Origin: Spirochaetales bacterium
GTDB taxonomy: Bacteria; Spirochaetota; Spirochaetia; Sphaerochaetales; Sphaerochaetaceae
Assembly: GCA_028722305.1 (NCBI GenBank)
Contig: JAQYHB010000002.1
Location: 1-64,000, forward strand
DNA: 64,000 nt
Direction of reading: 5' to 3'
In this document: in pieces, positions 1 to 64,000 of the stretch
Layout: each line of letters starts with the position of its first letter
Position numbering within the stretch: position 1 is the stretch's first letter
The notes under the pieces: generated by a model
Database searches by the model: none
Seen by the model: only the letters and a program-made list of their open reading frames with translations
Told to the model about the DNA's origin: nothing
Position numbers and translations under genes: made by a program

Positions 1-137
1 CCTCCGCAATCGGCCTTCCGCCCCCGATTATCGCCGATTCCCCCCATTCCGTACAGGGAGAAGATCCCTTCAGGGGTCGCGTTTACCCTCCACTGTTGCT
101 CTTGCCGTTGCACTGTCGCACTTACTCGTTCAATCAA
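1..137 (-). CDS. Possible 5' end of an unrecognised gene downstream of pcrA (partial)
   Basis: Reading leftward from a TTG at 137, about 45 codons stay open to the window edge, starting 14 bases after the pcrA stop. The peptide contains stretches such as GIFSLYGMGGIGDNRGRK. A weak TGAGG lies upstream of the TTG; a GTG a few codons further in is an alternative start. I recognise no family. The case rests only on the open frame, its position at the end of the rimO-pcrA unit and plausible amino-acid composition, so this could be chance. Confidence 0.25.
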   Translation of the reverse strand, partial: MIERVSATVQRQEQQWRVNATPEGIFSLYGMGGIGDNRGRKADCG

Positions 138-151
138 CGAAATAATCAGCC

Positions 152-2467
152 TCAGTCGGCAATCCGCTCCAACTTCGCGTATTTGCTGATGAAGGTGGCC
201 TTCTTGCCACCATCAAACTGGACGACGACCACCTCGGGACCGCTCCCGCTTTTCACCTGCTGGACCGTACCAGGACCATAGCTTTCGCTGAGCACCCGCT
301 CGCCTGGATGGAAGATCGTCTGGCCGGCGCCATCGTCATGGGTCACCTGGAACTGGAATTTCTTCGTGGAGGGGCCGAACCCCTGGTGGAGCAGCACCGC
401 GCCACTGGTAATCCCCTCACGGCGTTTGCGCTTCTCCTCAAGCTGGTCCATACCCCGCCAGCCGCCACCCACCCCGTGCTTGTACAGCGCGGAGCCACGC
501 CGCCATCCTCCGGCGGGGAACAAGTCATCGTCATCCTCATACTTGGGAGCGCGCTCGTCATGCACCTCAACCAGACCAGGCTCAATCTCCTTCAGGAAGC
601 GCGAGGGCTGGGAGGGGTTGGTCTGCCCGTAACGCATGCGCTTTGCGGCGCTGCACAGCACAAGGTCCTTCCGCGCCCGGGTGACCGAGACATAAAACAG
701 GCGCCGCTCTTCCGTGCAGAGCGGATCCTCGTCCATGCTCATCATGCTGGGAAACAGCCCTTCTTCCAGACCGACGACGTAGACATGGTCGAATTCCAGA
801 CCCTTGGTGTTGTGCATGGTGATCAGCGTGACCCCTTCCTTGGCGCTCGGATCCAAGTACCCTACCGTGGTCGGGTCCAGTGCGAGGGTCTGGAGGAACT
901 CGGTCATGGCGCTCCAGTCAGAGCCGTACTGGCTCGCCTGGGTGACCAAGGTATCGAAGTCGGCCACCCGGGAACCCTCCTGGCTGGTCTTCCCTTCCTT
1001 GCGGTCCATGTCGGCGTAATAGCCATACAGGTTCGAGGCCCGGAACAGATGGTTCAACGCGTCGACCAGCCTGTTTTCCTTCAGCAGGTCGGAAGAATCC
1101 TCCAACAGTCGCAGGAAGGCATCCGCCCCCTCCTTGGCCTTTCCGGACAGAGGGGCGTTGGCAAGGCCCTCGACGCAGTTTCCGCCAGCGGCATCGATGG
1201 ATGCCTCGACCTTCGCCATGGCTCCGGGGCCAATTCCACGGGCCGGCTTGTTGATCATGCGTCTGAAACTGACGACATCCCTGGCATTCGAAAGCAGGTA
1301 CATCATCGCCAGACCGTCCTTGACCTGTTCACGGTCGTAGAACTTCAGCGCTCCCACCACCTTGTAAGGAATCCGGAATTCAGGAAGGGTAAAGACGTTC
1401 TCAAAGGAGCCGCTCTGGGCGTTGGTACGGAACAGGACGGCGGTATTGTCGTAGTCGCCGACGCTCTTGATCTTCTGGGCGACCAGCTCAGCCTCGGCGA
1501 CCTCGTCCTCCACGTAGTAGAGCTGGGGTTTCTGGATATCCTTGTTTTCGGTCCAGAGCTTCTTCAAGTCTCCCTTCTGGTGGTTGTGCCTGATTACGCT
1601 GTTGGCCAAATTGAGGATTGAGGGGGTCGAACGGTAGTTCTGCTCGAGCTTGATGACCCGGACATCCGGCCAACTCTTCTTGAAGGCGTCGATGTTGCCG
1701 ACCTCGGCGCCGCGGAAACGGTAGATGGACTGGTCGTCGTCACCGACGACGCAGACAAAGGAATGGGGGCCAACCAGCTTTTGCAGAAAGGCGAACTGGC
1801 AGGCATTGGTGTCCTGGTACTCGTCGACCAAGACCACCTGGTAGCGGTGATGGGCCCAGTCAGCCACTTCGGGATCGGTCAGCAACTGGGTCGATTTCAG
1901 GATCAGATCAGCGAAATCAACGTTCCCCGTACGGTCCAATGCCTTCTGGTAGCCCTCGTAGAACTGGGCGAGCTGGGCATTGCCACCTTTACGGACCATC
2001 TCTGGAGTAACGCCCTTGTCCTTCAGCAGCCCGATCTTCCGGCTCTGCTGCCGCAGGATTTTCGGATCCTGGTTGGGAAAGGTCTTCTTCAGCAGCTCGA
2101 AGCTGTCGCTGTCGTCGTAGATGGAGAAACGGGGGGAAAGGTTCGCCTTGTCGGAAAAGCGGCGGAGCATGAAGGCGCCGAAACCGTGGAAGGTGCGGAT
2201 GGTGGCGTGGGAGTCCGGCTCGTCGTCCCCCACCATCTTCAACACACGCTCCTGCATCTCCCCGGCGGCCTTGTTGGTGAAGGTCACTGCCAGGATCTTG
2301 TACGAGGGAATGCCGAGCTCTCGGATCGCGTAGGCGATCTTGGTGGTGATCACCCGAGTCTTTCCGGAGCCCGCGCCCGCGAGCACGAGCAGCGGATGGT
2401 CGAATTCCAGCACCGCTTCCTTCTGCGGGCCATTCAGTCCCGTGAGCATTTCCCCGATATCAGCCAT
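152..2467 (-). CDS. pcrA: UvrD/PcrA-type superfamily 1 DNA helicase
   Basis: ATP-dependent 3'-5' DNA helicase of the UvrD/Rep/PcrA group, acting in nucleotide excision repair and in clearing recombination or transcription roadblocks. The 771-residue protein has the full motif set: Walker A AGAGSGKT near residues 30-37, Walker B DEYQDTN near 215, GDDDQSIYRFRGA near 242, QNYRST, TMHNTKGLEF and VSVTRA toward the C-terminus. The last about 60 residues (GERVLSESYGPGTVQQV onward) look like the Tudor-like tail of PcrA proteins, which favours PcrA over Rep. The start overlaps the 3' end of rimO by 34 bases; an internal Met at residue 7 would reduce the overlap. Translational coupling to rimO is likely. 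Confidence 0.95.
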   Translation of the reverse strand: MADIGEMLTGLNGPQKEAVLEFDHPLLVLAGAGSGKTRVITTKIAYAIRELGIPSYKILAVTFTNKAAGEMQERVLKMVGDDEPDSHATIRTFHGFGAFMLRRFSDKANLSPRFSIYDDSDSFELLKKTFPNQDPKILRQQSRKIGLLKDKGVTPEMVRKGGNAQLAQFYEGYQKALDRTGNVDFADLILKSTQLLTDPEVADWAHHRYQVVLVDEYQDTNACQFAFLQKLVGPHSFVCVVGDDDQSIYRFRGAEVGNIDAFKKSWPDVRVIKLEQNYRSTPSILNLANSVIRHNHQKGDLKKLWTENKDIQKPQLYYVEDEVAEAELVAQKIKSVGDYDNTAVLFRTNAQSGSFENVFTLPEFRIPYKVVGALKFYDREQVKDGLAMMYLLSNARDVVSFRRMINKPARGIGPGAMAKVEASIDAAGGNCVEGLANAPLSGKAKEGADAFLRLLEDSSDLLKENRLVDALNHLFRASNLYGYYADMDRKEGKTSQEGSRVADFDTLVTQASQYGSDWSAMTEFLQTLALDPTTVGYLDPSAKEGVTLITMHNTKGLEFDHVYVVGLEEGLFPSMMSMDEDPLCTEERRLFYVSVTRARKDLVLCSAAKRMRYGQTNPSQPSRFLKEIEPGLVEVHDERAPKYEDDDDLFPAGGWRRGSALYKHGVGGGWRGMDQLEEKRKRREGITSGAVLLHQGFGPSTKKFQFQVTHDDGAGQTIFHPGERVLSESYGPGTVQQVKSGSGPEVVVVQFDGGKKATFISKYAKLERIAD

Positions 2468-3804
2468 GAGTCCTCCAACGCGACGGCTTCCAAGTCCATG
2501 TCCTTGACGGAACGAATGCCTGCCTTCACCACAGACCCGGGCTTCAGGTCTTTGCCGATGACAACCGTCAAGCCATCGACATCAGGAGCCTGGCTGTAGA
2601 TGCGGCCCAGGGCGAGCTCCTCGCCCTTGACCTGTTCCTCGATCAGAACAGGAAAGCTCTTGCCGACAAAGCGTTCCAGCCGCTTGTGGCTGATCTCGCT
2701 CTGCAGGCTTTCCAGCTCCTCCTTATATATTACCGCCTTCTTGTGGGCAGCGGCGTGTTCTTTCCCATTGCGCATCTTGTAGCCCTTGGTCCCCTGTTCC
2801 CTGCTGTAACAGAAGACTCCCATCCAATCGAACCGGGCCTTCTTGAGGAACTCCTTGACCGTCCGCTGGCTCTCCTCGGTCTCGCCGGGGAAACCGGTCA
2901 TGATCGTGGTACGGATCACCGCATCAGGAAGCTCCTTGCGGATCGAGTCGACCAAGGCCAGGTAGGTTTCCGGGTTCCCCACCCTTCCCATCCTGGAGAG
3001 CACCTCGCTCGCCGCGTGCTGCATCGGCACATCGAAATAGGGCATCACCTTGTCCTCGTGTTCCTTGACAAAGGAGGGAAGCCAATCGGGAAACCAATCC
3101 GGGTGGATGTAGAGCATGCGATACCGGAACTGCCCGGGAATCCGGACCAAAGCCTCCATCAGTTCGCGGAAGTGGCGCTTGCCATCCCAGTCGGAGCCGT
3201 AGGCGGCAAGATCCTGGGCGATAATGTTGATTTCCCTGATGCCCTTGTCGGCAAGCCCCCGCGTTTCCTCGAGAATCTGGTCCATCGGGCGGCTGCGGAG
3301 CTCGCCCCGGATCAGGGGGATGGCGCAGTAGGAGCACCAGTGGTTGCAGCCCTCGCTGATCTTCAGGAAGGCGCTGCCAGGGTAGCCGAACAGCTCGTCA
3401 CGCTGCCACGCATCGTTGTCCGGATCGGGATACTCGGGCACTAGCTCGGCGCGTTTGCCCTCTTCCACCTGGTCGACCACAGCCCCGATTTCCTTCAGGT
3501 CACGGTTCCCGAAAATGGCGTCCGCCTCGGGAAGCTCCTTGAACAGTTCGTCGGCGTAGCGTTGGGCCATGCATCCGGTCACCACGAACTTGGCTTTGGA
3601 ATTCTGTTTCCTCAGGGCGAAAAACGTGTTGACGCTCTCCTCCCGGGCGGTGTCGATAAACCCACAGGTATTGACCAAGACCAGATCCGCCTCCCCGACC
3701 TCCTCGGTCCGCTCGTACCCTTTCGCCTCCAATTGCTTCAGCATCACCTCGGCGTCAACCTGGTTCTTCGCGCATCCCAGGCTCTCGATATAGACCTTCC
3801 TCAC
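2434..3804 (-). CDS. rimO: Ribosomal protein S12 methylthiotransferase RimO
   Basis: Radical SAM enzyme that adds a methylthio group to an aspartate of ribosomal protein S12. The 456 residues match the family length. The N-terminal UPF0004 domain has its three cluster cysteines at about 11 (SLGCAKNQVD), 47 (VNTCGF) and 78 (VTGCMAQRY). The radical SAM cluster is CNHWCSYC at 153-160. The C-terminus carries a TRAM-like RNA-binding domain with the expected GRIYSQAPDVDG segment. The SLGCAKNQVDAE signature separates RimO from MiaB. First gene of a rimO-pcrA unit, with pcrA starting inside its last codons. Confidence 0.95.
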   Translation of the reverse strand: MRKVYIESLGCAKNQVDAEVMLKQLEAKGYERTEEVGEADLVLVNTCGFIDTAREESVNTFFALRKQNSKAKFVVTGCMAQRYADELFKELPEADAIFGNRDLKEIGAVVDQVEEGKRAELVPEYPDPDNDAWQRDELFGYPGSAFLKISEGCNHWCSYCAIPLIRGELRSRPMDQILEETRGLADKGIREINIIAQDLAAYGSDWDGKRHFRELMEALVRIPGQFRYRMLYIHPDWFPDWLPSFVKEHEDKVMPYFDVPMQHAASEVLSRMGRVGNPETYLALVDSIRKELPDAVIRTTIMTGFPGETEESQRTVKEFLKKARFDWMGVFCYSREQGTKGYKMRNGKEHAAAHKKAVIYKEELESLQSEISHKRLERFVGKSFPVLIEEQVKGEELALGRIYSQAPDVDGLTVVIGKDLKPGSVVKAGIRSVKDMDLEAVALEDSWLISGKCSRD

Positions 3805-4172
3805 GTTTCGGCTCCTCGGCTACCAACCTTACCCTAGATAGGAGGCATCACGCAAGGGCGTTTTCCGCTAACTTATTCCCTTTCAACGGTTTGTTTTTTC
3901 TTTCCTCACACATGCCCCGCTGTCGATCGAGGCGAAATCCAAAACAACGGATTTTCGCAACCATCAAGGTCAAATATGTGAAACAAGTGAAAATTTTGTA
4001 TGTTTATACGGAAGCAGATGCAAATCATCTTCTTTAACCGCAATCAAATAGCATTTTTATTCAGCTCTTTATTGCCACAAGTATGCTCTTGGGATATGAT
4101 TACACCGAATGTTTTTACAGGGGCCTTTTGTCCCCTTCTTTGCATGAACAAACCAGAACTCAGAGGAAAGTA
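3805..4172 (+). promoter_or_regulatory. Intergenic region with promoter of the opp operon
   Basis: The gap between divergent rimO and oppB is AT-rich compared with its surroundings and holds no gene I can support. A good sigma70-type promoter faces oppB: TTGCCA at 4072-4077, a 17-base spacer, and TATGAT at 4095-4100. This predicts a start near 4107 and a leader of about 65 bases with a short GGGG/CCCC hairpin around 4120-4136 before the AGAGGAAAG ribosome site at 4162-4170. The rimO promoter should lie at the left end but I could not place it. Confidence 0.6.
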
Positions 4173-5102
4173 ATGGCGAAGTATATTGTCAAGAGAATCA
4201 TTGGCATGATTCCTACCATGCTGATCATCATCACCTTGAGCTTCTTCATCGTACGTATCGCCCCCGGCGGTCCGTTTGCTTCGGAGAGAGCGCTCACGGA
4301 GACCATCCAGAAAAACATCGAGGCGAAGTACCACATGGACGAACCCCTCGTCAAGCAGTATGGGCGGTATCTGTTCGATGTCTTGCGAGGGGACCTTGGC
4401 CCTTCCTACAAGTATAAGGATTATGACGTCAACTACTATATCGGACACAGCCTTCCCAACTCGATGGCGCTTGGTTCCATCGCGATGATGCTGGCGATCC
4501 TGGTCGGCGTCACGCTGGGCATCCTGGCAGCCGTCTACCAGAACAGCTGGATCGACTATCTCTGCATGGCGCTCGCGGTGCTAGGCATATCGATTCCGCT
4601 GTTTGTCATAGCCCCGGTCCTGCAGCTGATATTCAGCTTGAAGCTCGGCTGGTTCCCGACCAGTGGCTGGGTGACCACCGGAGAGGGATGGAAGACGGTC
4701 GTGCTCCCCACCATCGCCCTCTCGTTCAGCTACTTCGCCACCATCGCGCGTCTGACCCGTTCCTCCATGCTGGAAACGCTCCGCAGCGACTACATCCGCA
4801 CCGCGAAGGCAAAGGGCATGAAGGGTTCCACCATCGTTCTGAAGCACGCCATGAAGGGCGCCATGCTCCCGATTGTCAGCTACCTTGGTCCCGCGTTCGC
4901 GGGCATCATGACAGGTTCGGTCGTCGTCGAGCAGATCTTCCGCGTGCCAGGCCTCGGCAAGTTCTTCGTGCAGAGCTCGTTCAACCGTGACTACACGCTG
5001 ATTGTCGGTGTCGTCATCGTCTACTCGGTGATCCTGATCATCGCCAACCTGATTGTCGATATCATCTACGCGTTGCTTGATCCCCGCATCGCCTACAAAT
5101 AA
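4173..5102 (+). CDS. oppB: Oligopeptide ABC transporter permease OppB
   Basis: Inner-membrane permease of a peptide importer, 309 residues. N-terminal MAKYIVKRIIGMIPTMLII is the typical OppB first helix, followed by a periplasmic stretch, five more helices and the EAA-type coupling loop (DYIRTAKAKGMKGSTIV). The C-terminus DIIYALLDPRIAYK is the standard OppB/DppB ending. The ATG at 4173 was chosen over an upstream in-frame start at 4083 because it follows AGAGGAAAG and begins the conserved first helix. First gene of oppBCDF, 11 bases before oppC. Confidence 0.93.
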   Translation: MAKYIVKRIIGMIPTMLIIITLSFFIVRIAPGGPFASERALTETIQKNIEAKYHMDEPLVKQYGRYLFDVLRGDLGPSYKYKDYDVNYYIGHSLPNSMALGSIAMMLAILVGVTLGILAAVYQNSWIDYLCMALAVLGISIPLFVIAPVLQLIFSLKLGWFPTSGWVTTGEGWKTVVLPTIALSFSYFATIARLTRSSMLETLRSDYIRTAKAKGMKGSTIVLKHAMKGAMLPIVSYLGPAFAGIMTGSVVVEQIFRVPGLGKFFVQSSFNRDYTLIVGVVIVYSVILIIANLIVDIIYALLDPRIAYK

Positions 5103-5113
5103 GGAGACCTGAC

Positions 5114-6712
5114 ATGTTTTTCAAGAAAAAGAACCAGAAAGCGGTCAATGAATTCAATCAGGTCATCGAAGGGAACAGCCTTACCAAAGACGCATGGAAG
5201 CGTTTGAGAAAGAACAAGATGGCGGTCATCGGCATGATCGTCGTCATCGTGTACGCGTTGATCGCCCTGAGCGCCTCGATCCTTCCAATCCACCGCTATG
5301 ACGAAATCATCCTTGACCACCAGAACCTTCCCCCCTCGCTCACCAAGACGGCGGGAGAACTGATGATGAAGAACCGCCTGCAGGGCGTCTACTTCGACGC
5401 ATGGAAGGCCGGCGAGCTGAAGGTGACCGATGAGGAGTCCCGGCAAATCAACGAATGGATCCAGCAGAACGAGTCCACCAAGGTCTGGAACTGGGTATAT
5501 GACGAAGGAGAGCGGCAGCGCGAGGCTGGTACCTTCACCTTCAACAAGAGCGCGCAGCGCATCTATGACCGCCTGGTGAAGAAAATCAACACCGACCTGC
5601 TGGTCTCCGTGACCAAGGCCTGGTATGTTACCGACGCGGGCAAGCGGGTCAGCTTGCAGAAGATGAGCTCTGATGAACTCGCCCAGATCTACGCAGACAT
5701 GCTCGGCATGGACAAGCAGGCAATCGTCGACGCCACCAACAAGGAGGTCGAGACCGCCATGGTCAACGACCTGAAGGCCAGGAATCCCGAGATGAGCGAC
5801 GAGGATGCCAACGCCAACGTCGAGTTGGAGATGGAAAGCCGTGGCGACAAGGCCATCGAGAGCACGAAGCAGAGCAACCTGTACGGCAAGATCATCCTTC
5901 AAGGCACCAAGAGCCTGAAGAAATCGCTGGAGGCCAAGGCCACGGAGGGTTCCATCAAGTTCCCGTTCAACGAGACCACGCAGGTCAACGACCGCCTGAT
6001 CCTGAAGGTCAAGGCGACCAAAATGCACGAGCGCAGATATCTGCTCGGCACCGACTATGTCGGACGTGACATGCTCAGCCGCGTGATCTATGGGGGACAG
6101 GTCTCCATCTCGATCGGTCTCGTCGGGGCCATCACCAGCGTGCTGATCGGCATTCTGGTCGGATCCCTGGCCGGATACCTGGGAGGGAAGATCGACTATG
6201 TGCTGATGAGATTCGTCGACATCATGTACGGACTTCCCTACATGCTGCTGGTCATCATCTGCATGGCCATCTTCGGCAGGAACATCATGAATCTCTTCAT
6301 AGCGCTCGCCATGGTAAGCTGGCTCACCATAGCCCGTATGGTCCGCGGCCAGATCATGAGCTTGAAGAACAGCGAGTTTGTCGAGGCCGCTCGCTCCATG
6401 GGGGCCTCTACCGCGAGGATCATCGCGCGCCACATGATTCCGAACTCGCTTTCGGTCATCATCGTCTATACGACGCTGCGTGTCCCCTCCTTCATCATGC
6501 AGGAGTCCTTCCTGTCGTTCCTTGGCCTTGGCGTCTCGGCGCCGTTCACCTCCTGGGGTTCCCTCGTCGGTGACGCGGTCGACGCCATGACCCTGTATCC
6601 CTGGAGATTGCTCTTCCCCGCCGCTGTCATGACGATCTTCCTCTTCGCCATGAACTTCTTCGGTGATGGTCTCCGCGACGCCTTCGACCCGCAGTCGAAG
6701 AACCAGCAGTAA
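5114..6712 (+). CDS. oppC: Oligopeptide ABC transporter permease OppC with large inserted extracytoplasmic domain
   Basis: Second permease of the Opp importer. At 532 residues it is much longer than the usual about 300. Residues 1-60 hold the cytosolic N-terminus and first helix (MAVIGMIVVIVYALIALSAS). Residues of about 65-310 are an extra hydrophilic, charged, probably helical region with no membrane segment. The standard OppC core resumes at YLLGTDYVGRDMLSRVIYGG, with the EAA loop (EAARSMGASTARIIARHMIP) and final helices. By topology the insert should lie outside the cytoplasmic membrane, where it could contact the binding protein or envelope. The reading frame is continuous and codon use looks uniform, so this is not an assembly artefact. 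Confidence 0.92.
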   Translation: MFFKKKNQKAVNEFNQVIEGNSLTKDAWKRLRKNKMAVIGMIVVIVYALIALSASILPIHRYDEIILDHQNLPPSLTKTAGELMMKNRLQGVYFDAWKAGELKVTDEESRQINEWIQQNESTKVWNWVYDEGERQREAGTFTFNKSAQRIYDRLVKKINTDLLVSVTKAWYVTDAGKRVSLQKMSSDELAQIYADMLGMDKQAIVDATNKEVETAMVNDLKARNPEMSDEDANANVELEMESRGDKAIESTKQSNLYGKIILQGTKSLKKSLEAKATEGSIKFPFNETTQVNDRLILKVKATKMHERRYLLGTDYVGRDMLSRVIYGGQVSISIGLVGAITSVLIGILVGSLAGYLGGKIDYVLMRFVDIMYGLPYMLLVIICMAIFGRNIMNLFIALAMVSWLTIARMVRGQIMSLKNSEFVEAARSMGASTARIIARHMIPNSLSVIIVYTTLRVPSFIMQESFLSFLGLGVSAPFTSWGSLVGDAVDAMTLYPWRLLFPAAVMTIFLFAMNFFGDGLRDAFDPQSKNQQ

Positions 6713-6723
6713 GAGGTGCAGCC

Positions 6724-7758
6724 ATGTTGATTGAAAACGCCAAGACCGTCCTTTCGGTCCAAGATTTGAAAACCTACTTCAGGACTGACGCCGGCATCGT
6801 CAAGGCGGTCGATGGAGTCTCCTTCGACCTGCACGAGGAAGAGACGCTCGGCATCGTCGGCGAGTCAGGATCCGGCAAGAGCGTCACCAACCTCTCGATC
6901 ATGCGTCTGATCCCCATGCCCCCAGGCAAGATTGTGGGCGGACACATCTATTTCGACGGACAGGATATCGTCAGCATGCCCGAGAGCCAGCTCCGGAACA
7001 TCCGGGGCAACAAGGTCAGCATGATCTTCCAGGACCCGATGACAAGCCTGAACCCGTTCCTCCGCATCTCCACGCAGATGATCGAGACGATCCGCCTGCA
7101 CGAGAAAGGGGTCAGCAAGAAAGAGGCGCTCGAGCGCTCCATCAACCTGCTGAAACAGGTCGGCATCCCGGCGGCCGAGAGCAGGATCTTCTGCTATCCC
7201 CACCAGTTCTCAGGCGGCATGAGACAGAGGGTCATGATCGCCATGGCCCTTTCCTGCAAGGCGGAGGTGCTGATTGCCGATGAGCCGACCACTGCTTTGG
7301 ACGTCACCATCCAGGCCCAGATCCTGGAGCTGATCAAGGACATGTCCGCCAAGCACCACACCGCCGTCATCATCATCACCCACGACCTCGGCGTCGTCGC
7401 CGGCATGTGCGACCGCGTCTGCGTCATGTACGCCGGCCGCATCGTCGAGGAAGCCCTGACGGACGACCTGTTCGCCAATCCGATGCATCCCTACACGGAG
7501 GGCCTGATCGCCTCGGTGCCGCATATGGACCCCTCCAAGAAGAAGGAACGCCTTTTCTCCATCGAAGGCCAGCCGCCGAATGTCATCGACCTGAAGCCCT
7601 GCTGCCCCTTCTATCCCCGTTGTCACAAATGCCAGAGCATCTGCGAGAAGGCATATCCTCCGAAGCACGAGGAGCATAACGCGCACAGCGTCTCCTGCTG
7701 GCTGTACGCTACGGAAGAACAGAAGAAACAGGCCCTTGAGGAGGTCAATGCAAGATGA
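6724..7758 (+). CDS. oppD: Oligopeptide ABC transporter ATPase OppD
   Basis: One of two ATPases powering the Opp importer. The 344-residue protein has Walker A GESGSGKS at about 46-53, Q-loop [11 protein letters not shown], signature FSGGMRQR, Walker [13 protein letters not shown] and the switch His in [13 protein letters not shown]. The C-terminal tail with clustered cysteines ([15 protein letters not shown]) is the oligopeptide/dipeptide ATPase extension of this subfamily. It starts 11 bases after oppC, and its last four bases overlap oppF (ATGA). Confidence 0.94.
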
Positions 7759-8789
7759 GCGAACAGAAAGAACCGTTACTCAGAGTCGTCGGACTCAAAC
7801 AGTACTTCCCCATCCGCGCCGGTTTCTTCAACCGTGAGGTAGGGTATATCCGCGCGGTCGACGACGTCTCCTTCGACGTCTATCCCGGCGAAACGCTTGG
7901 CATCGTCGGCGAGTCCGGCTGTGGCAAGTCGACCACCGTCAGAAGCCTCAGCCAGCTTTACAAGCCTACCGCTGGAGAGGTCTGGTTCCATGGCAAGGAC
8001 CTCTGCAAGGCGAGCGAAAAGGAGCTTCTGCTTGCCCGCAAGGACATGCAGATGATCTTCCAGGACCCGTATGCATCCCTCGATCCCCGCATGACCGTCC
8101 GATCGATCATCGGCGAGCCGCTGCACATCTACAACAACCGCGGCATGCTGGACCACAAGTGGACCGAAAACGAAATCGAGCAGCGCGTTGAGGACCTGAT
8201 GGAACGTTGCGGCCTGAACAAGATGTTCAAGAACCGCTACCCGCATGAGTTCTCCGGCGGCCAGCGGCAACGCATCGGCATCGCCCGGGCCCTTGCACTG
8301 AACCCGCAGATCATCCTTGCCGACGAGCCGGTTTCCGCCTTGGATGTCTCCATCCAGGCCCAGATCCTTAACCTGCTTGGCGACCTGCAGCAGGAGCTAG
8401 GCCTGACCTACATCTTCATTGCCCACGACCTCGCGGTCATCCAGCACATCTCCACCCGTGTCATGGTCATGTACCTCGGCGCCGCGATGGAGACCGCGGA
8501 CGCGTTGGAGCTGTACGCCAACCCGCTGCATCCTTACACCCAGGCCCTGCTCTCCGCGGCACCGATTCCCGACCCGAAGGTCGAACGGCAACGCCAGCGC
8601 ATCATCCTGACCGGTGACGTGCCTTCGCCTGACAAGGAATACGAGGGTTGCAGGTTCTACGACCGCTGTCCGAAGAAGATGGAGTTCTGCAAGAACCACA
8701 TCCCCTCTTTCCACGAGGTCAAACCAGGGCACAAGGTCAACTGCTGGCTCTTTGATCCCGACTTGCAGAAAAAGCAGGCGGAAAACTAG
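7755..8789 (+). CDS. oppF: Oligopeptide ABC transporter ATPase OppF
   Basis: Partner ATPase of OppD, 344 residues. Walker A GESGCGKS, Q-loop IFQDPYASLDPRM, signature FSGGQRQR, Walker B ILADEPVSALD and the H-loop AHDLAVIQHIS are present. The C-terminal extension with CRFYDRCPKKMEFC matches OppF/DppF. It overlaps oppD by four bases, so the two are probably translated together. It ends the oppBCDF unit; the binding-protein gene oppA follows after a convergent gene and has its own promoter. Confidence 0.94.
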   Translation: MSEQKEPLLRVVGLKQYFPIRAGFFNREVGYIRAVDDVSFDVYPGETLGIVGESGCGKSTTVRSLSQLYKPTAGEVWFHGKDLCKASEKELLLARKDMQMIFQDPYASLDPRMTVRSIIGEPLHIYNNRGMLDHKWTENEIEQRVEDLMERCGLNKMFKNRYPHEFSGGQRQRIGIARALALNPQIILADEPVSALDVSIQAQILNLLGDLQQELGLTYIFIAHDLAVIQHISTRVMVMYLGAAMETADALELYANPLHPYTQALLSAAPIPDPKVERQRQRIILTGDVPSPDKEYEGCRFYDRCPKKMEFCKNHIPSFHEVKPGHKVNCWLFDPDLQKKQAEN

Positions 8790-8805
8790 TCCGGTCACCC
8801 GAGGT

Positions 8806-8858
8806 GGAAGGGGCTGTTGCGAAACGAAGGTTCGTGACAGTCCCTTCCTGTATACAGG
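8806..8858. terminator. Hairpins between oppF and a convergent gene
   Basis: A long hairpin pairs 8806-8817 (GGAAGGGGCTGT) with 8837-8848 (ACAGTCCCTTCC, one mismatch), with an inner CGAA/TTCG stem. It is followed by a perfect 12-base palindrome CCTGTATACAGG at 8847-8858. There is no clear T-run on either side, so it may act as an mRNA end-protecting or bidirectional termination structure between the convergent genes. Confidence 0.55.
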
Positions 8859-8861
8859 CTG

Positions 8862-9416
8862 TCAATCCCGGAAAGAGACGTGGAGGTCCTGGTCGACCGG
8901 CCGGTCGACATCCAGGGCCAATCCGCTGACCGCGCTGATTGCCTGGGCCGCCCGCTCGGTACGCCCTAGGCTGCTCCGCTCGGGGATGATCTCGATGGTG
9001 TGGCTCTCGTCATCCCTGGTCACCAAGCTGAAGACCACCATCGCTTTCTTGTGGCGCCTGCGGTTGGGCTTCGCGTCCGCTTTCGCGTCGCCTTTGACGA
9101 AATGGGTGATGGTCAGGCCTTTGATTTCCTCGTAGGGGAAAACCCTCTTTTTGACAAATGGCCCGAAGCCAAACAAGGAAACCACCATCTTCTTTTGAGG
9201 GTCGAATATCCATCCCTCCCGATAGAGCAAGCCGAAGAAGCAGAGCAGGGAACAGACAATGGGAACCGCGAACGAGCCGGTGGCCTCCGGATCGCGCATG
9301 GTCACCACCATTCCCCAAAGGAAAAAAGCGAGGAAAAGCGCGTATAGGACCTTCCGGAACGAGGTCGCCTGATACGCAATCTCGCCAGCCTTCCGTTTTG
9401 TCGTCATCTGAATCAT
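8862..9416 (-). CDS. Hypothetical membrane protein with two helices and a PH-like domain
   Basis: Unrecognised 184-residue protein. Two hydrophobic segments (about residues 22-38 and 49-66) form an N-terminal hairpin. A soluble domain follows with a beta-rich pattern like bacterial PH-like domains (MVVSLFGFGPFVKKRVFPYEEIKGL). It contains a basic patch PNRRRHKKAM. The start at 9416 is six bases after GGAGGAG. It is convergent with oppF, with its promoter region facing oppA. Membrane location is well supported; the PH-like assignment is tentative and no function can be named. Confidence 0.7.
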   Translation of the reverse strand: MIQMTTKRKAGEIAYQATSFRKVLYALFLAFFLWGMVVTMRDPEATGSFAVPIVCSLLCFFGLLYREGWIFDPQKKMVVSLFGFGPFVKKRVFPYEEIKGLTITHFVKGDAKADAKPNRRRHKKAMVVFSLVTRDDESHTIEIIPERSSLGRTERAAQAISAVSGLALDVDRPVDQDLHVSFRD

Positions 9417-9464
9417 TCTTCGCTCCTCCCATATACACCAAACTGCATTTTTTTACAGATTTTT

Positions 9465-9558
9465 TTGCAAACAGTTTGATTTTTTAGGGAAATGATGGTG
9501 TAATGTACTCTAAGATATTTTTGGTATTTTGAATACCATGATGAAGGAGATTCAGTCT
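9465..9558 (+). promoter_or_regulatory. Promoter and leader region of oppA
   Basis: The T-rich gap upstream of oppA holds a candidate promoter, TTGATT at 9476-9481 and TGTAAT at 9499-9504, 17 bases apart. A perfect small hairpin GGTATT-TTG-AATACC spans 9523-9537. A strong ribosome site AAGGAG at 9544-9549 precedes the ATG at 9559. Its own promoter would let the binding protein be made in excess over OppBCDF. Confidence 0.45.
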
Positions 9559-11325
9559 ATGAAGAAAACCATGACTTTTGCCATTGGCGCGCTTCTTGCC
9601 AGCTCCCTTTTCGTCTCTTGCGGAAAGAAAGCTGCCGAGACTAGTGCCGCTCCGGCCGCCCAGCCTGCAGCCAAGCCTGCCGCAGCTACTGCTACCGCCG
9701 CCCCGGCTGCAAAGCCCGCTGCCGCTGCTCCTGCCGCTACTGCCGCTCCGGCTCAGGCCGCTGCACCTGCACCCGCAGCTGCCCCTGCCGCTGCCGCTCC
9801 TGCTGCCAAGAGCGATGAGGTGGTGTTCCGCATCGCCAATGGTGCCGAGCCCGAGTCCATCGATCCGGCTCTGATCCAGGGTGTTCCCGAGCACAGAATC
9901 TACGAGGCACTCTTCGAGGGTCTTGTAGCTACCAACCCGAAAGATGCCAGCCCGATTCCGGGTGTCGCAGAGAGCTGGGAGATCAGTGATGACGGAACCC
10001 AGTACACCTTCCACCTGAGAGATGCCAAATGGTCCGATGGTGAGCCGATCACCGCGGATGATGTCGTCTACACGTGGCTGCGTGAGCTGAATCCGGCTAC
10101 TGGTTCCAGCTATGCATGGTTCCCCTGCATGTTCCTGAAGGGCGCTTCCGAATACAACAGTGGCAAGGCTGACGCTTCTGCCGTGCAGATTCGCGCGCTG
10201 GATGCCCATACCTTCCAGATGGATCTGGTCGGACCCCTTCCGTACGCACTCGGCGCCCTGATCCACTACTCCTTCGCCATCCTGCCGAAGCATGCGATCG
10301 AGAAGTATGGTGCCGACTGGACCAAGCCCGAGAACTTCGTCGGCAATGGTCCGTACGTGCTGAGCGAGCACATTCCGCAGACATCCCTCACCGCCGTCAA
10401 GAACCCCAACTACTGGGATGCTGACAACGTGAAGCTCGACAAGGTCATCTTCTACGCCTCCGACAGCATCACCACCAACTACAACATGTATCTGAATGGC
10501 GAGATCGACTGGGACACCTCCGTTCCGCTTGACCAGCTTGACGCAGCCAAGATGAGACCGGACTTCAACTCCGCCCCGCAGCTGTCCACCTACTACTATG
10601 TCCTCCAGAACGAGAAGGCCCCGGTGAACGACGTCAGAGTCAGAAAGGCTCTCGCGCTTGCCATCGACCGCCAGGCTCTGGTCGACCAGGTCACCAAGGC
10701 CGGTCAGATTCCCGCTTGGGGCATCGTCCCGCCGATGGCAGGCTACGATCCGCTCGAGTTCCCCAATGGCGACGACCACGAGGCTGACATCGAGCAGGCA
10801 CAGCAGTACCTGGCTGACGCCGGTTATCCGAACGGTGTCGGTTTCCCGACCCTGACTGTCCTGTACAACACCAACGACTCCCACAAGAAGATCGCTGAGT
10901 TCGTCCAGCAGGAGTGGAAGACCAACCTTGGAATCAACGTCGTCCTGGAGAACCAGGAGTGGCAGACCTATCTGGCCAACAGAAACGCCGGCAACTTCCT
11001 TGTCGCCCGCGCTGGCTGGGTCGGCGACTACCAGGATCCGAACACCTTCCTTGACATGTTCATCACCGGTGCCGGTATGAACGGCGGAAGATATTCCAAC
11101 GAAGAGTACGACCTGCTGATCAACGAAGCCGCCCGCATGCCGGCCGGCGAGGATCGCTTCGAGGTCCTGAAGACCGCCGAAGACATCATGATCAACCAGG
11201 ATCAGGCCATCATCCCGTTCTACTACTACACCACTCTCAACATGGTTGATACCAACAAGTGGGGTGGCTGGTATCCGAACACCATGGACTACCATCCGGT
11301 CAAGGATGTCTACCTGAAGAAGTAA
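9559..11325 (+). CDS. oppA: Oligopeptide-binding lipoprotein OppA
   Basis: Family 5 solute-binding protein that captures peptides for OppBCDF, 588 residues. The signal peptide MKKTMTFAIGALLASSLFVSC ends in a lipobox with Cys, so it is lipid-anchored. A linker of about 60 residues made almost wholly of Ala, Pro, Lys and Thr (about 9640-9820) follows. The mature domain begins near VVFRIANGAEPESIDPALIQG, with typical SBP_bac_5 features (YTFHLRDAKWSDGEPITADD, FVGNGPYVL, VRKALALAIDR). The start at 9559 is preferred to 9529 because AAGGAG sits nine bases upstream and the signal peptide begins there. Confidence 0.94.
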   Translation: MKKTMTFAIGALLASSLFVSCGKKAAETSAAPAAQPAAKPAAATATAAPAAKPAAAAPAATAAPAQAAAPAPAAAPAAAAPAAKSDEVVFRIANGAEPESIDPALIQGVPEHRIYEALFEGLVATNPKDASPIPGVAESWEISDDGTQYTFHLRDAKWSDGEPITADDVVYTWLRELNPATGSSYAWFPCMFLKGASEYNSGKADASAVQIRALDAHTFQMDLVGPLPYALGALIHYSFAILPKHAIEKYGADWTKPENFVGNGPYVLSEHIPQTSLTAVKNPNYWDADNVKLDKVIFYASDSITTNYNMYLNGEIDWDTSVPLDQLDAAKMRPDFNSAPQLSTYYYVLQNEKAPVNDVRVRKALALAIDRQALVDQVTKAGQIPAWGIVPPMAGYDPLEFPNGDDHEADIEQAQQYLADAGYPNGVGFPTLTVLYNTNDSHKKIAEFVQQEWKTNLGINVVLENQEWQTYLANRNAGNFLVARAGWVGDYQDPNTFLDMFITGAGMNGGRYSNEEYDLLINEAARMPAGEDRFEVLKTAEDIMINQDQAIIPFYYYTTLNMVDTNKWGGWYPNTMDYHPVKDVYLKK

Positions 11326-11345
11326 CTTCACGCAGAGTCACCAGG

Positions 11346-11376
11346 AGCCGCTCCGAAAGGGGCGGCTTTCTTGTCT
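11346..11376 (+). terminator. Rho-independent terminator of oppA
   Basis: The stem pairs AGCCGCTCC (11346-11354) with GGGGCGGCT (11359-11367) around a GAAA loop, and TTTCTTGTCTT follows. It starts 20 bases after the oppA stop. Confidence 0.85.
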
Positions 11377-11695
11377 TCGGGAGCAAGTACCACGAAAAGG
11401 ATGACACGGCGGAACAGGCAGACGACGGCCATTGTCCGCCCGGGCGCCTGGAGATTCCAAGGTATCAGCATCGTTGGGATGCTGGAAAGCAGAGCAGGTT
11501 TCCCAATGTCGCGTGTATTGTAATTTCAAGTACCTATGCGCAGATCCTTATGCGAGGCAAGGTGTGACGGGGCAAACGGCTGCGAATACCGCAAGAAGTC
11601 TTCTCTACACCTGTCTCCCGGATGGCAGAGGCCTGTCCCCGAGAAAAACGAGGAAAACACATAAAATGCAAGGTTTTCAGGCCTCCTCGCAATAA
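11377..11695. other. Intergenic stretch with no supported gene
   Basis: About 320 bases after the oppA terminator contain only short open frames that look like chance. It is probably the decayed 5' part of the LacI-type remnant to the right, but I could not recognise a helix-turn-helix in any frame. Confidence 0.4.
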
Positions 11696-12163
11696 GGTCT
11701 GAAAGCTTTTCGTCCACAAGAAAAGACACGTTGTGCCGGATATGGGCATTCCAAGCAAATGCGGGAGGTCAACGTGCTGGAAGATGCTCTTTTGAGTTGC
11801 GACAACGAGGAATAGCTGGTACGGAATCTGGCTTCCAAAATTGATGGCCAGGTCGTCGGTCTCTACACGGTCCGGGAATCCAACACTCCGGCCTTGTGCA
11901 AGGCGGCACGGATTTCCGGCCGAGCAGACCTGCGGGTCATTGGATGCGACCTTTCCAAGGAAAACCAAGCGTTCCTCGAAAAAGGCATCCTTACCGCCAT
12001 TCTTGATATGGACTCCTATCGCCAGGGCTTCATAGCGATGAATACATTACAAGACTATCTGCTCAAAGGCATCACGCCCAGCCACAAGCTCATGACCGTC
12101 CCCGTCCGGCTGGTAATCAGAAGCAATCTGGACTATTACAAAACCGACCTTCCAAATCGTTGA
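11696..12163 (+). pseudogene. Remnant of a LacI-family regulator, effector-domain C-terminus
   Basis: One frame, interrupted by TAG at 11813-11815, reads through the end of a LacI-type effector domain. Recognisable segments are CDNEE-stop-LVRNLASKIDGQVVGLY, then RVIGCDLSKENQAFLEKG, then MDSYRQGFIAMNTLQDYL, ending PVRLVIRSNLDYYK. This is the family pattern of a half-site strand, D..LEKG, QG and the RSN-Y ending. No N-terminal DNA-binding domain is visible upstream. The last 89 codons after a TTG at 11894 remain open, but without the first half of the fold a function is unlikely. Confidence 0.65.
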
Positions 12164-12181
12164 GACTTGTCAGGCAAGACT

Positions 12182-13048
12182 CTACAGAACAGACCCATCC
12201 CATCCTGCGATATCGTCGCTACCAAACGGAGCGTCAATCGGCTTGCCGTAGATGTTCTCGTAGGCCGCCTTCTTCATCTGGTAGTCCGCCTCGGCCATCC
12301 GCGCGCTCGCCTCACGGGGACTTACATCCTTGGGGGGATAGAGCACTCCAAGCAGATGCAGGGTGTAGCGCACCTTGTGGAACGGGGCCTTGTCCATCCG
12401 CTTCTCGTCCCGAATCTCGACAAAACAGGAAACCACAGGCTTGCCAAACAGGCAGGCGTAGTAATAGGCCCCGCGTTTGCATGGCCTAGGCCTTCGCCAA
12501 CCCCACCACATCTCCTGCTCGGGATAGATCAGCACATAGCCACCCTTGTTCAACGCCTTGTGCATCTCGGGCTCGAAGAAATTCCGCATGTAGAAGCTGT
12601 CAGAGGCAATCGGAATCAGGTCGGTGTTGGTCAACAGGAAGCCAAGCATACCGGGAATCAGCAGGTTCCCGAGCTGGCTGACAACATACAGCCTCCGCTT
12701 TCCCTGCTTGAGGGCAAAGTGGCGAAGCACGCAGTTGTCGAACTGGCTGAAGTGGTTGCTGGTCAGAATCGCTCCCCCTTGCAGGCCTGTCAGCTTCTCT
12801 TGCCCGACGATCCTGGTATGCATGTTGCAGATGAACTTCTCCCCGATGTCAATCATCAGGTCGGCAGTGAGGTTCTTCAAAGGGAACAGCAAGCTTTTCC
12901 GGCCTGCAACAAACTTGTCCAGCACCTTCTGGCTCTCCTCAGGGGAAAGCACCGGATCGGAGAACTCCGCCTTAGCGTGGAAATCCCCCCGCTCGAAGTT
13001 GGAACGGATGTTTCCGATGACACGCAGGCGGTCGGGACCGAGAATCAT
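12182..13048 (-). CDS. PlsC-like acyltransferase (1-acylglycerol-3-phosphate acyltransferase fold)
   Basis: Probable membrane-associated acyltransferase of 288 residues that would transfer an acyl chain to a glycerolipid or glycolipid acceptor. The catalytic H-X4-D motif is in TSNHFSQFDN (about residue 98), and the conserved glutamate block is YPEQEMWWGWRRPRP. This is the LPLAT pattern with an added Trp-rich segment. It is the last gene of a four-gene overlapping operon; its ATG overlaps the stop of the upstream GT8 gene. The partner glycosyltransferases suggest the product is a glycolipid, but the acceptor cannot be read from sequence. Confidence 0.82.
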   Translation of the reverse strand: MILGPDRLRVIGNIRSNFERGDFHAKAEFSDPVLSPEESQKVLDKFVAGRKSLLFPLKNLTADLMIDIGEKFICNMHTRIVGQEKLTGLQGGAILTSNHFSQFDNCVLRHFALKQGKRRLYVVSQLGNLLIPGMLGFLLTNTDLIPIASDSFYMRNFFEPEMHKALNKGGYVLIYPEQEMWWGWRRPRPCKRGAYYYACLFGKPVVSCFVEIRDEKRMDKAPFHKVRYTLHLLGVLYPPKDVSPREASARMAEADYQMKKAAYENIYGKPIDAPFGSDDIAGWDGSVL

Positions 13049-14004
13049 AGACGCGGCTCCTTGTCCTCGACAAAGACTTTCCGGAAAGTCAGGTCGCTCT
13101 GGCTGATCTGATGGGCACGCTCGACCATCAGGCGCATGTGCTCGCCGTCCTGAGCCACCTGTTCAGGACCATAGTTCCGTTTGACCTTCAGGATTTCCGG
13201 ATAGCAGGAACACCGGCTGGCATACTTCCAGAAATACTCCTCGTAGGCGACACCATCGTAATGCCACGGCTTCTCGTAGAGGTTGTAATGAATCAACAGA
13301 GGATCGGGGATAGGGGCCTCGCCCTTGACCGGCATGGTGTCCCAACGGGAATCGATATAGGCGATCTTGCCGGCGCACAGCGCGTTCAGATAGTCCTGGT
13401 CGGGAGCGATACAGTCGAACTGATACGTATCGTAGTAGTGAAGGAAACTGGCAGCCAGGTTATGCTCGCGCAATGCTTTCAGGCCCAACAGCAACACCCC
13501 GCTGTTGATATAGTCGGTGCGCTTCACCCCGATTGCCTTCTCCAGATACTCGACCAGAACGGGGACGTGCTGGATCGAGTGGTCGGCTACCGCCCCAATC
13601 AGATGCTCGCCGAGATCGATATCGTACATCTCGGCGATATCGGCGTTCAGGACGACGTCGCTGTCGATATAGATGCCTTTATCGTACTCGGGAAAGAGCC
13701 GTGGCAGGAACAGCCGGTAGAAAATCGTGATTGTGAAGAAATCGGCACGCAGGCGGTTGCCCATACGGTCGGTGATGGCGGATAGGTTTTCCGTCATGGG
13801 CCGGAACACAATCTCCACGTTCGGCTTGGCGAAACTGCTTATCGAAGCGCGGTGCGTCTCGGAAAGGTCCTGATAGAGGATAATCAGCCGGTACCTGCGG
13901 GCAGGGTCGACATGGTCGACAAGACTGGCGACAGCGACCGTGCAGAACGGCGCGAATGCGTCATCAATCGTAAAGAAAACCGGAATCACGTCATGTTCAG
14001 ACAT
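13045..14004 (-). CDS. Family 8 glycosyltransferase
   Basis: Retaining glycosyltransferase with a GT-A fold, 319 residues. The N-terminus IPVFFTIDDAFAPFCTVAVAS is the GT8 nucleotide-sugar-binding strand, and YIDSDVVLNADIAEMYD near residue 100 holds the metal-binding D-X-D. A second conserved block (AYIDSRWDTMPV) and a late HYNLYEKPWHYDG, corresponding to the GT8 H...KPW segment, complete the family pattern. The start at 14004 follows AAGGAG and overlaps the upstream gene by eight bases; an upstream in-frame start at 14094 would add 30 non-conserved residues. Donor sugar is unknown (galactose or glucose are common in GT8). Confidence 0.88.
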   Translation of the reverse strand: MSEHDVIPVFFTIDDAFAPFCTVAVASLVDHVDPARRYRLIILYQDLSETHRASISSFAKPNVEIVFRPMTENLSAITDRMGNRLRADFFTITIFYRLFLPRLFPEYDKGIYIDSDVVLNADIAEMYDIDLGEHLIGAVADHSIQHVPVLVEYLEKAIGVKRTDYINSGVLLLGLKALREHNLAASFLHYYDTYQFDCIAPDQDYLNALCAGKIAYIDSRWDTMPVKGEAPIPDPLLIHYNLYEKPWHYDGVAYEEYFWKYASRCSCYPEILKVKRNYGPEQVAQDGEHMRLMVERAHQISQSDLTFRKVFVEDKEPRL

Positions 14005-14848
14005 TTGGATCTTCTCCTTGGGAACGAATCGCGGACATGTGGTACGCGTATTGGGAAAGCAGGTCATCATAGGCATGCAGATGCAGGATATCATGCATCC
14101 GGTCCACCTGCCACGGTTTCACGGTTACGGCGTGCAACCAGGGAAGGAACCGGAAGCTTGTGGTGAAATGTTGCAGGATGGTGCGACGATGGAGCCTGCG
14201 CTGCTCATTGTATTTCCTCGGCAACAACTTCTTCTCCACGGCCAGCTTGTTCAGGGCAGACTGGTCGGGCATGAAGAGCTGCTGGGTAGCGCACATGTGC
14301 CTACACCGCTTCAATAGCCCGGTTTTCCGGATCTGGACCATATTCATGACCAATACTCCACTGTTCAGGTAATCGAAGACATGGTGGCCATGGTGGAAAA
14401 ACCAGCGGCCATAGTAGTCAAGGACACCGGCAATTTCGTAGCCCTCCATGTCGGTATTGTACAGGTCGTCCAACGGAGCGCGGGCAACCACGTCGGTATC
14501 CAAGTACAGCAGCCGGTCGGGAAGGTCGTCCAACAAGTCGACATAGAGGCGCAGCATGCACAGCGGAGAGAACCGGGTCTCCATGTTTGGCGCAGGGGGC
14601 TCGGCCTTGAACTGGCTGGTCATGTCGTACAGCCTGACCCAGTTTTCCGGATTCTTCTCTTTGACCAGTTTGTCCAGGTACCCGGCAAAAAAGGGAGAAA
14701 TCTTCCGATAGGCACGCTTGGAGGTCTGGCACTCCATAGTCAGCACGCGCACATGCACTTCGGCTGTTTCCTGTTTGAGTACGGATAGCAGGGAAATCAA
14801 AATCCCGTCCTCTGCATTCCGGTCACCGCAGTAGAGCAGTTCCATCAC
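13997..14848 (-). CDS. Family 8 glycosyltransferase
   Basis: Second GT8 enzyme of the cassette, 283 residues. MELLYCGDRNAEDGILISLLSVL is the first strand and helix, YLDTDVVARAPLDDLYN holds the D-X-D, and LNSGVLVMNM is the typical GT8 NSGV block. The C-terminal half is basic (KLLPRKYNEQRRLHRR), consistent with membrane contact. It overlaps both neighbours, by 26 bases upstream and 8 bases downstream. Sequence differs clearly from the other GT8 here, so the pair probably add two successive sugars rather than being a recent duplication. Confidence 0.85.
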   Translation of the reverse strand: MMELLYCGDRNAEDGILISLLSVLKQETAEVHVRVLTMECQTSKRAYRKISPFFAGYLDKLVKEKNPENWVRLYDMTSQFKAEPPAPNMETRFSPLCMLRLYVDLLDDLPDRLLYLDTDVVARAPLDDLYNTDMEGYEIAGVLDYYGRWFFHHGHHVFDYLNSGVLVMNMVQIRKTGLLKRCRHMCATQQLFMPDQSALNKLAVEKKLLPRKYNEQRRLHRRTILQHFTTSFRFLPWLHAVTVKPWQVDRMHDILHLHAYDDLLSQYAYHMSAIRSQGEDPNV

Positions 14849-15698
14849 CCTTCTCCTCTATCGGCAGATACGTCACATAGGAGTAGCTGCTTTCTTTTGC
14901 CGCGCAGGCATGCATGAGGCTTGCCACCCCATCGCGCAAAGCCTGCTTGCGATCCCGTTTCGCCAGGCCTGCGTCATCCTTGACCGGCCCCTCAAGGTAT
15001 ATGGTCGTCCTCGGTCTCTTGCCGAAACGCCGTCTCTGGTAGGTCGTCGTAGCCACATACACGGGAGCGCCAAGCTTCACCGGATAGGTGAAGGAAACCG
15101 GACTGAAGGGACGGATACCCGTATACCAAGGCCAGACATGCGCCTCAGGATAGATGTAGATGCCACTGCCCTCACGTATCCGTTGGGCAACCGCGTCCTC
15201 GAACGCGCGCATCTGCCCCATGCCCGAGGGAATCGGCAGAATCCCCCACATCGGCAGAAGCCTGCCTACCAAGGGAATTCCCAAGTTCGCACCGCTTCCA
15301 ATCCAGTACTTGCGCCTAGCTGGGTTTTCCAGAAACGGCATCACCACATCACCGAACGGCTGAGTATGGTTGGCGTACACGAAGTACCCCTGCCTCCGGT
15401 CCTTGGGAAACCGGGCCCGGTTCACCACCTTCAGATGGAGGGCAAAGCGACAGTAGCCCCATGCGATCAGGAAGCCACAACCGTACAGCAAGCGGCTCAG
15501 CAAGCGATAGAAGGGATTGATGTGCACGAACCGGAAGTTCTCATCCACCGTCTTCGCCTGGTTGGCTGTCTGGACGAAGTCATCGGCAAACGAACGGTAG
15601 TACCGCACGCGTCCCCTTGTCTGTCCCTGTTCCTCCCACATATGCCGTTTCATCTTATCTGACGGCAAAGGAAAAGGCAATTCAATATGTACAGTCAC
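14823..15698 (-). CDS. PlsC-like acyltransferase, divergent active-site spacing
   Basis: First gene of the glycolipid-type operon, 291 residues. A hydrophobic segment (YGCGFLIAWGYCRFALHL) precedes the LPLAT core. The usual H-X4-D reads NHTQPFGDVVMPF, with five residues between His and Asp. The conserved glutamate is in IYIYPEAHVWPW, and FVYANHTQ precedes it as in the family. Later positions carry LGAPVYVATTTY and TIYLEGPV, as in PlsC relatives. It shares little with the other acyltransferase of the cassette, so the two likely have different acceptors. Start at 15698; a Met at residue 16 or 20 is an alternative. Confidence 0.8.
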   Translation of the reverse strand: MTVHIELPFPLPSDKMKRHMWEEQGQTRGRVRYYRSFADDFVQTANQAKTVDENFRFVHINPFYRLLSRLLYGCGFLIAWGYCRFALHLKVVNRARFPKDRRQGYFVYANHTQPFGDVVMPFLENPARRKYWIGSGANLGIPLVGRLLPMWGILPIPSGMGQMRAFEDAVAQRIREGSGIYIYPEAHVWPWYTGIRPFSPVSFTYPVKLGAPVYVATTTYQRRRFGKRPRTTIYLEGPVKDDAGLAKRDRKQALRDGVASLMHACAAKESSYSYVTYLPIEEKGDGTALLR

Positions 15699-15716
15699 GA
15701 TTTTCTAGTGTCATAG

Positions 15717-15745
15717 TTGGTTTTTACTATCCCTTCGGGTATACT
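15717..15745 (+). promoter_or_regulatory. Promoter of the SGNH hydrolase gene
   Basis: TTGGTT at 15717-15722 and TATACT at 15740-15745 are separated by 17 bases. The predicted start, about six to eight bases after the -10 box, falls at or just before the ATG at 15754, and no ribosome site is visible. The message may therefore be leaderless or nearly so. Confidence 0.6.
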
Positions 15746-15753
15746 CTTGACAC

Positions 15754-16425
15754 ATGAGAACATGGACTTGCATGCTCGCCATTCTCTTTGCTACGACCAT
15801 ACTGCAGGCAACACCGGTCCGTGTCGCCTGCGTCGGGGACAGCATCACCTATGGCCTACGGATCACCGACCGGAAGAAGAACTGCTACCCGGCGGTGTTG
15901 CAACGGCTCTTGGGAGACGGGTATGAGGTACGCAACTTCGGGGCCAACAGCGCGACCGTCCAGGAGAACGGAAACCGCCCCTATACCCACAAGAAGGTCT
16001 ATCGGGAAAGCCTTGACTGGCAACCCGACATCGTCATCCTGCTTCTAGGCACCAATGACTCGAAGAAACAGAACTGGGTGGACGTCGACTCCTATATGGA
16101 CGCCATGCGGAAGCTAATCCAAAGCTACCTGGACCTTCCGGGCAATCCGAAAATCTATGTGATGACACCACCGAAGGCCTTCAGCGGGTATGTGGGAATC
16201 AACGACAACCATATCAAGGAAGAGACCGAAGCGCTCCTCGCGCAAACCGATTACCCGGTCCTCGACCTACGTTCCGTCTTTGAGGACAACAGGCAGTGGA
16301 TTGCCAGCGATGGCATCCATCCAAACCGGGAAGGCGCTCGAGAAATTGCAACACGCATTGCCAAAACGTTGCAACACGGTGCTGATATACCTCAACAAAT
16401 CGAGCAAGGAACGCAAATCCTTTGA
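15754..16425 (+). CDS. Exported SGNH/GDSL-family hydrolase
   Basis: Secreted ester hydrolase of 223 residues. A signal peptide (MRTWTCMLAILFATTILQA) is followed by the SGNH blocks in order: I, VACVGDSITYG with the nucleophile Ser; II, the Gly in NFGANSATV; III, LLLGTNDSK; V, DGIHPNREG with catalytic Asp and His. Relatives act on acetylated sugars, lipids or peptidoglycan in the envelope. It faces away from the acyltransferase-GT8 operon but adjoins it, so a role in trimming acylated glycoconjugates is possible, not shown. Confidence 0.87.
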   Translation: MRTWTCMLAILFATTILQATPVRVACVGDSITYGLRITDRKKNCYPAVLQRLLGDGYEVRNFGANSATVQENGNRPYTHKKVYRESLDWQPDIVILLLGTNDSKKQNWVDVDSYMDAMRKLIQSYLDLPGNPKIYVMTPPKAFSGYVGINDNHIKEETEALLAQTDYPVLDLRSVFEDNRQWIASDGIHPNREGAREIATRIAKTLQHGADIPQQIEQGTQIL

Positions 16426-16475
16426 CAGTTCGCAACAACCGTTCGTATACTCACCTTAGCCGCTAGGCTAAGGAG
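16422..16475 (+). promoter_or_regulatory. Promoter, inverted repeat and ribosome site of the BMP transporter operon
   Basis: TTGACA (16422-16427, overlapping the end of the SGNH gene) and TATACT (16446-16451) are 18 bases apart. A perfect inverted repeat CCTTAGCC-GCTA-GGCTAAGG occupies 16454-16473. Its right arm contains most of the AAGGAG ribosome site (16470-16475) of the gene starting at 16482. The repeat could be an operator over the transcription start, or an RNA hairpin hiding the ribosome site if transcription starts further upstream. Confidence 0.65.
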
Positions 16476-16481
16476 ACCCTT

Positions 16482-17519
16482 ATGAAAAAACTGATTTCTT
16501 TGGCTCTGTCCCTCTCTCTTGCAACAGCTTTGTTTGCAGGTGGCGCGTCTGAAGCTCCCGCGAAAACGGAAACCACAAGTCAATCGTCCGGTCCGAAGGC
16601 CTACAAGGTGGCCCTGATCATCGAGAACACGATCGACGACAAGGGCTGGTGCCAGGCCATGCACGACGGCATCCTCGAGGCCCAGAAGGAGCTTCCCGGA
16701 CGCATCGAGTACAGCTACAGCGAGAAGATGGCGCCGGTCGACGCCGGATCTGTCGCCCGCCAGTACGCAGCCCAGGGCTATGACCTGATCATCTGCCATG
16801 GAGCCCAGTACAAGAACCTGGTCATGGAAATGGCCGACGAATACCCCAACATCTCCTTCGCTTTCGGCACCAGCGCGGAAATCGGACCGAAGAACGTCTT
16901 CACCTATATGCCCCAGAGCGAGGAAACCGGATACCTGTCCGGCATCATCGCCGGCCTGACCACAAAAACCGGTACCATCGGTATCGTCGGACCGGTAGAT
17001 GGCGGGGATGCGGCCCGCTACAACCGTGGCGTCGTCCTCGGCGTCAAGGCGGTCAATCCCAAGGCGAAGATCCTGGTCGCCCATACCGGTTCCTTCAGCG
17101 ACTTCGTCAAGGCCGGCGACCTTGCAAAGGTCCAGATGCAGCAGGGTGCCGACATCCTCACCGGTTCCTCCCAGCAGGCTATCGGAGCCCTCCGAGCCGT
17201 CGCCGAGGAGAAGGACAAGGACATCTACTGGGTCGCCCAGGATGGGGCCCTGCTCACCATCCCTGAGGGCTACAAGGTCATCGCGACCTCTTCCTACAAC
17301 TACGGCGCCGTCATGGCCGGTCTGGTCGGAAAGCTCGATGCGGGAATCAAGGGTGGCGAGTGCATCCCGATGAACTTCAACAACAACGGTTTCTTCTGGG
17401 CGTGGAACGACAACCTGAAGAAGGCGGAGGTCGCGGCCAAGGTTGACGAGGCCATGGCCAAGTTCAAAGCCAAGCCAGATACCCTCGACTGGGCAAGCGT
17501 CGATTACTCCAAGCTTTGA
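16482..17519 (+). CDS. BMP-family substrate-binding protein (nucleoside or riboflavin importer)
   Basis: Periplasmic binding protein of the BMP/PnrA family, 345 residues. The signal peptide ends LFAGGASEAP with no lipobox Cys. Family features are KVALIIENTIDDKGWCQAMHDG, YDLIICHGAQY, ISFAFGTS, the GYLSGIIAGLTTKTGTIGIVGP block and GADILTGSSQQAIGAL. Known spirochaete relatives bind purine nucleosides (PnrA/TmpC) or riboflavin (RfuA); substrate cannot be decided here. It heads an operon with a double ATPase and two permeases, the same order as both of those systems. Confidence 0.9.
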   Translation: MKKLISLALSLSLATALFAGGASEAPAKTETTSQSSGPKAYKVALIIENTIDDKGWCQAMHDGILEAQKELPGRIEYSYSEKMAPVDAGSVARQYAAQGYDLIICHGAQYKNLVMEMADEYPNISFAFGTSAEIGPKNVFTYMPQSEETGYLSGIIAGLTTKTGTIGIVGPVDGGDAARYNRGVVLGVKAVNPKAKILVAHTGSFSDFVKAGDLAKVQMQQGADILTGSSQQAIGALRAVAEEKDKDIYWVAQDGALLTIPEGYKVIATSSYNYGAVMAGLVGKLDAGIKGGECIPMNFNNNGFFWAWNDNLKKAEVAAKVDEAMAKFKAKPDTLDWASVDYSKL

Positions 17520-17529
17520 TGTTTCACGG

Positions 17530-17575
17530 AACCGGCTTCCTCATTCCGGGGGAGCCGGTTGCTCTATTTTCTTCC
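17530..17575 (+). terminator. Terminator-like hairpin between binding protein and ATPase genes
   Basis: AACCGGCT (17530-17537) pairs perfectly with AGCCGGTT (17553-17560), with CC/GG pairs inside, and GCTCTATTTTCTTCCTT follows. It lies within the operon, so it may terminate part of the transcripts and keep the transporter core below the binding protein. Confidence 0.6.
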
Positions 17576-17588
17576 TTCAAGGAAACAC

Positions 17589-19103
17589 ATGGAACGAATC
17601 ACCAGTCTCCGCATGGAGCATATCACCAAGCGGTTCCCTGGAACCCTAGCGAGCGACGACATCTCCATTTCCGTCGGCGAAGGCGAGGTGCTCGCGCTTG
17701 TCGGTGAGAACGGCGCGGGCAAGACCACGCTGATGAACATCCTGATGGGTCTGTACCAGGCCGATGAGGGAAACATCTTCATCAACGACAAGCCAGTCCA
17801 CTTCTCCTCTCCCAACGACGCCTTCGCCGCCGGCTTGGGAATGGTCCACCAGCAGTACATGCTGGTTCCCAACATGACCGTCACGGAGAATATCGCCCTA
17901 GGCTACAAGCAGGCGTGGAAACCCCTGAAACTGAATACCGCCATGGTGCGTAGGCGCATCGTGGAGATCTCCGGGAAATACGGACTTGCCGTGGATCCCG
18001 ACGCCTACATCTGGCAACTGTCGGTCGGCGAACAGCAACGTGTCGAGCTGGTCAAGACCCTCTGCCTCGGGGCACGGTTCCTCGTGCTCGACGAGCCCAC
18101 CAGCGCCCTGACACCACAGGAGACGGACGAGCTGATCCTGCTGCTGAAACGGATGACCAAGGAACTCTCGATCATCTTCATCAGCCATAAGCTGCAGGAA
18201 GTCGAGAGCCTTTCCGACCGCATCACGATCTTGCGTCACGGACGCGTGGTCTTCAACGGCAACACCAAGGACCACCCCACCAGGGAGATCGCAGCCCTGA
18301 TGACCGGCCACGAGGTGGTCATGCCGGTCAACGACAGCAAGCCGGTCGAGGGAGAGAATGCCTTGGAAATCGAGCATCTGGTGGTTCCCAGCGACCGGGG
18401 ATTTTTGGCAATCAATGACCTGGACCTGACCATCAAGGCAGGCGAGATCGTCGGCCTTGCCGGCGTTTCTGGAAACGGGCAACGCGAGCTTGCCGAGGCA
18501 ATCAACGGCTTGAGAACCCCAAGCGGGGGCACGATACGTCTGCTCGGAGAGGATATCACCGGAAAATCGGTCCATGAAATCATCTCCCTTGGCTGTGGCT
18601 ATATCCCCGAGGAACGCAATATCGAGGGTATCGTTCCCTCCTTCAGCATCCAGGAGAACCTGATCCTGAAGGACGCGGGCAAGCCCCCCTTCTCCAAGGG
18701 AATCTTCCTGGACCGGAAGAAGATCGCCAGTTACGCCGAAGAAATGCGGAACACTTTCGATATCCGCTGCCCGGGCGTCAACGTCGCGGCCGGGAGCCTG
18801 TCGGGTGGCAACATCCAGAAGGTGATTCTCGCCCGTGAGCTGAACCGCAAACCGAAATTCCTAGTCGCCGTCTACCCGATCCGCGGCCTTGACCTGGGTG
18901 CCGCCCAGTTCATCCACGAACAGCTACTCGCCTTCCGGGCAAAAGGCTACGGAGTCCTGCTGATCAGCGAGGAACTGGATGAGATTCTCCAGCTCTCCGA
19001 CCGGATCGCGGTCATCTTCAAGGGCAGGATCCAGGCGGTCCTGCGCAAAGGCGAGGCGACCAAGGAACGCCTTGGCATCCTGATGGCGGGGGTACAGTCA
19101 TGA
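17589..19103 (+). CDS. ABC transporter ATPase with two nucleotide-binding domains (BMP-type importer)
   Basis: Fused double ATPase of 504 residues, as in sugar and nucleoside importers (NupA, RfuB, RbsA types). The N-terminal domain has Walker A GENGAGKTT, signature LSVGEQQR and Walker B LVLDEPTSAL. The C-terminal domain has the usual degenerate Walker A (GVSGNGQRE), signature LSGGNIQK, and a Walker B region reading AVYPIRGLDLGA where relatives normally have PTRGLD. The ATG at 17589 follows AAGGAAA and was preferred to an in-frame start at 17559. It overlaps the next gene by four bases. Confidence 0.92.
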   Translation: MERITSLRMEHITKRFPGTLASDDISISVGEGEVLALVGENGAGKTTLMNILMGLYQADEGNIFINDKPVHFSSPNDAFAAGLGMVHQQYMLVPNMTVTENIALGYKQAWKPLKLNTAMVRRRIVEISGKYGLAVDPDAYIWQLSVGEQQRVELVKTLCLGARFLVLDEPTSALTPQETDELILLLKRMTKELSIIFISHKLQEVESLSDRITILRHGRVVFNGNTKDHPTREIAALMTGHEVVMPVNDSKPVEGENALEIEHLVVPSDRGFLAINDLDLTIKAGEIVGLAGVSGNGQRELAEAINGLRTPSGGTIRLLGEDITGKSVHEIISLGCGYIPEERNIEGIVPSFSIQENLILKDAGKPPFSKGIFLDRKKIASYAEEMRNTFDIRCPGVNVAAGSLSGGNIQKVILARELNRKPKFLVAVYPIRGLDLGAAQFIHEQLLAFRAKGYGVLLISEELDEILQLSDRIAVIFKGRIQAVLRKGEATKERLGILMAGVQS

Positions 19104-20182
19104 ACAAGCGATTCATCCTCATCTATAAAAGCTGCATCATCCTCTTGGCGATAATCGCCGCCATGGCGCTTGGCAGCGTCATCTTGGTCGCCATCGGAGC
19201 GAACGTGGCGAAGACCTACGCGGTCATCGTCTTCGAGCCTCTGAAGAACATCGGCCTGCTCGCGGAAGTAGGCATCCGCATGATACCCTTGACCATCATC
19301 GCCCTGGGAATCGCGGTAGCCTATCGCAGCGGAATCATCAACATCGGCGCCGAAGGGCAGATGATGATGGGAATCCTCGGAGCGGCGGCAATCGCCCTGT
19401 CCATGCCGGGAGCGCCCAAGCCGGTCCTGATTCCCACCGCCATGCTGGCGGGCTTTGTCTGTGGTGGCCTGTGGGGAGCTCTCGCAGGCTATCTGAAAGC
19501 GAAGCTCCAGGTCAGCGAGCTGCTCTCCACCGTCATGCTGAACTACATCGCCGAGCAGTTCTACACCTTCTGCCTGCGCAAGCCGATGCTCGACCCGGCC
19601 GAAATCACGATGGGAAGCGGCACCCCGCAGACCATGCGGCTGACCAAGAACGTCTGGCTCTCCCGCATCATCCCCGGTACCCGGCTTCACTCGGGTCTGG
19701 CCATCGCGCTCGTCCTCGCCGTACTGGTCTACTTCCTGCTCTGGAGGACCTCCTTCGGCTTCAAGATGCGCGCCGCGGGAGCAAGCGCCCGGGCGGCACG
19801 CTACGGTGGCATCGCCGTCGGTACCTGCCTCGTCGCCGCCATGGTCATCAGTGGTGGCCTTGCGGGACTAGCCGGAGCAATCGAGGTGATGGGAGTCCAT
19901 CACCGCGCCATCGGCGGCATCACCAGCGGCTATGGCTTCTCCGGCATCGTCGTCGCCTTGTTCGGAGGCTTGCATCCCGCCGGCATCATCCCAGCCGCCT
20001 TTTTCTTCGGTCTGCTTCTTGTCGGAGGCAACATGACCCAGAACGCGGTGGGAGTCCCCGCCAACATGGTCAGCGTCCTGCAGGGCGCCATCATCCTCGT
20101 CATCGTCGCGACCCAGATGGTGCTTTCCAACAAGTACCTGATGGAACGGGTCTGGAGACACTTCCAGAAGGAGCATGCGTAA
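19100..20182 (+). CDS. BMP-type ABC transporter permease, first subunit
   Basis: Integral membrane protein of 360 residues in the BPD_transp_2 family. Around eight to ten hydrophobic helices are visible. The family block RSGIINIGAEGQMMMG is near residue 75, and the C-terminal GGLAGLAGAIEVMG and GFSGIVVALFGG blocks match NupB/YufP-type subunits. It starts in an ATGA overlap with the ATPase gene and its stop TAA shares one base with the next ATG (TAATG), a sign of coupled translation. Confidence 0.92.
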   Translation: MNKRFILIYKSCIILLAIIAAMALGSVILVAIGANVAKTYAVIVFEPLKNIGLLAEVGIRMIPLTIIALGIAVAYRSGIINIGAEGQMMMGILGAAAIALSMPGAPKPVLIPTAMLAGFVCGGLWGALAGYLKAKLQVSELLSTVMLNYIAEQFYTFCLRKPMLDPAEITMGSGTPQTMRLTKNVWLSRIIPGTRLHSGLAIALVLAVLVYFLLWRTSFGFKMRAAGASARAARYGGIAVGTCLVAAMVISGGLAGLAGAIEVMGVHHRAIGGITSGYGFSGIVVALFGGLHPAGIIPAAFFFGLLLVGGNMTQNAVGVPANMVSVLQGAIILVIVATQMVLSNKYLMERVWRHFQKEHA

Positions 20183-21126
20183 TGAATTACATCGTCACCA
20201 TCCTCACGCTTGCCATCGCCAGCAGCGTCTCCCTCCTGCTTGCCTCGCTCGGCGAAATGATCAACCAGCGCAGCGGCGTCTTCAACCTTGGTTGCGAGGG
20301 CATCATGGCGGTCGGGGCCTTCCTCGGCATGCTGGTGCCATACCTGGTTGGGAAAGGCGGGCCGACAAGCGGCGTCTATAACCTGATCGGCCTGTTGCTC
20401 GCCACCGGCATCGGAGCCTTGCTCGGCCTCTTCTTCGCCATCTTCGTCGTCACCTTCCGTGCCCCTCAGGGTATCGCCGGCATCGGTCTGGAAATGTTCG
20501 GCCTGGGAGTCGCAGGCACGCTGTTCCGCCATTTCATCGGCGGCACGCAGAGCGTCCCCGGCATCACCACGCCGCCGATTCCCCTGCTTTCGAAAATCCC
20601 TGTCATCGGACCGATCCTCTTCAGCCAGAACATCCTGGTCTACGTCGCCTATCTTTGCGTGCCTCTGTCCTGGTACCTGCTCTTCAAGACTCCATGGGGC
20701 CTGAAGGTAAGAGCCTGCGGCACGACGCCACGCGCGGCTGACTCAATCGGCATCAACGTCAACCACGTGCGTTACCAGGCCCTCGCCGTCGGTGGAGCCA
20801 TGGCGGGACTCGCGGGAGCATACCTCTCGCTCTGCCAGGCGAAAATGTTCAGCGACAGCCTGATCAGCGGCCGTGGCTTTATCGCCGTCGCCTTGGTCTA
20901 CTTCGGCCATTGGAAACCTGTGAAGATCATGTGGGGAGCTCTGCTCTTCAGCCTTGCCCAGACCTTCCAGAATGTCATCCAGTCCCTCGGCATCAATTTT
21001 CCCTACGAGTTCGCCGTCATGTTGCCCTACGTGCTGGTCATTCTGGTCCTCGCCTTCGATCGCGAAAGCCAACGTCTGGGTCCCACAGCCCTAGGAGCCC
21101 CGTTCAACCGGGAAATCCGGACCTGA
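20182..21126 (+). CDS. BMP-type ABC transporter permease, second subunit
   Basis: Partner permease of 314 residues, MNYIVTILTLAIASSVSLLLASL at the N-terminus. It carries INQRSGVFNLGCEGIMAVGAFLG, the second-subunit version of the family glycine block, and VGGAMAGLAGAYLSL. The real start is the ATG at 20182, sharing one base with the stop of the previous gene; the frame is open far upstream only as a shadow of that gene. It ends the operon and is followed by a clear terminator. Confidence 0.92.
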   Translation: MNYIVTILTLAIASSVSLLLASLGEMINQRSGVFNLGCEGIMAVGAFLGMLVPYLVGKGGPTSGVYNLIGLLLATGIGALLGLFFAIFVVTFRAPQGIAGIGLEMFGLGVAGTLFRHFIGGTQSVPGITTPPIPLLSKIPVIGPILFSQNILVYVAYLCVPLSWYLLFKTPWGLKVRACGTTPRAADSIGINVNHVRYQALAVGGAMAGLAGAYLSLCQAKMFSDSLISGRGFIAVALVYFGHWKPVKIMWGALLFSLAQTFQNVIQSLGINFPYEFAVMLPYVLVILVLAFDRESQRLGPTALGAPFNREIRT

Positions 21127-21130
21127 TGCC

Positions 21131-21158
21131 TCCACTCCCCGTCTTTCGGGGAGTGTTT
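21131..21158 (+). terminator. Rho-independent terminator of the BMP transporter operon
   Basis: ACTCCCC-GTCTTTC-GGGGAGT forms a seven-base stem starting a few bases after the permease stop and is followed by GTTTTCT. Confidence 0.8.
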
Positions 21159-21172
21159 TCTGCTCATATGGA

Positions 21173-21256
21173 TGAACGTTCACCTATGTTTTCTTTATCA
21201 TTTTTGCTTTTCCAATGAAATATTTTCTTGGGTGAACGATTTTTAATGTTAACATT
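21173..21256 (+). promoter_or_regulatory. LacI-type operator repeats upstream of the sugar-operon regulator
   Basis: Three symmetric elements lie in the AT-rich gap: the perfect palindrome TGAACGTTCA at 21173-21182, a repeated half-site GGTGAACG at 21231-21238 (same as the right arm of the first element read on the other strand), and the perfect palindrome AATGTTAACATT at 21245-21256 just before the GTG start. They fit autoregulation by the LacI protein encoded at 21263. No promoter boxes of good quality could be placed. Confidence 0.5.
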
Positions 21257-21262
21257 CATCCT

Positions 21263-22273
21263 GTGAGCGTGACACTGAAGGACATCGCACAGGCTACGGG
21301 ATACTCCATCAATACCGTCAGCAGGGCGCTGAGGGATGACCGACGTATCAGCGACGAAGCCAAAGAGAAGATCCATGGCGAAGCGAAGCGGCTTCGCTAT
21401 ATCCCCAACGCGATTGCCAGCGCGATGCGCTCCATCCACACCAAGAGTATCGGAGTGGTCACCGCCGACAGCGCCAACCCCTTCTTCAGCGAGGTGAACA
21501 AGGGAATCGAGGCGATGGCGGAGAAAGCCGGCTGCCATATCCTGGTGGGCAGCACCGAGGAATCCCTTACCAGGGAGAAGAACCTGGTCAACCTCTTCCT
21601 TTCCCGCATGGTCGACGGCCTGGTGGTCATGCCGGTCTCCGACACGAGCGAGGAGCACCTGGAACTCTACCGCTCGCTCCCCGTCCCTTTCATTTTCGCG
21701 GGCAGGCATCTGGAAGGCTTTGACGACCACTGCATCCTCCACGACGACGTCACCGGTGAGAAGGAGGTGGTACGACACCTTATCTCTCACGGACACCGCC
21801 AGATCCTTGTCCTTACCGGGCCGGAGCAGGTGTCCAACACCCAAGACCGGCTGCAGGGGGTGCGCGAGGCGTTCAGGGAAGCAGGGGTTCCCTTGGAAGA
21901 GTCCTCCATCTGGGCGACGAACGGCCATGCCGAGGAGGGATATGCCGCCGTCAACCAGGCGCTGAACAAGGGCCTTCCCTTCACCGCGATCACCTGCTTC
22001 AACGACCTGGTCGCCATGGGAGCGTTGAAAAGTCTTTCCGAGAACGGGCTTTCCTGCCCGCGCCAAGTGGAGGTGGTCGGCTATGACAACCTGTACATGT
22101 CCCAGTTCATGCAACCGGCCCTGACCACTGTCGATGTCCCGAAGTTCCGTCTGGGCTACGCCGCCATGGACAGCTTGATTGGCCATATCAAGAATCCGTC
22201 GGCGGCTTATGAGAAGGTAGTGATGCCCACCCGGCTGGTATTCCGTGAAAGCACCAGAGGTGGCACGTACTAA
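21263..22273 (+). CDS. LacI-family transcriptional regulator
   Basis: Sugar-responsive DNA-binding regulator of 336 residues. The N-terminal helix-turn-helix is VTLKDIAQATGYSINTVSRALR, followed by the hinge LRYIPNAIASAMRS. The effector domain starts at KSIGVVTADSANPFF and ends with MPTRLVFRESTR, the family C-terminal strand. It starts at GTG 21263 (a second GTG two codons later is possible) with no clear ribosome site. It lies directly upstream of a sugar ABC operon that it probably controls together with itself. Confidence 0.9.
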   Translation: MSVTLKDIAQATGYSINTVSRALRDDRRISDEAKEKIHGEAKRLRYIPNAIASAMRSIHTKSIGVVTADSANPFFSEVNKGIEAMAEKAGCHILVGSTEESLTREKNLVNLFLSRMVDGLVVMPVSDTSEEHLELYRSLPVPFIFAGRHLEGFDDHCILHDDVTGEKEVVRHLISHGHRQILVLTGPEQVSNTQDRLQGVREAFREAGVPLEESSIWATNGHAEEGYAAVNQALNKGLPFTAITCFNDLVAMGALKSLSENGLSCPRQVEVVGYDNLYMSQFMQPALTTVDVPKFRLGYAAMDSLIGHIKNPSAAYEKVVMPTRLVFRESTRGGTY

Positions 22274-22306
22274 GACCGATTCATGATGAGAAAAGGAGGT
22301 TTCCAC

Positions 22307-23578
22307 ATGAAGAAGAAATTGATGGTTGCGCTAGCCGTTTTGCTCGCGGCATCCGGCTTGTTCGCGCAGGGAAGCAAGGAGCAGGGACAAAGCCAGAAGG
22401 CTTCAGGTCCCGTCGAGATCACCTTCTGGTCGTTGTTCACCGGTGGTGACGGCGAGTTCTTCGACGCGATGGTCGACGAGTTCAACAAGAGCCAGAACGA
22501 GGTGGTCATGAAGAATGACACGGTCAAGTTCGACAACTACTACACGAAGCTGACGACCGCCCTCGCCGCCAAGAACGCTCCGGACGTGGTGGTCTGCCAT
22601 CAGGCGAACCTGATGAGCTACGCCCCGAACGGCGCCTTCGTCGCCCTGGACGACTACGTGTCCAAGGATGTGCTGGACGATTTCCCGGCCGCCCCGCTTG
22701 ACGCCTGCAGGTACGACGGCAAGCTCTACAGCCTGCCGCTGGACGTCCACCCGATCGTCATGTACTACAACACCGACATCCTCGGCCAGGCAGGTATCAC
22801 CAAACTGCCTTCCACCGCCGACGAGTTCCTCCAGGCCTCCAAGCAGGTCAAGGAGAAAACGGGAAAGTGGGGCATGCTGATCGACAACACCACGGGAACC
22901 TACAAGGCCTACACCCTCTTCCGGCTCTTCTATTCGATGATCTACCAGCAGAACGGCACCTTCCTGACCGACGACAACAAGGCTGCGGCCTTCAACACCG
23001 AGGCGGGAGCCAAGGCGCTTGACTGGCTGAAGGAAGGAGTCGCCGATGGAGTCAACCCGAACGGGTTGGACTACGACGCCGCCATGAACATGTTCAAGCT
23101 GGGCGACGGCGCCTTCTATTTCAACGGTGTCTGGGCGACCGGCACGCTCGAGAAAGTCGATGGACTGCATTTCCAGGCCGCTCCGCTTCCCGCCCTGATG
23201 GGTCCGGAGCCATGGGCATGGGGTGGATCCCACACCCTCGCGGTTCCCGTCCAGAAGAAGATGGACGAGACCAAAATCAAGGCGGCGGTCACCTTCATCG
23301 AATGGATGACCGGCCACGGAGAGATGTGGGCGAAAGCGGGACACATTCCTGTCCGCAGCAGCGTCCAACAGAAGGAAGCATTCAAGGCCTTGCCTTACCG
23401 TCCTGGCTACGCGGGAGCAGCCGGTTATGTGAAGGCCTGCCCCGGAATCCCCGCGTGGGAGGAAATCTACGGTACCTGCAGCGACCTGCTGGAAGCGGCG
23501 GTGACCAAGAACCAGGATACCAAGACGGCTCTCGCCAACATGGAAAAGACCGTCAACGACATCCTCGCCAAGTATTGA
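22307..23578 (+). CDS. Sugar ABC transporter substrate-binding protein (family 1)
   Basis: Extracellular sugar-binding protein of 423 residues. The signal peptide MKKKLMVALAVLLAASGLFAQG lacks a lipobox Cys. The mature protein shows the SBP_bac_1 pattern: VEITFWSLFTGGDGEFFDAMVDEFN, then ALAAKNAPDVVVCHQANL, LYSLPLDVHPIVMYYNTDI and the C-terminal FIEWMTGHGEMW. The ATG at 22307 has AAAGGAGG upstream. Such proteins bind oligosaccharides or glycerophosphodiesters; substrate is not decided. First transporter gene of the operon. Confidence 0.92.
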   Translation: MKKKLMVALAVLLAASGLFAQGSKEQGQSQKASGPVEITFWSLFTGGDGEFFDAMVDEFNKSQNEVVMKNDTVKFDNYYTKLTTALAAKNAPDVVVCHQANLMSYAPNGAFVALDDYVSKDVLDDFPAAPLDACRYDGKLYSLPLDVHPIVMYYNTDILGQAGITKLPSTADEFLQASKQVKEKTGKWGMLIDNTTGTYKAYTLFRLFYSMIYQQNGTFLTDDNKAAAFNTEAGAKALDWLKEGVADGVNPNGLDYDAAMNMFKLGDGAFYFNGVWATGTLEKVDGLHFQAAPLPALMGPEPWAWGGSHTLAVPVQKKMDETKIKAAVTFIEWMTGHGEMWAKAGHIPVRSSVQQKEAFKALPYRPGYAGAAGYVKACPGIPAWEEIYGTCSDLLEAAVTKNQDTKTALANMEKTVNDILAKY

Positions 23579-23589
23579 CCAGCACCATC

Positions 23590-23653
23590 CCTGCACCTCA
23601 GCCGGGGTGCAGGACATATGGCTGGACGCTTTGCGAAAGCAGCCAGCCATATG
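23590..23653 (+). promoter_or_regulatory. Two tandem hairpins between binding-protein and permease genes
   Basis: Hairpin 1 pairs CCTGCACC (23590-23597) with GGTGCAGG (23606-23613). Hairpin 2 pairs CATATGGCTGG (23615-23625) with CCAGCCATATG (23643-23653), and an inner GCTTT-GCG-AAAGC stem fills the loop. No T-run follows. These probably protect the 3' end of the binding-protein message or slow read-through, as in malE-malF type operons. Confidence 0.65.
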
Positions 23654-23669
23654 CAATAGGAGGTATTGC

Positions 23670-24551
23670 ATGATTCCAGGCAACAAGGACAACCGGGACG
23701 GATGGCTCTTCTCGATTCCCTTCCTGTTCGTATTCGGCTTGTTCATGGTCTATCCGCTCGCGTTCGGTTTCTGCATCAGCTTCTTCAAGTGGAATATCCT
23801 CGGAACACCCTCCTTCATCGGGCTGAAGAACTACCTCGACCTTTTCACCGACCCGAAATTCTTCAGCAGCCTCTGGCACACGATCGAGTTCGTGCTCATC
23901 ACCACCCCGGTCCTGCTGGTGCTTGGATTCCTGATGGCGTTGCTTTCCACCAGCAAGAGCCCCCTCGCTCCGACCATGGAGACAGTGTTCTTCCTGCCCT
24001 ACATCTTCAGCATGACGGTAGTCTCCACCCTCTGGGCATGGCTGATGCAGAAGGACTTCGGCATCTTCAACCACTGGCTGACTCAGCTGGGCCTTCCCCA
24101 AGTGGGATGGCTGACCAGCGACAAGGTCGCCATCTGGTCGGTCTGCATCGCCACCTTCTGGTGGACCGCGGGCTTCAACATGGTCCTCTTCACCGCTGGC
24201 ATCAAGCAGATTCCGAAGGAAGTCTACGAAAGCGCCTCCATCGACGGAGCCGGGGGCTGGACTCAAGTCTTCCATATCACCATCCCGCTGGTCTACCGTA
24301 CCACGATCCTCTGCCTGATCCTTCAGGTGATCGCCTCCTTCAACGTCTTCGGACAGGTCTACGTCATGACCGGAGGCGGTCCGGCAGGCTCGACCAGAGT
24401 GTTGGTCCAGTACATTTACGAAAACGGGTTCAAGTACTTCAAGATGGGCTACTCTGCGGCCATGAGTTACGTGCTTTTCGCCATCATCCTTCTGGTTTCC
24501 CTCATCCAGTACCTGATTCTCGACCGGAAGGAGGCACGACATGGCGCATAG
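23670..24551 (+). CDS. Sugar ABC transporter permease (MalF/UgpA type)
   Basis: Inner-membrane permease of 293 residues with six helices, starting MIPGNKDNRDGWLFSIPFLF. The EAA coupling loop is EVYESASIDGAGGWTQVFH followed by ITIPL. The WNILGTPSFIGLKNYL segment after helix 1 is the MalF/UgpA signature. AGGAGG sits six bases before the ATG at 23670. The last bases overlap the next permease gene by 11. Confidence 0.93.
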   Translation: MIPGNKDNRDGWLFSIPFLFVFGLFMVYPLAFGFCISFFKWNILGTPSFIGLKNYLDLFTDPKFFSSLWHTIEFVLITTPVLLVLGFLMALLSTSKSPLAPTMETVFFLPYIFSMTVVSTLWAWLMQKDFGIFNHWLTQLGLPQVGWLTSDKVAIWSVCIATFWWTAGFNMVLFTAGIKQIPKEVYESASIDGAGGWTQVFHITIPLVYRTTILCLILQVIASFNVFGQVYVMTGGGPAGSTRVLVQYIYENGFKYFKMGYSAAMSYVLFAIILLVSLIQYLILDRKEARHGA

Positions 24552-25389
24552 CAACTCAGTCTACAAGTGCGAGAAACTGGTCCTGGACATATGCAAGCGC
24601 CTGGCGGAGCTCCTTCTCATCGTCATCTGGCTCTTTCCCCTCGTCTGGCTGGTAATCACCAGTCTGAAGACGGAGGGTGAAGTGGTCACCAAGGTCTTCA
24701 CCTTCCTTCCCGTCCACCCCACCCTGTACAACTATACCAAGGCCTTCACCTCGACCTACATCCTCAACTGGCTGGGCAACTCGCTCTACGTCAGTCTCGT
24801 CACCATGGTCCTGACCATCCTGGTGGACGCCCCGGTGGCCTACGCCTTCGCCAAAATCCATTTCAAGGGAAGCACAGTCCTCTTCTGGATGGTCATGGCA
24901 GGGATGATGGTGCCGTTCCAGGTCCTGATCGTCCCGCTCTATCTGCAGTTCAACGCCTATGGACTGGTGGACAGCCTTACCGGAGCCCTGCTGCCCCGGC
25001 TCGCCATGCCTATCGGCATTTTCATCCTCAAGCAGTTCTTCGAGGAAATCCCCGACGCGTTGGAAGAGGCAGCCTTTATCGACGGGGCTTGCCGGCTCTC
25101 GATCTTCCGCCGTGTCATCCTGCCCTTGGGCAAGGCAGCCATCACCACCGTCATCATCCTTTCCTTCATCAACGCCTGGAACGACTTCCTCTGGCCACTA
25201 ATCATCATCAACGACACCATCAAGTACACGATTACCGTCGGCATCGCCAACTTCCAGGGAACCAACGGCACCGAGTACGCACTGATCATGGCAGGAGCAG
25301 CCATCGCCAGCCTGCCGCAAATCGTCTTCTTCCTCGCCTTCCGCCGCCAGATCATCGAGGGAATCTCCATGAGCGGCATCAAAGGATAA
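24541..25389 (+). CDS. Sugar ABC transporter permease (MalG/UgpE type)
   Basis: Second permease of 282 residues, six helices. The EAA loop is DALEEAAFIDGACRLSIFRR, followed by VILPLGK. The ending RRQIIEGISMSGIKG is the standard MalG C-terminus. No ATPase gene lies in this operon; such systems often share a general MsiK/UgpC-type ATPase encoded elsewhere. It overlaps the preceding permease gene and is five bases from the next gene. Confidence 0.93.
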   Translation: MAHSNSVYKCEKLVLDICKRLAELLLIVIWLFPLVWLVITSLKTEGEVVTKVFTFLPVHPTLYNYTKAFTSTYILNWLGNSLYVSLVTMVLTILVDAPVAYAFAKIHFKGSTVLFWMVMAGMMVPFQVLIVPLYLQFNAYGLVDSLTGALLPRLAMPIGIFILKQFFEEIPDALEEAAFIDGACRLSIFRRVILPLGKAAITTVIILSFINAWNDFLWPLIIINDTIKYTITVGIANFQGTNGTEYALIMAGAAIASLPQIVFFLAFRRQIIEGISMSGIKG

Positions 25390-25394
25390 AAGGC

Positions 25395-27402
25395 ATGCAG
25401 CTCGATCATTTTCTTTCCGCTTCCGGTCAGGAACAACCACAACTCTCCTTCAGCCAAGACTGGAACGGGAAAGACAACCCCCTCGTGGACGCCACATCGT
25501 CCGGACAGGGGTTCCAGCTTCAGTTCCAGAACGGGAACACCCTGCAGGTCCGGATGGTTTCAAAGGGCGACCTCACCAGAATCGTCACCCGCTGGCGCTT
25601 TGTCCGGGAGGGTGAGTATCGCCTGTATGCCATCACCCGACTGCCTAACGGCCAGAAAGGCCAGGAAATCTTCCTTCCCGCCATCTGGTACCAGGGCAAC
25701 CGTCAGGGAGAGGGAAAGTTCCCCTCCGAGACCATCGCCGAGAATTTCTCCTTTCTGGAGACCCGCTCCAGCCTACCCTGCGCCGTGGTCCTGGCCGGAA
25801 GCCGGGACACCCTGTGCCAGTGCATCTCCCCTGCCCCCCGCAAGCCCCTCGCCTCGGTCAGCTGGAGGGGCGATTGCGCCATCACCACAATTCCTGGGGC
25901 GGAATGGCCCTATTCCTACCGGGGGAAAGGGAAGCTGGTTCCCACCCAGGACGAGACCAAACCTCGCTGGCACTTTGCCCGGGGAGAGGAGTACGAACGG
26001 GAATGGATCCTGATGCTCTCCCCTTCTGACGGAGTGCTTGCCGCTTGGGAACGCTTTGTCCGCGCGTTGGATGCGCGCCCCCTCTGGAAACCGTCCCTCA
26101 GCTGGAAGCGCTATGGTACCACAAAGCTTGCCCATCTGCTTTCCCTGATCCGCTTCGAGGAGGGCGAGCCCTACCTGCTTATGGGTTCCGGCAACGGCGC
26201 GGAACAACAGGTCTACGAGTTCACCGCCGGTTCCTTCCTGGTCAAGGGACTGGAGGCGGCGACCGAGTTCGCCACCACCCCTGCCTGGATGCTCCAGGAT
26301 CCCCATGTCAGGAAAAGGTTGGAGACGCTCATGCCCAAGCTCGGGGCATCCCGGATGGAGGACGCGCCCCCTTTTGGCCTTGCGGCTGGGACGCTACTAC
26401 CTCAAGGCAGAGCGCGCTCCAGGAGTCTGGCAGGATTGCCACGACCTGACAAGCGGCATCTGGGGCGGATACCTCGGCATCGGCGAGCATCCGGAGTTCA
26501 AGATGATGGTGAACAGCCGCACTACCGGGGAGGCCATGCGGCAGTACGTGCGGCTGTACGAGGCGCTTGTCCCCTACGGTCTGGCCGACGAGCGCTTTCT
26601 TGAAGTCGCGGGAAGAGTCGCCCAGTTTTTCTGCGACATCCAGATTTCCGGGGGCTCGTTTGGACGGTGGTGGACCACCAAGGGAAGACCGGAAAACACC
26701 AGTGGGACCAATGGCGCCTATATCGCCACGTTCCTCTGCGCTCTTTTGCGGCACAAGGACGACGAACAGATAAAAGGCCATCTGTTGCTTGCCCTGGAAT
26801 ACTACGGCAGATTGACTGATGACGGGAGGTTTTACGGAGATACCCTGGACGCCGACTCCTGCGACAAGGAGGCGGGAGTGGCCCTGCTCGACCTGATGCT
26901 CTGCGCATGGGACCTGCTGGAGGACCAGCGCTATCTCGGATGGGCGAAAAAAGCCGCCCGATTCGTCCTGTCCTGGATTTGGCAGACGGACGGGTGGCTG
27001 ATCCCGGATTCCCCGATGGGCAAGCGCCACTTCCACACCCAAGGGATGACCAGCGTCTCCATCGCCAACCAACACCTGGACTTCTACGGCATGCTCATCG
27101 CCTTGCTTTTCGAGCGGCTTTCCAAGGCAAGCGGAGACGCTTTCTGGCACCGGCAAGCGGTGATGATGGAAAATGCCTCCAGACAACTGGTCGCCACCGA
27201 AACGGACATGCTGGGAAGGAGCAACGCCTATTATGGCTGGCAACCGGAACAAATGAACCACACCGACTGGGATTATTTTGACCGGGAAGACCAGATTCGC
27301 GGCACCTTCACGATTGATATCGCGTGGGTGGCGGTTCTTGGATATGGCGCTTGGCTTACCTTGCAAGAGGAGGGATACATCACATGCGACGAATCAGTCT
27401 GA
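25395..27402 (+). pseudogene. Frameshifted carbohydrate-active-type protein (beta domain plus alpha/alpha toroid)
   Basis: Unrecognised protein of about 668 residues once one frameshift is removed. The first part, from ATG 25395 (MQLDHFLSASGQEQPQLS), reads to about 26370; the rest continues one base on, to the stop at 27402. Removing one C from the run of five at 26367-26371 gives a smooth DAPLLALRLGRYYLKAE junction. The N-terminal half looks beta-rich. The C-terminal half has the helical-toroid pattern of six-hairpin glycosidases (GTNGAYIATFLCALLRHKDD, WAKKAARFVLSWIWQTDGW, HTQGMTSVSIANQH). Position after a sugar importer supports a glycan-degrading role. It may be a sequencing error in an intact gene or a recent mutation. 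Confidence 0.7.
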
Positions 27403-28118
27403 TCAGCCTGAACCTTTGGAATACCGAACATCTGGATGAGCGCAGGGAGTGCCTGGTCTCCTTCGCGCGATGTTATCAGGCAGACCTGTTCTGCTTCCAG
27501 GAAATCAGACCAGTGCTCTGTGACCTGTTTGACCAGGCGCTTTTCGAATATCGTCGGGTCGAGGGCGCCGAGCCGGGATGGAGGGAAGAAGGGACGATCT
27601 ACTACCGCAAGGACCTTTTCCAAGAAATCGAGCACGGCTATGTCGACCTACATATGCCCGAGCAAAAACGCGGGCTTTTCTGGATCCGGCTCCAGGACCT
27701 GGATGGCAGGAGTTTTGTCTGCGCCACCGTCCACTTCACCCACCAGCTCAACGCCGACGAGAACCGAAGCGGGCTTCCTTGGCGTCCGGCCGAGGCCAGG
27801 CTCGCGGGCAAGGCGCTGAACGAGATCGCCAAAGACAAGCCGGTCATCCTTGCAGGGGATTTCAACGACCCCGTCCAGGTGGTCAGGATCCTGAGCGAGG
27901 AATATGGATTCGAGGATCTGTTCAGGAAAATGGGTGTCCCCAGCCCCTGCACCTTCCCCTGCCTTTTCCTCTCCGACGAGGACTGGCAGGTCGAGGCGAT
28001 TGACAAGTTGATGGGGAGAAGGATCCGGCCTTTGGTTGCCACAAGCCCCCACTACCACACCACCGGCCACGTGCTCAGCGACCATTGGCCTGTCATGACG
28101 ATCTTCGAGCTGGAATAA
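27384..28118 (+). CDS. Endonuclease/exonuclease/phosphatase (EEP) superfamily hydrolase
   Basis: Metal-dependent phosphoesterase of 244 residues without signal peptide. EEP motifs are ISLNLWNTE at the N-terminus, LFCFQEIRP with the metal-binding Glu, ATVHFTH, ILAGDFNDP and the C-terminal VLSDHWPVM with catalytic Asp-His. The ATG at 27384 follows GAGGAGG and overlaps the end of the sugar-operon protein by 19 bases, so it belongs to that operon. Members cut DNA, phosphoinositides, sphingomyelin or sugar phosphates; the operon suggests a phosphorylated sugar or lipid, not DNA. Confidence 0.85.
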   Translation: MRRISLISLNLWNTEHLDERRECLVSFARCYQADLFCFQEIRPVLCDLFDQALFEYRRVEGAEPGWREEGTIYYRKDLFQEIEHGYVDLHMPEQKRGLFWIRLQDLDGRSFVCATVHFTHQLNADENRSGLPWRPAEARLAGKALNEIAKDKPVILAGDFNDPVQVVRILSEEYGFEDLFRKMGVPSPCTFPCLFLSDEDWQVEAIDKLMGRRIRPLVATSPHYHTTGHVLSDHWPVMTIFELE

Positions 28119-28145
28119 GCGGCCATTTTCCCGCATACTGTCCCC

Positions 28146-29114
28146 ATGCGTCCAATCATCTTGTTTTTCTCCTCGATCCTGCTGCTTGCCGGCTGCCAGC
28201 AGCAGGGCTACGATAGGCAGAGTCTGATTGCCCTGGGAACCGTCTGCACCATCCAGCTCCCCGCAGGGACCAGACCGCAGGTCTATGACCAGGTGCAAAA
28301 GGCGCTGGACACGGTCGATGGAGAGCTTTCCAGAACCAAGGCATCCAGCCAGATCGCCATCCTCAACAGAGAAAAGCAGGCGGCACTTTCCGATGACGTG
28401 CTGGCGCTCCTGCAGGAGGGAATCGAAGTGGCGGAAAAGACCGATGGCGCCTTCGACCCGGCAATCGGCGCGCTGACGGGCATGTGGGCAATCGCCACCG
28501 ACCACCCCAGGGTCCCCAGCGAGGAGGAAATCCAAAGCGTCGACACCGACTGGAGGCACATCCGGATTGTCGGAGACCAGGTCACCATTCCCTCCAACAT
28601 GGAAATCGACCTGGGAGCCATCGGCAAGGGCTACGCCGCCGACCGGATCAAGGAAGTGCTGCGAGAGAACCGTGTCTCCAGCGCGCTGGTCAACCTGGGC
28701 GGCAACATCTACGCCATCGGGGAAAAGCAGGGTGGCAACCCTTGGGTCATCGGCCTGCGCGACCCGAACGGAAGCGAGGGGCAAGCCTTCATCACCATCC
28801 AGGTCCGCGACCTCTCCCTGGTCACCAGCGGAGCCTACGAGCGCAACTTCACCCAGGACGGGGTCACCTACCACCATATCCTGGACCGGAAAAGCGGCTA
28901 CCCGGCCGAAAGCGACCTGGCCTCCGCCAGCATCATAGGCCCCTCCAGCACCCTCTGCGACGCCCTCTCGACCAGCGTCTTCGTGCTGGGGAGCGAAAAG
29001 GGAATGGATCTCGTCGAATCCCTAGCCGGGTATGCCTGCGTCCTGGTGAAGAAGGACGGCGCGATCCTCTTTTCCCGTGACTTCCCCTACCCGTATCAGC
29101 TACGCTCCATCTGA
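28146..29114 (+). CDS. apbE: FAD:protein FMN transferase ApbE (lipoprotein)
   Basis: Flavin transferase of 322 residues that attaches FMN to target proteins outside the membrane, such as RnfG/NqrC-type subunits. The signal MRPIILFFSSILLLAGC is a lipobox. Family features are LGTVCTIQLPAG, the FDPAIGALTGMW block, DLGAIGKGYAADRIKEVL, SALVNLGGNIYAIG and the metal site region VTSGAYERNF...HHILDRKSGYPA. It lies 27 bases after the EEP gene. Its target is not in the window. Confidence 0.93.
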   Translation: MRPIILFFSSILLLAGCQQQGYDRQSLIALGTVCTIQLPAGTRPQVYDQVQKALDTVDGELSRTKASSQIAILNREKQAALSDDVLALLQEGIEVAEKTDGAFDPAIGALTGMWAIATDHPRVPSEEEIQSVDTDWRHIRIVGDQVTIPSNMEIDLGAIGKGYAADRIKEVLRENRVSSALVNLGGNIYAIGEKQGGNPWVIGLRDPNGSEGQAFITIQVRDLSLVTSGAYERNFTQDGVTYHHILDRKSGYPAESDLASASIIGPSSTLCDALSTSVFVLGSEKGMDLVESLAGYACVLVKKDGAILFSRDFPYPYQLRSI

Positions 29115-29185
29115 AGCAAACGCTTTATTATCTCTTGACCAAGCGCCTTGATGCTCCGATGATTGGAACAAGAGGTATAGCGACA

Positions 29186-30025
29186 ATGAAGAAAGTATTC
29201 ATGAGTTTGGATACTGAGGGCCTTAGCGGCCTGACCAGCTGGAAAGAAATGACCGACGACCCGAGCGCCGCGGGGAAAGCCTATATCAGGGAACTGCAGT
29301 GGATTCTGGACGAGCTCTTCAAGGCCGCCCCGGAACTGGAAGAAGTGACCATCTGTGACTCCCATTCTCGTGGGGAAAACCTGCCCTACGGGGTTTTCAC
29401 CGACCCGCGGGTGAACATGATCAGCGGATATCCGCGTCAGGACTACATGCTGGCGACTCTGGATGCCTCTTACGACATGCTGATGTTGGTCGGCTACCAT
29501 GGCATGATTGGAAGCAAATACGCGCTGATGGACCACTCCTACTCCAGCAGCGCCATCTACAACGTAAGGATCAACGGCGTGGCGGTCGGCGAGACCGAAC
29601 TGAACTGCTACTACGCAGCCACCTTTGGCGTCCCTCTCGGCTTCATCGATGGTGACGACGTCCTGGAAGAGGAACTGAAGCACACCGGCCTGAAACCGGC
29701 CTTCGTCCGGACCAAAGAGGGACTCGGACGCTTTTCCGCGAAGCTGTACAGCCCCGGATACCTCGAGCCGAGATTCCGCGACGCGGTGCGCAAAGCGGTT
29801 TCGGATTGCAAGGCCAAGAGGCTGCCGGTAATCAAGACGGAAAGCCCTACCACGCTGGAAATCGACTTGATGACGACCGTCATGGCCGACGCCGTCGAGA
29901 TGATTCCCGGGGTGACCCGTGTCGGAGGAAGGACCATCTCCTACACCAGCGCCTCGTTCCGGGACATCATGCACATCATCCTGGTGACCGCACTGCTTGC
30001 CGGCCGCTACCACGACTACCGCTGA
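29186..30025 (+). CDS. M55-family D-aminopeptidase (DppA-like)
   Basis: Zinc peptidase of 279 residues acting on D-amino-acid peptides, probably cell-wall-derived. M55 features are MSLDTEGLSGLTSWKEM, with Asp-Glu metal ligands near the start, CDSHSRGENLPY, and GYHGMIGSKYALMDHSYSS with the His ligands, then INGVAVGETELN. The ATG at 29186 is preferred to 29135 because an AGAGG site precedes it and the conserved strand begins there. The next gene begins one base after the stop. Confidence 0.9.
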   Translation: MKKVFMSLDTEGLSGLTSWKEMTDDPSAAGKAYIRELQWILDELFKAAPELEEVTICDSHSRGENLPYGVFTDPRVNMISGYPRQDYMLATLDASYDMLMLVGYHGMIGSKYALMDHSYSSSAIYNVRINGVAVGETELNCYYAATFGVPLGFIDGDDVLEEELKHTGLKPAFVRTKEGLGRFSAKLYSPGYLEPRFRDAVRKAVSDCKAKRLPVIKTESPTTLEIDLMTTVMADAVEMIPGVTRVGGRTISYTSASFRDIMHIILVTALLAGRYHDYR

Positions 30026-30026
30026 C

Positions 30027-30902
30027 ATGCAGCTCATCGAGAGAATCCGCCAGGCATACCCTACCTACAACAAGACGCGCAAGCGTATCGCCTCGTGCAT
30101 CTTGAACAACCCTGCCAAGTGCTGCTTTCTGTCCTTGAAGGAGTTTTCATCCCTCACCGGGACGGCAGAACTGACCATCCTGAACTTCTGCAAAAGCGTC
30201 GGTGCCGACGGCTATATCGAGCTGCGGCACCAGTTGCAGGAGTACGTGATGCAGTGGTCGCACCCATTGGACCGCATCAATGCCCTGCAGGCCACCGAGA
30301 ACGGCGGCGAGGAGGAATTCTACCGGAACATCTGGAACAGGGAACGGAGCGCCATGGAGGCAACGGTACAGAGGAACCCGTATGAGACCATCCGGCAAGC
30401 GATGGGACTGATCGCCAAGGCAGACAGCATCTTCATCGCCGCGCACAACGCCAGCCACATCGCCGCCGACTACCTGGCAATCCGCTTCCACACGTATGGC
30501 ATCGTCATGCGCCACCTGGACCTGGAGAACCCCAGCAAGTGCATTCCCGAGCTGTTCGACACCCGCTACAAGCACCCGCTTCTCATCGCCATCGCCACCC
30601 TGCCCTACGGCAAGGACACGACGGCGATCACCCGCCTATGCAGGGAGCAGAATATGGCGGTCATCTCCTTCACCGACAGCGACAGGAGCCCCTTGGTGGC
30701 CAACTCGACCTGCTCGATCATCTGTCCGACCAGCGAGGCCTTCGGTGGACTGGTGAACGTCTACACCCCCTTCATCGCCATGTTCGACACCATCTCGATC
30801 CTCTTCAACCGCTACTACAAGGCCAACTCAAGCGACCAGAACGAGCGCAGGCTGGAAAGCCAGTACGCGGCCATGCTGGAAGAGCCTATCACCACGCTCT
30901 GA
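30027..30902 (+). CDS. RpiR-family regulator with SIS domain
   Basis: Transcription regulator of 291 residues. An N-terminal HTH_6 domain (RQAYPTYNKTRKRIASCIL, then LTGTAELTILNFCKSVG) is followed by a SIS phosphosugar-binding domain (AKADSIFIAAHNASHIAADYL; HPLLIAIATLPYGKDTTAI). Such proteins respond to phosphosugars, often MurNAc-6-P or other amino sugars. It starts one base after the peptidase stop, so the two are co-transcribed; together they suggest control of wall-peptide or wall-sugar recycling. Confidence 0.88.
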   Translation: MQLIERIRQAYPTYNKTRKRIASCILNNPAKCCFLSLKEFSSLTGTAELTILNFCKSVGADGYIELRHQLQEYVMQWSHPLDRINALQATENGGEEEFYRNIWNRERSAMEATVQRNPYETIRQAMGLIAKADSIFIAAHNASHIAADYLAIRFHTYGIVMRHLDLENPSKCIPELFDTRYKHPLLIAIATLPYGKDTTAITRLCREQNMAVISFTDSDRSPLVANSTCSIICPTSEAFGGLVNVYTPFIAMFDTISILFNRYYKANSSDQNERRLESQYAAMLEEPITTL

Positions 30903-30919
30903 AGGGAACAAGGCGCAAG

Positions 30920-31042
30920 GGTGGGTTTCGTCCCACCAACACTCGCACCACAAGCTGAAGATGCATCGTTCCGATGTGGCAACCAAAATAGAAAAGGAGC
31001 TGTCGCCCCAGTCCGTCAGGACTATGGGAACAGCTCCTTTTC
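30920..31042. terminator. Bidirectional terminator region between convergent genes
   Basis: A small hairpin GGTGGG/CCCACC (30920-30937) is followed by a strong one pairing GAAAAGGAGCTGT (30991-31003) with ACAGCTCCTTTTC (31030-31042), 13 perfect pairs, with an inner AGTCC/GGACT stem. The A-rich left and T-rich right flanks suit termination from both sides. Confidence 0.8.
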
Positions 31043-31063
31043 CTGTCACCAAACCTCTTTCAT

Positions 31064-32380
31064 TCAGCAAAGCTGGAGGAAGGCGTAGTAGGCCTTGTAG
31101 GCCTGATAGATGTCGAACTTGCTGGTCAACTCCCAAGGAGCGTGCATGCTCAGCACGGGAACTCCGCAGTCGATGACCTGCATGCCCCAGGAGGCCGCCA
31201 TGTGGGCGATGGTGCCACCGCCACCGACATCGACCTTCGCCAATTCGGCAATCTGCCAAGTGACGCCGCCTTCGTTCATCATCTTCCTGAGCTTCGCGAT
31301 GAACTCGGGATTGGCGTCACTCGCCCCACTCTTGCCACGGCTGCCGGTATACTTGTTGAAAACCACCCCGTGGGCCAAAGGCGAAGCGTTGTCCTTGTCG
31401 TACAGGCCGGCGTTCAGCGGGTCGTAGGCGCTGTTCACGTCGCTGGAAATCATCAAGGAGTTCTCCAAGGCGCGGCGGAGCGCGAACTCTCCACCGCCAA
31501 GACGGTCAACCACTTCCATGGTGGCGTTGTCGAAGAAATGCCCGCGCATGCCGGTCGCTCCGAAACTGCCGACCTCTTCCTTGTCCACCAGCACGCAGGC
31601 GCTGGTGTAGGCAGGAATCGCCTCTTCCTGGTCAAGTAGAGCCTGCAGCGACGGATAGGAGCAGGAACGGTCGTCCTGGCCATAGGCAAGGACCATATCC
31701 CGCAGCAGTCCGCTGTCGCGGGCCTGCCCCATCGGCACAATCTCCAGCTCGGCGGAACGGAAGTCCTCTTCCTCGAAGCCAAGCTCGCGTTTGACGAAGT
31801 CCAGGATCAGCTTCTTGCCCTCATCCTTCTTCGCGAACGCGCCGAGCACCACATCAAGGTTTTCACCATCGACGAACTCGCTTGCCGTCTTCTTCATCTG
31901 CTCCTGGGCGATATGGGGAAGGATGTCGCTGATGCAGAAGACCGGGTCTTCCGGCTTCTCGCCGATGCAGACATCCACCTGGGTACCGTCCTGTTTGAAG
32001 ACCACTCCATGGATGGCAAGCGGGAGCGCCAGCCACTGGTACTTCTTGATGCCGCCATAGTAGTGGGTGTTCATATAGACGACCTCGTCCTTCTCGTAGA
32101 TCGGGTTGGGCTTGGCGTCCAGACGGGGAGAATCGATATGGGCCCCGAGGATACGCATGCCCTTTTCGATCGGCTCCCTGCCGATCCGGTATAGGGCGAT
32201 GCTCTTCCCCATCTTGTTGAAATAGACCTTGTCTCCCGGTTTCAGGCTTGAAACGGAGAGGACATTCTTGTATCCGGCTTTCTCCGCGGCAAAGACTATC
32301 TGCCGGGCGCATTCGCGCTCGGTCTTTCCTTGGTCGAGAAACTGCTTGTAACCCTCAATCAGTTGCTGCAAATCCTGCAT
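31064..32380 (-). CDS. M18-family aminopeptidase
   Basis: Cytosolic zinc aminopeptidase of 438 residues that trims N-terminal, often acidic, residues from peptides. Motifs are GAHIDSPRLDAKPNP with the first zinc His/Asp, YGQDDRSCSYPSLQALL, DKEEVGSFGATGM with the catalytic Glu pair, and DCGVPVLSMHAPWELTSK with the last His. The ATG at 32380 follows GAAGGAG; a TTG at 32395 is less likely. It is the last gene of the peptide importer operon and starts a few bases after the M42 gene ends. Confidence 0.92.
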   Translation of the reverse strand: MQDLQQLIEGYKQFLDQGKTERECARQIVFAAEKAGYKNVLSVSSLKPGDKVYFNKMGKSIALYRIGREPIEKGMRILGAHIDSPRLDAKPNPIYEKDEVVYMNTHYYGGIKKYQWLALPLAIHGVVFKQDGTQVDVCIGEKPEDPVFCISDILPHIAQEQMKKTASEFVDGENLDVVLGAFAKKDEGKKLILDFVKRELGFEEEDFRSAELEIVPMGQARDSGLLRDMVLAYGQDDRSCSYPSLQALLDQEEAIPAYTSACVLVDKEEVGSFGATGMRGHFFDNATMEVVDRLGGGEFALRRALENSLMISSDVNSAYDPLNAGLYDKDNASPLAHGVVFNKYTGSRGKSGASDANPEFIAKLRKMMNEGGVTWQIAELAKVDVGGGGTIAHMAASWGMQVIDCGVPVLSMHAPWELTSKFDIYQAYKAYYAFLQLC

Positions 32381-32391
32381 GGTCTGCTCCT

Positions 32392-33471
32392 TCAAAACTG
32401 CGCGATGACGTCAGCGTCCAACGCCTTGATGACCTCGACGGCCAGGCGCGTGCTTTCCTCCACATCGCGGTACTTGGCGATGCCGTAGTGGGTATGGATG
32501 TACCGCACAGGCACACCAATGACGATAACAGGTGTCGCCTTTTCGCTCAAGTGAATCGGAGCGCCATTGGTCGACCCGCCGGTACGGACACCGCTCTGCG
32601 CCGGGATGCCGAGCTTCTCGGCCAAATCCAGGGCGAAACGCTGGTAACGGGGGTTGGTAATCATCCGCTTGTCAATGAAGCGCAGCATCGGGCCTTTGCC
32701 AATCCGGGTTTGCTTGGCGTACTCGCTCACCACCGTATCGTCGGCGGGACAGCCCTCGAAGACAATGGCGATATCCGGCTTGACCCGCTGCACCGTCACG
32801 GTAGCCCCGCGGGTACCCACCTCCTCCTGCACGCTGAAGGCAGCGGTCACGTTGACACCCAAAGACCTTTCGTCCTTGAGCGCCTCGAGTGTCTTGACGA
32901 TACAGGCGCAACCCAGCCGGCAATCGAATGCCTTGCCAATCAGGTTGTCGTGTTTCTCATCGTAGGTCGTGGTCACCGCGGGAACAGCCGGTTCCCCGAT
33001 ACGGATGCCATAGTCCTTCACCGCCTCCTCATAGCTGGAAGCCCCGACGTCAATCGTCAGGGCGGAGACATCCAGCGGAGCGTTGCGCTGCGCTTCAGTC
33101 ATGTAGTGCGGCGGCACGCTGGTAATCAGGCCGGGAATATAGTCGCCACTGGCGGTCCTTACCATCACCTTGTGGGCGGGAAGGTCATGGGTGACGATAC
33201 CGCCAAGAACGATGAAATCCAGAGTCCCGTCCGGGCGGATATCCTTGACCATGAAACTCACCTCGTCGGTATGGGCGTCCAGCATCATCACCGGTTTGCC
33301 GGTGCCTTGGCTGGGCATCTCCACGTACAAGTTGTGGAGATGGTCCTCCTCCTGGCGGCCATAGTCTTTGGTGTACTCCCGCAAGACATTGACGGCGTCA
33401 TACTCGAACCCGGACGCTCCGTACGCGTCTGAGACACGCTTGATCATCGCAATAGATGCTTTTTTATCCAT
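32392..33471 (-). CDS. M42-family aminopeptidase
   Basis: Metallo-aminopeptidase of 359 residues related to FrvX, YsdC and TET peptidases. MLDAHTDEVSFMVKDI holds the first metal ligand, CRLGCACIVKTLEAL the bridging Asp region, FSVQEEVGTRGA the catalytic Glu, and IGVPVRYIHTHYGIAKYRDVEES the final His. The ATG at 33471 follows AGAAGGT; the open frame extends 60 residues upstream without conservation. It sits 28 bases after the transporter ATPase gene, so imported peptides would meet it directly. Confidence 0.92.
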   Translation of the reverse strand: MDKKASIAMIKRVSDAYGASGFEYDAVNVLREYTKDYGRQEEDHLHNLYVEMPSQGTGKPVMMLDAHTDEVSFMVKDIRPDGTLDFIVLGGIVTHDLPAHKVMVRTASGDYIPGLITSVPPHYMTEAQRNAPLDVSALTIDVGASSYEEAVKDYGIRIGEPAVPAVTTTYDEKHDNLIGKAFDCRLGCACIVKTLEALKDERSLGVNVTAAFSVQEEVGTRGATVTVQRVKPDIAIVFEGCPADDTVVSEYAKQTRIGKGPMLRFIDKRMITNPRYQRFALDLAEKLGIPAQSGVRTGGSTNGAPIHLSEKATPVIVIGVPVRYIHTHYGIAKYRDVEESTRLAVEVIKALDADVIAQF

Positions 33472-33499
33472 CCTAAACCTTCTTTGCATATTACAAATA

Positions 33500-34480
33500 T
33501 TACAATGGGAAATGGCAGGCGCACATATGACCGCTCGCCACCTCTCGCATGACAGGAACTTCACTCTTGCAGATATCCTTGCAGTAGGGACATCTTGTGT
33601 GGAACTTGCAACCCGACGGGACGTCAATCGGGCTGGGGGGCTCTCCCTCAATCACATAATTCCTCTTCCGATCCCGTGGATCCAATTTCGGAGAGGCGTC
33701 CATCAGCACCTTGGTATACGGATGCGCCGCATGGGCGAATACCTCTTTTGTCGCTCCATACTCGACGATGGAGCCGAGGTACATCACCTCGACCTTCTGG
33801 GTGATATGGTGGATGACGGCAAGGTCGTGGCTGATGAAGAGCATCGTCTGCCCGAGCCGCTCCTCCAGACTCCGCAGCAGGTTCAAGATCTGCGCCTGGA
33901 TCGAGACATCCAAGGCGGAAACCGGCTCGTCGGCAACCAGAAACGAGGGATGCAGGGCAAGGGCGCGGGCGATGCCTACCCTCTGCTGCTGTCCACCGGA
34001 GAACTCCCCGGGATAGCGGTACATCACCTCTTTCTGCAACCCGCACAAGGCCAACAGCTCCTCGACCCGGCCGTCCACCTGCTCCTCGGGAACCACATGG
34101 TGGACGCGGAGGACCTCGGCGATGATGTCATGGACATTCATGCGCGGGTTGAGCGACGAGGACGGATCCTGGAAGACCATCTGCATCTTCGGACGGATGC
34201 TCCTGAGAGCCTCCCCCTCCAGGCTTGTGATATCGGTACCGTCCAAAATGATATGGCCCTTGGTGGGCTTGTAAAGGCGGAGCACGCACTTGGCAAGCGT
34301 GCTCTTACCGCAGCCAGACTCTCCGACCAGGCCGAGGTTCTGCCCCTTCTCGATCGAGAAGCTGACATCATCCACCGCCTTCAGGTATTTCTGCTTGCGC
34401 CCGCGGACCAAGTCCACCACCGTCCGCTTCTCGGCGAAAAACTTGGACACATGATCAACTTTCAACACTTCTTCAGCCAT
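33500..34480 (-). CDS. Peptide ABC transporter ATPase (OppF/DppF type)
   Basis: ATPase of the second peptide importer, 326 residues. Walker A GESGCGKS, Q-loop VFQDPSSSLNPRMNV, signature FSGGQQQR, Walker B LVADEPVSALD and SHDLAVIHHIT are intact. The C-terminal extension ends with CKFHTRCPYCKDICK. It overlaps the DppD-type gene by eight bases. Its sequence differs clearly from OppF at 7755, so this is a separate system and not a recent duplicate. Confidence 0.93.
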   Translation of the reverse strand: MAEEVLKVDHVSKFFAEKRTVVDLVRGRKQKYLKAVDDVSFSIEKGQNLGLVGESGCGKSTLAKCVLRLYKPTKGHIILDGTDITSLEGEALRSIRPKMQMVFQDPSSSLNPRMNVHDIIAEVLRVHHVVPEEQVDGRVEELLALCGLQKEVMYRYPGEFSGGQQQRVGIARALALHPSFLVADEPVSALDVSIQAQILNLLRSLEERLGQTMLFISHDLAVIHHITQKVEVMYLGSIVEYGATKEVFAHAAHPYTKVLMDASPKLDPRDRKRNYVIEGEPPSPIDVPSGCKFHTRCPYCKDICKSEVPVMREVASGHMCACHFPL

Positions 34481-35486
34481 GGAGCTCCTCCTCGGCGGGA
34501 ATCAATCCGGTAAACTGCTCCACCACATCGAGGCGGTGGCAACGGGTCAGGTGGCCGGGCTCGATCTCCCGCAGTCCGGGAAGCGTGGTGAAACATGCTC
34601 CCTCGGCATACCTGCACCGCGGGGCGAAGGGACATCCGACAATCTCCATGGAGAGGTTCGGCGGCGTGCCGCTGATCGTCTCAAGCTGGTCCTGCTTGCC
34701 GTTGGGAATCGAATTCATCAATGCCTTGGTATAGGGATGGCGGGGTTTGGAGAACAGAGTGACCGTATCGGTCATCTCCACAATCCGCCCCGCATACATG
34801 ACCGCCACCCGGTTGCACATCTGGGCGATGACGCCAAGGTTGTGGGTCACCATGATCAGACTCATGCCCATCTCGCCCTTCAACTGCTCAATCAGGGTGA
34901 GGATCTGGTCCTGGATGGTGACGTCCAAGGCAGTGGTAGGCTCATCGGCGAGCAGCAATGCGGGATGCTCGGCAAGCGCGATGGCGATCATCGCCCTCTG
35001 GCGCATGCCACCAGAGAACTGGTGGGGATACTCGCCCAACCGCTTCTCCGGTTCGGGGATACCCACCAGCTTCATCATCTCGACCGACTTCGCCTCGCGC
35101 TCGGCCTTGCTCAGACCGCTGCGCTCGAAGGCCTCGTAGATCTGCTTGCGGATGGGAAGCACCGGATTGAGCGCCGTCATCGGTTCCTGGAAAATCTGGG
35201 CAATCTGCGCGCCTCGGATTTCCCGCATCTGTTTCGGGCTCATCCTCACCAGGTCCTTCCCGCGGAAGAGAATCTGGCCTCCAACAATCCGGCCCGGTTG
35301 CTTCAACAACCCGAGAATCGAGCGGAGCGTCTGGCTCTTGCCGCAACCGGACTCACCCACCAGTCCGAAACTGTCTCCCTCGTAGAGTGTGAACGAGACC
35401 CCGTTGACGGCCTTGACCGTCTCATGACGTCCAACAAAATAAGTCTTGAGGTCCTTGACCTCGAGCAGTACTTTCCGGTCTTCCAT
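34473..35486 (-). CDS. Peptide ABC transporter ATPase (OppD/DppD type)
   Basis: Partner ATPase of 337 residues. Walker A GESGCGKSQ, Q-loop IFQEPMTALNPVLP (with Glu in place of the usual Asp after Q), signature FSGGMRQR, Walker [12 protein letters not shown] and THNLGVIAQMC are seen. Asn replaces Asp after the switch His, as in many DppD proteins. The C-terminus has CPFAPRCRYAEGAC. It begins one base after the DppC-type permease gene. Confidence 0.93.
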   Translation of the reverse strand: MEDRKVLLEVKDLKTYFVGRHETVKAVNGVSFTLYEGDSFGLVGESGCGKSQTLRSILGLLKQPGRIVGGQILFRGKDLVRMSPKQMREIRGAQIAQIFQEPMTALNPVLPIRKQIYEAFERSGLSKAEREAKSVEMMKLVGIPEPEKRLGEYPHQFSGGMRQRAMIAIALAEHPALLLADEPTTALDVTIQDQILTLIEQLKGEMGMSLIMVTHNLGVIAQMCNRVAVMYAGRIVEMTDTVTLFSKPRHPYTKALMNSIPNGKQDQLETISGTPPNLSMEIVGCPFAPRCRYAEGACFTTLPGLREIEPGHLTRCHRLDVVEQFTGLIPAEEELHG

Positions 35487-35487
35487 C

Positions 35488-36363
35488 TCAGCGCCCCTTC
35501 CTTCGCAGGATATCGGTCAGACAATCACCGAGCAGCGAGAAACCCACGCCGCAGACGGCGAGGAAAAGCCCGGGGAAGAAGGTGATCCACCAAGCGTAGC
35601 TGATGAAGGCGCGTCCCTCGTTCAGGATGGCGCCCCACTCCGGAGAGGGAATCTGGACGCCAAGCCCGAGGAAACTCATCGATGCTCCGGTAAGCATCGT
35701 CATGACGATGTCGCTCGCGCCATAGACGATCGAGCTGGAGATGACATTTGGCAGCATGTGGCGTAGCAGGATGCGCCGGTCGGTGAATCCCTCCACACGG
35801 GCCGCCTGGATGAACTCCACATCTTTCAGACGCAATACCTCTCCACGGACCAGACGGGTGTAGCTCATCCATCCCACCAGCCACAGGGCGATGAAGACAT
35901 TCTGGATGCCCGGCCCGAGGATGGCCATGATCACGATGACCAGGATGGTGAACGGAAATGCCATCAGCACATCGATGATCCGCATGACGACATTGTCAAG
36001 CAACCCGCCATAATACCCCGCCAGCAATCCCAGCGTCGTGCCGATGGCAAAGGGGACGATGACGCCAAGAAGCCCCATCTCCAAGTCGATTCTGGCACCG
36101 TAGATCACACGGGTATAGATGTCACGGCCGTAATCGTCCGTGCCAAAGAAATGAGCCCTGCTTGGTCCCTGTAGCGCCTGCGCGACATTGACCTCCAGCG
36201 GGTCGCCATGGGCGAAAAGCCCAGGGAAAAGGGAAATCAGGAAGAAGACCACTACGATGACCGAGGCGACGATGAAAGTCGGCCTGCGGGCCCAGTCGGG
36301 GATGCGGGTCGAGGAATCCTTCGCCCTACGTTCCATACGCGCTTTCAGGTTGATATTACTCAT
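35488..36363 (-). CDS. Peptide ABC transporter permease (OppC/DppC type)
   Basis: Permease of 291 residues, the usual length and without the insertion seen in OppC at 5114. The N-terminus PDWARRPTFIVASVIVVVFF is the first helix; FFGTDDYGRDIYTRVIYGAR is the DppC block; the EAA loop reads EFIQAARVEGFTDRRILLRH. The C-terminus SLLGDCLTDILRRKGR is typical. It overlaps the DppB-type gene by eight bases. Confidence 0.93.
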   Translation of the reverse strand: MSNINLKARMERRAKDSSTRIPDWARRPTFIVASVIVVVFFLISLFPGLFAHGDPLEVNVAQALQGPSRAHFFGTDDYGRDIYTRVIYGARIDLEMGLLGVIVPFAIGTTLGLLAGYYGGLLDNVVMRIIDVLMAFPFTILVIVIMAILGPGIQNVFIALWLVGWMSYTRLVRGEVLRLKDVEFIQAARVEGFTDRRILLRHMLPNVISSSIVYGASDIVMTMLTGASMSFLGLGVQIPSPEWGAILNEGRAFISYAWWITFFPGLFLAVCGVGFSLLGDCLTDILRRKGR

Positions 36364-37303
36364 GGTAGCTGACCCTCGGATCCAGGAAAGAATACAAAAT
36401 ATCGGTGAGCAGGTTGATGACCATCACCATGGCGGCGAAGATCAGCACCAGCGACTGGACGACCGCGTAATCACGCCCGAAGATGGAATCGATCATCAAC
36501 TTCCCGATTCCAGGAAGGGCGAAGACGCTCTCGGTGATGACACTGCCGCCGAGCATGTAGGCGATACGGATGGAGAGCAACGTCACGTAGCTTATCAACG
36601 CGTTGCGGAAAATATGGCGGCTCTTCACCTCGCCCTCGGGAATGCCCTTGCTTCGGGCGAAATCGACATAATCCATCCGGGAAATATCGACCACCGAGTT
36701 GCGCAGGTCCCGCATCAACAGCGCGATCAGGCTGAGCGAATGGGTCAGGGCAGGAAGCAGCAAGCTCCTGCACTGGGTCCAGAAGTTGGTCGAGTCCCAG
36801 CCACCGGCGGGAAGCCAGCCAAGCTTGACCCCGAAGAGCATCATCAACAGCAAGCCGACCCAGAAGGAGGGCATGGCGATGAAGACCAAAGCCAAGGCGC
36901 GGATGCCTTGGTCGGCGGGCCTGTCCTTGTACTTGCCCGCAAGATATCCCAGCGGAAGGCTGATCAGGATGGAGAGAATGGCGGAGAGGATGGTCAATTT
37001 GACGGTGACCGGGAAACGGATGGCAATCAGTTCCGCCACCGGGCGGCGGACCGAAAGCGAGGTGCCCAGGTTCCCGTGCAGGATATCCCGCATGTAGCGG
37101 ACATACTGGATGGGAAGAGGATCATCCAGACCAGCTCTCTGATGAAAGGCGGCAATCGCCTCGCTGGTCGCCTTGTCCCCGAGGACCATGACCGCGGGAT
37201 CCCCACCGATGAAGCGCATGAGGAAGAAAATCACCACCGATATGATGAACAACACGGGAATGATCTGCAACACACGCCTGACGCAGTAATTCAATCGCTC
37301 CAT
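36356..37303 (-). CDS. Peptide ABC transporter permease (OppB/DppB type)
   Basis: Permease of 315 residues with six helices. MERLNYCVRRVLQIIPVLFI is the first helix, DFARSKGIPEGEVKSRHIF the EAA loop, and DILYSFLDPRVSYHE the standard ending. The ATG at 37303 follows GGAGAG and the conserved helix begins there, so the open frame to 37330 was not used. It starts about 75 bases after the binding-protein gene. Confidence 0.93.
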   Translation of the reverse strand: MERLNYCVRRVLQIIPVLFIISVVIFFLMRFIGGDPAVMVLGDKATSEAIAAFHQRAGLDDPLPIQYVRYMRDILHGNLGTSLSVRRPVAELIAIRFPVTVKLTILSAILSILISLPLGYLAGKYKDRPADQGIRALALVFIAMPSFWVGLLLMMLFGVKLGWLPAGGWDSTNFWTQCRSLLLPALTHSLSLIALLMRDLRNSVVDISRMDYVDFARSKGIPEGEVKSRHIFRNALISYVTLLSIRIAYMLGGSVITESVFALPGIGKLMIDSIFGRDYAVVQSLVLIFAAMVMVINLLTDILYSFLDPRVSYHE

Positions 37304-37378
37304 TTCACACTCTCCAACCAAGGCAAACAAAGGAAGCCGGCCACCCGCAGGCAGCCAGCTCAGCGCGAAACCAGGAAA

Positions 37379-38950
37379 TCAGAGTTCCTTGACCCAGCTC
37401 TTGCATTCGTAGACGCCGAACATGTTGACCGAGACGCCACTGACCTTCTTGTTCTCGGCCCAAGCGAACCCGTTGCTGTACAACGGAATCACGTTGGCGT
37501 TGTCGTACACCCTCTGCTGGATCTCGTGGTACATCTGGATGCGCTTGGTCTCGTCAAGCTCCTTGAACGCCGTGGCGTTCAGGTCCTCCAGCGGCTGGTC
37601 GACAAGACCGGTATACCAGGCCTTGCACTGGTCGTAGTCGACCGTCCAGCCAGTCACCTCGGAAGGATCCTGTATGTCGTCGATCCACATCAGCAACGTG
37701 CACTGGTGCTGCAGGCCACGATACTTGGCAGAAAGGCTGGCGCGCTCCATCAGCTCGATGGTGCAGTCGAAGCCCGCCTTGTCCACCTCGCTCTTGATCA
37801 GCGTCGCCGCCTGCTCATAGAAGGTGCTGCCGGCGGAGACGGAGATGGTGAACTTGACCGGCTCGGTGTATCCGGCATCCTTCAGCATCTGTTTGGACTT
37901 CTCCGGATTGTAGGTAGTCACCGGCAGGTCCAGGTTGCACCACTTGCCCTCGGTCGGACTGACCAAAGCGACGACCGGCTTGCCGAAGCCACCTGCCAGC
38001 GTGGAAAGCTCTTCCTTGTTCAGGGCGTAATACATGGCTCTACGCACCGCCGGGTCATTGAAGGGCTCCAGCGTGGTGTTCAGGATCAGATATCTGATCT
38101 GGGTCGACTCAAAGACATCCAGGTTCAGATTCTTGTTGTTCCTGATCATCGGCAGCAACGAGTACGGCACATCATTGATCACGTCGACCTGCCCGGACTG
38201 CAGCTGCATCAAGCGCGTGTTGTCATCGCTGATCAGGTTGTAGCGGATGCGTTTGGTCTTCGGATACCCAGCGTCCCAGTAGAAGGGGTTGGCCACCAGG
38301 GTGAGAGACTCGCCACGGTTCCAGCTCTCCAGCATGTAGGGGCCGGTTCCGAGAGGCTGGTTGCCAAACTCGGCGTCGCCGACCGCTTCCCAATGCTTCT
38401 TGCTGCCGACCACCATGTTGAAGTTGGCCAAGTCATACAGGAAGGGAGCGGCAGGCTTCTTCAGGGTAATCACCACCTGGCTGTCGGTCGCCTCGACGGT
38501 ATCAATCATCTCCGCGATGAAACGATAGCTGGACTCCTCGTAGTCACGGGCACGATACAGGGACCAGACCCAATCGTCGCCAGTGACCGGCGTGCCATCG
38601 GAGAACTTGACTCCAGGACGGAGGTTGAAGGTGTAGGTCATGCCGTCAGGACTGATAGTCCAATCGGTGGCAAGGAGCGGAAGGATGTTCCCATCAGGGC
38701 CAACAGTGACCAGACCTTCATACACCTGCTGGGTGACACCGACCTCGGAACCACCGACACCCGCGCCATTCGGATCCAAGGTGAGCGGTTCGGAAAGCTT
38801 GCCGACCACAATCTGGTCAGCGTACTTCGGCGCCGTGGCGGCAGTCCCGCCCTGCGATACCGGAGCGGATGACTCGGAAGCGCCACCTGCAACGACTGGC
38901 AGCAGCGCGAACAAGGACACGGCAGCCAGCGCCAACAATGTTTTCTTCAT
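37379..38950 (-). CDS. Peptide ABC transporter substrate-binding protein (family 5)
   Basis: Extracellular peptide-binding protein of 523 residues heading the second peptide importer operon. The signal peptide MKKTLLALAAVSLFALLPVVAGG has no lipobox Cys. SBP_bac_5 features are LTLDPNGAGVGGSEVGVTQQVYEGL, TYTFNLRPGVKFSDGTPV, LGTGPYMLESW and AVRRAMYYALNKEEL. A G-rich ribosome site (GGGGGGTG) lies upstream of the ATG at 38950, preferred to an in-frame start at 39022. Confidence 0.93.
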   Translation of the reverse strand: MKKTLLALAAVSLFALLPVVAGGASESSAPVSQGGTAATAPKYADQIVVGKLSEPLTLDPNGAGVGGSEVGVTQQVYEGLVTVGPDGNILPLLATDWTISPDGMTYTFNLRPGVKFSDGTPVTGDDWVWSLYRARDYEESSYRFIAEMIDTVEATDSQVVITLKKPAAPFLYDLANFNMVVGSKKHWEAVGDAEFGNQPLGTGPYMLESWNRGESLTLVANPFYWDAGYPKTKRIRYNLISDDNTRLMQLQSGQVDVINDVPYSLLPMIRNNKNLNLDVFESTQIRYLILNTTLEPFNDPAVRRAMYYALNKEELSTLAGGFGKPVVALVSPTEGKWCNLDLPVTTYNPEKSKQMLKDAGYTEPVKFTISVSAGSTFYEQAATLIKSEVDKAGFDCTIELMERASLSAKYRGLQHQCTLLMWIDDIQDPSEVTGWTVDYDQCKAWYTGLVDQPLEDLNATAFKELDETKRIQMYHEIQQRVYDNANVIPLYSNGFAWAENKKVSGVSVNMFGVYECKSWVKEL

Positions 38951-39150
38951 ACCAACACCCCCCAAAAAATTGAAGTAGAACCCAAAACTCCTCTCTATTG
39001 GAGGAATTCTGATGCATTTCAAGTATAGTATCTACTTTAAAAATCCTTAACAAGCACCAATATGCATATTTTTGCAAAATCTTACATCCCTTATACAAAT
39101 CAATTCGAAACATTCTTTCCCCTTTATCCACTTTCTGCTAGATTGTGAGC
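38951..39150 (-). promoter_or_regulatory. Divergent promoter region, peptide importer operon and aroA
   Basis: On the minus strand, TTGTTA (39048-39053) and TACTAT (39025-39030) are 17 bases apart and face the peptide importer. The leader then contains a hairpin from CTCC/GGAG arms around 38990-39006. On the plus strand toward aroA only a weak TAGATT (39139-39144) is visible. The region is AT-rich and holds no gene. Confidence 0.55.
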
Positions 39151-40398
39151 ATGCAGTCGATGAGCCTTTTGCCACACACCTATCAGGGAACCATCCGGAT
39201 TCCCGGCTCGAAAAGCCAGACAATCCGCGCCACCCTGATCGCCACATTCGCCCATGGCGTCAGCACCATCACCGGGGTCCTGCAAAGCAGGGACACCATG
39301 GCATGTTTCCATCTGGTTGAAAGCCTTGGAACCAAGCTTTCCTTCAGCGAGGATGGTTCGACCCTTACCGTGGACAGCACCCATCTGTCCCTACGGGACG
39401 GACTCGTGCTGGATTGCATGAACAGCGGCACCACCCTGTACCTTGCCACCGCCATGCTCGCCACCCTGCCCTTCCGCTTCATCATCACAGGGGACGAGCA
39501 ACTGCAGAAACGCCCGGTCAGGCCGCTGCTTGATGCGCTCACCTCCCTAGGAGCGAAGTGCGAGGGGGACCACGCCCCCTTTTCCATCCAAGGACCGATT
39601 GCCGGAGGCACCTGCTCCATCGAGTGCCCGACCAGCCAGTACCTGTCCGCCCTGCTGCTCGGCCTGGCCATGGCAGATGGCCCCAGCGAAATCGAAGTGC
39701 CGCTCCTCTACGAACGGCCCTATGTCGGCATGACCCTGAAATGGCTGGAAGACCAGGGCATCTCCTACCAGGCCAATGAAGACTGGAGCCACTTCCATGT
39801 GGAGGGAAGACAGCGCTACAAGCCTGTGCGCGCCCAGATTCCCGGTGACTACAGCTCCGCTTCCTTCTTCTTCGCGCTCGCGGCATTGGATGGAAGTACC
39901 ATAACCGTCAACGGGCTGGAAAGGAACGACAGCCAGGGAGACAAGGAAATCCTGCGGATCCTCGAGACGATGGGGTGCGAGGTCGCCTACGGGGCACACG
40001 GTGTCACCGTCACTGGTGGCAAGGGCCTAGAAGGCGGCAGCTTCGACCTGAACAACATCCCGGACGCCCTCCCCGCACTCTCTGTCGTCGCGACAGCGTG
40101 CGAGGGAACGGTCAGGCTGACCAACGTCGCCCAGGCCCGCATCAAAGAAACAGACCGCATCGCCGTCATGCGGACGGAACTGGAGAAGCTCGGGGCGGAT
40201 GTCAGCGAAGAGCAGGACGGCATCATCATTCATGGGGGGAAACCCCTGCGCCAAGCCACCGTCAAAGGACATGGGGACCATCGGATCATCATGGCCCTCA
40301 GCATCCTTTCCAGCAAGGTGCCCCTGACCATCGACGACATCAGCGCTGTGGACGTCACCTTTCCTTCCTTCTATTCCCTGTTGGGGAGTCTGCGATGA
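39151..40398 (+). CDS. aroA: 3-phosphoshikimate 1-carboxyvinyltransferase (EPSP synthase)
   Basis: Sixth step of the shikimate pathway, joining shikimate-3-phosphate and PEP. The protein is about 415 residues. Family motifs are IPGSKSQTIRATLIA, MNSGTTLYLATAM where many enzymes have NAGT, SQYLSALLLGLAMA, DYSSASFFFALAAL, RIKETDRIAVM and HGDHRIIMALSIL. The NSGT motif and SKSQTIR form suggest a divergent enzyme class. I chose ATG 39151; GTG 39145 and ATG 39160 are possible, and no strong ribosome site decides. The stop overlaps the next ATG (ATGA). Confidence 0.92.
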   Translation: MQSMSLLPHTYQGTIRIPGSKSQTIRATLIATFAHGVSTITGVLQSRDTMACFHLVESLGTKLSFSEDGSTLTVDSTHLSLRDGLVLDCMNSGTTLYLATAMLATLPFRFIITGDEQLQKRPVRPLLDALTSLGAKCEGDHAPFSIQGPIAGGTCSIECPTSQYLSALLLGLAMADGPSEIEVPLLYERPYVGMTLKWLEDQGISYQANEDWSHFHVEGRQRYKPVRAQIPGDYSSASFFFALAALDGSTITVNGLERNDSQGDKEILRILETMGCEVAYGAHGVTVTGGKGLEGGSFDLNNIPDALPALSVVATACEGTVRLTNVAQARIKETDRIAVMRTELEKLGADVSEEQDGIIIHGGKPLRQATVKGHGDHRIIMALSILSSKVPLTIDDISAVDVTFPSFYSLLGSLR

Positions 40399-41192
40399 AA
40401 ACCACCCTCTACGTGATGAGCGCCACCGGCAACAGCCTGTACGTGGCGCAAAAGCTGGCCCAGTCGCTCGGAGAGAGCGAAATCGTGCTGCTACCCGATG
40501 GCAGACCTGTCACGCTTACCGAGCGTGTCGGCATCATCGGGCCGGTCTATGATGGATTTCCCTCTCCCCCGATCGTCGACTTCCTCAAAGGCCCCTTCCT
40601 CCAGGCGGACAAGAGTCCTGTCAAATACCTGTTCTGCCTGCATACCTGCGGCAAGGCCCCCGCTTTCGCGCCCCAGATTCTCGAAAAGCTCGTGACCGAC
40701 GCTGGGTGCGCACCCAGCTACCAGAATTCGGTGCGGATGATCGACACCCATGTGGGGATGGTGCCGATGCGGGGCAAGCGCGACTGGAAGCCGATGCTCG
40801 ACGAGGCGGATAGGAAGCTATCCAGAATCGCCAAGGAAATCGACGAGGGGGCTATCCGGGTTCCCTCCCGGCGCATGCTTGCGGGCTTCGCCTTCAGGTT
40901 TCTCATGCCCAGAGCGCACAAGAGGCAGGCAAGTACGGGAAAGTACCTTTCCTCCAGCGATGTCTGCATCTCTTGCGGAGCCTGCGCCCAGATATGCCCC
41001 ATGTTTGCCATCACCATGGAAAAGAAACCCAGATTCGGAGCTGGCTGCATCGGTTGTTTCGCCTGCCTGCTCTCCTGCCCGAAGCAGGCGGTCCTCTACC
41101 AAATGAGGAACTGGCAAGCATCCTACGTCAACCCCCGCAGCCACATCGAAACCTATAGGAGTGCCAAATGGAAAACCAATTCGACCAAGTAG
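40395..41192 (+). CDS. EFR1-type flavodoxin-ferredoxin protein
   Basis: Redox protein of 265 residues. The N-terminus MKTTLYVMSATGNSLYVAQKL is a flavodoxin-like FMN-binding loop (SATGNS). The C-terminus has two 4Fe-4S motifs, CISCGACAQICP and CIGCFACLLSCP. This is the EFRO/EFR1 architecture found in anaerobes; the partner reaction is unknown. The true start is 40395, overlapping the aroA stop; the longer open frame upstream is a shadow of aroA. The following gene starts 25 bases before its end. Confidence 0.9.
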   Translation: MKTTLYVMSATGNSLYVAQKLAQSLGESEIVLLPDGRPVTLTERVGIIGPVYDGFPSPPIVDFLKGPFLQADKSPVKYLFCLHTCGKAPAFAPQILEKLVTDAGCAPSYQNSVRMIDTHVGMVPMRGKRDWKPMLDEADRKLSRIAKEIDEGAIRVPSRRMLAGFAFRFLMPRAHKRQASTGKYLSSSDVCISCGACAQICPMFAITMEKKPRFGAGCIGCFACLLSCPKQAVLYQMRNWQASYVNPRSHIETYRSAKWKTNSTK

Positions 41193-42412
41193 TGGACCGC
41201 GCCAACACGCTATCCGTCAAATGGAATAAGGAGGCGATCAAGCAGTTCTGCGCCAATCCGGACGCGGAACCCTTCTGGGTCGCGGACATGGATTTCCGTG
41301 CCGCAGGAGAAATCAGCGACGCGGCGCTCACCGCGGCCAAAAGCGGAATCTACGGATATCCGCACTTCGATGGAGTCAAGGAGGCCTTCTGCGACTTCGC
41401 GAACCGGCGCCACGGCACCCACTTCACCCCGGGGGAGGTGGTCACCTTCCCCGGCGTGCTGGTATCGGTCAGCATGCTGATACAGTTGCTCACACGGGAG
41501 GAAGACGGGGTGATCGTACCGCTCCCGGCCTACAAGCCCTTCCTGGACATCACCAAGAACCTGAACCGAAAGCTGGTTCCCTGGCCGATGCGCTATGACT
41601 CGCGAAACCACCGCTTCTCTCTGGACTGGGAGAACTTCGACACCGTGGCGGAACAGGCAAAGCTGCTCCTCTTCTGCTCTCCGCAGAACCCGAGCGGAGA
41701 CGTATTCGGAAGGGAAGAGCTGGAGAAGCTGGCGCGCAAGGCAAGCGAGCACCACCTTGCCGTCATCAGCGACGAGATCCATGCCGACCTCTCCTACACC
41801 AAGCACATCTCCATGGTGGAGGTGGCGGAAACCTATTCCTTCCCGTGCGCCGTCTGCATGGCCCCTTCGAAGACATTCAACGTCGCGGGAGAGCATTTTT
41901 CCGTCGTCGTCACCCATGACAAGGAACTGAGGAACCGGATGGAGGTCATGAAGGAACAAAACCGGATTGGAGAGACCTCCTTCTTCTCCACCACCGTTGC
42001 CCTTGCCGCGTACCGGCATGGATACGACTGGCTGATGGAATTGATCCCCTATCTGGAAGGCAACGCGGCCCTCATCGAGTCCTACCTTTCCAGGCACTGT
42101 CCCGAACTGGTCTTCGTCAAACCGAACGCCAGCTTCGTCGGTCTGATCGATTGCTCCCAAGTCCTTCCCCTGATGCAAAAGGACGAAAAGGCGCATCCCG
42201 ACCTGTACGACCCGAAGCTCAGCCCCATGGGGGGAACGGCAAGCCGTTTCTTCGGCATCAGGGCACGGGTCTGCTGCAACGACGGCACCTGGTTTGGCGG
42301 AGGAGACGCCTACCGCGGCTTTGTCCGCTTCAATTACGGAGTACGCAGGGCAAGCGTCCTTGGGGCAATCGGGCGCATGGCCGATGCAGTCAACCAGCTC
42401 AAGCGTGGCTGA
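41168..42412 (+). CDS. PatB/MalY-type PLP enzyme (C-S lyase or aminotransferase)
   Basis: Fold-type I PLP enzyme of 414 residues. Features are FWVADMDFRAAGEI near the start, FPGVLVSVSMLIQLL, SPQNPSGDVFGREEL, VISDEIHADLSY and the PLP lysine in MAPSKTFNVAGEHFS. The VADMDF and EIHADL signatures fit cystathionine beta-lyase/PatB-MalY proteins over general aspartate aminotransferases. Likely role is release of sulfur from cysteine-type substrates. It overlaps the EFR1 gene by 25 bases, making an aroA-EFR1-PatB transcription unit. Confidence 0.9.
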   Translation: MENQFDQVVDRANTLSVKWNKEAIKQFCANPDAEPFWVADMDFRAAGEISDAALTAAKSGIYGYPHFDGVKEAFCDFANRRHGTHFTPGEVVTFPGVLVSVSMLIQLLTREEDGVIVPLPAYKPFLDITKNLNRKLVPWPMRYDSRNHRFSLDWENFDTVAEQAKLLLFCSPQNPSGDVFGREELEKLARKASEHHLAVISDEIHADLSYTKHISMVEVAETYSFPCAVCMAPSKTFNVAGEHFSVVVTHDKELRNRMEVMKEQNRIGETSFFSTTVALAAYRHGYDWLMELIPYLEGNAALIESYLSRHCPELVFVKPNASFVGLIDCSQVLPLMQKDEKAHPDLYDPKLSPMGGTASRFFGIRARVCCNDGTWFGGGDAYRGFVRFNYGVRRASVLGAIGRMADAVNQLKRG

Positions 42413-42415
42413 CCC

Positions 42416-42468
42416 TTGCCATTCCTAGGCGAAGATACTATAGTTGAGTTATTGGCATATGCCAATAA
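42416..42468 (+). promoter_or_regulatory. Promoter with 20-bp palindromic operator before the DUF134-NifX gene
   Basis: TTGCCA (42416-42421), a 17-base spacer, and TATAGT (42439-42444) form a strong promoter. The perfect palindrome TTATTGGCATATGCCAATAA covers 42449-42468, over and just after the predicted start site. AAGGAG then precedes the ATG at 42481. The placement is that of a repressor site, presumably for the DUF134 helix-turn-helix encoded by the gene itself. Confidence 0.75.
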
Positions 42469-42480
42469 TAAGGAGCTATC

Positions 42481-43209
42481 ATGCCTCGCCCCATACGCGC
42501 CAGAATCATCTACCGGAACCCTTGTTGCCGCCGATTTGAGCCGGTACCGGCCTCGGATGTCCGCATCAACCTGACGATGGACGAGCTGGAAGCGCTCCGA
42601 TTGGTCGACCTGGTACAGCTGGACCAGCAGTCGGCCGCGGAGCGCATGCAGGTAGGTCGAAGCACGATGCAGAATATCTTGGAAAGCGCGCATCAGAAAG
42701 TCGCCCAAGCGCTCGTCAACGGCACCATCCTCACCATCGATGGAGGGACCGTCGCCTTTGGCGAGGACAAGGGCTGGGGGTGCGCGCGGGACGGAAGATC
42801 CGTCAAGGAAGGAACCATGAAGATTGCAGTACCCTATGAGAACGAGATGGTTTTCCAGCACTTTGGAAAAAGCGAGCAGTTCGCCATCTACACTGTCGAG
42901 GAGAACACGGTCAAGCAACGCGAGGTAGTCGGGACAAACGGACAGGGCCATGGAGCCCTCGCCGGCCTTTTGAGCGGACTGGATATCGATGTCGTCATCG
43001 CCGGCGGAATCGGTGGAGGGGCCATCACAGCCCTGCAAGCAGCCGGAATCACCTGCTATGCCGGCGCGCAAGGAAAGTGCGACGACCTGGTCCAGGCCCT
43101 GCTCGAAGGCAGACTTGTCCAAGGAGACCAGCCCACCTGTGGGTGCCACCACCATGATGATGGGTGCGGGCAACACGGGCACGGATGCGACTGCGGGCAT
43201 CATTGCTGA
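42481..43209 (+). CDS. DUF134 DNA-binding protein fused to a NifX/NafY-like domain with Cys/His tail
   Basis: Fusion of 242 residues. Residues 1-95 are a DUF134 domain with a sigma-like helix-turn-helix (LTMDELEALRLVDLVQLDQQ, then AAERMQVGRSTMQNILESAH). Residues 112-215 are a dinitrogenase iron-molybdenum cofactor biosynthesis domain (MKIAVPYENEMVFQHFGKS; VVIAGGIGGGAITAL). The last about 25 residues are a metal-binding tail with six Cys and seven His. Homologues occur in many non-nitrogen-fixing anaerobes. A metal- or cluster-sensing autoregulator is a reasonable inference given the palindrome at its promoter. Confidence 0.9.
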   Translation: MPRPIRARIIYRNPCCRRFEPVPASDVRINLTMDELEALRLVDLVQLDQQSAAERMQVGRSTMQNILESAHQKVAQALVNGTILTIDGGTVAFGEDKGWGCARDGRSVKEGTMKIAVPYENEMVFQHFGKSEQFAIYTVEENTVKQREVVGTNGQGHGALAGLLSGLDIDVVIAGGIGGGAITALQAAGITCYAGAQGKCDDLVQALLEGRLVQGDQPTCGCHHHDDGCGQHGHGCDCGHHC

Positions 43210-43228
43210 CCTACATCGTACCGCGTGA

Positions 43229-43270
43229 CGGGATGGCGGGCTCCCATCCCGCGCGCGGTTGTTCCATCTT
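43229..43270 (+). terminator. Rho-independent terminator after the DUF134-NifX gene
   Basis: CGGGATGG (43229-43236) pairs with CCATCCCG (43244-43251), with outer CGCG pairs, followed by TTGTTCCATCTTTTCC. It separates this gene from the MATE gene. Confidence 0.7.
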
Positions 43271-43330
43271 TTCCATCGAAACCTACGAAAACACACAAGC
43301 GCTCATCCCACTAGAGGCTGGCAAGAAAAC

Positions 43331-44710
43331 ATGGCAAAGGATAAGATGGTCTGGATGAACAACCGAACATCCATCGACATGACTGAAGGCCCTCTCGCGA
43401 GCGGCATCATCCGCTTCGCGATCCCTGTCGCCCTCGCCAGCATCCTCCAGCAACTGTTCAACTCCGCGGACATCGCCGTGGTAGGCCATTTCTGCGGCAA
43501 GGCCGCAATGGCGGCAGTGGGGGCGAACAGCAGCGTGATCAACCTGCAGGTAAGCCTCTTTTCAGGGCTGGCAATCGGTGTCAATGTCGTCATCGCCCAG
43601 GCGCTGGGAAAGAATGACCATGAGAAGACCCGCCGTGGCGTCCATACCGCCATCGCACTCGGAATGGTCAGCGGCCTGCTGCTTGCCTGCCTTGGATTCT
43701 TCACCGCCCGTCCGCTCCTGACTTTGATGCAGGCTCCGGAAGACGTGCTCGACCTAGCGGTACTCTACCTAAGGATCTATTTCGGTGGCATGCCAGTGCT
43801 GATGCTCTACAACTTCTCCGCAGCGATATTGCGCTCCTACGGAGACACGAAACGACCCCTCTATACCTTGTTGCTTGCCGGCGTCATCAACGTGCTGCTC
43901 AACCTGCTCTTCGTCGTCGGCTTCGGCTGGGCTGTCGCAGGAGTCGCCATCGCCACCGTGCTCAGCAACGCGGTAAGCGCCATCATGCTCCTGTGCTTCC
44001 TCCATAACGAGGAAGGAGACATCCATCTCTCCCTCCACGACCTTGCGATCACCCCTGCCCTTTTCAGGGAGATGCTCCATGTCGGGCTTCCGGCAGGTTT
44101 CCAGAGCATGCTTTTCTCAATCAGCAACGTGGTGATACAAAGCGGTTTCAACAGCTTCGGCAGCGCCTGCGTCGCAGGCAACGCCACCGGACTGACCTAC
44201 GAAAGCTACACCAACTACATGGACTCCGCCTTCACCCAGGCCGCCATGACCTTCTCCAGCCAGAACTACGGAGCAGGAAACCACCGGCGCTGCAGGCAGG
44301 TGATGCGGCTGTCGATCCTGCTGGGCATGCTGGTGGTCGGAGCCATGTGTCTGGTCTGCACCCTTTTCGCCGAGCCCCTCTGCCGGATTTACACCTCGGA
44401 TCCGGAGGTGCTCGCCTATGCGGTATGGCGGATTGACTATGCCCAACGCTTCCAGTGGGTCGCCGTCATCTACAACGTGACAAGCGGAATCCTGCGGAGC
44501 GTCGGCTACTCGATCATCCCCACTATCATCTCCATCTTCGGCATCTGCATCTTCCGTCTGATCTGGATCGCCACCGTCTTTGCGGCCCACCACACGTATC
44601 CCGTCCTCGCCTCGGTCTACCCCATCACCTGGCTTCTGACCAGCGTCCTGATGATAACCGCCTATTTCCTCATAGCCCCACGGGTATGGAGGAAACAAGT
44701 GCGCTCTTGA
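43331..44710 (+). CDS. MATE-family multidrug/cation exporter
   Basis: Membrane exporter of about 459 residues with some twelve helices, in the NorM/DinF-like group of anaerobes. The first MatE domain starts at GPLASGIIRFAIPVALASILQQ and includes SADIAVVGHFCGKAAMAAVG; the second starts around FREMLHVGLPAGFQSMLFSI. Start at 43331 has a poor ribosome site; ATG 43346 with AAAGGA close upstream is equally good. No regulator is adjacent and the substrate is unknown. It converges with the Rpn nuclease gene with only two bases between stops. Confidence 0.9.
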   Translation: MAKDKMVWMNNRTSIDMTEGPLASGIIRFAIPVALASILQQLFNSADIAVVGHFCGKAAMAAVGANSSVINLQVSLFSGLAIGVNVVIAQALGKNDHEKTRRGVHTAIALGMVSGLLLACLGFFTARPLLTLMQAPEDVLDLAVLYLRIYFGGMPVLMLYNFSAAILRSYGDTKRPLYTLLLAGVINVLLNLLFVVGFGWAVAGVAIATVLSNAVSAIMLLCFLHNEEGDIHLSLHDLAITPALFREMLHVGLPAGFQSMLFSISNVVIQSGFNSFGSACVAGNATGLTYESYTNYMDSAFTQAAMTFSSQNYGAGNHRRCRQVMRLSILLGMLVVGAMCLVCTLFAEPLCRIYTSDPEVLAYAVWRIDYAQRFQWVAVIYNVTSGILRSVGYSIIPTIISIFGICIFRLIWIATVFAAHHTYPVLASVYPITWLLTSVLMITAYFLIAPRVWRKQVRS

Positions 44711-44712
44711 GC

Positions 44713-45609
44713 TTATGACCCAGAGCCGGGAACTGCCTGGTTGCGCATCTCCTTCACCTGGCTTTCCGGCAGCCCGGTATATTCGGCGATCTTCCCGTCC
44801 GGTTCCCCGGCCTGGAGCATCCGCAACGCCATGGCGACCCGGGCTTTGTCGATGCCTTGTTCGATGCCTTGTTTGATTCCTTTCTCGAGTCCCCTGTCCT
44901 CGACCTTGTCCAGCACCTCGCACATGCCCACACCTCCTGTCCTCGGCAAACTCCCGGCCACTTCCTCGAACCTCCGGTCCCCCGTCAGCACCGACAGCAG
45001 CTTCAGCGTCTCGTCCACGTGCCTGATCGCTCCCTTCTCGGCCGGACGGTAGTCACCCGTCAGTCGCATCTGCACGAAGAAGTCCGCCACGTAACGGAAA
45101 TCGCTTTGGAACCACCGCACCTGCTCCGGCTCAAGAAACGCAACCTCGAACAGGTTCCTCATCTCGTAGTCGCTCACGAACGGACGCAACCGTTCCGGCA
45201 TGTCGATGATCCCAGTCAGGTTCCTCGGGTATGGCCACCTCTTCATTCCAAAGTATAGCACCATTGTGGCGACCGGATACACTCTGCCCACATTCCGCCC
45301 CGAAAGCTGCGCCCGATAGGACTGGAAGTCATAGCTCCCCACCCGCACCGGCATGAACCGCTCGGCCTTGCTCTGGTGCTCCATGCCCACCATGGCAAGC
45401 GTCACCTTCCCGTCCTTGAGCCGTTTCGAGACGTCCCGCTCCAGCTCGTGCAACCTGCCGTCGGCCTTGTACTGGCTCTTGTCCTTCGCATCCTCAAGTT
45501 CCTCGGGCAGCACCACCTGCTCGCCGTGGAACAGAAAGCCGTTGACAATGTCGGCGAACACGTCGTTGTGCTCGGCAAGCACCTTCTCCGCAATGTCCTT
45601 TTCCCCCAT
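44713..45609 (-). CDS. Rpn-family PD-(D/E)XK nuclease (recombination-promoting nuclease / putative transposase)
   Basis: Member of the Rpn/YhgA-like family, 298 residues. The N-terminus has the family opening HNDVFADIVNGFLFHG. The nuclease core continues with VTLAMVGMEHQSKAERFMPVRV, carrying the E-X-Q part of the active site, and ends in a coiled region with repeated GIKQGIEQGI-type units, followed by YTGLPESQVKEM. E. coli RpnA promotes RecA-independent recombination. The ATG at 45609 follows AAGGAG; the upstream extension to 45822 is not conserved-looking. It stands alone and is convergent with the MATE gene. Confidence 0.85.
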   Translation of the reverse strand: MGEKDIAEKVLAEHNDVFADIVNGFLFHGEQVVLPEELEDAKDKSQYKADGRLHELERDVSKRLKDGKVTLAMVGMEHQSKAERFMPVRVGSYDFQSYRAQLSGRNVGRVYPVATMVLYFGMKRWPYPRNLTGIIDMPERLRPFVSDYEMRNLFEVAFLEPEQVRWFQSDFRYVADFFVQMRLTGDYRPAEKGAIRHVDETLKLLSVLTGDRRFEEVAGSLPRTGGVGMCEVLDKVEDRGLEKGIKQGIEQGIDKARVAMALRMLQAGEPDGKIAEYTGLPESQVKEMRNQAVPGSGS

Positions 45610-45878
45610 CGTGACTCCTTCGCGCCGAAACGCCTCCCTTCCATTGTCCCTCAGCCCAATCAAAAGGAAAACAATTCCCACAAGCAGGTATGGGGAACAA
45701 AACTTCACGTTCTCAACAAGATGAATATCCAATCTGTTGTTTTGCAACAAATTGGATTCTTGCCAGAGGTTCAAAGACGCTATCGGAAATCCCCGCATCT
45801 CAGGCAATGGTGCGAGTACCAAAACGGGAGCATGAGCGCTCTTGCCATGCGCCGCACTTCTGGGGACAATACAGGGTT
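45610..45878. other. Intergenic region between divergent Rpn and AEC genes
   Basis: About 270 bases with only spurious open frames. It should hold promoters for both genes. I could not place convincing -35/-10 pairs and see no repeat structure. Confidence 0.4.
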
Positions 45879-46802
45879 ATGATCGCGACCTTACTGGCTG
45901 AAGAAATCGTCGTCCTGTTCGTGATGATGGCATGCGGCATCCTCATCGTCCGCCTCGGACTTCTGAAGAGTTCGGACAGCAAGGTGCTCTCCATCCTTTG
46001 CGTCTATCTGATCCTGCCTTGTACCTTCCTCAAGGCGTTCCTGATTTCCTACAGCCCGGAAATCGCAAACGGTTTCCTGCTGGCGGTCATAGCCTCGCTG
46101 GTAATCCACTGCATCCTGTTCGCCATCGTCGCCCTGATTTCCAAACCTTTGCGGCTGACCGGACTGGAGAAAGCGTCGCTCATCTATTCCAATGCAGGAA
46201 ACCTGATCATCCCGTTGGTGACCAACGTGCTGGGCCCACAGTGGGTCATCTATTCCAGCGCCTTCGTCCTCGTCCAACTCTTCTTCCTGTGGACCCATGG
46301 ACTCTGCCTGGTCCGGGAGTCGAAGGGCTTCGCATGGAAGGAAATCTTCACCAACTGCAACCTGATTGCGGCCTGTATCGGACTTGTGGTCTTCCTCACC
46401 CATCTGACCCTTCCCAACTTGGTGACCCGGGTCTTGGGAAACATGTCGGCGACCGTCGGTCCGATCTCGATGCTGATGATAGGCATGGTCTTGGGTGGCA
46501 TGAACTGGAAAGAGGCCCTTTCCTGCAAACGGACCTATCTGATGGTGGCATTGAAGATGGTCGCCCTGCCGTTCGTGGTCGTCTCGGCAATAAAATATTC
46601 CCCCTTGGGCACCCTGCACCCAGAGGGAAGCACAATCTTGCTGATCAGCCTGCTCGCCTCCATATCCCCGACGGCAACCACCGTCAGCCAGATGGCCCAG
46701 TTGTACGGCGCCGACAGCAAATACGCGAGCACAATCAACATGATGACGACATTGGCCGCACTGGCGACCATGCCGCTGATGGTTCTCTATTATCTGTCCT
46801 GA
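45879..46802 (+). CDS. AEC-family (auxin efflux carrier type) permease
   Basis: Membrane carrier of 307 residues with about ten helices in two inverted halves. It begins MIATLLAEEIVVLFVMMACGILIVRLGLL and contains IYSNAGNLIIPLV, the family NxGN-type site in the first half, and LASISPTATTVSQMAQLYG, the matching crossing in the second half. Bacterial members move malate, malonate or other organic anions. The start at 45879 marks the first helix; the open frame upstream to 45690 is not conserved-looking. Its end overlaps the convergent HEPN gene by 13 bases. Confidence 0.87.
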   Translation: MIATLLAEEIVVLFVMMACGILIVRLGLLKSSDSKVLSILCVYLILPCTFLKAFLISYSPEIANGFLLAVIASLVIHCILFAIVALISKPLRLTGLEKASLIYSNAGNLIIPLVTNVLGPQWVIYSSAFVLVQLFFLWTHGLCLVRESKGFAWKEIFTNCNLIAACIGLVVFLTHLTLPNLVTRVLGNMSATVGPISMLMIGMVLGGMNWKEALSCKRTYLMVALKMVALPFVVVSAIKYSPLGTLHPEGSTILLISLLASISPTATTVSQMAQLYGADSKYASTINMMTTLAALATMPLMVLYYLS

Positions 46803-47176
46803 AGCTTCGGTTCCAGGTAATCGAGGATCTTCTCGCTAGCGGAAAGCACCTTTCCCAGCTCTTCCTCGGTAATCTCGACAATCCCCCACCCCTGGTCGAA
46901 CTCCTGGTATCCGGAAAGCTTGTCCGCCTCGGCGGAAAGGCTCTTCACCCCGGGGTCGAATTCGGAGCAAAACCGAAGCAACTCCACGCAATCCTGGGTC
47001 GGAGGCACCTCACACCCATGCAACACCAGATAGGCCTTCAGCATTTTTTCCGCAGCCTGTTCGGCATGGAAGCAAATCACCTCCGGTCGCAACGGGTCCT
47101 CGTCAAGCAGAAACTGGGTCGCGTTGAAATCATCCTGGGCGGCGCGCACCCACCCACGTAGCTCGTTCTCGTCCAT
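46790..47176 (-). CDS. HEPN-domain protein
   Basis: Small all-helical protein of 128 residues. The HEPN pattern is clear in LRGWVRAAQDDFNATQFLL and CFHAEQAAEKMLKAYLVLHG. No minimal nucleotidyltransferase (MNT) gene, the usual antitoxin partner, lies next to it. The R-x(6)-H present is in the second helix and not near the C-terminus, so toxin-type RNase activity is doubtful. An upstream GTG at 47185 overlapping the stop of the DUF308 gene (GTGA) is an alternative start. It is co-transcribed with the DUF308 gene. Confidence 0.82.
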   Translation of the reverse strand: MDENELRGWVRAAQDDFNATQFLLDEDPLRPEVICFHAEQAAEKMLKAYLVLHGCEVPPTQDCVELLRFCSEFDPGVKSLSAEADKLSGYQEFDQGWGIVEITEEELGKVLSASEKILDYLEPKLQDR

Positions 47177-47181
47177 GGCCC

Positions 47182-47796
47182 TCACTCCCCGTCCACGTTC
47201 TTCTCTTCCAGCACCTCGGCGCTGGCAGTAGTCTGCTGTTCCATCTTCTGGAAGTCCTGGTTGATCTTGCGCACCTTCAAGCCCCAGATGCAGAGGGACA
47301 GGCCGAAGACCACCAAGAGGAGACCGGCGACCAGCAACAGGGTATGGCCGACAGCCTGGGGAGCCACGAACAGGAAAGCTGCGATTACCAGAGAGAAGAT
47401 ACCGTCGGAAAAGAAGCCACCCACCGACTGGTCGTTGTCCCGCCTCAGCAGGAAGGCATTGACGATCGAGAGAATGCCGCCGATGGCCATCTGCGCCCCC
47501 ATCAGGTACATGACCAGCTCGAAGCTCTTCTGGGCGTTCATGATGCCCCAGAGGCCAAGGACGATACAGATCAAGCTCTTCAAAACGGTCAGCAGGCGGA
47601 AATACCCCGTCCAGACGGCGAAGGTGAGCACCGAGCGCAGGGTACCGATGCCACTGACAATCAGGGCCACCCCGGTCACCGTAGCGATGACGGTAGTCTG
47701 GCTTGTCATGACGACGATGCCGAGAATCGCCAGCATGGCGCCCAGCAACACGGCAAAAAAGAGATGTCTTGACAGAAACGAATCTTCATTGTCCAT
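47182..47796 (-). CDS. DUF308/HdeD-like membrane protein
   Basis: Integral membrane protein of 204 residues with six hydrophobic helices in paired repeats, as in HdeD-type proteins (LFFAVLLGAMLAILGIVVM; VTGVALIVSGIGTLRSVL; LLVAGLLLVVFGLSLCIWG). A hydrophilic C-terminal tail of about 40 residues ends in an acidic EEKNVDGE. HdeD is linked to acid stress in E. coli, but the role of the wider family is not known. First gene of a two-gene unit with the HEPN protein. Confidence 0.82.
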   Translation of the reverse strand: MDNEDSFLSRHLFFAVLLGAMLAILGIVVMTSQTTVIATVTGVALIVSGIGTLRSVLTFAVWTGYFRLLTVLKSLICIVLGLWGIMNAQKSFELVMYLMGAQMAIGGILSIVNAFLLRRDNDQSVGGFFSDGIFSLVIAAFLFVAPQAVGHTLLLVAGLLLVVFGLSLCIWGLKVRKINQDFQKMEQQTTASAEVLEEKNVDGE

Positions 47797-47853
47797 ACGA
47801 ACCTCACCGCTTTCTACTGTACAGGAAAAGGAGCATTAGGGTAAGGTGGTGCC

Positions 47854-48525
47854 ATGCGCTACCCATATCTTTTCCTTGACTGCGACGGAACCTTGTTCGA
47901 TTTCGACCAGAGCGAGCGTAATGCCATCAAATTCCTTTCCGGCCGGATCGGTTTCGATTACGAGAAGGGAATGCCGGTCTATCATCAAGTCAACGCGCAG
48001 TGCTGGGCCGAGCTTGAGCAGGGCTTGATGGACCAAGAGCAGCTCAGGGTCGAGCGTTTCCGCCGGTTCCTTCCGTTGGTCGGCTGCAAGGCAGACCCCG
48101 GAAAGGCGAATGAAATCTATGGGGATGCCTTGGCGAAGGAGGGCATTCCCTACCCCTTCACCAAACCCCTGTTGACCCGGTTGCGCGCCCTTGGCCACAA
48201 GCTCTACATCACCACCAACGGCATTCCCGCCACCCAGTGGGGCCGTTACCACGCCAGCGGAATCATCCCCTATGTGGACGGCATTTTCATCAGCGGAGAG
48301 CTCGGCTACAGCAAGCCGGACCCTCGTTATTTCGAAGCGGTATTGGAAAAACTGGGGAATCCCGACCGGAGACTCTGCGCCATTGTCGGAGACAGCCTGA
48401 CCAGCGACATCCAAGGGGGCAGGAACGCGGACATCCACACCATCTGGTACAACCCCGGGCACAAGCGCTCAGCGCTTCCGGACGACCAGCTGGACGACCT
48501 TACGAAGCTGCCTCTGCATATCTGA
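47854..48525 (+). CDS. HAD-family phosphatase, YjjG-like noncanonical nucleotidase
   Basis: Cytosolic phosphatase of 223 residues. Motif I is FLDCDGTLFDFD with the nucleophile Asp and acid-base Asp, motif II is YITTNG, motif III the Lys in GYSKPDPRYF, motif IV IVGDSLTSDIQGG. The DGTLFDFD opening and the STNG/TTNG motif II fit the TIGR02254 YjjG/YfnB group, which removes phosphate from damaged pyrimidine nucleotides. Its end overlaps the convergent FKBP gene by 26 bases. Confidence 0.88.
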   Translation: MRYPYLFLDCDGTLFDFDQSERNAIKFLSGRIGFDYEKGMPVYHQVNAQCWAELEQGLMDQEQLRVERFRRFLPLVGCKADPGKANEIYGDALAKEGIPYPFTKPLLTRLRALGHKLYITTNGIPATQWGRYHASGIIPYVDGIFISGELGYSKPDPRYFEAVLEKLGNPDRRLCAIVGDSLTSDIQGGRNADIHTIWYNPGHKRSALPDDQLDDLTKLPLHI

Positions 48526-49324
48526 CCTCTTTGATCTCGAAGTCGACAATGATTGCGGCATTGGGTTCCAGCTGGGGCAGATACCCCGACGCGGCCACCA
48601 AGGGATAGGGAACCCAGAACCGGTAATGGGCGCCGGGATGCAAAAGCTGGATGCCGTCCTTCAGGAACCCTGAATCCAAGGTATCGACGGTGAACACATC
48701 GCTATGGCCCCGCTGGCTGGTTCCCACCAACAGCGTGCCGTCCAGCATGGTAATCGTGTAGTCGATGGCGACGGTATCGTCCAGACCGATGAGGGGTTTC
48801 GTCTCATCCCCCGAGTCGAGCACCTGGTATTGGATTCCGTCCTCCATCGTCACCACGCCTTCCCTCTTCCCGTTCTCGGCGAAGAAGGCGTCCGACTCCT
48901 TCTGGTGTTCCGTGGCGAGGGCATCGTATTCATCCTTCGCCCGGGAAAGCAACTGCTGCTGGACTGTCCTGAGCGTCTCCTCCATCTCCTCCTGACTGAA
49001 CAGAGGGGCCTCGTCCCTCGCGTCCAAGGCGCCTTGGGCGAAATATTGCGCGTCAAGATTGTCGAAGCCCTGCTTGGCGAGCGCCTGGAAGAGAAGATAG
49101 CCATAGGTGTAGCTGAACTTGCCATTCAAGTCCTCCGGCTTGGGAAGCGTCTGGTCCGTAGCGTTTGACTCCGTGGTCGCGACAGGAGCGGGGACCGCGC
49201 TTATCATCGCCAAGGAGGAACCCCCCGCATTCACTTCTCGTTTTTGGGGGGCGCGCGTACAGGAGGCAAACGTGAAACACGCAGCCAAGGGGCACATCAG
49301 GGCATAGAATAACGTTCTTTGCAT
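48500..49324 (-). CDS. FKBP-type peptidyl-prolyl isomerase lipoprotein
   Basis: Envelope folding factor of 274 residues. The signal MQRTLFYALMCPLAACFTFASC has a lipobox. An FKBP_N-type dimerisation and linker region (FSYTYGYLLFQALAKQGFD to about residue 160) leads into the FKBP domain, with GIQYQVLDSGDETKPLIGLDDT, DYTITMLDGTLLVGTS and FLKDGIQLLHPGAHYRFWVPYPL. The final strand AAIIVDFEIKEV is present. It faces away from the csoR-copA operon across about 160 bases. Confidence 0.9.
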   Translation of the reverse strand: MQRTLFYALMCPLAACFTFASCTRAPQKREVNAGGSSLAMISAVPAPVATTESNATDQTLPKPEDLNGKFSYTYGYLLFQALAKQGFDNLDAQYFAQGALDARDEAPLFSQEEMEETLRTVQQQLLSRAKDEYDALATEHQKESDAFFAENGKREGVVTMEDGIQYQVLDSGDETKPLIGLDDTVAIDYTITMLDGTLLVGTSQRGHSDVFTVDTLDSGFLKDGIQLLHPGAHYRFWVPYPLVAASGYLPQLEPNAAIIVDFEIKEVRYAEAAS

Positions 49325-49447
49325 ACCAGCTTATCATCGTACGCGCCCGCATCCACCCCCAAATGGAAACTCATGGCTGTATCGATATGTTCACTGTATA
49401 CCCAAATCCCGCATGTAGTCCACAAGAAATGCATGTCCCCTCTCCTA

Positions 49448-49476
49448 TTGACATACCCCTAGGGGGTATATATAGT
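49448..49476 (+). promoter_or_regulatory. CsoR-regulated promoter of the copper operon
   Basis: TTGACA (49448-49453) and TATAGT (49471-49476) are exactly 17 bases apart. The spacer contains ATACCCCTAGGGGGTAT (49453-49469), the G/C-tract inverted repeat typical of CsoR operators. A bound repressor would sit between the two boxes. The predicted start is near 49483, only about three bases before the first in-frame ATG at 49486. Confidence 0.85.
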
Positions 49477-49485
49477 ATAGCTGCC

Positions 49486-49809
49486 ATGAATGAAGAAAAA
49501 AATGAACGAATGGATTGCGCCTGCTGTTCCCACCGGACGAAAATGCGTACCCCGGAGGAGCTTGCGGACCTGAACAGGAGACTGAACCGCATCGAAGGAC
49601 AGATCAAGGGAATCCGCGGCATGCTGGAGAAAAACGCCTATTGCCCGGACATACTGATGCAGGTCAGCGCCGCTGGCGCGGCCCTGAACTCCTTCACCAA
49701 GGTCCTGCTTGCCAGCCATATTCGCAGCTGCGTCGCCCAGCATGTACGCCAAGGCGACGACTCGGTCATCGACGAACTGGTGGAAACCTTGCAACGACTG
49801 ATGAAATGA
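49486..49809 (+). CDS. csoR: CsoR-family copper-sensing repressor
   Basis: Small all-helical repressor of 107 residues that leaves DNA when it binds Cu(I). The core reads RLNRIEGQIKGIRGML with conserved basic DNA-contact residues. The metal ligands are the Cys in AYCPDILMQ and the His and Cys in ASHIRSCV, the standard C-H-C set. The N-terminal extension adds CACCSH. No ribosome site precedes 49486, and transcription likely begins within a few bases of it; ATG 49510 is the alternative start. copA follows after 10 bases. Confidence 0.92.
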   Translation: MNEEKNERMDCACCSHRTKMRTPEELADLNRRLNRIEGQIKGIRGMLEKNAYCPDILMQVSAAGAALNSFTKVLLASHIRSCVAQHVRQGDDSVIDELVETLQRLMK

Positions 49810-49819
49810 GGCAAAGGAA

Positions 49820-52333
49820 ATGGAACACTATCAAGTCACAGGCATGAGTTGCGCGTCATGCAGCGCACATGTCGAGAAAGCCGTCGAGGGAGTCGCGGGA
49901 GTCGCCTCCTGCTCGGTCAGCCTGCTGACCAACTCGATGACGGTCGAAGGCACTGCCAAAAGCCAGGACATCATCAAGGCCGTCGAGGCCGCGGGGTACG
50001 GCGCCAGCCTCCAAGGACAAGCCAGACAGGCGAGCCACGTAAGCGACGAAGCCGCCTTGGAGGACCACGAGACCCCGGCCCTCCGTAGGCGACTGTTGTG
50101 GTCAATCGGTTTTCTGCTGGCGCTGATGTACTTCTCGATGGGAGCCCACATGTGGGGCTGGCCGGTTCCGGCATTCCTGCGGGGCAACCATGTGGCCATG
50201 GGACTCTTGCAGATGATCCTCGCCGCCATCGTCATGGTGATCAACCAGAAGTTCTTCATCAGTGGGACCAAAGGGCTCATCCATAGGGCTCCCAACATGG
50301 ACACGCTGGTGGCCATGGGATCGGCGGCAAGTTTCGCTTGGTCCACTGTCGTCCTGTTCATGATGACAGGCGCGGTTCTTGCGGGAGATTCCGGGCGGGT
50401 CATGGGGCTGATGAACGAGTTCTACTTCGAGTCGGCAGCCATGATCCTCACGCTGATCACCGTAGGCAAGATGCTCGAGGCGATGAGCAAGGGGCGCACC
50501 ACCGACGCGCTGAAAAGCCTGATGAAGCTGGCCCCGAAGAACGCCACGCTGCTCATCGATGGCAAGGAGACTGTCGTCCCCATCGAAGATGTCCAGAAGG
50601 ACGCGATCTTCGTCGTCAGGCCCGGAGAGGCCATCCCCGTCGATGGTGTCGTGGCCGACGGTGCCAGCGCCATCAACGAGGCAGCCCTGACCGGAGAATC
50701 CATTCCAGTGGACAAGCAGAAGGGAGACCTGGTGAGCGCGGGCACAATCAACCAGTCCGGCTTCCTCACCTGCCGCGCAACCCGCGTCGGAGAGGATACC
50801 ACGCTGAGCCAGATCATCCAGATGGTCGGCGACGCCGCGGCGACCAAGGCTCCGATTGCGAAAATCGCCGACAAAGTCAGCGGGATCTTCGTCCCAGCCG
50901 TCATCTCGGTCGCGTTGGCCACCTTGATCATCTGGCTGGCCGTCGGAGCCGATTTCGGCTTTGCCTTGGCCCGCGCCATCTCCGTACTGGTAATCAGCTG
51001 CCCCTGCGCCCTTGGGCTGGCCACTCCCGTCGCCATCATGGTGGGTAGCGGCAAGGGAGCGAAAAATGGCATCCTTTTCAAGACTGCCGCGAGCCTTGAG
51101 GAGTGCGGACGGGTCGACATCGTCGCCCTAGACAAGACCGGCACCATCACCAGCGGGGAACCGAAGGTGACCGACTTGGTCCCCGCCGAAGGAGTCGATG
51201 AGAAAACCCTGTTGGAAAAGGCCTACGCGCTGGAAAGCCAGAGCGAGCACCCGCTCTCCAAGGCAATCATGCAGGAGGGGCAGAAAAGATCCCTTTCCTT
51301 GGCCCATGTGACCGATTTCAAGGCCCTTGCGGGCAGCGGCCTGACCGCCAACCTGGAGGGGCAAGCGCTCATTGGTGGCAACCAGACCTTCGTCGAGGGC
51401 TATGCCCCGATTGACGAAAAGACCAGACAGACGGCACACAACCTCGCCGAACAAGGCAAGACCCCGCTCTTCTTCGCCCAAGCAGGCAGGTTCCTCGGAA
51501 TCATCGCCGTCGCCGACGTGATCAAGAGCGACAGCGCCCAGGCGATCAAGGAGCTGAAGGGCATGGGCATCAAGGTGGTCATGCTGACCGGTGACAACGA
51601 ACGGACCGCAAACGCGATTGGAAAAGAAGCCGGTGTAGACGAAGTCTATGCCTCGGTCAAGCCGGACGGGAAAGAGGCTGTCGTCAGGAAGCTGCAGTCC
51701 CAAGGCAAGGTCGCCATGGTCGGAGATGGCATCAACGACGCCCCCGCCCTGACACGGGCCGATATCGGCATCGCCATCGGAGCCGGCACCGACGTGGCCA
51801 TCGATGCCGCCGACGTGGTGCTGATGAAAAGCAAGCTGACCGACGCGAGCGCCGCAATCCGGCTCTCCCGGGCCACGCTGAGGAACATCCACGAAAACCT
51901 GTTCTGGGCGTTCTTCTACAACGTGATCGGCATCCCCCTCGCCGCAGGAGCCTACATCCACCTCTTTGGATGGGCGATGAACCCGATGTTCGGAGCCGCC
52001 GCGATGAGCCTCTCCAGCTTCTGCGTGGTAACCAACGCGTTGCGCTTGAACCTGTTCAACGTGCATGACGCGAGAAACGATAGAAAGAAAACGCCAAGAA
52101 ATGGCAAGAAGGAGACAAAAACCATGACCAAGACAATGAAAATCAACGGAATGATGTGCGGCCACTGCGAGGCCCGCGTCCAGAAGGCTCTTGAGAGCGT
52201 CGACCACGTGACCAGCGCCAAGGCCGACCACGTCAAGGGCGAGGCTGTCGTGACGATGGACGCGCCGGTCGACGACGCCGTCCTGACCAAGGCGGTCACC
52301 GACCAGGAGTACGAGGTCGTCGACATCAAATAA
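49820..52333 (+). CDS. copA: Copper-exporting P-type ATPase CopA fused in frame to a C-terminal CopZ-like domain
   Basis: P1B-1 ATPase of 837 residues that pumps Cu(I) out of the cytoplasm. The N-terminal HMA domain has GMSCASC. The pump core shows TGES, the transmembrane CPC (VISCPCALGLATP), phosphorylation site DKTGT, SEHP, GDGINDAPAL, and FYNVIGIPLAAG and MSLSS in the last helices. The pump normally ends near ALRLNLFNVHD (about residue 750). Here a charged linker leads without a stop to a second HMA domain with GMMCGHC, residues 769-837. An internal ribosome site suggests that domain is also made alone. Confidence 0.94.
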   Translation: MEHYQVTGMSCASCSAHVEKAVEGVAGVASCSVSLLTNSMTVEGTAKSQDIIKAVEAAGYGASLQGQARQASHVSDEAALEDHETPALRRRLLWSIGFLLALMYFSMGAHMWGWPVPAFLRGNHVAMGLLQMILAAIVMVINQKFFISGTKGLIHRAPNMDTLVAMGSAASFAWSTVVLFMMTGAVLAGDSGRVMGLMNEFYFESAAMILTLITVGKMLEAMSKGRTTDALKSLMKLAPKNATLLIDGKETVVPIEDVQKDAIFVVRPGEAIPVDGVVADGASAINEAALTGESIPVDKQKGDLVSAGTINQSGFLTCRATRVGEDTTLSQIIQMVGDAAATKAPIAKIADKVSGIFVPAVISVALATLIIWLAVGADFGFALARAISVLVISCPCALGLATPVAIMVGSGKGAKNGILFKTAASLEECGRVDIVALDKTGTITSGEPKVTDLVPAEGVDEKTLLEKAYALESQSEHPLSKAIMQEGQKRSLSLAHVTDFKALAGSGLTANLEGQALIGGNQTFVEGYAPIDEKTRQTAHNLAEQGKTPLFFAQAGRFLGIIAVADVIKSDSAQAIKELKGMGIKVVMLTGDNERTANAIGKEAGVDEVYASVKPDGKEAVVRKLQSQGKVAMVGDGINDAPALTRADIGIAIGAGTDVAIDAADVVLMKSKLTDASAAIRLSRATLRNIHENLFWAFFYNVIGIPLAAGAYIHLFGWAMNPMFGAAAMSLSSFCVVTNALRLNLFNVHDARNDRKKTPRNGKKETKTMTKTMKINGMMCGHCEARVQKALESVDHVTSAKADHVKGEAVVTMDAPVDDAVLTKAVTDQEYEVVDIK
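52109..52333 (+). other. Internal ribosome site and start for a free CopZ-like copper chaperone inside copA
   Basis: AAGGAG at 52109-52114 lies nine bases before ATG 52124, in the copA frame. Starting there gives a 69-residue protein (MTKTMKINGMMCGHCEARV...) that is a complete CopZ by itself. The site is inside the linker joining pump and chaperone, where a separate copZ gene would normally start. Internal initiation is inferred from this arrangement. Confidence 0.55.
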
Positions 52334-52346
52334 TCCGCATCATCTG

Positions 52347-52376
52347 GAGCCACGGCCCATATACAAGCCGTGGCTC
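52347..52376. terminator. Bidirectional terminator between copA and the VanZ-like gene
   Basis: GAGCCACGGC (52347-52356) and GCCGTGGCTC (52367-52376) form a perfect ten-base stem between convergent genes. TTCT follows on the plus strand. Confidence 0.8.
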
Positions 52377-52383
52377 TTCTGCA

Positions 52384-52779
52384 TCAGTTCATGGAATTTT
52401 CTTTTTTCCGGAGCCAATTGACCAATCTGCGAGCAATATACAAACAACACAGGCCCCATATCGCCCCAACCAGGTCGGCAATCACATCACCACCACTTCG
52501 CGTACGGCCGAAGAACGGTTGGATGAGCTCCATCCCTACTCCCAGCACCAGCGCATAGGTAAGCGCCTCGCTGATATATGAGCGGTGGAGACGACGCCAC
52601 AGGCCGAGGGAGAAACCAAGCGCGGCATAGGCCAAGAAATGTCCGATCTTGTCGGAAAAGGGCAGCCAACCGGCCACCGAGGGAACCTTGTCGCTCGATT
52701 CCAGGCTGAACACGACAATCAAAACAGTACAAACCACCGTCAGGCACAAGCCTACAAAAGAAAGCCATCGATTCTTCAT
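52384..52779 (-). CDS. VanZ-like membrane protein
   Basis: Small integral membrane protein of 131 residues with about four helices. VanZ-family features are SSDKVPSVAGWLPFSDKIGHFLAYAALG and GMELIQPFFGRTRSGGDVIADLVGAIWG. VanZ itself gives low-level teicoplanin resistance, but most family members have no known role. The ATG at 52779 follows GGAG and overlaps the stop of the radical SAM gene (ATGA); the long open frame above it is a shadow. It is the last gene of the minus-strand run. Confidence 0.87.
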   Translation of the reverse strand: MKNRWLSFVGLCLTVVCTVLIVVFSLESSDKVPSVAGWLPFSDKIGHFLAYAALGFSLGLWRRLHRSYISEALTYALVLGVGMELIQPFFGRTRSGGDVIADLVGAIWGLCCLYIARRLVNWLRKKENSMN

Positions 52780-53783
52780 AGGGTCTCCAGTGGACGATAC
52801 AAATCGCCCTGCCAGGCATCCAGCCGCTCCATGCGTTGCTGAAGCTTGTAGAGGAAAAGGTTCTTCTCTCCGAAATCCCTTGGCGCGGCAAGCCGGTGAC
52901 GTGGGGTTTCGGCCACCAGGCGCTGAACCACCATGTCTCTGGGGATGTGCCTGAGCACCTCGACCGTATTTTCCAAGTGCCGTGCCATCGACGGAGCGCT
53001 CACCTCTCCCTCCATGAAATCGTCGTACAGCGCAGTCCCCCCCGCGATATCCAGGTTGTGGATCTTCAGCGCCTCGCTGCCGACCAAGGCGACCACCCTC
53101 GCCGTGCGCAGGTAATCCTCCAGTCCCTCGCCGGGAAGACCAAGAATGATATGGGTGCTTACCGCAACCCCTTTGGCGTGGAGCAGGTCGCAGGCACGCT
53201 CGTAGCAGGCGACATCGTGTCCCCGGTTGATACGGCATAGCGTCCTGTCATTGGCGCTCTGGAGCCCCAGCTCCACCCACACCTTCTTCACCCTCCCCCG
53301 GTATGAGGCGAGCAACTCAGCCTTCCCTTCGTCAATCTCGTCGGGACGGGTGGAAACAATCAGCTCCTGACTCTCTGGCAGGGCGTCAAGGGCGGTATCG
53401 TAGAGCAGCTTCAGCTGCGCCACCGGCGCATAGGTGTTGGTCCAGGCCTGGAAGTAGATGCTGTACATCTTCGCCTTGTAGCGGCGGGCGACAAAAGCCC
53501 TGCCCCGAGCCACCTGGGCCTTGATTGAGGCAAGTCGTTCCTCCAACGGCAACCGATAGAGCAACACCCGTTCACTTATCGACTCGTTGAACGAGAATCC
53601 CGCCCCGCTCTCCTCCGGCCGAAGATAGGCGGCCTTGCTCCCGGTAGCGTCACAGTAGGCGCAACCTCCCGTGCCATCGCTTTTCCGGTTCGGACAGGAA
53701 AAGCCGCCGTCGACCCCAATCCGGTAGACCGTTCCACCGTAGCGCTGCGTCAGATATGTCCGATAGCTATTCCAGCGCTCCAT
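52776..53783 (-). CDS. TIGR01212-family radical SAM protein (YhcC-like)
   Basis: Radical SAM protein of 335 residues. The N-terminus has GVDGGFSCPNRKSDGTGGCAYC, in which the cluster cysteines are spaced as in the YhcC/TIGR01212 group and not as the usual CxxxCxxC alone. Later blocks are YFQAWTNTYAPV, ISTRPDEI-type (VSTRPDEIDEG), WVELGLQSANDRTL and HIILGLPGE. The reaction is unknown; E. coli YhcC is linked to GltB. It begins at the last base of the patatin gene and is coupled to VanZ downstream. Confidence 0.9.
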   Translation of the reverse strand: MERWNSYRTYLTQRYGGTVYRIGVDGGFSCPNRKSDGTGGCAYCDATGSKAAYLRPEESGAGFSFNESISERVLLYRLPLEERLASIKAQVARGRAFVARRYKAKMYSIYFQAWTNTYAPVAQLKLLYDTALDALPESQELIVSTRPDEIDEGKAELLASYRGRVKKVWVELGLQSANDRTLCRINRGHDVACYERACDLLHAKGVAVSTHIILGLPGEGLEDYLRTARVVALVGSEALKIHNLDIAGGTALYDDFMEGEVSAPSMARHLENTVEVLRHIPRDMVVQRLVAETPRHRLAAPRDFGEKNLFLYKLQQRMERLDAWQGDLYRPLETL

Positions 53784-56014
53784 CAGATGACCACACCCAC
53801 CATCAAGTCATAGTTGCAACTGTGGGCGGCAAAGCCTCCACCAGCGAAGATGCTACCGATCGGCGTGGTTATGGCGATTCCCGCACCTGCCCCGATATCC
53901 CAGAAAAGGTCGCCGTTGAAGCAATGGCCGGTGGCGAACTGGCCATCGAACGGATTCTGGTCATTGAAGACCAGAGCACCGACCTTAGCCAGCACATAGA
54001 TCGGACACCCAAGGACCGTCGCGACCCGGATGCGGTAGCGCATGTATCCCCCTGCCACATCCTGCCTGAGAGACGCGTAGCTGTATCCGGGAAGTCCGTT
54101 GACACCCCCGATATCGGCATAGGACTGGTTCAGGCCCTCGGTCAGCCGCATCCAGTGGAACTCCAGCTGGTAACCGAGCAGTTCCCGTTCGCTGCGGATC
54201 TCGACATCCTGACGCAACAAGGCCTGCAGGCTGTAGCAATAGCCGGTACCATTTTTCCACTCGGCCTGATAGCGTACATCGGCCCGGAAACCGCTTTGGA
54301 CCAGGCTGCTCTTGTGCATCGTATCGACCACGATCGAGGCATAGGCCCTGCTCATCCAAAAGGAAGACTCGCCGTGGTGGATATCAAACCAGCGGAACTG
54401 GTTGCCGATACGCAAATTGAACAGGTCGGCATAGTCATACAGAAAGCTCAGGTCGCCTAGGACACCCATGTCAAGGGCGGCCCTTCGGTCCCCATATTCC
54501 AGATTGCTGGAAAGCTCGAAGGAACCCATCGACCAGACAGCGTCAGCTTCGAAACCAAAGATATGGGAGTTCATCGACACGAAAGGCAATGTGACCGAGA
54601 TTCCCAGGTCGCCGCTCTGCCCCTGCTCGTACCAGACCTTCAGATGCTCGACAGGACCAAGCTGGGTGAAATCGAACTGGGTCCGCAGATTGAGGGCCGA
54701 CCAAGTGGCCTGTTCCGGCCCATTGTTGGAGACACCGGCCTCGGGAACGCCCCCGATGGTGAAACGATGCTGGGGAGTGACGTACGAAGAGGTGCGAATC
54801 ACCAACTGGGTGGTCCCGTCCGGCAAATCCCGCAAATCATAGCTCAGCGAGGCGAACCGGTAGGTGGAGCGCAGCCGTTCGAGGTATCGGGAAAGCCGCA
54901 TCCGTTGTCTCTCATCAAAGACCTTGCCCGCAAAACTGGCGAAATCCTGTTCCTTCAACCGCTGGCGATGGGCGACGGTCGAGCGGTCCTCCACCAAGAC
55001 CTCGCTCACCACGCGAGGCTCCACCAGCTGATAGGCGCCGGTCCGATCCGGGTCGTAGCTGACCAAGGCTCCCTGCTCCCTCAATGTCTGGGCAAACGCC
55101 TCGAACTGGGGAGCGAGGGCCTCGCACTCCTCTCTTCCTACCGAAACGATATCCTTATAGTCTCCAAAGGCCATCGTTCCAAAGCCCTCGACATGGGGCA
55201 ACACCAGGATGTCGGCATCACCGTACTGCCTGATCGCAGGGCTCTGGGTGACTAGCGTCGTCACCTGAAGAGCGGCGTCGGTCACCGATTGGATTTCCGC
55301 CTCGCCACGCATCTGGTGCCCGTTGACATCCACGGCAATCACGTAGTCCGCTCCGAGCTCTCGGGCAAGGTCGATGGGAACATTGTCCACCAGACCTCCG
55401 TCCATGGCCAGCGAGCCATCCGGCTGGGGATAGGGAGCGAAGATGACAGGCAGGGAAATGCTGGAACGGACGGCGTCCACCAGTGAGCCGTGGTCGTAGA
55501 CAATCCGCTCTCCGGTCACCGCGTTGGTCGCGACGGCGCGGAACGGAACTGGGAGATCATCGAAATCAACCACTCCATCCTGCCTGCCATACATGCGGTT
55601 CAGCAAATCAAGCAACCGGGAATCACCAAGCAAACCCGGAGTGCTGCCGATAGACTTCCTGCTGAAGCCGAGGGAAATGACATTGTCCTTACGGGGGGCA
55701 AAAGCCTCAGGCATGGGAAACGGCCGCTCGCTGGCTGGTTCAAGGACGACGCTCATGAAATCGTTGCTCGAGGCAAAGGCGTCGATTTCCTTCGGAGTAT
55801 ACCCAGCGCTGTACATGGCCCCGATCAGTGCGCCCATGCTGGTACCTAGGACCATGTCGACCGGTATTCCGTACTTCTCGACCGCCTCGAGCACGGCTAT
55901 TTCCGCGAAACCCTTTGCCCCGCCACCCCCGAGGACTAGCGCCACCTTTGGCCGGGCCGACAGGGGAAGCGCCATCGAAAGCGTGAGCGCCCACGCCAGA
56001 AAACGCCTTCCCAT
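53783..56014 (-). CDS. Patatin-like phospholipase with POTRA-type region and outer-membrane barrel (PlpD type)
   Basis: Exported protein of 743 residues. After a signal peptide (MGRRFLAWALTLSMALPLSA) comes a patatin domain with the oxyanion loop LVLGGGGAKGFAEI, the GTSMG nucleophile elbow and the catalytic Asp in MDGGLVDNVP. From about residue 320 a POTRA-like segment follows, then about 350 residues with the alternating strands of a BamA/FhaC-type barrel (SVTLPFVSMNSHIFGFEAD, GYMRYRIRVATVLG). It ends in hydrophobic strand-like residues. This is the PlpD two-part architecture, which implies an outer membrane. Follows fmt by six bases. Confidence 0.9.
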   Translation of the reverse strand: MGRRFLAWALTLSMALPLSARPKVALVLGGGGAKGFAEIAVLEAVEKYGIPVDMVLGTSMGALIGAMYSAGYTPKEIDAFASSNDFMSVVLEPASERPFPMPEAFAPRKDNVISLGFSRKSIGSTPGLLGDSRLLDLLNRMYGRQDGVVDFDDLPVPFRAVATNAVTGERIVYDHGSLVDAVRSSISLPVIFAPYPQPDGSLAMDGGLVDNVPIDLARELGADYVIAVDVNGHQMRGEAEIQSVTDAALQVTTLVTQSPAIRQYGDADILVLPHVEGFGTMAFGDYKDIVSVGREECEALAPQFEAFAQTLREQGALVSYDPDRTGAYQLVEPRVVSEVLVEDRSTVAHRQRLKEQDFASFAGKVFDERQRMRLSRYLERLRSTYRFASLSYDLRDLPDGTTQLVIRTSSYVTPQHRFTIGGVPEAGVSNNGPEQATWSALNLRTQFDFTQLGPVEHLKVWYEQGQSGDLGISVTLPFVSMNSHIFGFEADAVWSMGSFELSSNLEYGDRRAALDMGVLGDLSFLYDYADLFNLRIGNQFRWFDIHHGESSFWMSRAYASIVVDTMHKSSLVQSGFRADVRYQAEWKNGTGYCYSLQALLRQDVEIRSERELLGYQLEFHWMRLTEGLNQSYADIGGVNGLPGYSYASLRQDVAGGYMRYRIRVATVLGCPIYVLAKVGALVFNDQNPFDGQFATGHCFNGDLFWDIGAGAGIAITTPIGSIFAGGGFAAHSCNYDLMVGVVI

Positions 56015-56020
56015 GGAACC

Positions 56021-56932
56021 CTACTTTCCCAACACCGAGCCCAGGATCCCCTGGTTCCCGTTCAGGAAGGCAAGGGCGTCCATCTCGTTCTTCTGCTGCT
56101 TCTGGAGCCTGCTGACCCAGAGAATCCCTTCTCCCGTCTGCACGGCAAGACCACGCTTCTTGTCTTTGCGCAGCACCGTACCCACCGCGCCCTCGGATCC
56201 TTCCTCATATCCGCTCGTTCCGGTCACGTACAGCACGCCACCTTGGAAGGTGGTCTGCGCCTTCGGCCAAGGATACAGTGCGCGAATCTGGGCGGAAATC
56301 TCCTTCGCGGGACGATTCCAAGAGATGATGCCGTCCTCATGGCCGAGCATCTTGCAGAAGGTGGGTTCTCCTCTCTGGGGAGTGAAGACGAGAGGCTTGG
56401 AAAGTGCGTCGACCACGAACGAAGGAGCGAGACGGGAAACCTTCTCGGTCAAGGAGCCATCGGTCTCCGTCCCGTCCAGCGGGAAACGCATCTGGGCGCA
56501 CAAATCACCGCTGTCCATCTCTTTGGCCAGCTTCTGGATGGAAATGCCGCTCTCGGTCATGCCGCCGAGAATCGCCCCTTGGATCGGGCTCGGTCCACGG
56601 AGGACCGGTAGCAACGAGGGATGGATGTTCAACGCCAAGTCGAACAACGCCAGGAATTTCGGCCCGAAGAACTTGCCAAAAGCGAAACAGACCAGCGTGT
56701 CGGCACCGAGCGCGCCAACCGCGCTGCGGGCCTCGCCGCCAAGATGGTCGAATTGGACGACCGGCAGGCCGAGCCGCAATGCGGCCTGTTTGACAGGGGG
56801 CGGCACCAGGACCTTCTTGCGGCCTTGGGGTTTGTCAAGCCCGGTCAGGACACCCATCACCTCGAAATGCGCGGCAAGCGCCTCAAGCGTGGGAACCGCG
56901 ATATCGGGAGTACCGGCAAAAAGGATCTTCAC
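56021..56932 (-). CDS. fmt: Methionyl-tRNA formyltransferase
   Basis: Formylates initiator Met-tRNA using 10-formyl-THF, 303 residues. Motifs are KILFAGTPDIAVPTLEAL at the start, ALNIHPSLLPVLRGPSPIQ with the catalytic His, GISIQKLAKEMDSGD with the catalytic Asp, and the C-terminal OB-type domain after RALYPWPKAQTTF. Its ATG overlaps the stop of def (ATGA type, four bases), the classical def-fmt pair. Confidence 0.96.
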   Translation of the reverse strand: MKILFAGTPDIAVPTLEALAAHFEVMGVLTGLDKPQGRKKVLVPPPVKQAALRLGLPVVQFDHLGGEARSAVGALGADTLVCFAFGKFFGPKFLALFDLALNIHPSLLPVLRGPSPIQGAILGGMTESGISIQKLAKEMDSGDLCAQMRFPLDGTETDGSLTEKVSRLAPSFVVDALSKPLVFTPQRGEPTFCKMLGHEDGIISWNRPAKEISAQIRALYPWPKAQTTFQGGVLYVTGTSGYEEGSEGAVGTVLRKDKKRGLAVQTGEGILWVSRLQKQQKNEMDALAFLNGNQGILGSVLGK

Positions 56933-57429
56933 TTGTTCCTTCCAAAACGATTCTTCCGCTTGAACAGCTTGACCGCCTGCTCCTTTTCCACCTCGTCCAG
57001 ATGGTCGATGAACAGGACGCCATTCAAATGGTCGTACTCATGCTGGATGCATCTGCCGTACAATCCGTCAGCGGTGACGGTAAACGGCCTGCCCTCCACA
57101 TCCTGGGCCTGCACAGTGACCTGGCGAGGGCGTTTCACCTCCCGGTAGACACCGGGGACAGAAAGGCAGCCTTCCTCCATCATCACCTCATCCATCGAAG
57201 TCTGCACAATCTGGGGGTTGATGAAGGCGCGGCGCACCTCGTCCTTGATCTCGATCACGAAGAAGCGCTTGGGAATGCCGACCTGCGGAGCCGCGAGCCC
57301 CACGCCGTCGGCCTTTTCCATCGCCTCGAACATGCCTTCCACGGTCTTTTTCAATTCCTCGTTGAATTCGGTCACCGGCGCGCACTGCTGGCCGAGCACA
57401 GGGTTCCCAAGCTTCAAGATATGCAACAT
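56929..57429 (-). CDS. def: Peptide deformylase
   Basis: Removes the formyl group from nascent proteins, 166 residues. The three motifs are GVGLAAPQVG, EEGCLSVPG with the metal Cys, and QHEYDHLNG with HEXXH. It has the length of the type I enzyme. The ATG at 57429 follows GAGGAG; the open frame above it is a shadow of priA sequence. It lies 62 bases after priA and is coupled to fmt. Confidence 0.96.
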   Translation of the reverse strand: MLHILKLGNPVLGQQCAPVTEFNEELKKTVEGMFEAMEKADGVGLAAPQVGIPKRFFVIEIKDEVRRAFINPQIVQTSMDEVMMEEGCLSVPGVYREVKRPRQVTVQAQDVEGRPFTVTADGLYGRCIQHEYDHLNGVLFIDHLDEVEKEQAVKLFKRKNRFGRNK

Positions 57430-57491
57430 GGACCACTCCTCGAACATTTCCAGCTTCCAATGTACACGTATTGGCCCGGAATGCCAACTCT

Positions 57492-59453
57492 TCAGAGCAT
57501 CTGCATCGGGTCGATATCGACCTCGACATAGATGCCGGAGGGAACCTTGTACAAACCCAAGGCGCGGGCAACGAGCGCTTGCAGTTTTCCCGGATGCAGG
57601 CTGCGCAGCAGGATATGGTGGCGGAAGTAGTCCCCTTTGCGCTCGATGGCGCAGGCATCGTTGCACATCACCTCCACAGCCCCATCCGGATTCTGGCTAT
57701 GGATCAGCTCCTCCAAGGAGGCACAGGCGGAAACCACCGTCTCTTCCCTACGGCCACGCAAGACCAGGTTGACCAGGCGGCTGTACGGAGGGAAGCCGGT
57801 CATCTCGCGGTTTGCCAGCTCCGTCGCGTAGAAATCCTTCAGGTCCCCTCGTTGGGCGGCGATGATGGCGGCGTTCTCTGGATGGAAGGTCTGGATCACC
57901 ACCCTGCCCTTGTCGTTGTACCGTCCCGCACGCCCCGAAACCTGGGTCAGCAGTGCAAAGGTACGCTCCTCGGCGCGGAAATCAGGGATGTTCAGGCCGC
58001 TGTCGGCAAGGACGATGCCGACCAGCTCGACGCCAGGGAAGTTCAACCCCTTGGCAACCATCTGGGTGCCCAGAAGAATATCGATCTTTCCTTTGCCGAA
58101 GGCTTCGATGATCTTCCGGACCTTGCTCTGGTGGCTGTCGCTGGCCGAGACATCGGCATCAATCCGGGCAACCCGCTTGCCGGGGAAAAGCGACTGGACC
58201 TCGCTCTCCACCATCTCCGTCCCGAAACCGCTGTATCCGACATCCAGCGAGTGACATTGCGGACAGACATGGACCGGTCGGGTGTGATAACCACAATAAT
58301 GGCAGACCATCATGTTCCTCGACTTGTGATATGTCAGAGAAACCGAGCAATGGGGACACGTCATCTCATACCCGCAGCTCTTGCAGTGGAAGTAGTAGGA
58401 GAACCCCCTCCGGTTGAGGAACAGAACTACCTGCTTTTCCCGTTGCAGCACCTGCCGCATCGCCTCCTCAAGCTGGGGACCAATCGTGGTGGAGACTCCT
58501 TTCATGTCGACGACACTGATCTCAGGGAGCTTGCCTCCACCAACCCGATGGGGCAGCTCCAGATAGTGGATCTTCCCCTCCTGTGCCAACTTCCACGCCT
58601 CCATCGACGGGGTCGCCGAACCCATGACCAACAGGGCATGCTCGCTCTGACACCTCCACTGGGCCACCTGGCGGGCATGATAGCGGGGGGTCTGGTCGGC
58701 CTTATAGCTGTTCTCGTGCTCCTCGTCGATGATGATCATGCCAAGCCGCGGCACCGGGGCGAAGACCGCGCTGCGGGCCCCGATAACCAAATCAACGCTG
58801 CCATTACGGATCCTCATCCACTCTGCCAGCCGCTGGCTGTCGGTCAAGGCGCTATGGAGGATGGCAACCCGGTCGGCGAAGCGCTTCTGGCCCATCTTCG
58901 CCAATTGGAAAGTCAACGTGATCTCGGGCACCAAGTAGATGACCTGCTTGCCTTGGGCAATGACATGCTCGGCGCTGCGCAGGAAGACCTCGCTCTTGCC
59001 GCTTCCTGTCACGCCGAAGAGATAGTACATGGGGTACTCAGCCCGGGCGATTGTCTCGATGGCCGAGGCTTGCTCCGGGGTAAGCTGCCTCACTACTCCT
59101 ACCTCGTCATCAGCCTCCATGCTCATGGCGGGGATGATGCTCTCCTTCTTGCCGCCAGGAACCATCAGGGAAAGCGCCTCTCCCTGGCTGCAGAGATAGA
59201 AGCGGCTCATCCACCCGGCGAGGGCGATTTCGTCCGGGCCGAAGAGCGGTTCCTTGTCGATGGCACGCTTGATGGGAAGCACCTTGAAACCGGCAGCCTC
59301 GAAGGAGGACTGCAATCCAACCACATAGCCGGTCAGTTCCGTTCCCCCGAAGGGAACGACGACCCGCTCTCCCACAGCTACATCCATGCCGTCAGGAACC
59401 AGGTAGGTGAAACTCTGCTTCAGAGGGCGGTCAACCAGAATGGAGGCGAACAT
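57492..59453 (-). CDS. priA: Primosomal protein N' (PriA helicase)
   Basis: Replication-restart helicase of 653 residues. The N-terminal 3'BD domain (FASILVDRPLKQSFTYLVPDGM) begins at the ATG 59453. Walker A is GVTGSGKSE, Walker B IIDEEHENSYK, with QTPRYHAR after it. The zinc-binding insertion has its cysteine pairs in CKSCGYEMTCPHC and CHYCG...CPQC. Later motifs are LLGTQMVAKGLNFPGV and QVSGRAGR. The start codon shares one base with the stop of the upstream uracil-DNA glycosylase gene (TGATG). Confidence 0.95.
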   Translation of the reverse strand: MFASILVDRPLKQSFTYLVPDGMDVAVGERVVVPFGGTELTGYVVGLQSSFEAAGFKVLPIKRAIDKEPLFGPDEIALAGWMSRFYLCSQGEALSLMVPGGKKESIIPAMSMEADDEVGVVRQLTPEQASAIETIARAEYPMYYLFGVTGSGKSEVFLRSAEHVIAQGKQVIYLVPEITLTFQLAKMGQKRFADRVAILHSALTDSQRLAEWMRIRNGSVDLVIGARSAVFAPVPRLGMIIIDEEHENSYKADQTPRYHARQVAQWRCQSEHALLVMGSATPSMEAWKLAQEGKIHYLELPHRVGGGKLPEISVVDMKGVSTTIGPQLEEAMRQVLQREKQVVLFLNRRGFSYYFHCKSCGYEMTCPHCSVSLTYHKSRNMMVCHYCGYHTRPVHVCPQCHSLDVGYSGFGTEMVESEVQSLFPGKRVARIDADVSASDSHQSKVRKIIEAFGKGKIDILLGTQMVAKGLNFPGVELVGIVLADSGLNIPDFRAEERTFALLTQVSGRAGRYNDKGRVVIQTFHPENAAIIAAQRGDLKDFYATELANREMTGFPPYSRLVNLVLRGRREETVVSACASLEELIHSQNPDGAVEVMCNDACAIERKGDYFRHHILLRSLHPGKLQALVARALGLYKVPSGIYVEVDIDPMQML

Positions 59454-60163
59454 CACCGGCCTCGGAGAATCGGAAGATGGAGGATGCCGGCGACACGCTT
59501 GATGTCGTTCCAGACATCCCGTTTCAACGCGGGATTGCGAAGCACTCCGGCCGGGTGGTAGGTGACCACCGTCGGGATCCCATCGAGCTGGAACGTCTGA
59601 TTCCGAAGCCTTCCCACTCCCTCGACCCTGCCCAGCATGGCATGGGCGGCAGTCGCCCCGGACAGGAGGATTGCCTGCGGACCAACCAGCTGGATTTGCC
59701 GTTTCACATAGGGGACACAGAGTTCCACCTCGTCCGGAAGCGGAGTCCGGTTCTGGGGCGGCCTGCATTTGACGATGTTGGCGATATAGACATTCTTCTG
59801 GCGGGAAAGGCCGATCGGGCTGAGCCAGGAGTCAAGGTACTGTCCGCTCCTTCCGACGAAGGGCCGGCCGGTGGCGTCCTCGTCCGCGCCCGGACCCTCG
59901 CCGATGACCATCAGCAACGGGTTCATGACACCTTCCCCGACCACCGCATGGCTCCGTCCCTGGCAGAGCCGGCAACGCTGGCAGGAGAGCACCATGGAGG
60001 AAAGCTGGCCCAAGTCGGCGCTTCCGATATCGGCCGGCTGTTCATCGGGGAGGGAAATCTCCATCTCGGTATGGCGGTAGGGCTCTCCGGTGATACAGGC
60101 CCGCGCCTGGTCGCACAGGTCGGCAAACTCCTTCATGGCAGCGATCTTCTCTTCCCGTGTCAT
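59453..60163 (-). CDS. Family 4-type uracil-DNA glycosylase
   Basis: Iron-sulfur uracil-DNA glycosylase of 236 residues. Cluster ligands appear in SCQRCRLCQGR and in CRPPQNRTPLPDEVELC. The uracil-binding block is MVIGEGPGADEDATGRPFVGRSG, and the C-terminal HP motif is VVTYHPAGVLRNP. The N-terminal about 50 residues are extra compared with the minimal family. It overlaps truA by four bases upstream and priA by one base downstream. Confidence 0.93.
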   Translation of the reverse strand: MTREEKIAAMKEFADLCDQARACITGEPYRHTEMEISLPDEQPADIGSADLGQLSSMVLSCQRCRLCQGRSHAVVGEGVMNPLLMVIGEGPGADEDATGRPFVGRSGQYLDSWLSPIGLSRQKNVYIANIVKCRPPQNRTPLPDEVELCVPYVKRQIQLVGPQAILLSGATAAHAMLGRVEGVGRLRNQTFQLDGIPTVVTYHPAGVLRNPALKRDVWNDIKRVAGILHLPILRGR

Positions 60164-60999
60164 CTACCCCGCTCCTCGAACCAGGCATACTCGTCTGGGT
60201 CATAGCTGATCCGGGCGAGGTAAAGCCCCTCGCTCGGGGCGGTACGCCCCGCCCTGCCACGATCCTTCGACTCCAGTATCTCACGGAACGCCTGGACGCT
60301 CAAACCTTGGTGTGCGCAATCCAGCTGGGTCCCGACCAATGACCGGACCATATGGTACAGGAAGGCATTGCCGCAAATCGTGTAGGTCAACAATGCGTAC
60401 CCATAGGAATCCTTGCCCAAACTCCACTTGCTGACATAGATGTCCCGGAACTTCGAGGGAGAAAGGTCTCCGGCGGCGCAGAAGGTGGAAAAATCGTGGG
60501 TCCCCTGGATACAGGCCGCGTAGCCATCCAACAGTTCCATCGAGGGTAGTTCCTTGACCGAGTAGACCCGTTGATGGTCGAAAGCAGTCACATCGTTGAT
60601 CTGTTTGACCAGATACCGGTACTCACGGGCCATCGTTGTGAATCGGGCATGGAAGGTACCATCCACCTCCTCGGCGTCCATGACCCGGATGTCCGGAGGA
60701 AGCAGATGGTTCAGACGAGGCTTGAACGCTTTGGCGGGAACCGCGCTATGGATATCGAAATGGCAGACCTGTCCCAACGCGTGGACCCCGCTGTCGGTCC
60801 TCCCGCTGCCCTGGACGTCGACGCGCTCCCCCAACATCGCCAGCAGCGCCTCTTCGAGCCGTTGCTGCACGCTCACCCCGTTTTCCTGGCTCTGCCAGCC
60901 ATGATAACCCGCCCCGTCATAACTGACAGTCATGCGGATGCGGCGGAGACCTTCGCCAAGAGGGGCCAATGGGGGGCGGTTCCAGTCGGTGCGCGCCAT
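60160..60999 (-). CDS. truA: tRNA pseudouridine(38-40) synthase TruA
   Basis: Converts uridines 38-40 in tRNA anticodon arms, 279 residues. The catalytic Asp is in GSGRTDSGVHALGQV, preceded by VSYDGAGYHGWQSQ. The second-domain block is ITICGNAFLYHMVR-like (YTICGNAFLYHMVRSLVG). The N-terminus has about 20 residues ahead of the core; the ATG at 60999 is three bases past the YbbR stop. It overlaps the UDG gene by four bases. Confidence 0.95.
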   Translation of the reverse strand: MARTDWNRPPLAPLGEGLRRIRMTVSYDGAGYHGWQSQENGVSVQQRLEEALLAMLGERVDVQGSGRTDSGVHALGQVCHFDIHSAVPAKAFKPRLNHLLPPDIRVMDAEEVDGTFHARFTTMAREYRYLVKQINDVTAFDHQRVYSVKELPSMELLDGYAACIQGTHDFSTFCAAGDLSPSKFRDIYVSKWSLGKDSYGYALLTYTICGNAFLYHMVRSLVGTQLDCAHQGLSVQAFREILESKDRGRAGRTAPSEGLYLARISYDPDEYAWFEERGR

Positions 61000-61002
61000 C
61001 GC

Positions 61003-61413
61003 TTACCGTGTGGACGAAAGAGTCTCGAACATGACTCGATACTGGGAGGGGACCGCCTCGAGGGTGATGCTGCCGGAGACAAAGGCAGTCTGGTCGAAAT
61101 CCAGCACGACAGGAACGACGGCGATGCCGCGTTTGTCGATGTTGGAGAAATCGACCGAGGCCTTGATCATCTCCGGATTGACAAGGTAGATCACCTCCCC
61201 CTTTCCAGAAATCCTCACATCGACCGTGGTCGGGACGGTGGAGACCGCCACCAACTTGGCCGGCAGATTCACGGTGACCGGGATAGTCACGTTGCGACTT
61301 TCCCGGTTGGTGTAGGAACCGAAGACATAGAACAACAGGGCGGCGATCAGGGCGATCACCTTCGGCATCCAGCTCGAGAGCAAACTATGAAGAACCTTAT
61401 TCCGCCTGAACAC
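61003..61413 (-). CDS. YbbR-domain protein (CdaR-like)
   Basis: Membrane-anchored protein of 136 residues. One N-terminal helix (PKVIALIAALLFYVFGSY) is followed by a single YbbR repeat (VTIPVTVNLPAKLVAVST...VDVRISGKGEVIYLV). CdaR proteins with several YbbR repeats regulate the diadenylate cyclase CdaA. This one is short, with one or at most two repeats. Its start overlaps the end of cdaA by 17 bases, the usual cdaA-cdaR order. Confidence 0.88.
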   Translation of the reverse strand: MFRRNKVLHSLLSSWMPKVIALIAALLFYVFGSYTNRESRNVTIPVTVNLPAKLVAVSTVPTTVDVRISGKGEVIYLVNPEMIKASVDFSNIDKRGIAVVPVVLDFDQTAFVSGSITLEAVPSQYRVMFETLSSTR

Positions 61414-62215
61414 TGGGTACCTCCTGCTGCAACTCGTCCGGGGTCACGTCATGGTAGCTGAACAACGCCAGCAAGATCCGCTTGATGGTGGGATCATCCA
61501 AGTCATAATACAGGTTGGCGTTGTAGGCGACGGAAACCGCCTGGGTCTCCTCGCTGACGACGATGACGACCGCGTCGCTCTCCTCCGCCAGGCCAAGCGC
61601 CGCGCGGTGGCGGGTACCGAAGGACTTGCGGATGTCGGTCTGGTCGGAAAGCGGCAGATAGCAGCCGGCCGCGGTGATCCTACCATCCTCGATGATCATG
61701 GCGCCGTCGTGCAATGGCGTGTCATGGTCGAACACCGTCAGAATCAGGCTCGTGGAAATGTCGGCGTCCAGATAAGTACCGCTGTCGATGATGTTTTTAA
61801 TGCCCAGACGGCGAGGAAAGACTATCAAAGCGCCTCGTTTCTTCGTCACCAGGACATCGCAGGCGTTCAGCACGCTATCAATCTGCTCGCTGGTGGTGGT
61901 CTGTCCGCCAAGGCGGAACAAGCGGCCATGGTTCGACCACAGCTGAACGAACGAGCGGCGGATTTCCGGCTGATAGACGACGCAGATGAAAATCCACATC
62001 GGCAGAAAGCAGATTCTCAGCACCCACTCCAGCACGGTAAGCTTCCACAGCATGCAGATGCCGTAAAGCACCACGTATCCGACGATCATACGGATGATCT
62101 GCTGGGCCTTGGTCTGGGACACTCCCTGGTAAAAGCGGTAGAACACCCAGGCAAGGAAAATGACCTGGACGGCCATTTTCACATAGTCGAGCGTCGATTC
62201 CATGGTCAAACTCAT
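61397..62215 (-). CDS. cdaA: Diadenylate cyclase CdaA
   Basis: Makes cyclic di-AMP from two ATP, 272 residues. Three N-terminal helices (MAVQVIFLAWVFYRFYQGV; IIRMIVGYVVLYGICMLW; ICFLPMWIFICVVY) precede the DAC domain with LHDGAMIIEDGRI and GTRHRAALGLAEESDAV, the DGA and RHR active-site motifs. Cyclic di-AMP controls osmolyte and potassium transport and wall balance. AAGGAG lies eight bases before the ATG at 62215. It follows glpK by 12 bases and is coupled to the YbbR gene. Confidence 0.95.
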   Translation of the reverse strand: MSLTMESTLDYVKMAVQVIFLAWVFYRFYQGVSQTKAQQIIRMIVGYVVLYGICMLWKLTVLEWVLRICFLPMWIFICVVYQPEIRRSFVQLWSNHGRLFRLGGQTTTSEQIDSVLNACDVLVTKKRGALIVFPRRLGIKNIIDSGTYLDADISTSLILTVFDHDTPLHDGAMIIEDGRITAAGCYLPLSDQTDIRKSFGTRHRAALGLAEESDAVVIVVSEETQAVSVAYNANLYYDLDDPTIKRILLALFSYHDVTPDELQQEVPSVQAE

Positions 62216-62227
62216 GCGAGTTTCTCC

Positions 62228-63736
62228 TTATTCCTCATCCACGTTGATCCAGTTCAGGGTACGGCTGACCGCCTTGCGCCATTTCCGGATCTTCTTGTCC
62301 CGCGTCTGGGCATCCATGTCAGGCTCCCACCTGCGCTCTTCCTGCCACTGGGCCCGGAGCTGGTCGAGATCCTTGAACACGCCGCCGGTCAGTCCTGCCG
62401 CATAAGCGGCACCCAACGCGGTGGTTTCCACTATCTTAGGACGAATAACCGGGATTGCCAACAGGTCGGACTGGAACTCCATCAGCGGGATGCTGTTGGT
62501 GAGCCCCCCGTCCACCTTCAGTTCCTTCATGTGGATGCCGCTGTCGCTCTCCATCGCCTCGAAGATATCGTTGGCCTGAAAGGCGGTCGCCTCAAGGATC
62601 GCCCTGCAGAGATGGGCACGGGTCGCGTAGCCGGTCAGGCCGGCGATGACGCCACGCGCCTCGGACCTCCAGTATGGGGCGAAGAGCCCGCTGAACGCGG
62701 GTACGATATAGACGCCGCCGCAGTCGGGGACGCTTTCCGCAAGCTGGTCGAGCTCGGGAGCGGAAGAGACGATCTTCAGATTGTCGCGGGCCCACTGCAC
62801 CAGGCTCCCCGCCACCGCGACCGATCCCTCCAGGGCGTAGGCAGGCTTCTGCCCGTCGAACTGGTAGGCGACCGTGGAAACCAACCCCATCTTCGAGTAG
62901 ACGAGGCGGCTGCCTGTGTTGGAAAGCAGGAAGCAACCGGTACCATAGGTGCATTTGCCCAGCCCCTCGGAGAAGCAAGCCTGCCCGAACAAGGCCGCCT
63001 GCTGGTCGCCCAGGATACCGCAGACCGGCACCTCGCCAAGGAAGGGACCGTCGAGAACCGTCGTTCCGTAGACGCGCCCTACCGAGGGAACGATTGCCGG
63101 CAAGCTCTGCCGGGGAATCCCGAAGAGAGCGAGCATGTCGTCATCCCACTGGAGCGTCTTGATGTCCATCAGCATGTACCGGCTGGCGTTGGTGGCATCG
63201 GTGGCGATCACCTTGCCGCCGGTCAGGTTGTAGAGAAGCCAGGAGTCGACCGTACCGAAAGCCACGTCGCCCTTTTCGGCCGCATAGCGCAACCCCGGCA
63301 CATGGTCCAGCAGCCAGGCGATCTTGCTTGCCGCGAAATAGGGGCTCATGCGCAGGCCAGTCTTCTTCTGGACATACTCCAGCGACACCTTTTCAGAAAG
63401 TTGGTTGACCAGCTCCGAGCCTCTCAGGTCCTGCCAGACAATCGCGTTGTAGTAGGCGCGTCCGGTCTTCGGATTCCAGGCGATGACCGTCTCGCGCTGG
63501 TTGGTGATGCCGACACCCTTGATCTGGTCCGCCGTCACATGGGCCTTCTCCAGAGTCTTGGTGATGCAAGTCGACGTGTTGGCCCAGATTTCGTACGGGT
63601 TATGCTCCACCCAGCCAGGCTGTGGATACACCTGCTTGTGCTCCATCTGATAGGAAGCCACGATATTCGCCTTCTCGTCGAACAAGATGAAACGGGTGCT
63701 GGTCGTACCCTGGTCAATCGATCCAATATACTGCAT
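62228..63736 (-). CDS. glpK: Glycerol kinase
   Basis: Phosphorylates glycerol to glycerol-3-phosphate, 502 residues, full length. FGGY features are IGSIDQGTTSTRFILFDEKA, HKQVYPQPGWVEHNPYEIW, GITNQRETVIAWN, FGTVDSWLLYNLTGG, GILGDQQAALFGQ and KVDGGLTNSIPLMEFQ. GGGAGGAA precedes the ATG. No glycerol facilitator or dehydrogenase is next to it; it heads, or is part of, the unit with cdaA, which is unusual. Confidence 0.96.
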   Translation of the reverse strand: MQYIGSIDQGTTSTRFILFDEKANIVASYQMEHKQVYPQPGWVEHNPYEIWANTSTCITKTLEKAHVTADQIKGVGITNQRETVIAWNPKTGRAYYNAIVWQDLRGSELVNQLSEKVSLEYVQKKTGLRMSPYFAASKIAWLLDHVPGLRYAAEKGDVAFGTVDSWLLYNLTGGKVIATDATNASRYMLMDIKTLQWDDDMLALFGIPRQSLPAIVPSVGRVYGTTVLDGPFLGEVPVCGILGDQQAALFGQACFSEGLGKCTYGTGCFLLSNTGSRLVYSKMGLVSTVAYQFDGQKPAYALEGSVAVAGSLVQWARDNLKIVSSAPELDQLAESVPDCGGVYIVPAFSGLFAPYWRSEARGVIAGLTGYATRAHLCRAILEATAFQANDIFEAMESDSGIHMKELKVDGGLTNSIPLMEFQSDLLAIPVIRPKIVETTALGAAYAAGLTGGVFKDLDQLRAQWQEERRWEPDMDAQTRDKKIRKWRKAVSRTLNWINVDEE

Positions 63737-63798
63737 GGGACAAGTTCCTCCCTTTTCCGTAAGTATACGTCATCCCGCTCTTTCCATGGGGAGAGTTT

Positions 63799-64000
63799 TT
63801 ACGGGAGGAAACGCATTTCCCTGATTTCTTTCGGGCTAAAGCCACGGTTGGCCCACATGCGGCTATGGTTGTAGAAGGGAATGTAGAACGAAAGCATTGT
63901 TTGCATTTCAATCTGTGAAATGGTCGGGAACTCCAACGAATCGAAAATCTCCTCAAGGTCGTCTACTCCCTTCGCCCGGCGGATATATCCGCTGAAGACA
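63799..64000 (-). CDS. C-terminal end of an unrecognised protein (partial)
   Basis: The frame is open from the window edge to TAA at 63799-63801. It encodes 66 residues containing DDLEEIFDSLEFPTISQ and MLSFYIPFYNHSRMWANRG followed by FSPKEIREM. The acidic helix and the N-x-x-R-M-W-x-x-x-G-F-S-P segment look like a conserved cytosolic C-terminus seen before SEC-C type motifs, but I cannot name the family. It ends 62 bases before glpK. Confidence 0.6.
   Translation of the reverse strand, partial: VFSGYIRRAKGVDDLEEIFDSLEFPTISQIEMQTMLSFYIPFYNHSRMWANRGFSPKEIREMRFLP

Follow-up and report, generated by a model that had tools for sequence, protein, structure and literature searches.

IscR and SufR are Fe-S autoregulators: each combines a helix-turn-helix with a cluster-binding part and controls its own gene together with other Fe-S genes. 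NifX and NafY, which are PF02579 proteins, bind Fe-S clusters and pass them on. IssA, another protein of this family (NifX/NafY/ORP/IssA; IPR003731), stores iron and sulfur (PMC5524996). DUF134 (PF02001; UPF0251; COG1342) is a predicted DNA-binding family: in the literature searched, which included few subscription journals, we found no account of a DUF134 regulator or of its operators, nor any DUF134 in the text of PMC6345978; earlier work may exist. The gene described here joins the two families in one polypeptide. It lies in a window of 64,000 nucleotides (the whole stretch of DNA that was analysed) from a Spirochaetales bacterium and shares with IscR and SufR a helix-turn-helix and a predicted cluster-binding part that would act on its own gene and on Fe-S genes, but the protein families and operators are unrelated and cluster binding by the fusion is predicted from its sequence. 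To a DUF134 family without an established function in that literature, the analysis adds a candidate operator, a correspondence between helix and site, and candidate targets.

The fusion gene, its promoter and its product

The fusion gene (42481-43209, + strand; 242 aa, from the ORF and Pfam) belongs to a 2.7-Mb genome that is 95% complete; the closest named relative, the uncultured Spirochaetaceae RUG023 (a rumen MAG), encodes a fusion protein that is 93% identical. An earlier note on this DNA had pointed to a strong promoter, TTGCCA-17-TATAGT, followed at the predicted start site by a perfect 20-bp palindrome, and both features are borne out. The -35 hexamer TTGCCA (42416-42421, + strand) and the -10 hexamer TATAGT (42439-42444, + strand) match the consensus at 10 of 12 positions, their counterparts in the sister genome being TTGCAA and TATCTT; the palindrome, TTATTGGCATATGCCAATAA (42449-42468), covers the predicted start site and ends 12 bases before the ATG at 42481, with a ribosome-binding site, AAGGAG (42470-42475, + strand), read from the sequence in between. 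A gene for a PatB-family C-S lyase-like protein (41168-42412 of the window) ends 68 bases 5′ of the fusion gene and is itself preceded by an EFR1-type ferredoxin gene; the lyase could be a sulfide source for the adjoining Fe-S protein, or a mere neighbour. A MATE gene begins about 120 bp 3′ of the fusion gene, and a search for an intrinsic terminator 3′ of the fusion gene found none, which leaves room for cotranscription of the two.

The same note read the product as a sigma-like helix-turn-helix, a NifX-type domain and a tail with six Cys and seven His; Pfam and residue counts agree. The DUF134 domain (residues 3-90; 42487-42750, + strand) is full length and matches PF02001 at 72.2 bits against a curated cut-off of 27 (E 5e-20); it is sigma-region-4-like, and a relative also matches Sigma70_r4_2. 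Its recognition helix, GRSTMQNILES (residues 59-69; 42655-42687, + strand), shows the family-wide covariation with operator half-sites described below. The NifX/NifB/ORP-type domain (residues 121-208; 42841-43104, + strand) matches PF02579 at 76.9 bits (cut-off, 26.3; E 2e-21) and contains a conserved HFG motif at 127-129. The tail, VQGDQPTCGCHHHDDGCGQHGHGCDCGHHC (residues 213-242; 43117-43206, + strand), holds all six Cys and seven His that follow residue 212 and has no Lys, Arg, Phe, Tyr or Trp. Since separate NifX proteins (L027-L030) also bear a Cys/His tail, it belongs to the NifX part. An AlphaFold model built from nine sequences is weak overall (mean pLDDT 61) and is relied on for no more than helix-turn-helix secondary structure and the NifX match: it places helices at 33-44, 49-55 and 60-80, in a region that is fairly confident (pLDDT 76-91 in ten-residue blocks from residue 31 to 80), and Foldseek matches its second half to PH0822, the NafY core and ORP. 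By sequence, the PF02579 part matches TM1816, PH0822, TM1290 and NifX; for DUF134, a search for a PDB chain that matches by sequence gave no clear hit (best E 0.94).

Is the fusion a known PF02579 protein under another name? It carries the domain that defines the family but adds a DNA-binding domain. A nitrogenase NifX requires components of the NifD/K/E/N type, and a genome-wide search for these returned a single PF00148 match, below the cut-off (23 versus 28.6 bits); the earlier note stated that no nitrogenase genes are near, and above the cut-off there is none in the genome either. IssA has a long, cationic tail rich in Gly and aromatic residues (PMC5524996), unlike the Cys/His tail of the fusion, and MrpORP, a P-loop ATPase with PF02579 (NF041136), is matched at 82 versus 450 bits and over its C-terminal part only. 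"Self-contained", as the note called the system, is apt: the genome holds one DUF134 gene, one PF02579 domain and one operator, TTATTGGCATATGCCAATAA being the sole match in the window and in the whole genome at up to three mismatches. A search for a wider regulon in the same genome with the core TTRRCATATGYYAA at two mismatches gave 29 matches, fewer than the 45 of the reversed control, so no further sites are claimed there; the one site with a single mismatch (C39), 5′ of an S-adenosylmethionine synthase-like gene (named from its translation), looks like chance.

Distribution of the candidate operator

How much weight can one palindrome bear? By chance, about 0.06 perfect 20-bp palindromes are expected in 64 kb (4^-10 per position); a lone one is thus not very rare, and its significance comes from its conservation. 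In the sister genome, 19 of its 20 bases are kept, as against 24 of the 35 bases immediately 5′ of it. The identical 20-mer precedes a DUF134-NifX fusion in another family (G101, L066), and other fusions of the class have near-identical symmetric sites directly 5′ of them: TTATTGACATATGTCAATAA (L054), TTATTAGCATATGCCAATAA (L048), TTACTGGCATATGCCAATAA (L056) and TTATTGACTTATGTCAATAA (L067). Outside the class, DUF134 genes are preceded by TTATTAGCATATGCTAATAA in Omnitrophota, TTATTGACATATGTTCAAAA in Ruminococcus and TGGCATATGCCA in Prodigiosinella. In the order to which Prodigiosinella belongs, Enterobacterales, 30 DUF134 genes were examined: 22 have a site centred on CATATG no more than about 130 bp upstream, and in two of these (L235, L241) the site is TTATTGGCATATGCCAATAA itself. 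The earlier note had staked its idea on the palindrome being conserved in relatives with the gene, and the idea has survived in four lineages.

A class-wide scan of 395 genomes with the pattern TTATTRRCATATGYYAATAA, allowing one mismatch, finds 37 sites in 31 genomes; the control, the same pattern read backwards, finds none. DUF134 is present in 133 of the 395 genomes, including all 31 with a site, while none of the 262 genomes lacking DUF134 has one (hypergeometric p 2e-16 by genome and 6e-6 by genus, kinship ignored). Comparison of coordinates shows that 30 of the 37 sites precede a DUF134 gene at a distance of up to about 430 bp. That the palindrome is an accident beside an ordinary NifX-like protein, as the expectation of 0.06 might be taken to allow, is contradicted by the cross-phylum conservation, the empty control and the co-occurrence with DUF134, and its probability is negligible. 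Counting against the operator reading, only 66 of 155 DUF134 genes, and only 10 of 35 fusions, carry in the 150 bp before the gene a palindrome that pairs at 7 or more of 8 positions; many siteless genes lie inside operons or in GC-rich genomes, though this is no proof.

The other seven sites, not 5′ of DUF134 genes, hint at additional targets: four precede NifX or Mrp genes. Sites lie 5′ of a DUF5320-NifX-NifX cluster (G027:C80, L139), of a NifX gene (G093:C45, L097) and, as two copies 45 bp apart, of a NifX-ParA/4Fe-4S-ParA/4Fe-4S-NifX operon (G306:C4, L272); another is 19 bp upstream of an Mrp/NBP35 gene (G306:C17, L271). One genome, G306, by itself has a set of four loci: Mrp, the NifX-ParA operon, DUF5320-DUF134 and a fusion of DUF134 with NifX. 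Further sites are found 5′ of a pyridine-nucleotide-disulfide oxidoreductase gene (L100/L277), about 260 bp from a gene for a thioredoxin-like [2Fe-2S] protein (L082/L274) and, with one mismatch, between divergent DUF1847 and ACT-domain genes (L140/L275), far from that genome's DUF134 genes; two-mismatch sites precede more NifX genes (L081, L095, L141). A genus-g3 genome (G004) has two sites 40 bp apart 5′ of DUF5320-DUF134-NifX-ParA-ParA-MBL-Mrp. The earlier note underestimated the scope of the palindrome: it is a family-wide candidate operator for DUF134, not particular to the spirochaete fusion, and is also found 5′ of separate NifX, Mrp and DUF5320 genes. These gene kinds (NifX-type, 4Fe-4S-motif ATPases, Mrp) are shared with the Desulfovibrio ORP operons and MrpORP, but the orp promoters depend on sigma-54, whereas the DUF134 operator sits on sigma-70-type promoters (PMC6345978, PMC3897727).

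Many genomes encode DUF134 and NifX separately, within one operon. Their neighbours in the order of Prodigiosinella (L221, L234, L241 and others) include a thioesterase-superfamily gene divergent from DUF134 and, sometimes after NifX, NqrM, which adjoins NifX in L221 and serves Na+-NQR maturation. In Prodigiosinella itself (L033, 3700-4000), an FTR1 iron permease gene is divergent from DUF134-NifX and the gap between the genes holds two sites centred on CATATG; a Fur-family gene follows DUF134 in L219. A separate observation concerns L147 (100-1300): ORFs there consist of SLPARERGLK repeats and resemble a CRISPR array in translation, and a ParA/4Fe-4S gene that has a two-mismatch operator lies nearby.

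Recognition helix and half-sites

If DUF134 proteins bind these palindromes, operators should differ as recognition helices do. The sites of the 66 genes were picked by the generic pairing rule, blind to the protein sequence; after removal of redundancy at 80%, 55 remained. Among these, operator distance rises with the distance between recognition helices (Mantel r 0.32, p 1e-4). The relation persists when the remainder of the domain is controlled for (partial r 0.28, p 2e-4), and that remainder adds nothing once the helix is given (0.016). Helix SRPTFTRL goes with GAACATATGTTC or GAACTATAGTTC, SRSTFTRL with GCACATATGTGC, SRxTCxRI with GAGAATATTCTC, QRL/QRI with GTGCATATGCAC, FGRI with GAGCATATGCTC, and TAM/ASI/QGI with TTGACATATGTCAA or TCGACATATGTCGA; helices with a Cys, such as SRATCARI (L014, L059, L158, L164, L166), go with a different palindrome, TGAGAATATTCTCA, usually at a near-consensus promoter. 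The xNI class, to which the spirochaete fusion belongs, goes mostly with TTGGCATATGCCAA or TTAGCATATGCTAA, and the fusion pairs its xNI helix with GCATATGC, a combination shared by most members from Enterobacterales and Omnitrophota. The code admits an exception: L096 combines the xNI helix SRATFANI with TTGACATATGTCAA. The pattern is that which direct recognition would be expected to produce, and because the half-sites covary with the recognition helix, the fusion protein very probably binds the palindrome. If the code is true, swapping GRSTMQNIL for SRPTFTRL would shift its preference to TGAACATATGTTCA.

Mode of control and the role of the NifX part

What would binding achieve? The recurrence of the palindrome 5′ of related genes in other phyla indicates that the gene very probably controls itself, and autoregulation of DUF134 genes through the palindrome is well supported by these comparisons. 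The direction is suggested by position. A promoter was predicted for 44 genes; in 34 of them the palindrome and the -35, spacer, -10 or start region overlap, in six it is upstream and in four downstream. Because most sites cover part of the core promoter, DUF134 probably represses. Such scattered, promoter-overlapping positions would suit steric repression, though position alone is no proof; of the autorepressor claim in the earlier note, autoregulation stands on conservation across four lineages, and repression is read from operator placement. In L091, L092 and L103 the right half of the palindrome is the gene start, with ATGCCAAGA encoding the conserved DUF134 N-terminus Met-Pro-Arg, so that operator and coding sequence overlap. 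The likeness of the helix-turn-helix to sigma region 4 could instead mean that DUF134 binds the palindrome as an autoactivator or a sigma-like initiation factor, which we regard as improbable: sites are spread over the spacer, the -10 and +1, only 6 of 44 lie upstream of the -35, and several of the promoters have near-consensus -35 and -10 elements, a picture that suits steric repression. Might the palindrome be no protein site at all and act as a hairpin in the 5′ leader RNA, controlling stability or translation? It stands at the predicted transcript start, directly 5′ of the ribosome-binding site, and when folded as RNA gives an 8-bp stem around a 4-nt loop (-9 kcal/mol, z -2.0), but in relatives 11 of 44 palindromes fall in the -35/-10 spacer, outside the transcript, the palindrome sequence tracks the recognition helix of the protein, and tandem copies occur about 40 bp apart; after folding and comparison of operator positions, this option was set aside as very unlikely.

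The harder question is what the NifX part does. Short DUF134 proteins without a NifX domain exist, so the NifX part need not be a sensor and might just carry clusters under the control of DUF134: DUF134 would autoregulate, the NifX domain and tail would merely carry or store Fe-S or metal, and the sensor would lie elsewhere or control would be autogenous dosage control. The frequent arrangement of DUF134 and NifX as separate genes in one operon fits this account, as do carriers and stores such as IssA in the NifX family (PMC5524996); against it, fusions turn up across the class, in several of its families, with HFG and C220/H223 retained (H127, C220 and H223 are each present in more than 80% of 35 DUF134-NifX fusions), which suggests that physical coupling of the domains matters. 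On balance we judge it unlikely, though it is the most serious of the alternatives. That the NifX domain and tail sense metal or an Fe-S cluster is a plausible idea in view of the domain itself, the conserved tail and the NifX, Mrp, NqrM and FTR1 neighbours; neighbours and putative targets touch iron or Fe-S handling (Mrp, ParA/4Fe-4S, NqrM, FTR1, Fur-family), and iron or an Fe-S cluster is a first guess for the ligand.

The mechanism that we favour, and hold to be likely as a whole, is that the fusion is a one-component transcriptional autorepressor with cluster- or metal-responsive DNA binding; computation shows the domains, the palindrome and how widely it is conserved, its association with DUF134, NifX and Mrp genes, and the helix-operator covariation, while we infer binding, dimerisation, sign of control, sensing and ligand. 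The DUF134 helix-turn-helix, presumably dimeric, would bind the palindrome over its own transcription start and block RNA polymerase; the NifX-type domain and Cys/His tail would bind iron, some other metal or an Fe-S cluster; and their occupancy would alter DNA binding, so that the cell keeps the level of this cluster-binding protein in line with supply. The pairing of DUF134 and operator may, in relatives, control separate NifX, DUF5320 and Mrp/ParA Fe-S-carrier genes, whereas in the spirochaete fusion, regulator, sensor and sole target would be one gene.

What is new here, and well supported by sequence comparison, is the scope of the candidate DUF134 operator: family-wide, cross-phylum, with Fe-S carrier genes as putative targets. 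A broader generalisation is tentative: DUF134 proteins may be cross-phylum one-component regulators of Fe-S trafficking genes (NifX, Mrp/ParA, DUF5320) with a readable helix-operator code, the fused NifX being a ligand sensor that detects Fe-S through a nitrogenase-maturation fold. A DUF spread from spirochaetes to gammaproteobacteria and archaea gains a likely function, a candidate binding site and testable targets, and the helix-operator correspondence allows targets to be predicted from sequence. The NifX and Mrp proteins seemingly under DUF134 control serve anaerobes as Fe-S carriers and are poorly understood; the spirochaete circuit, with its single gene, may offer a minimal case for cluster sensing by a NifX domain, within what appears to be a widespread, unstudied regulator of iron-sulfur handling.
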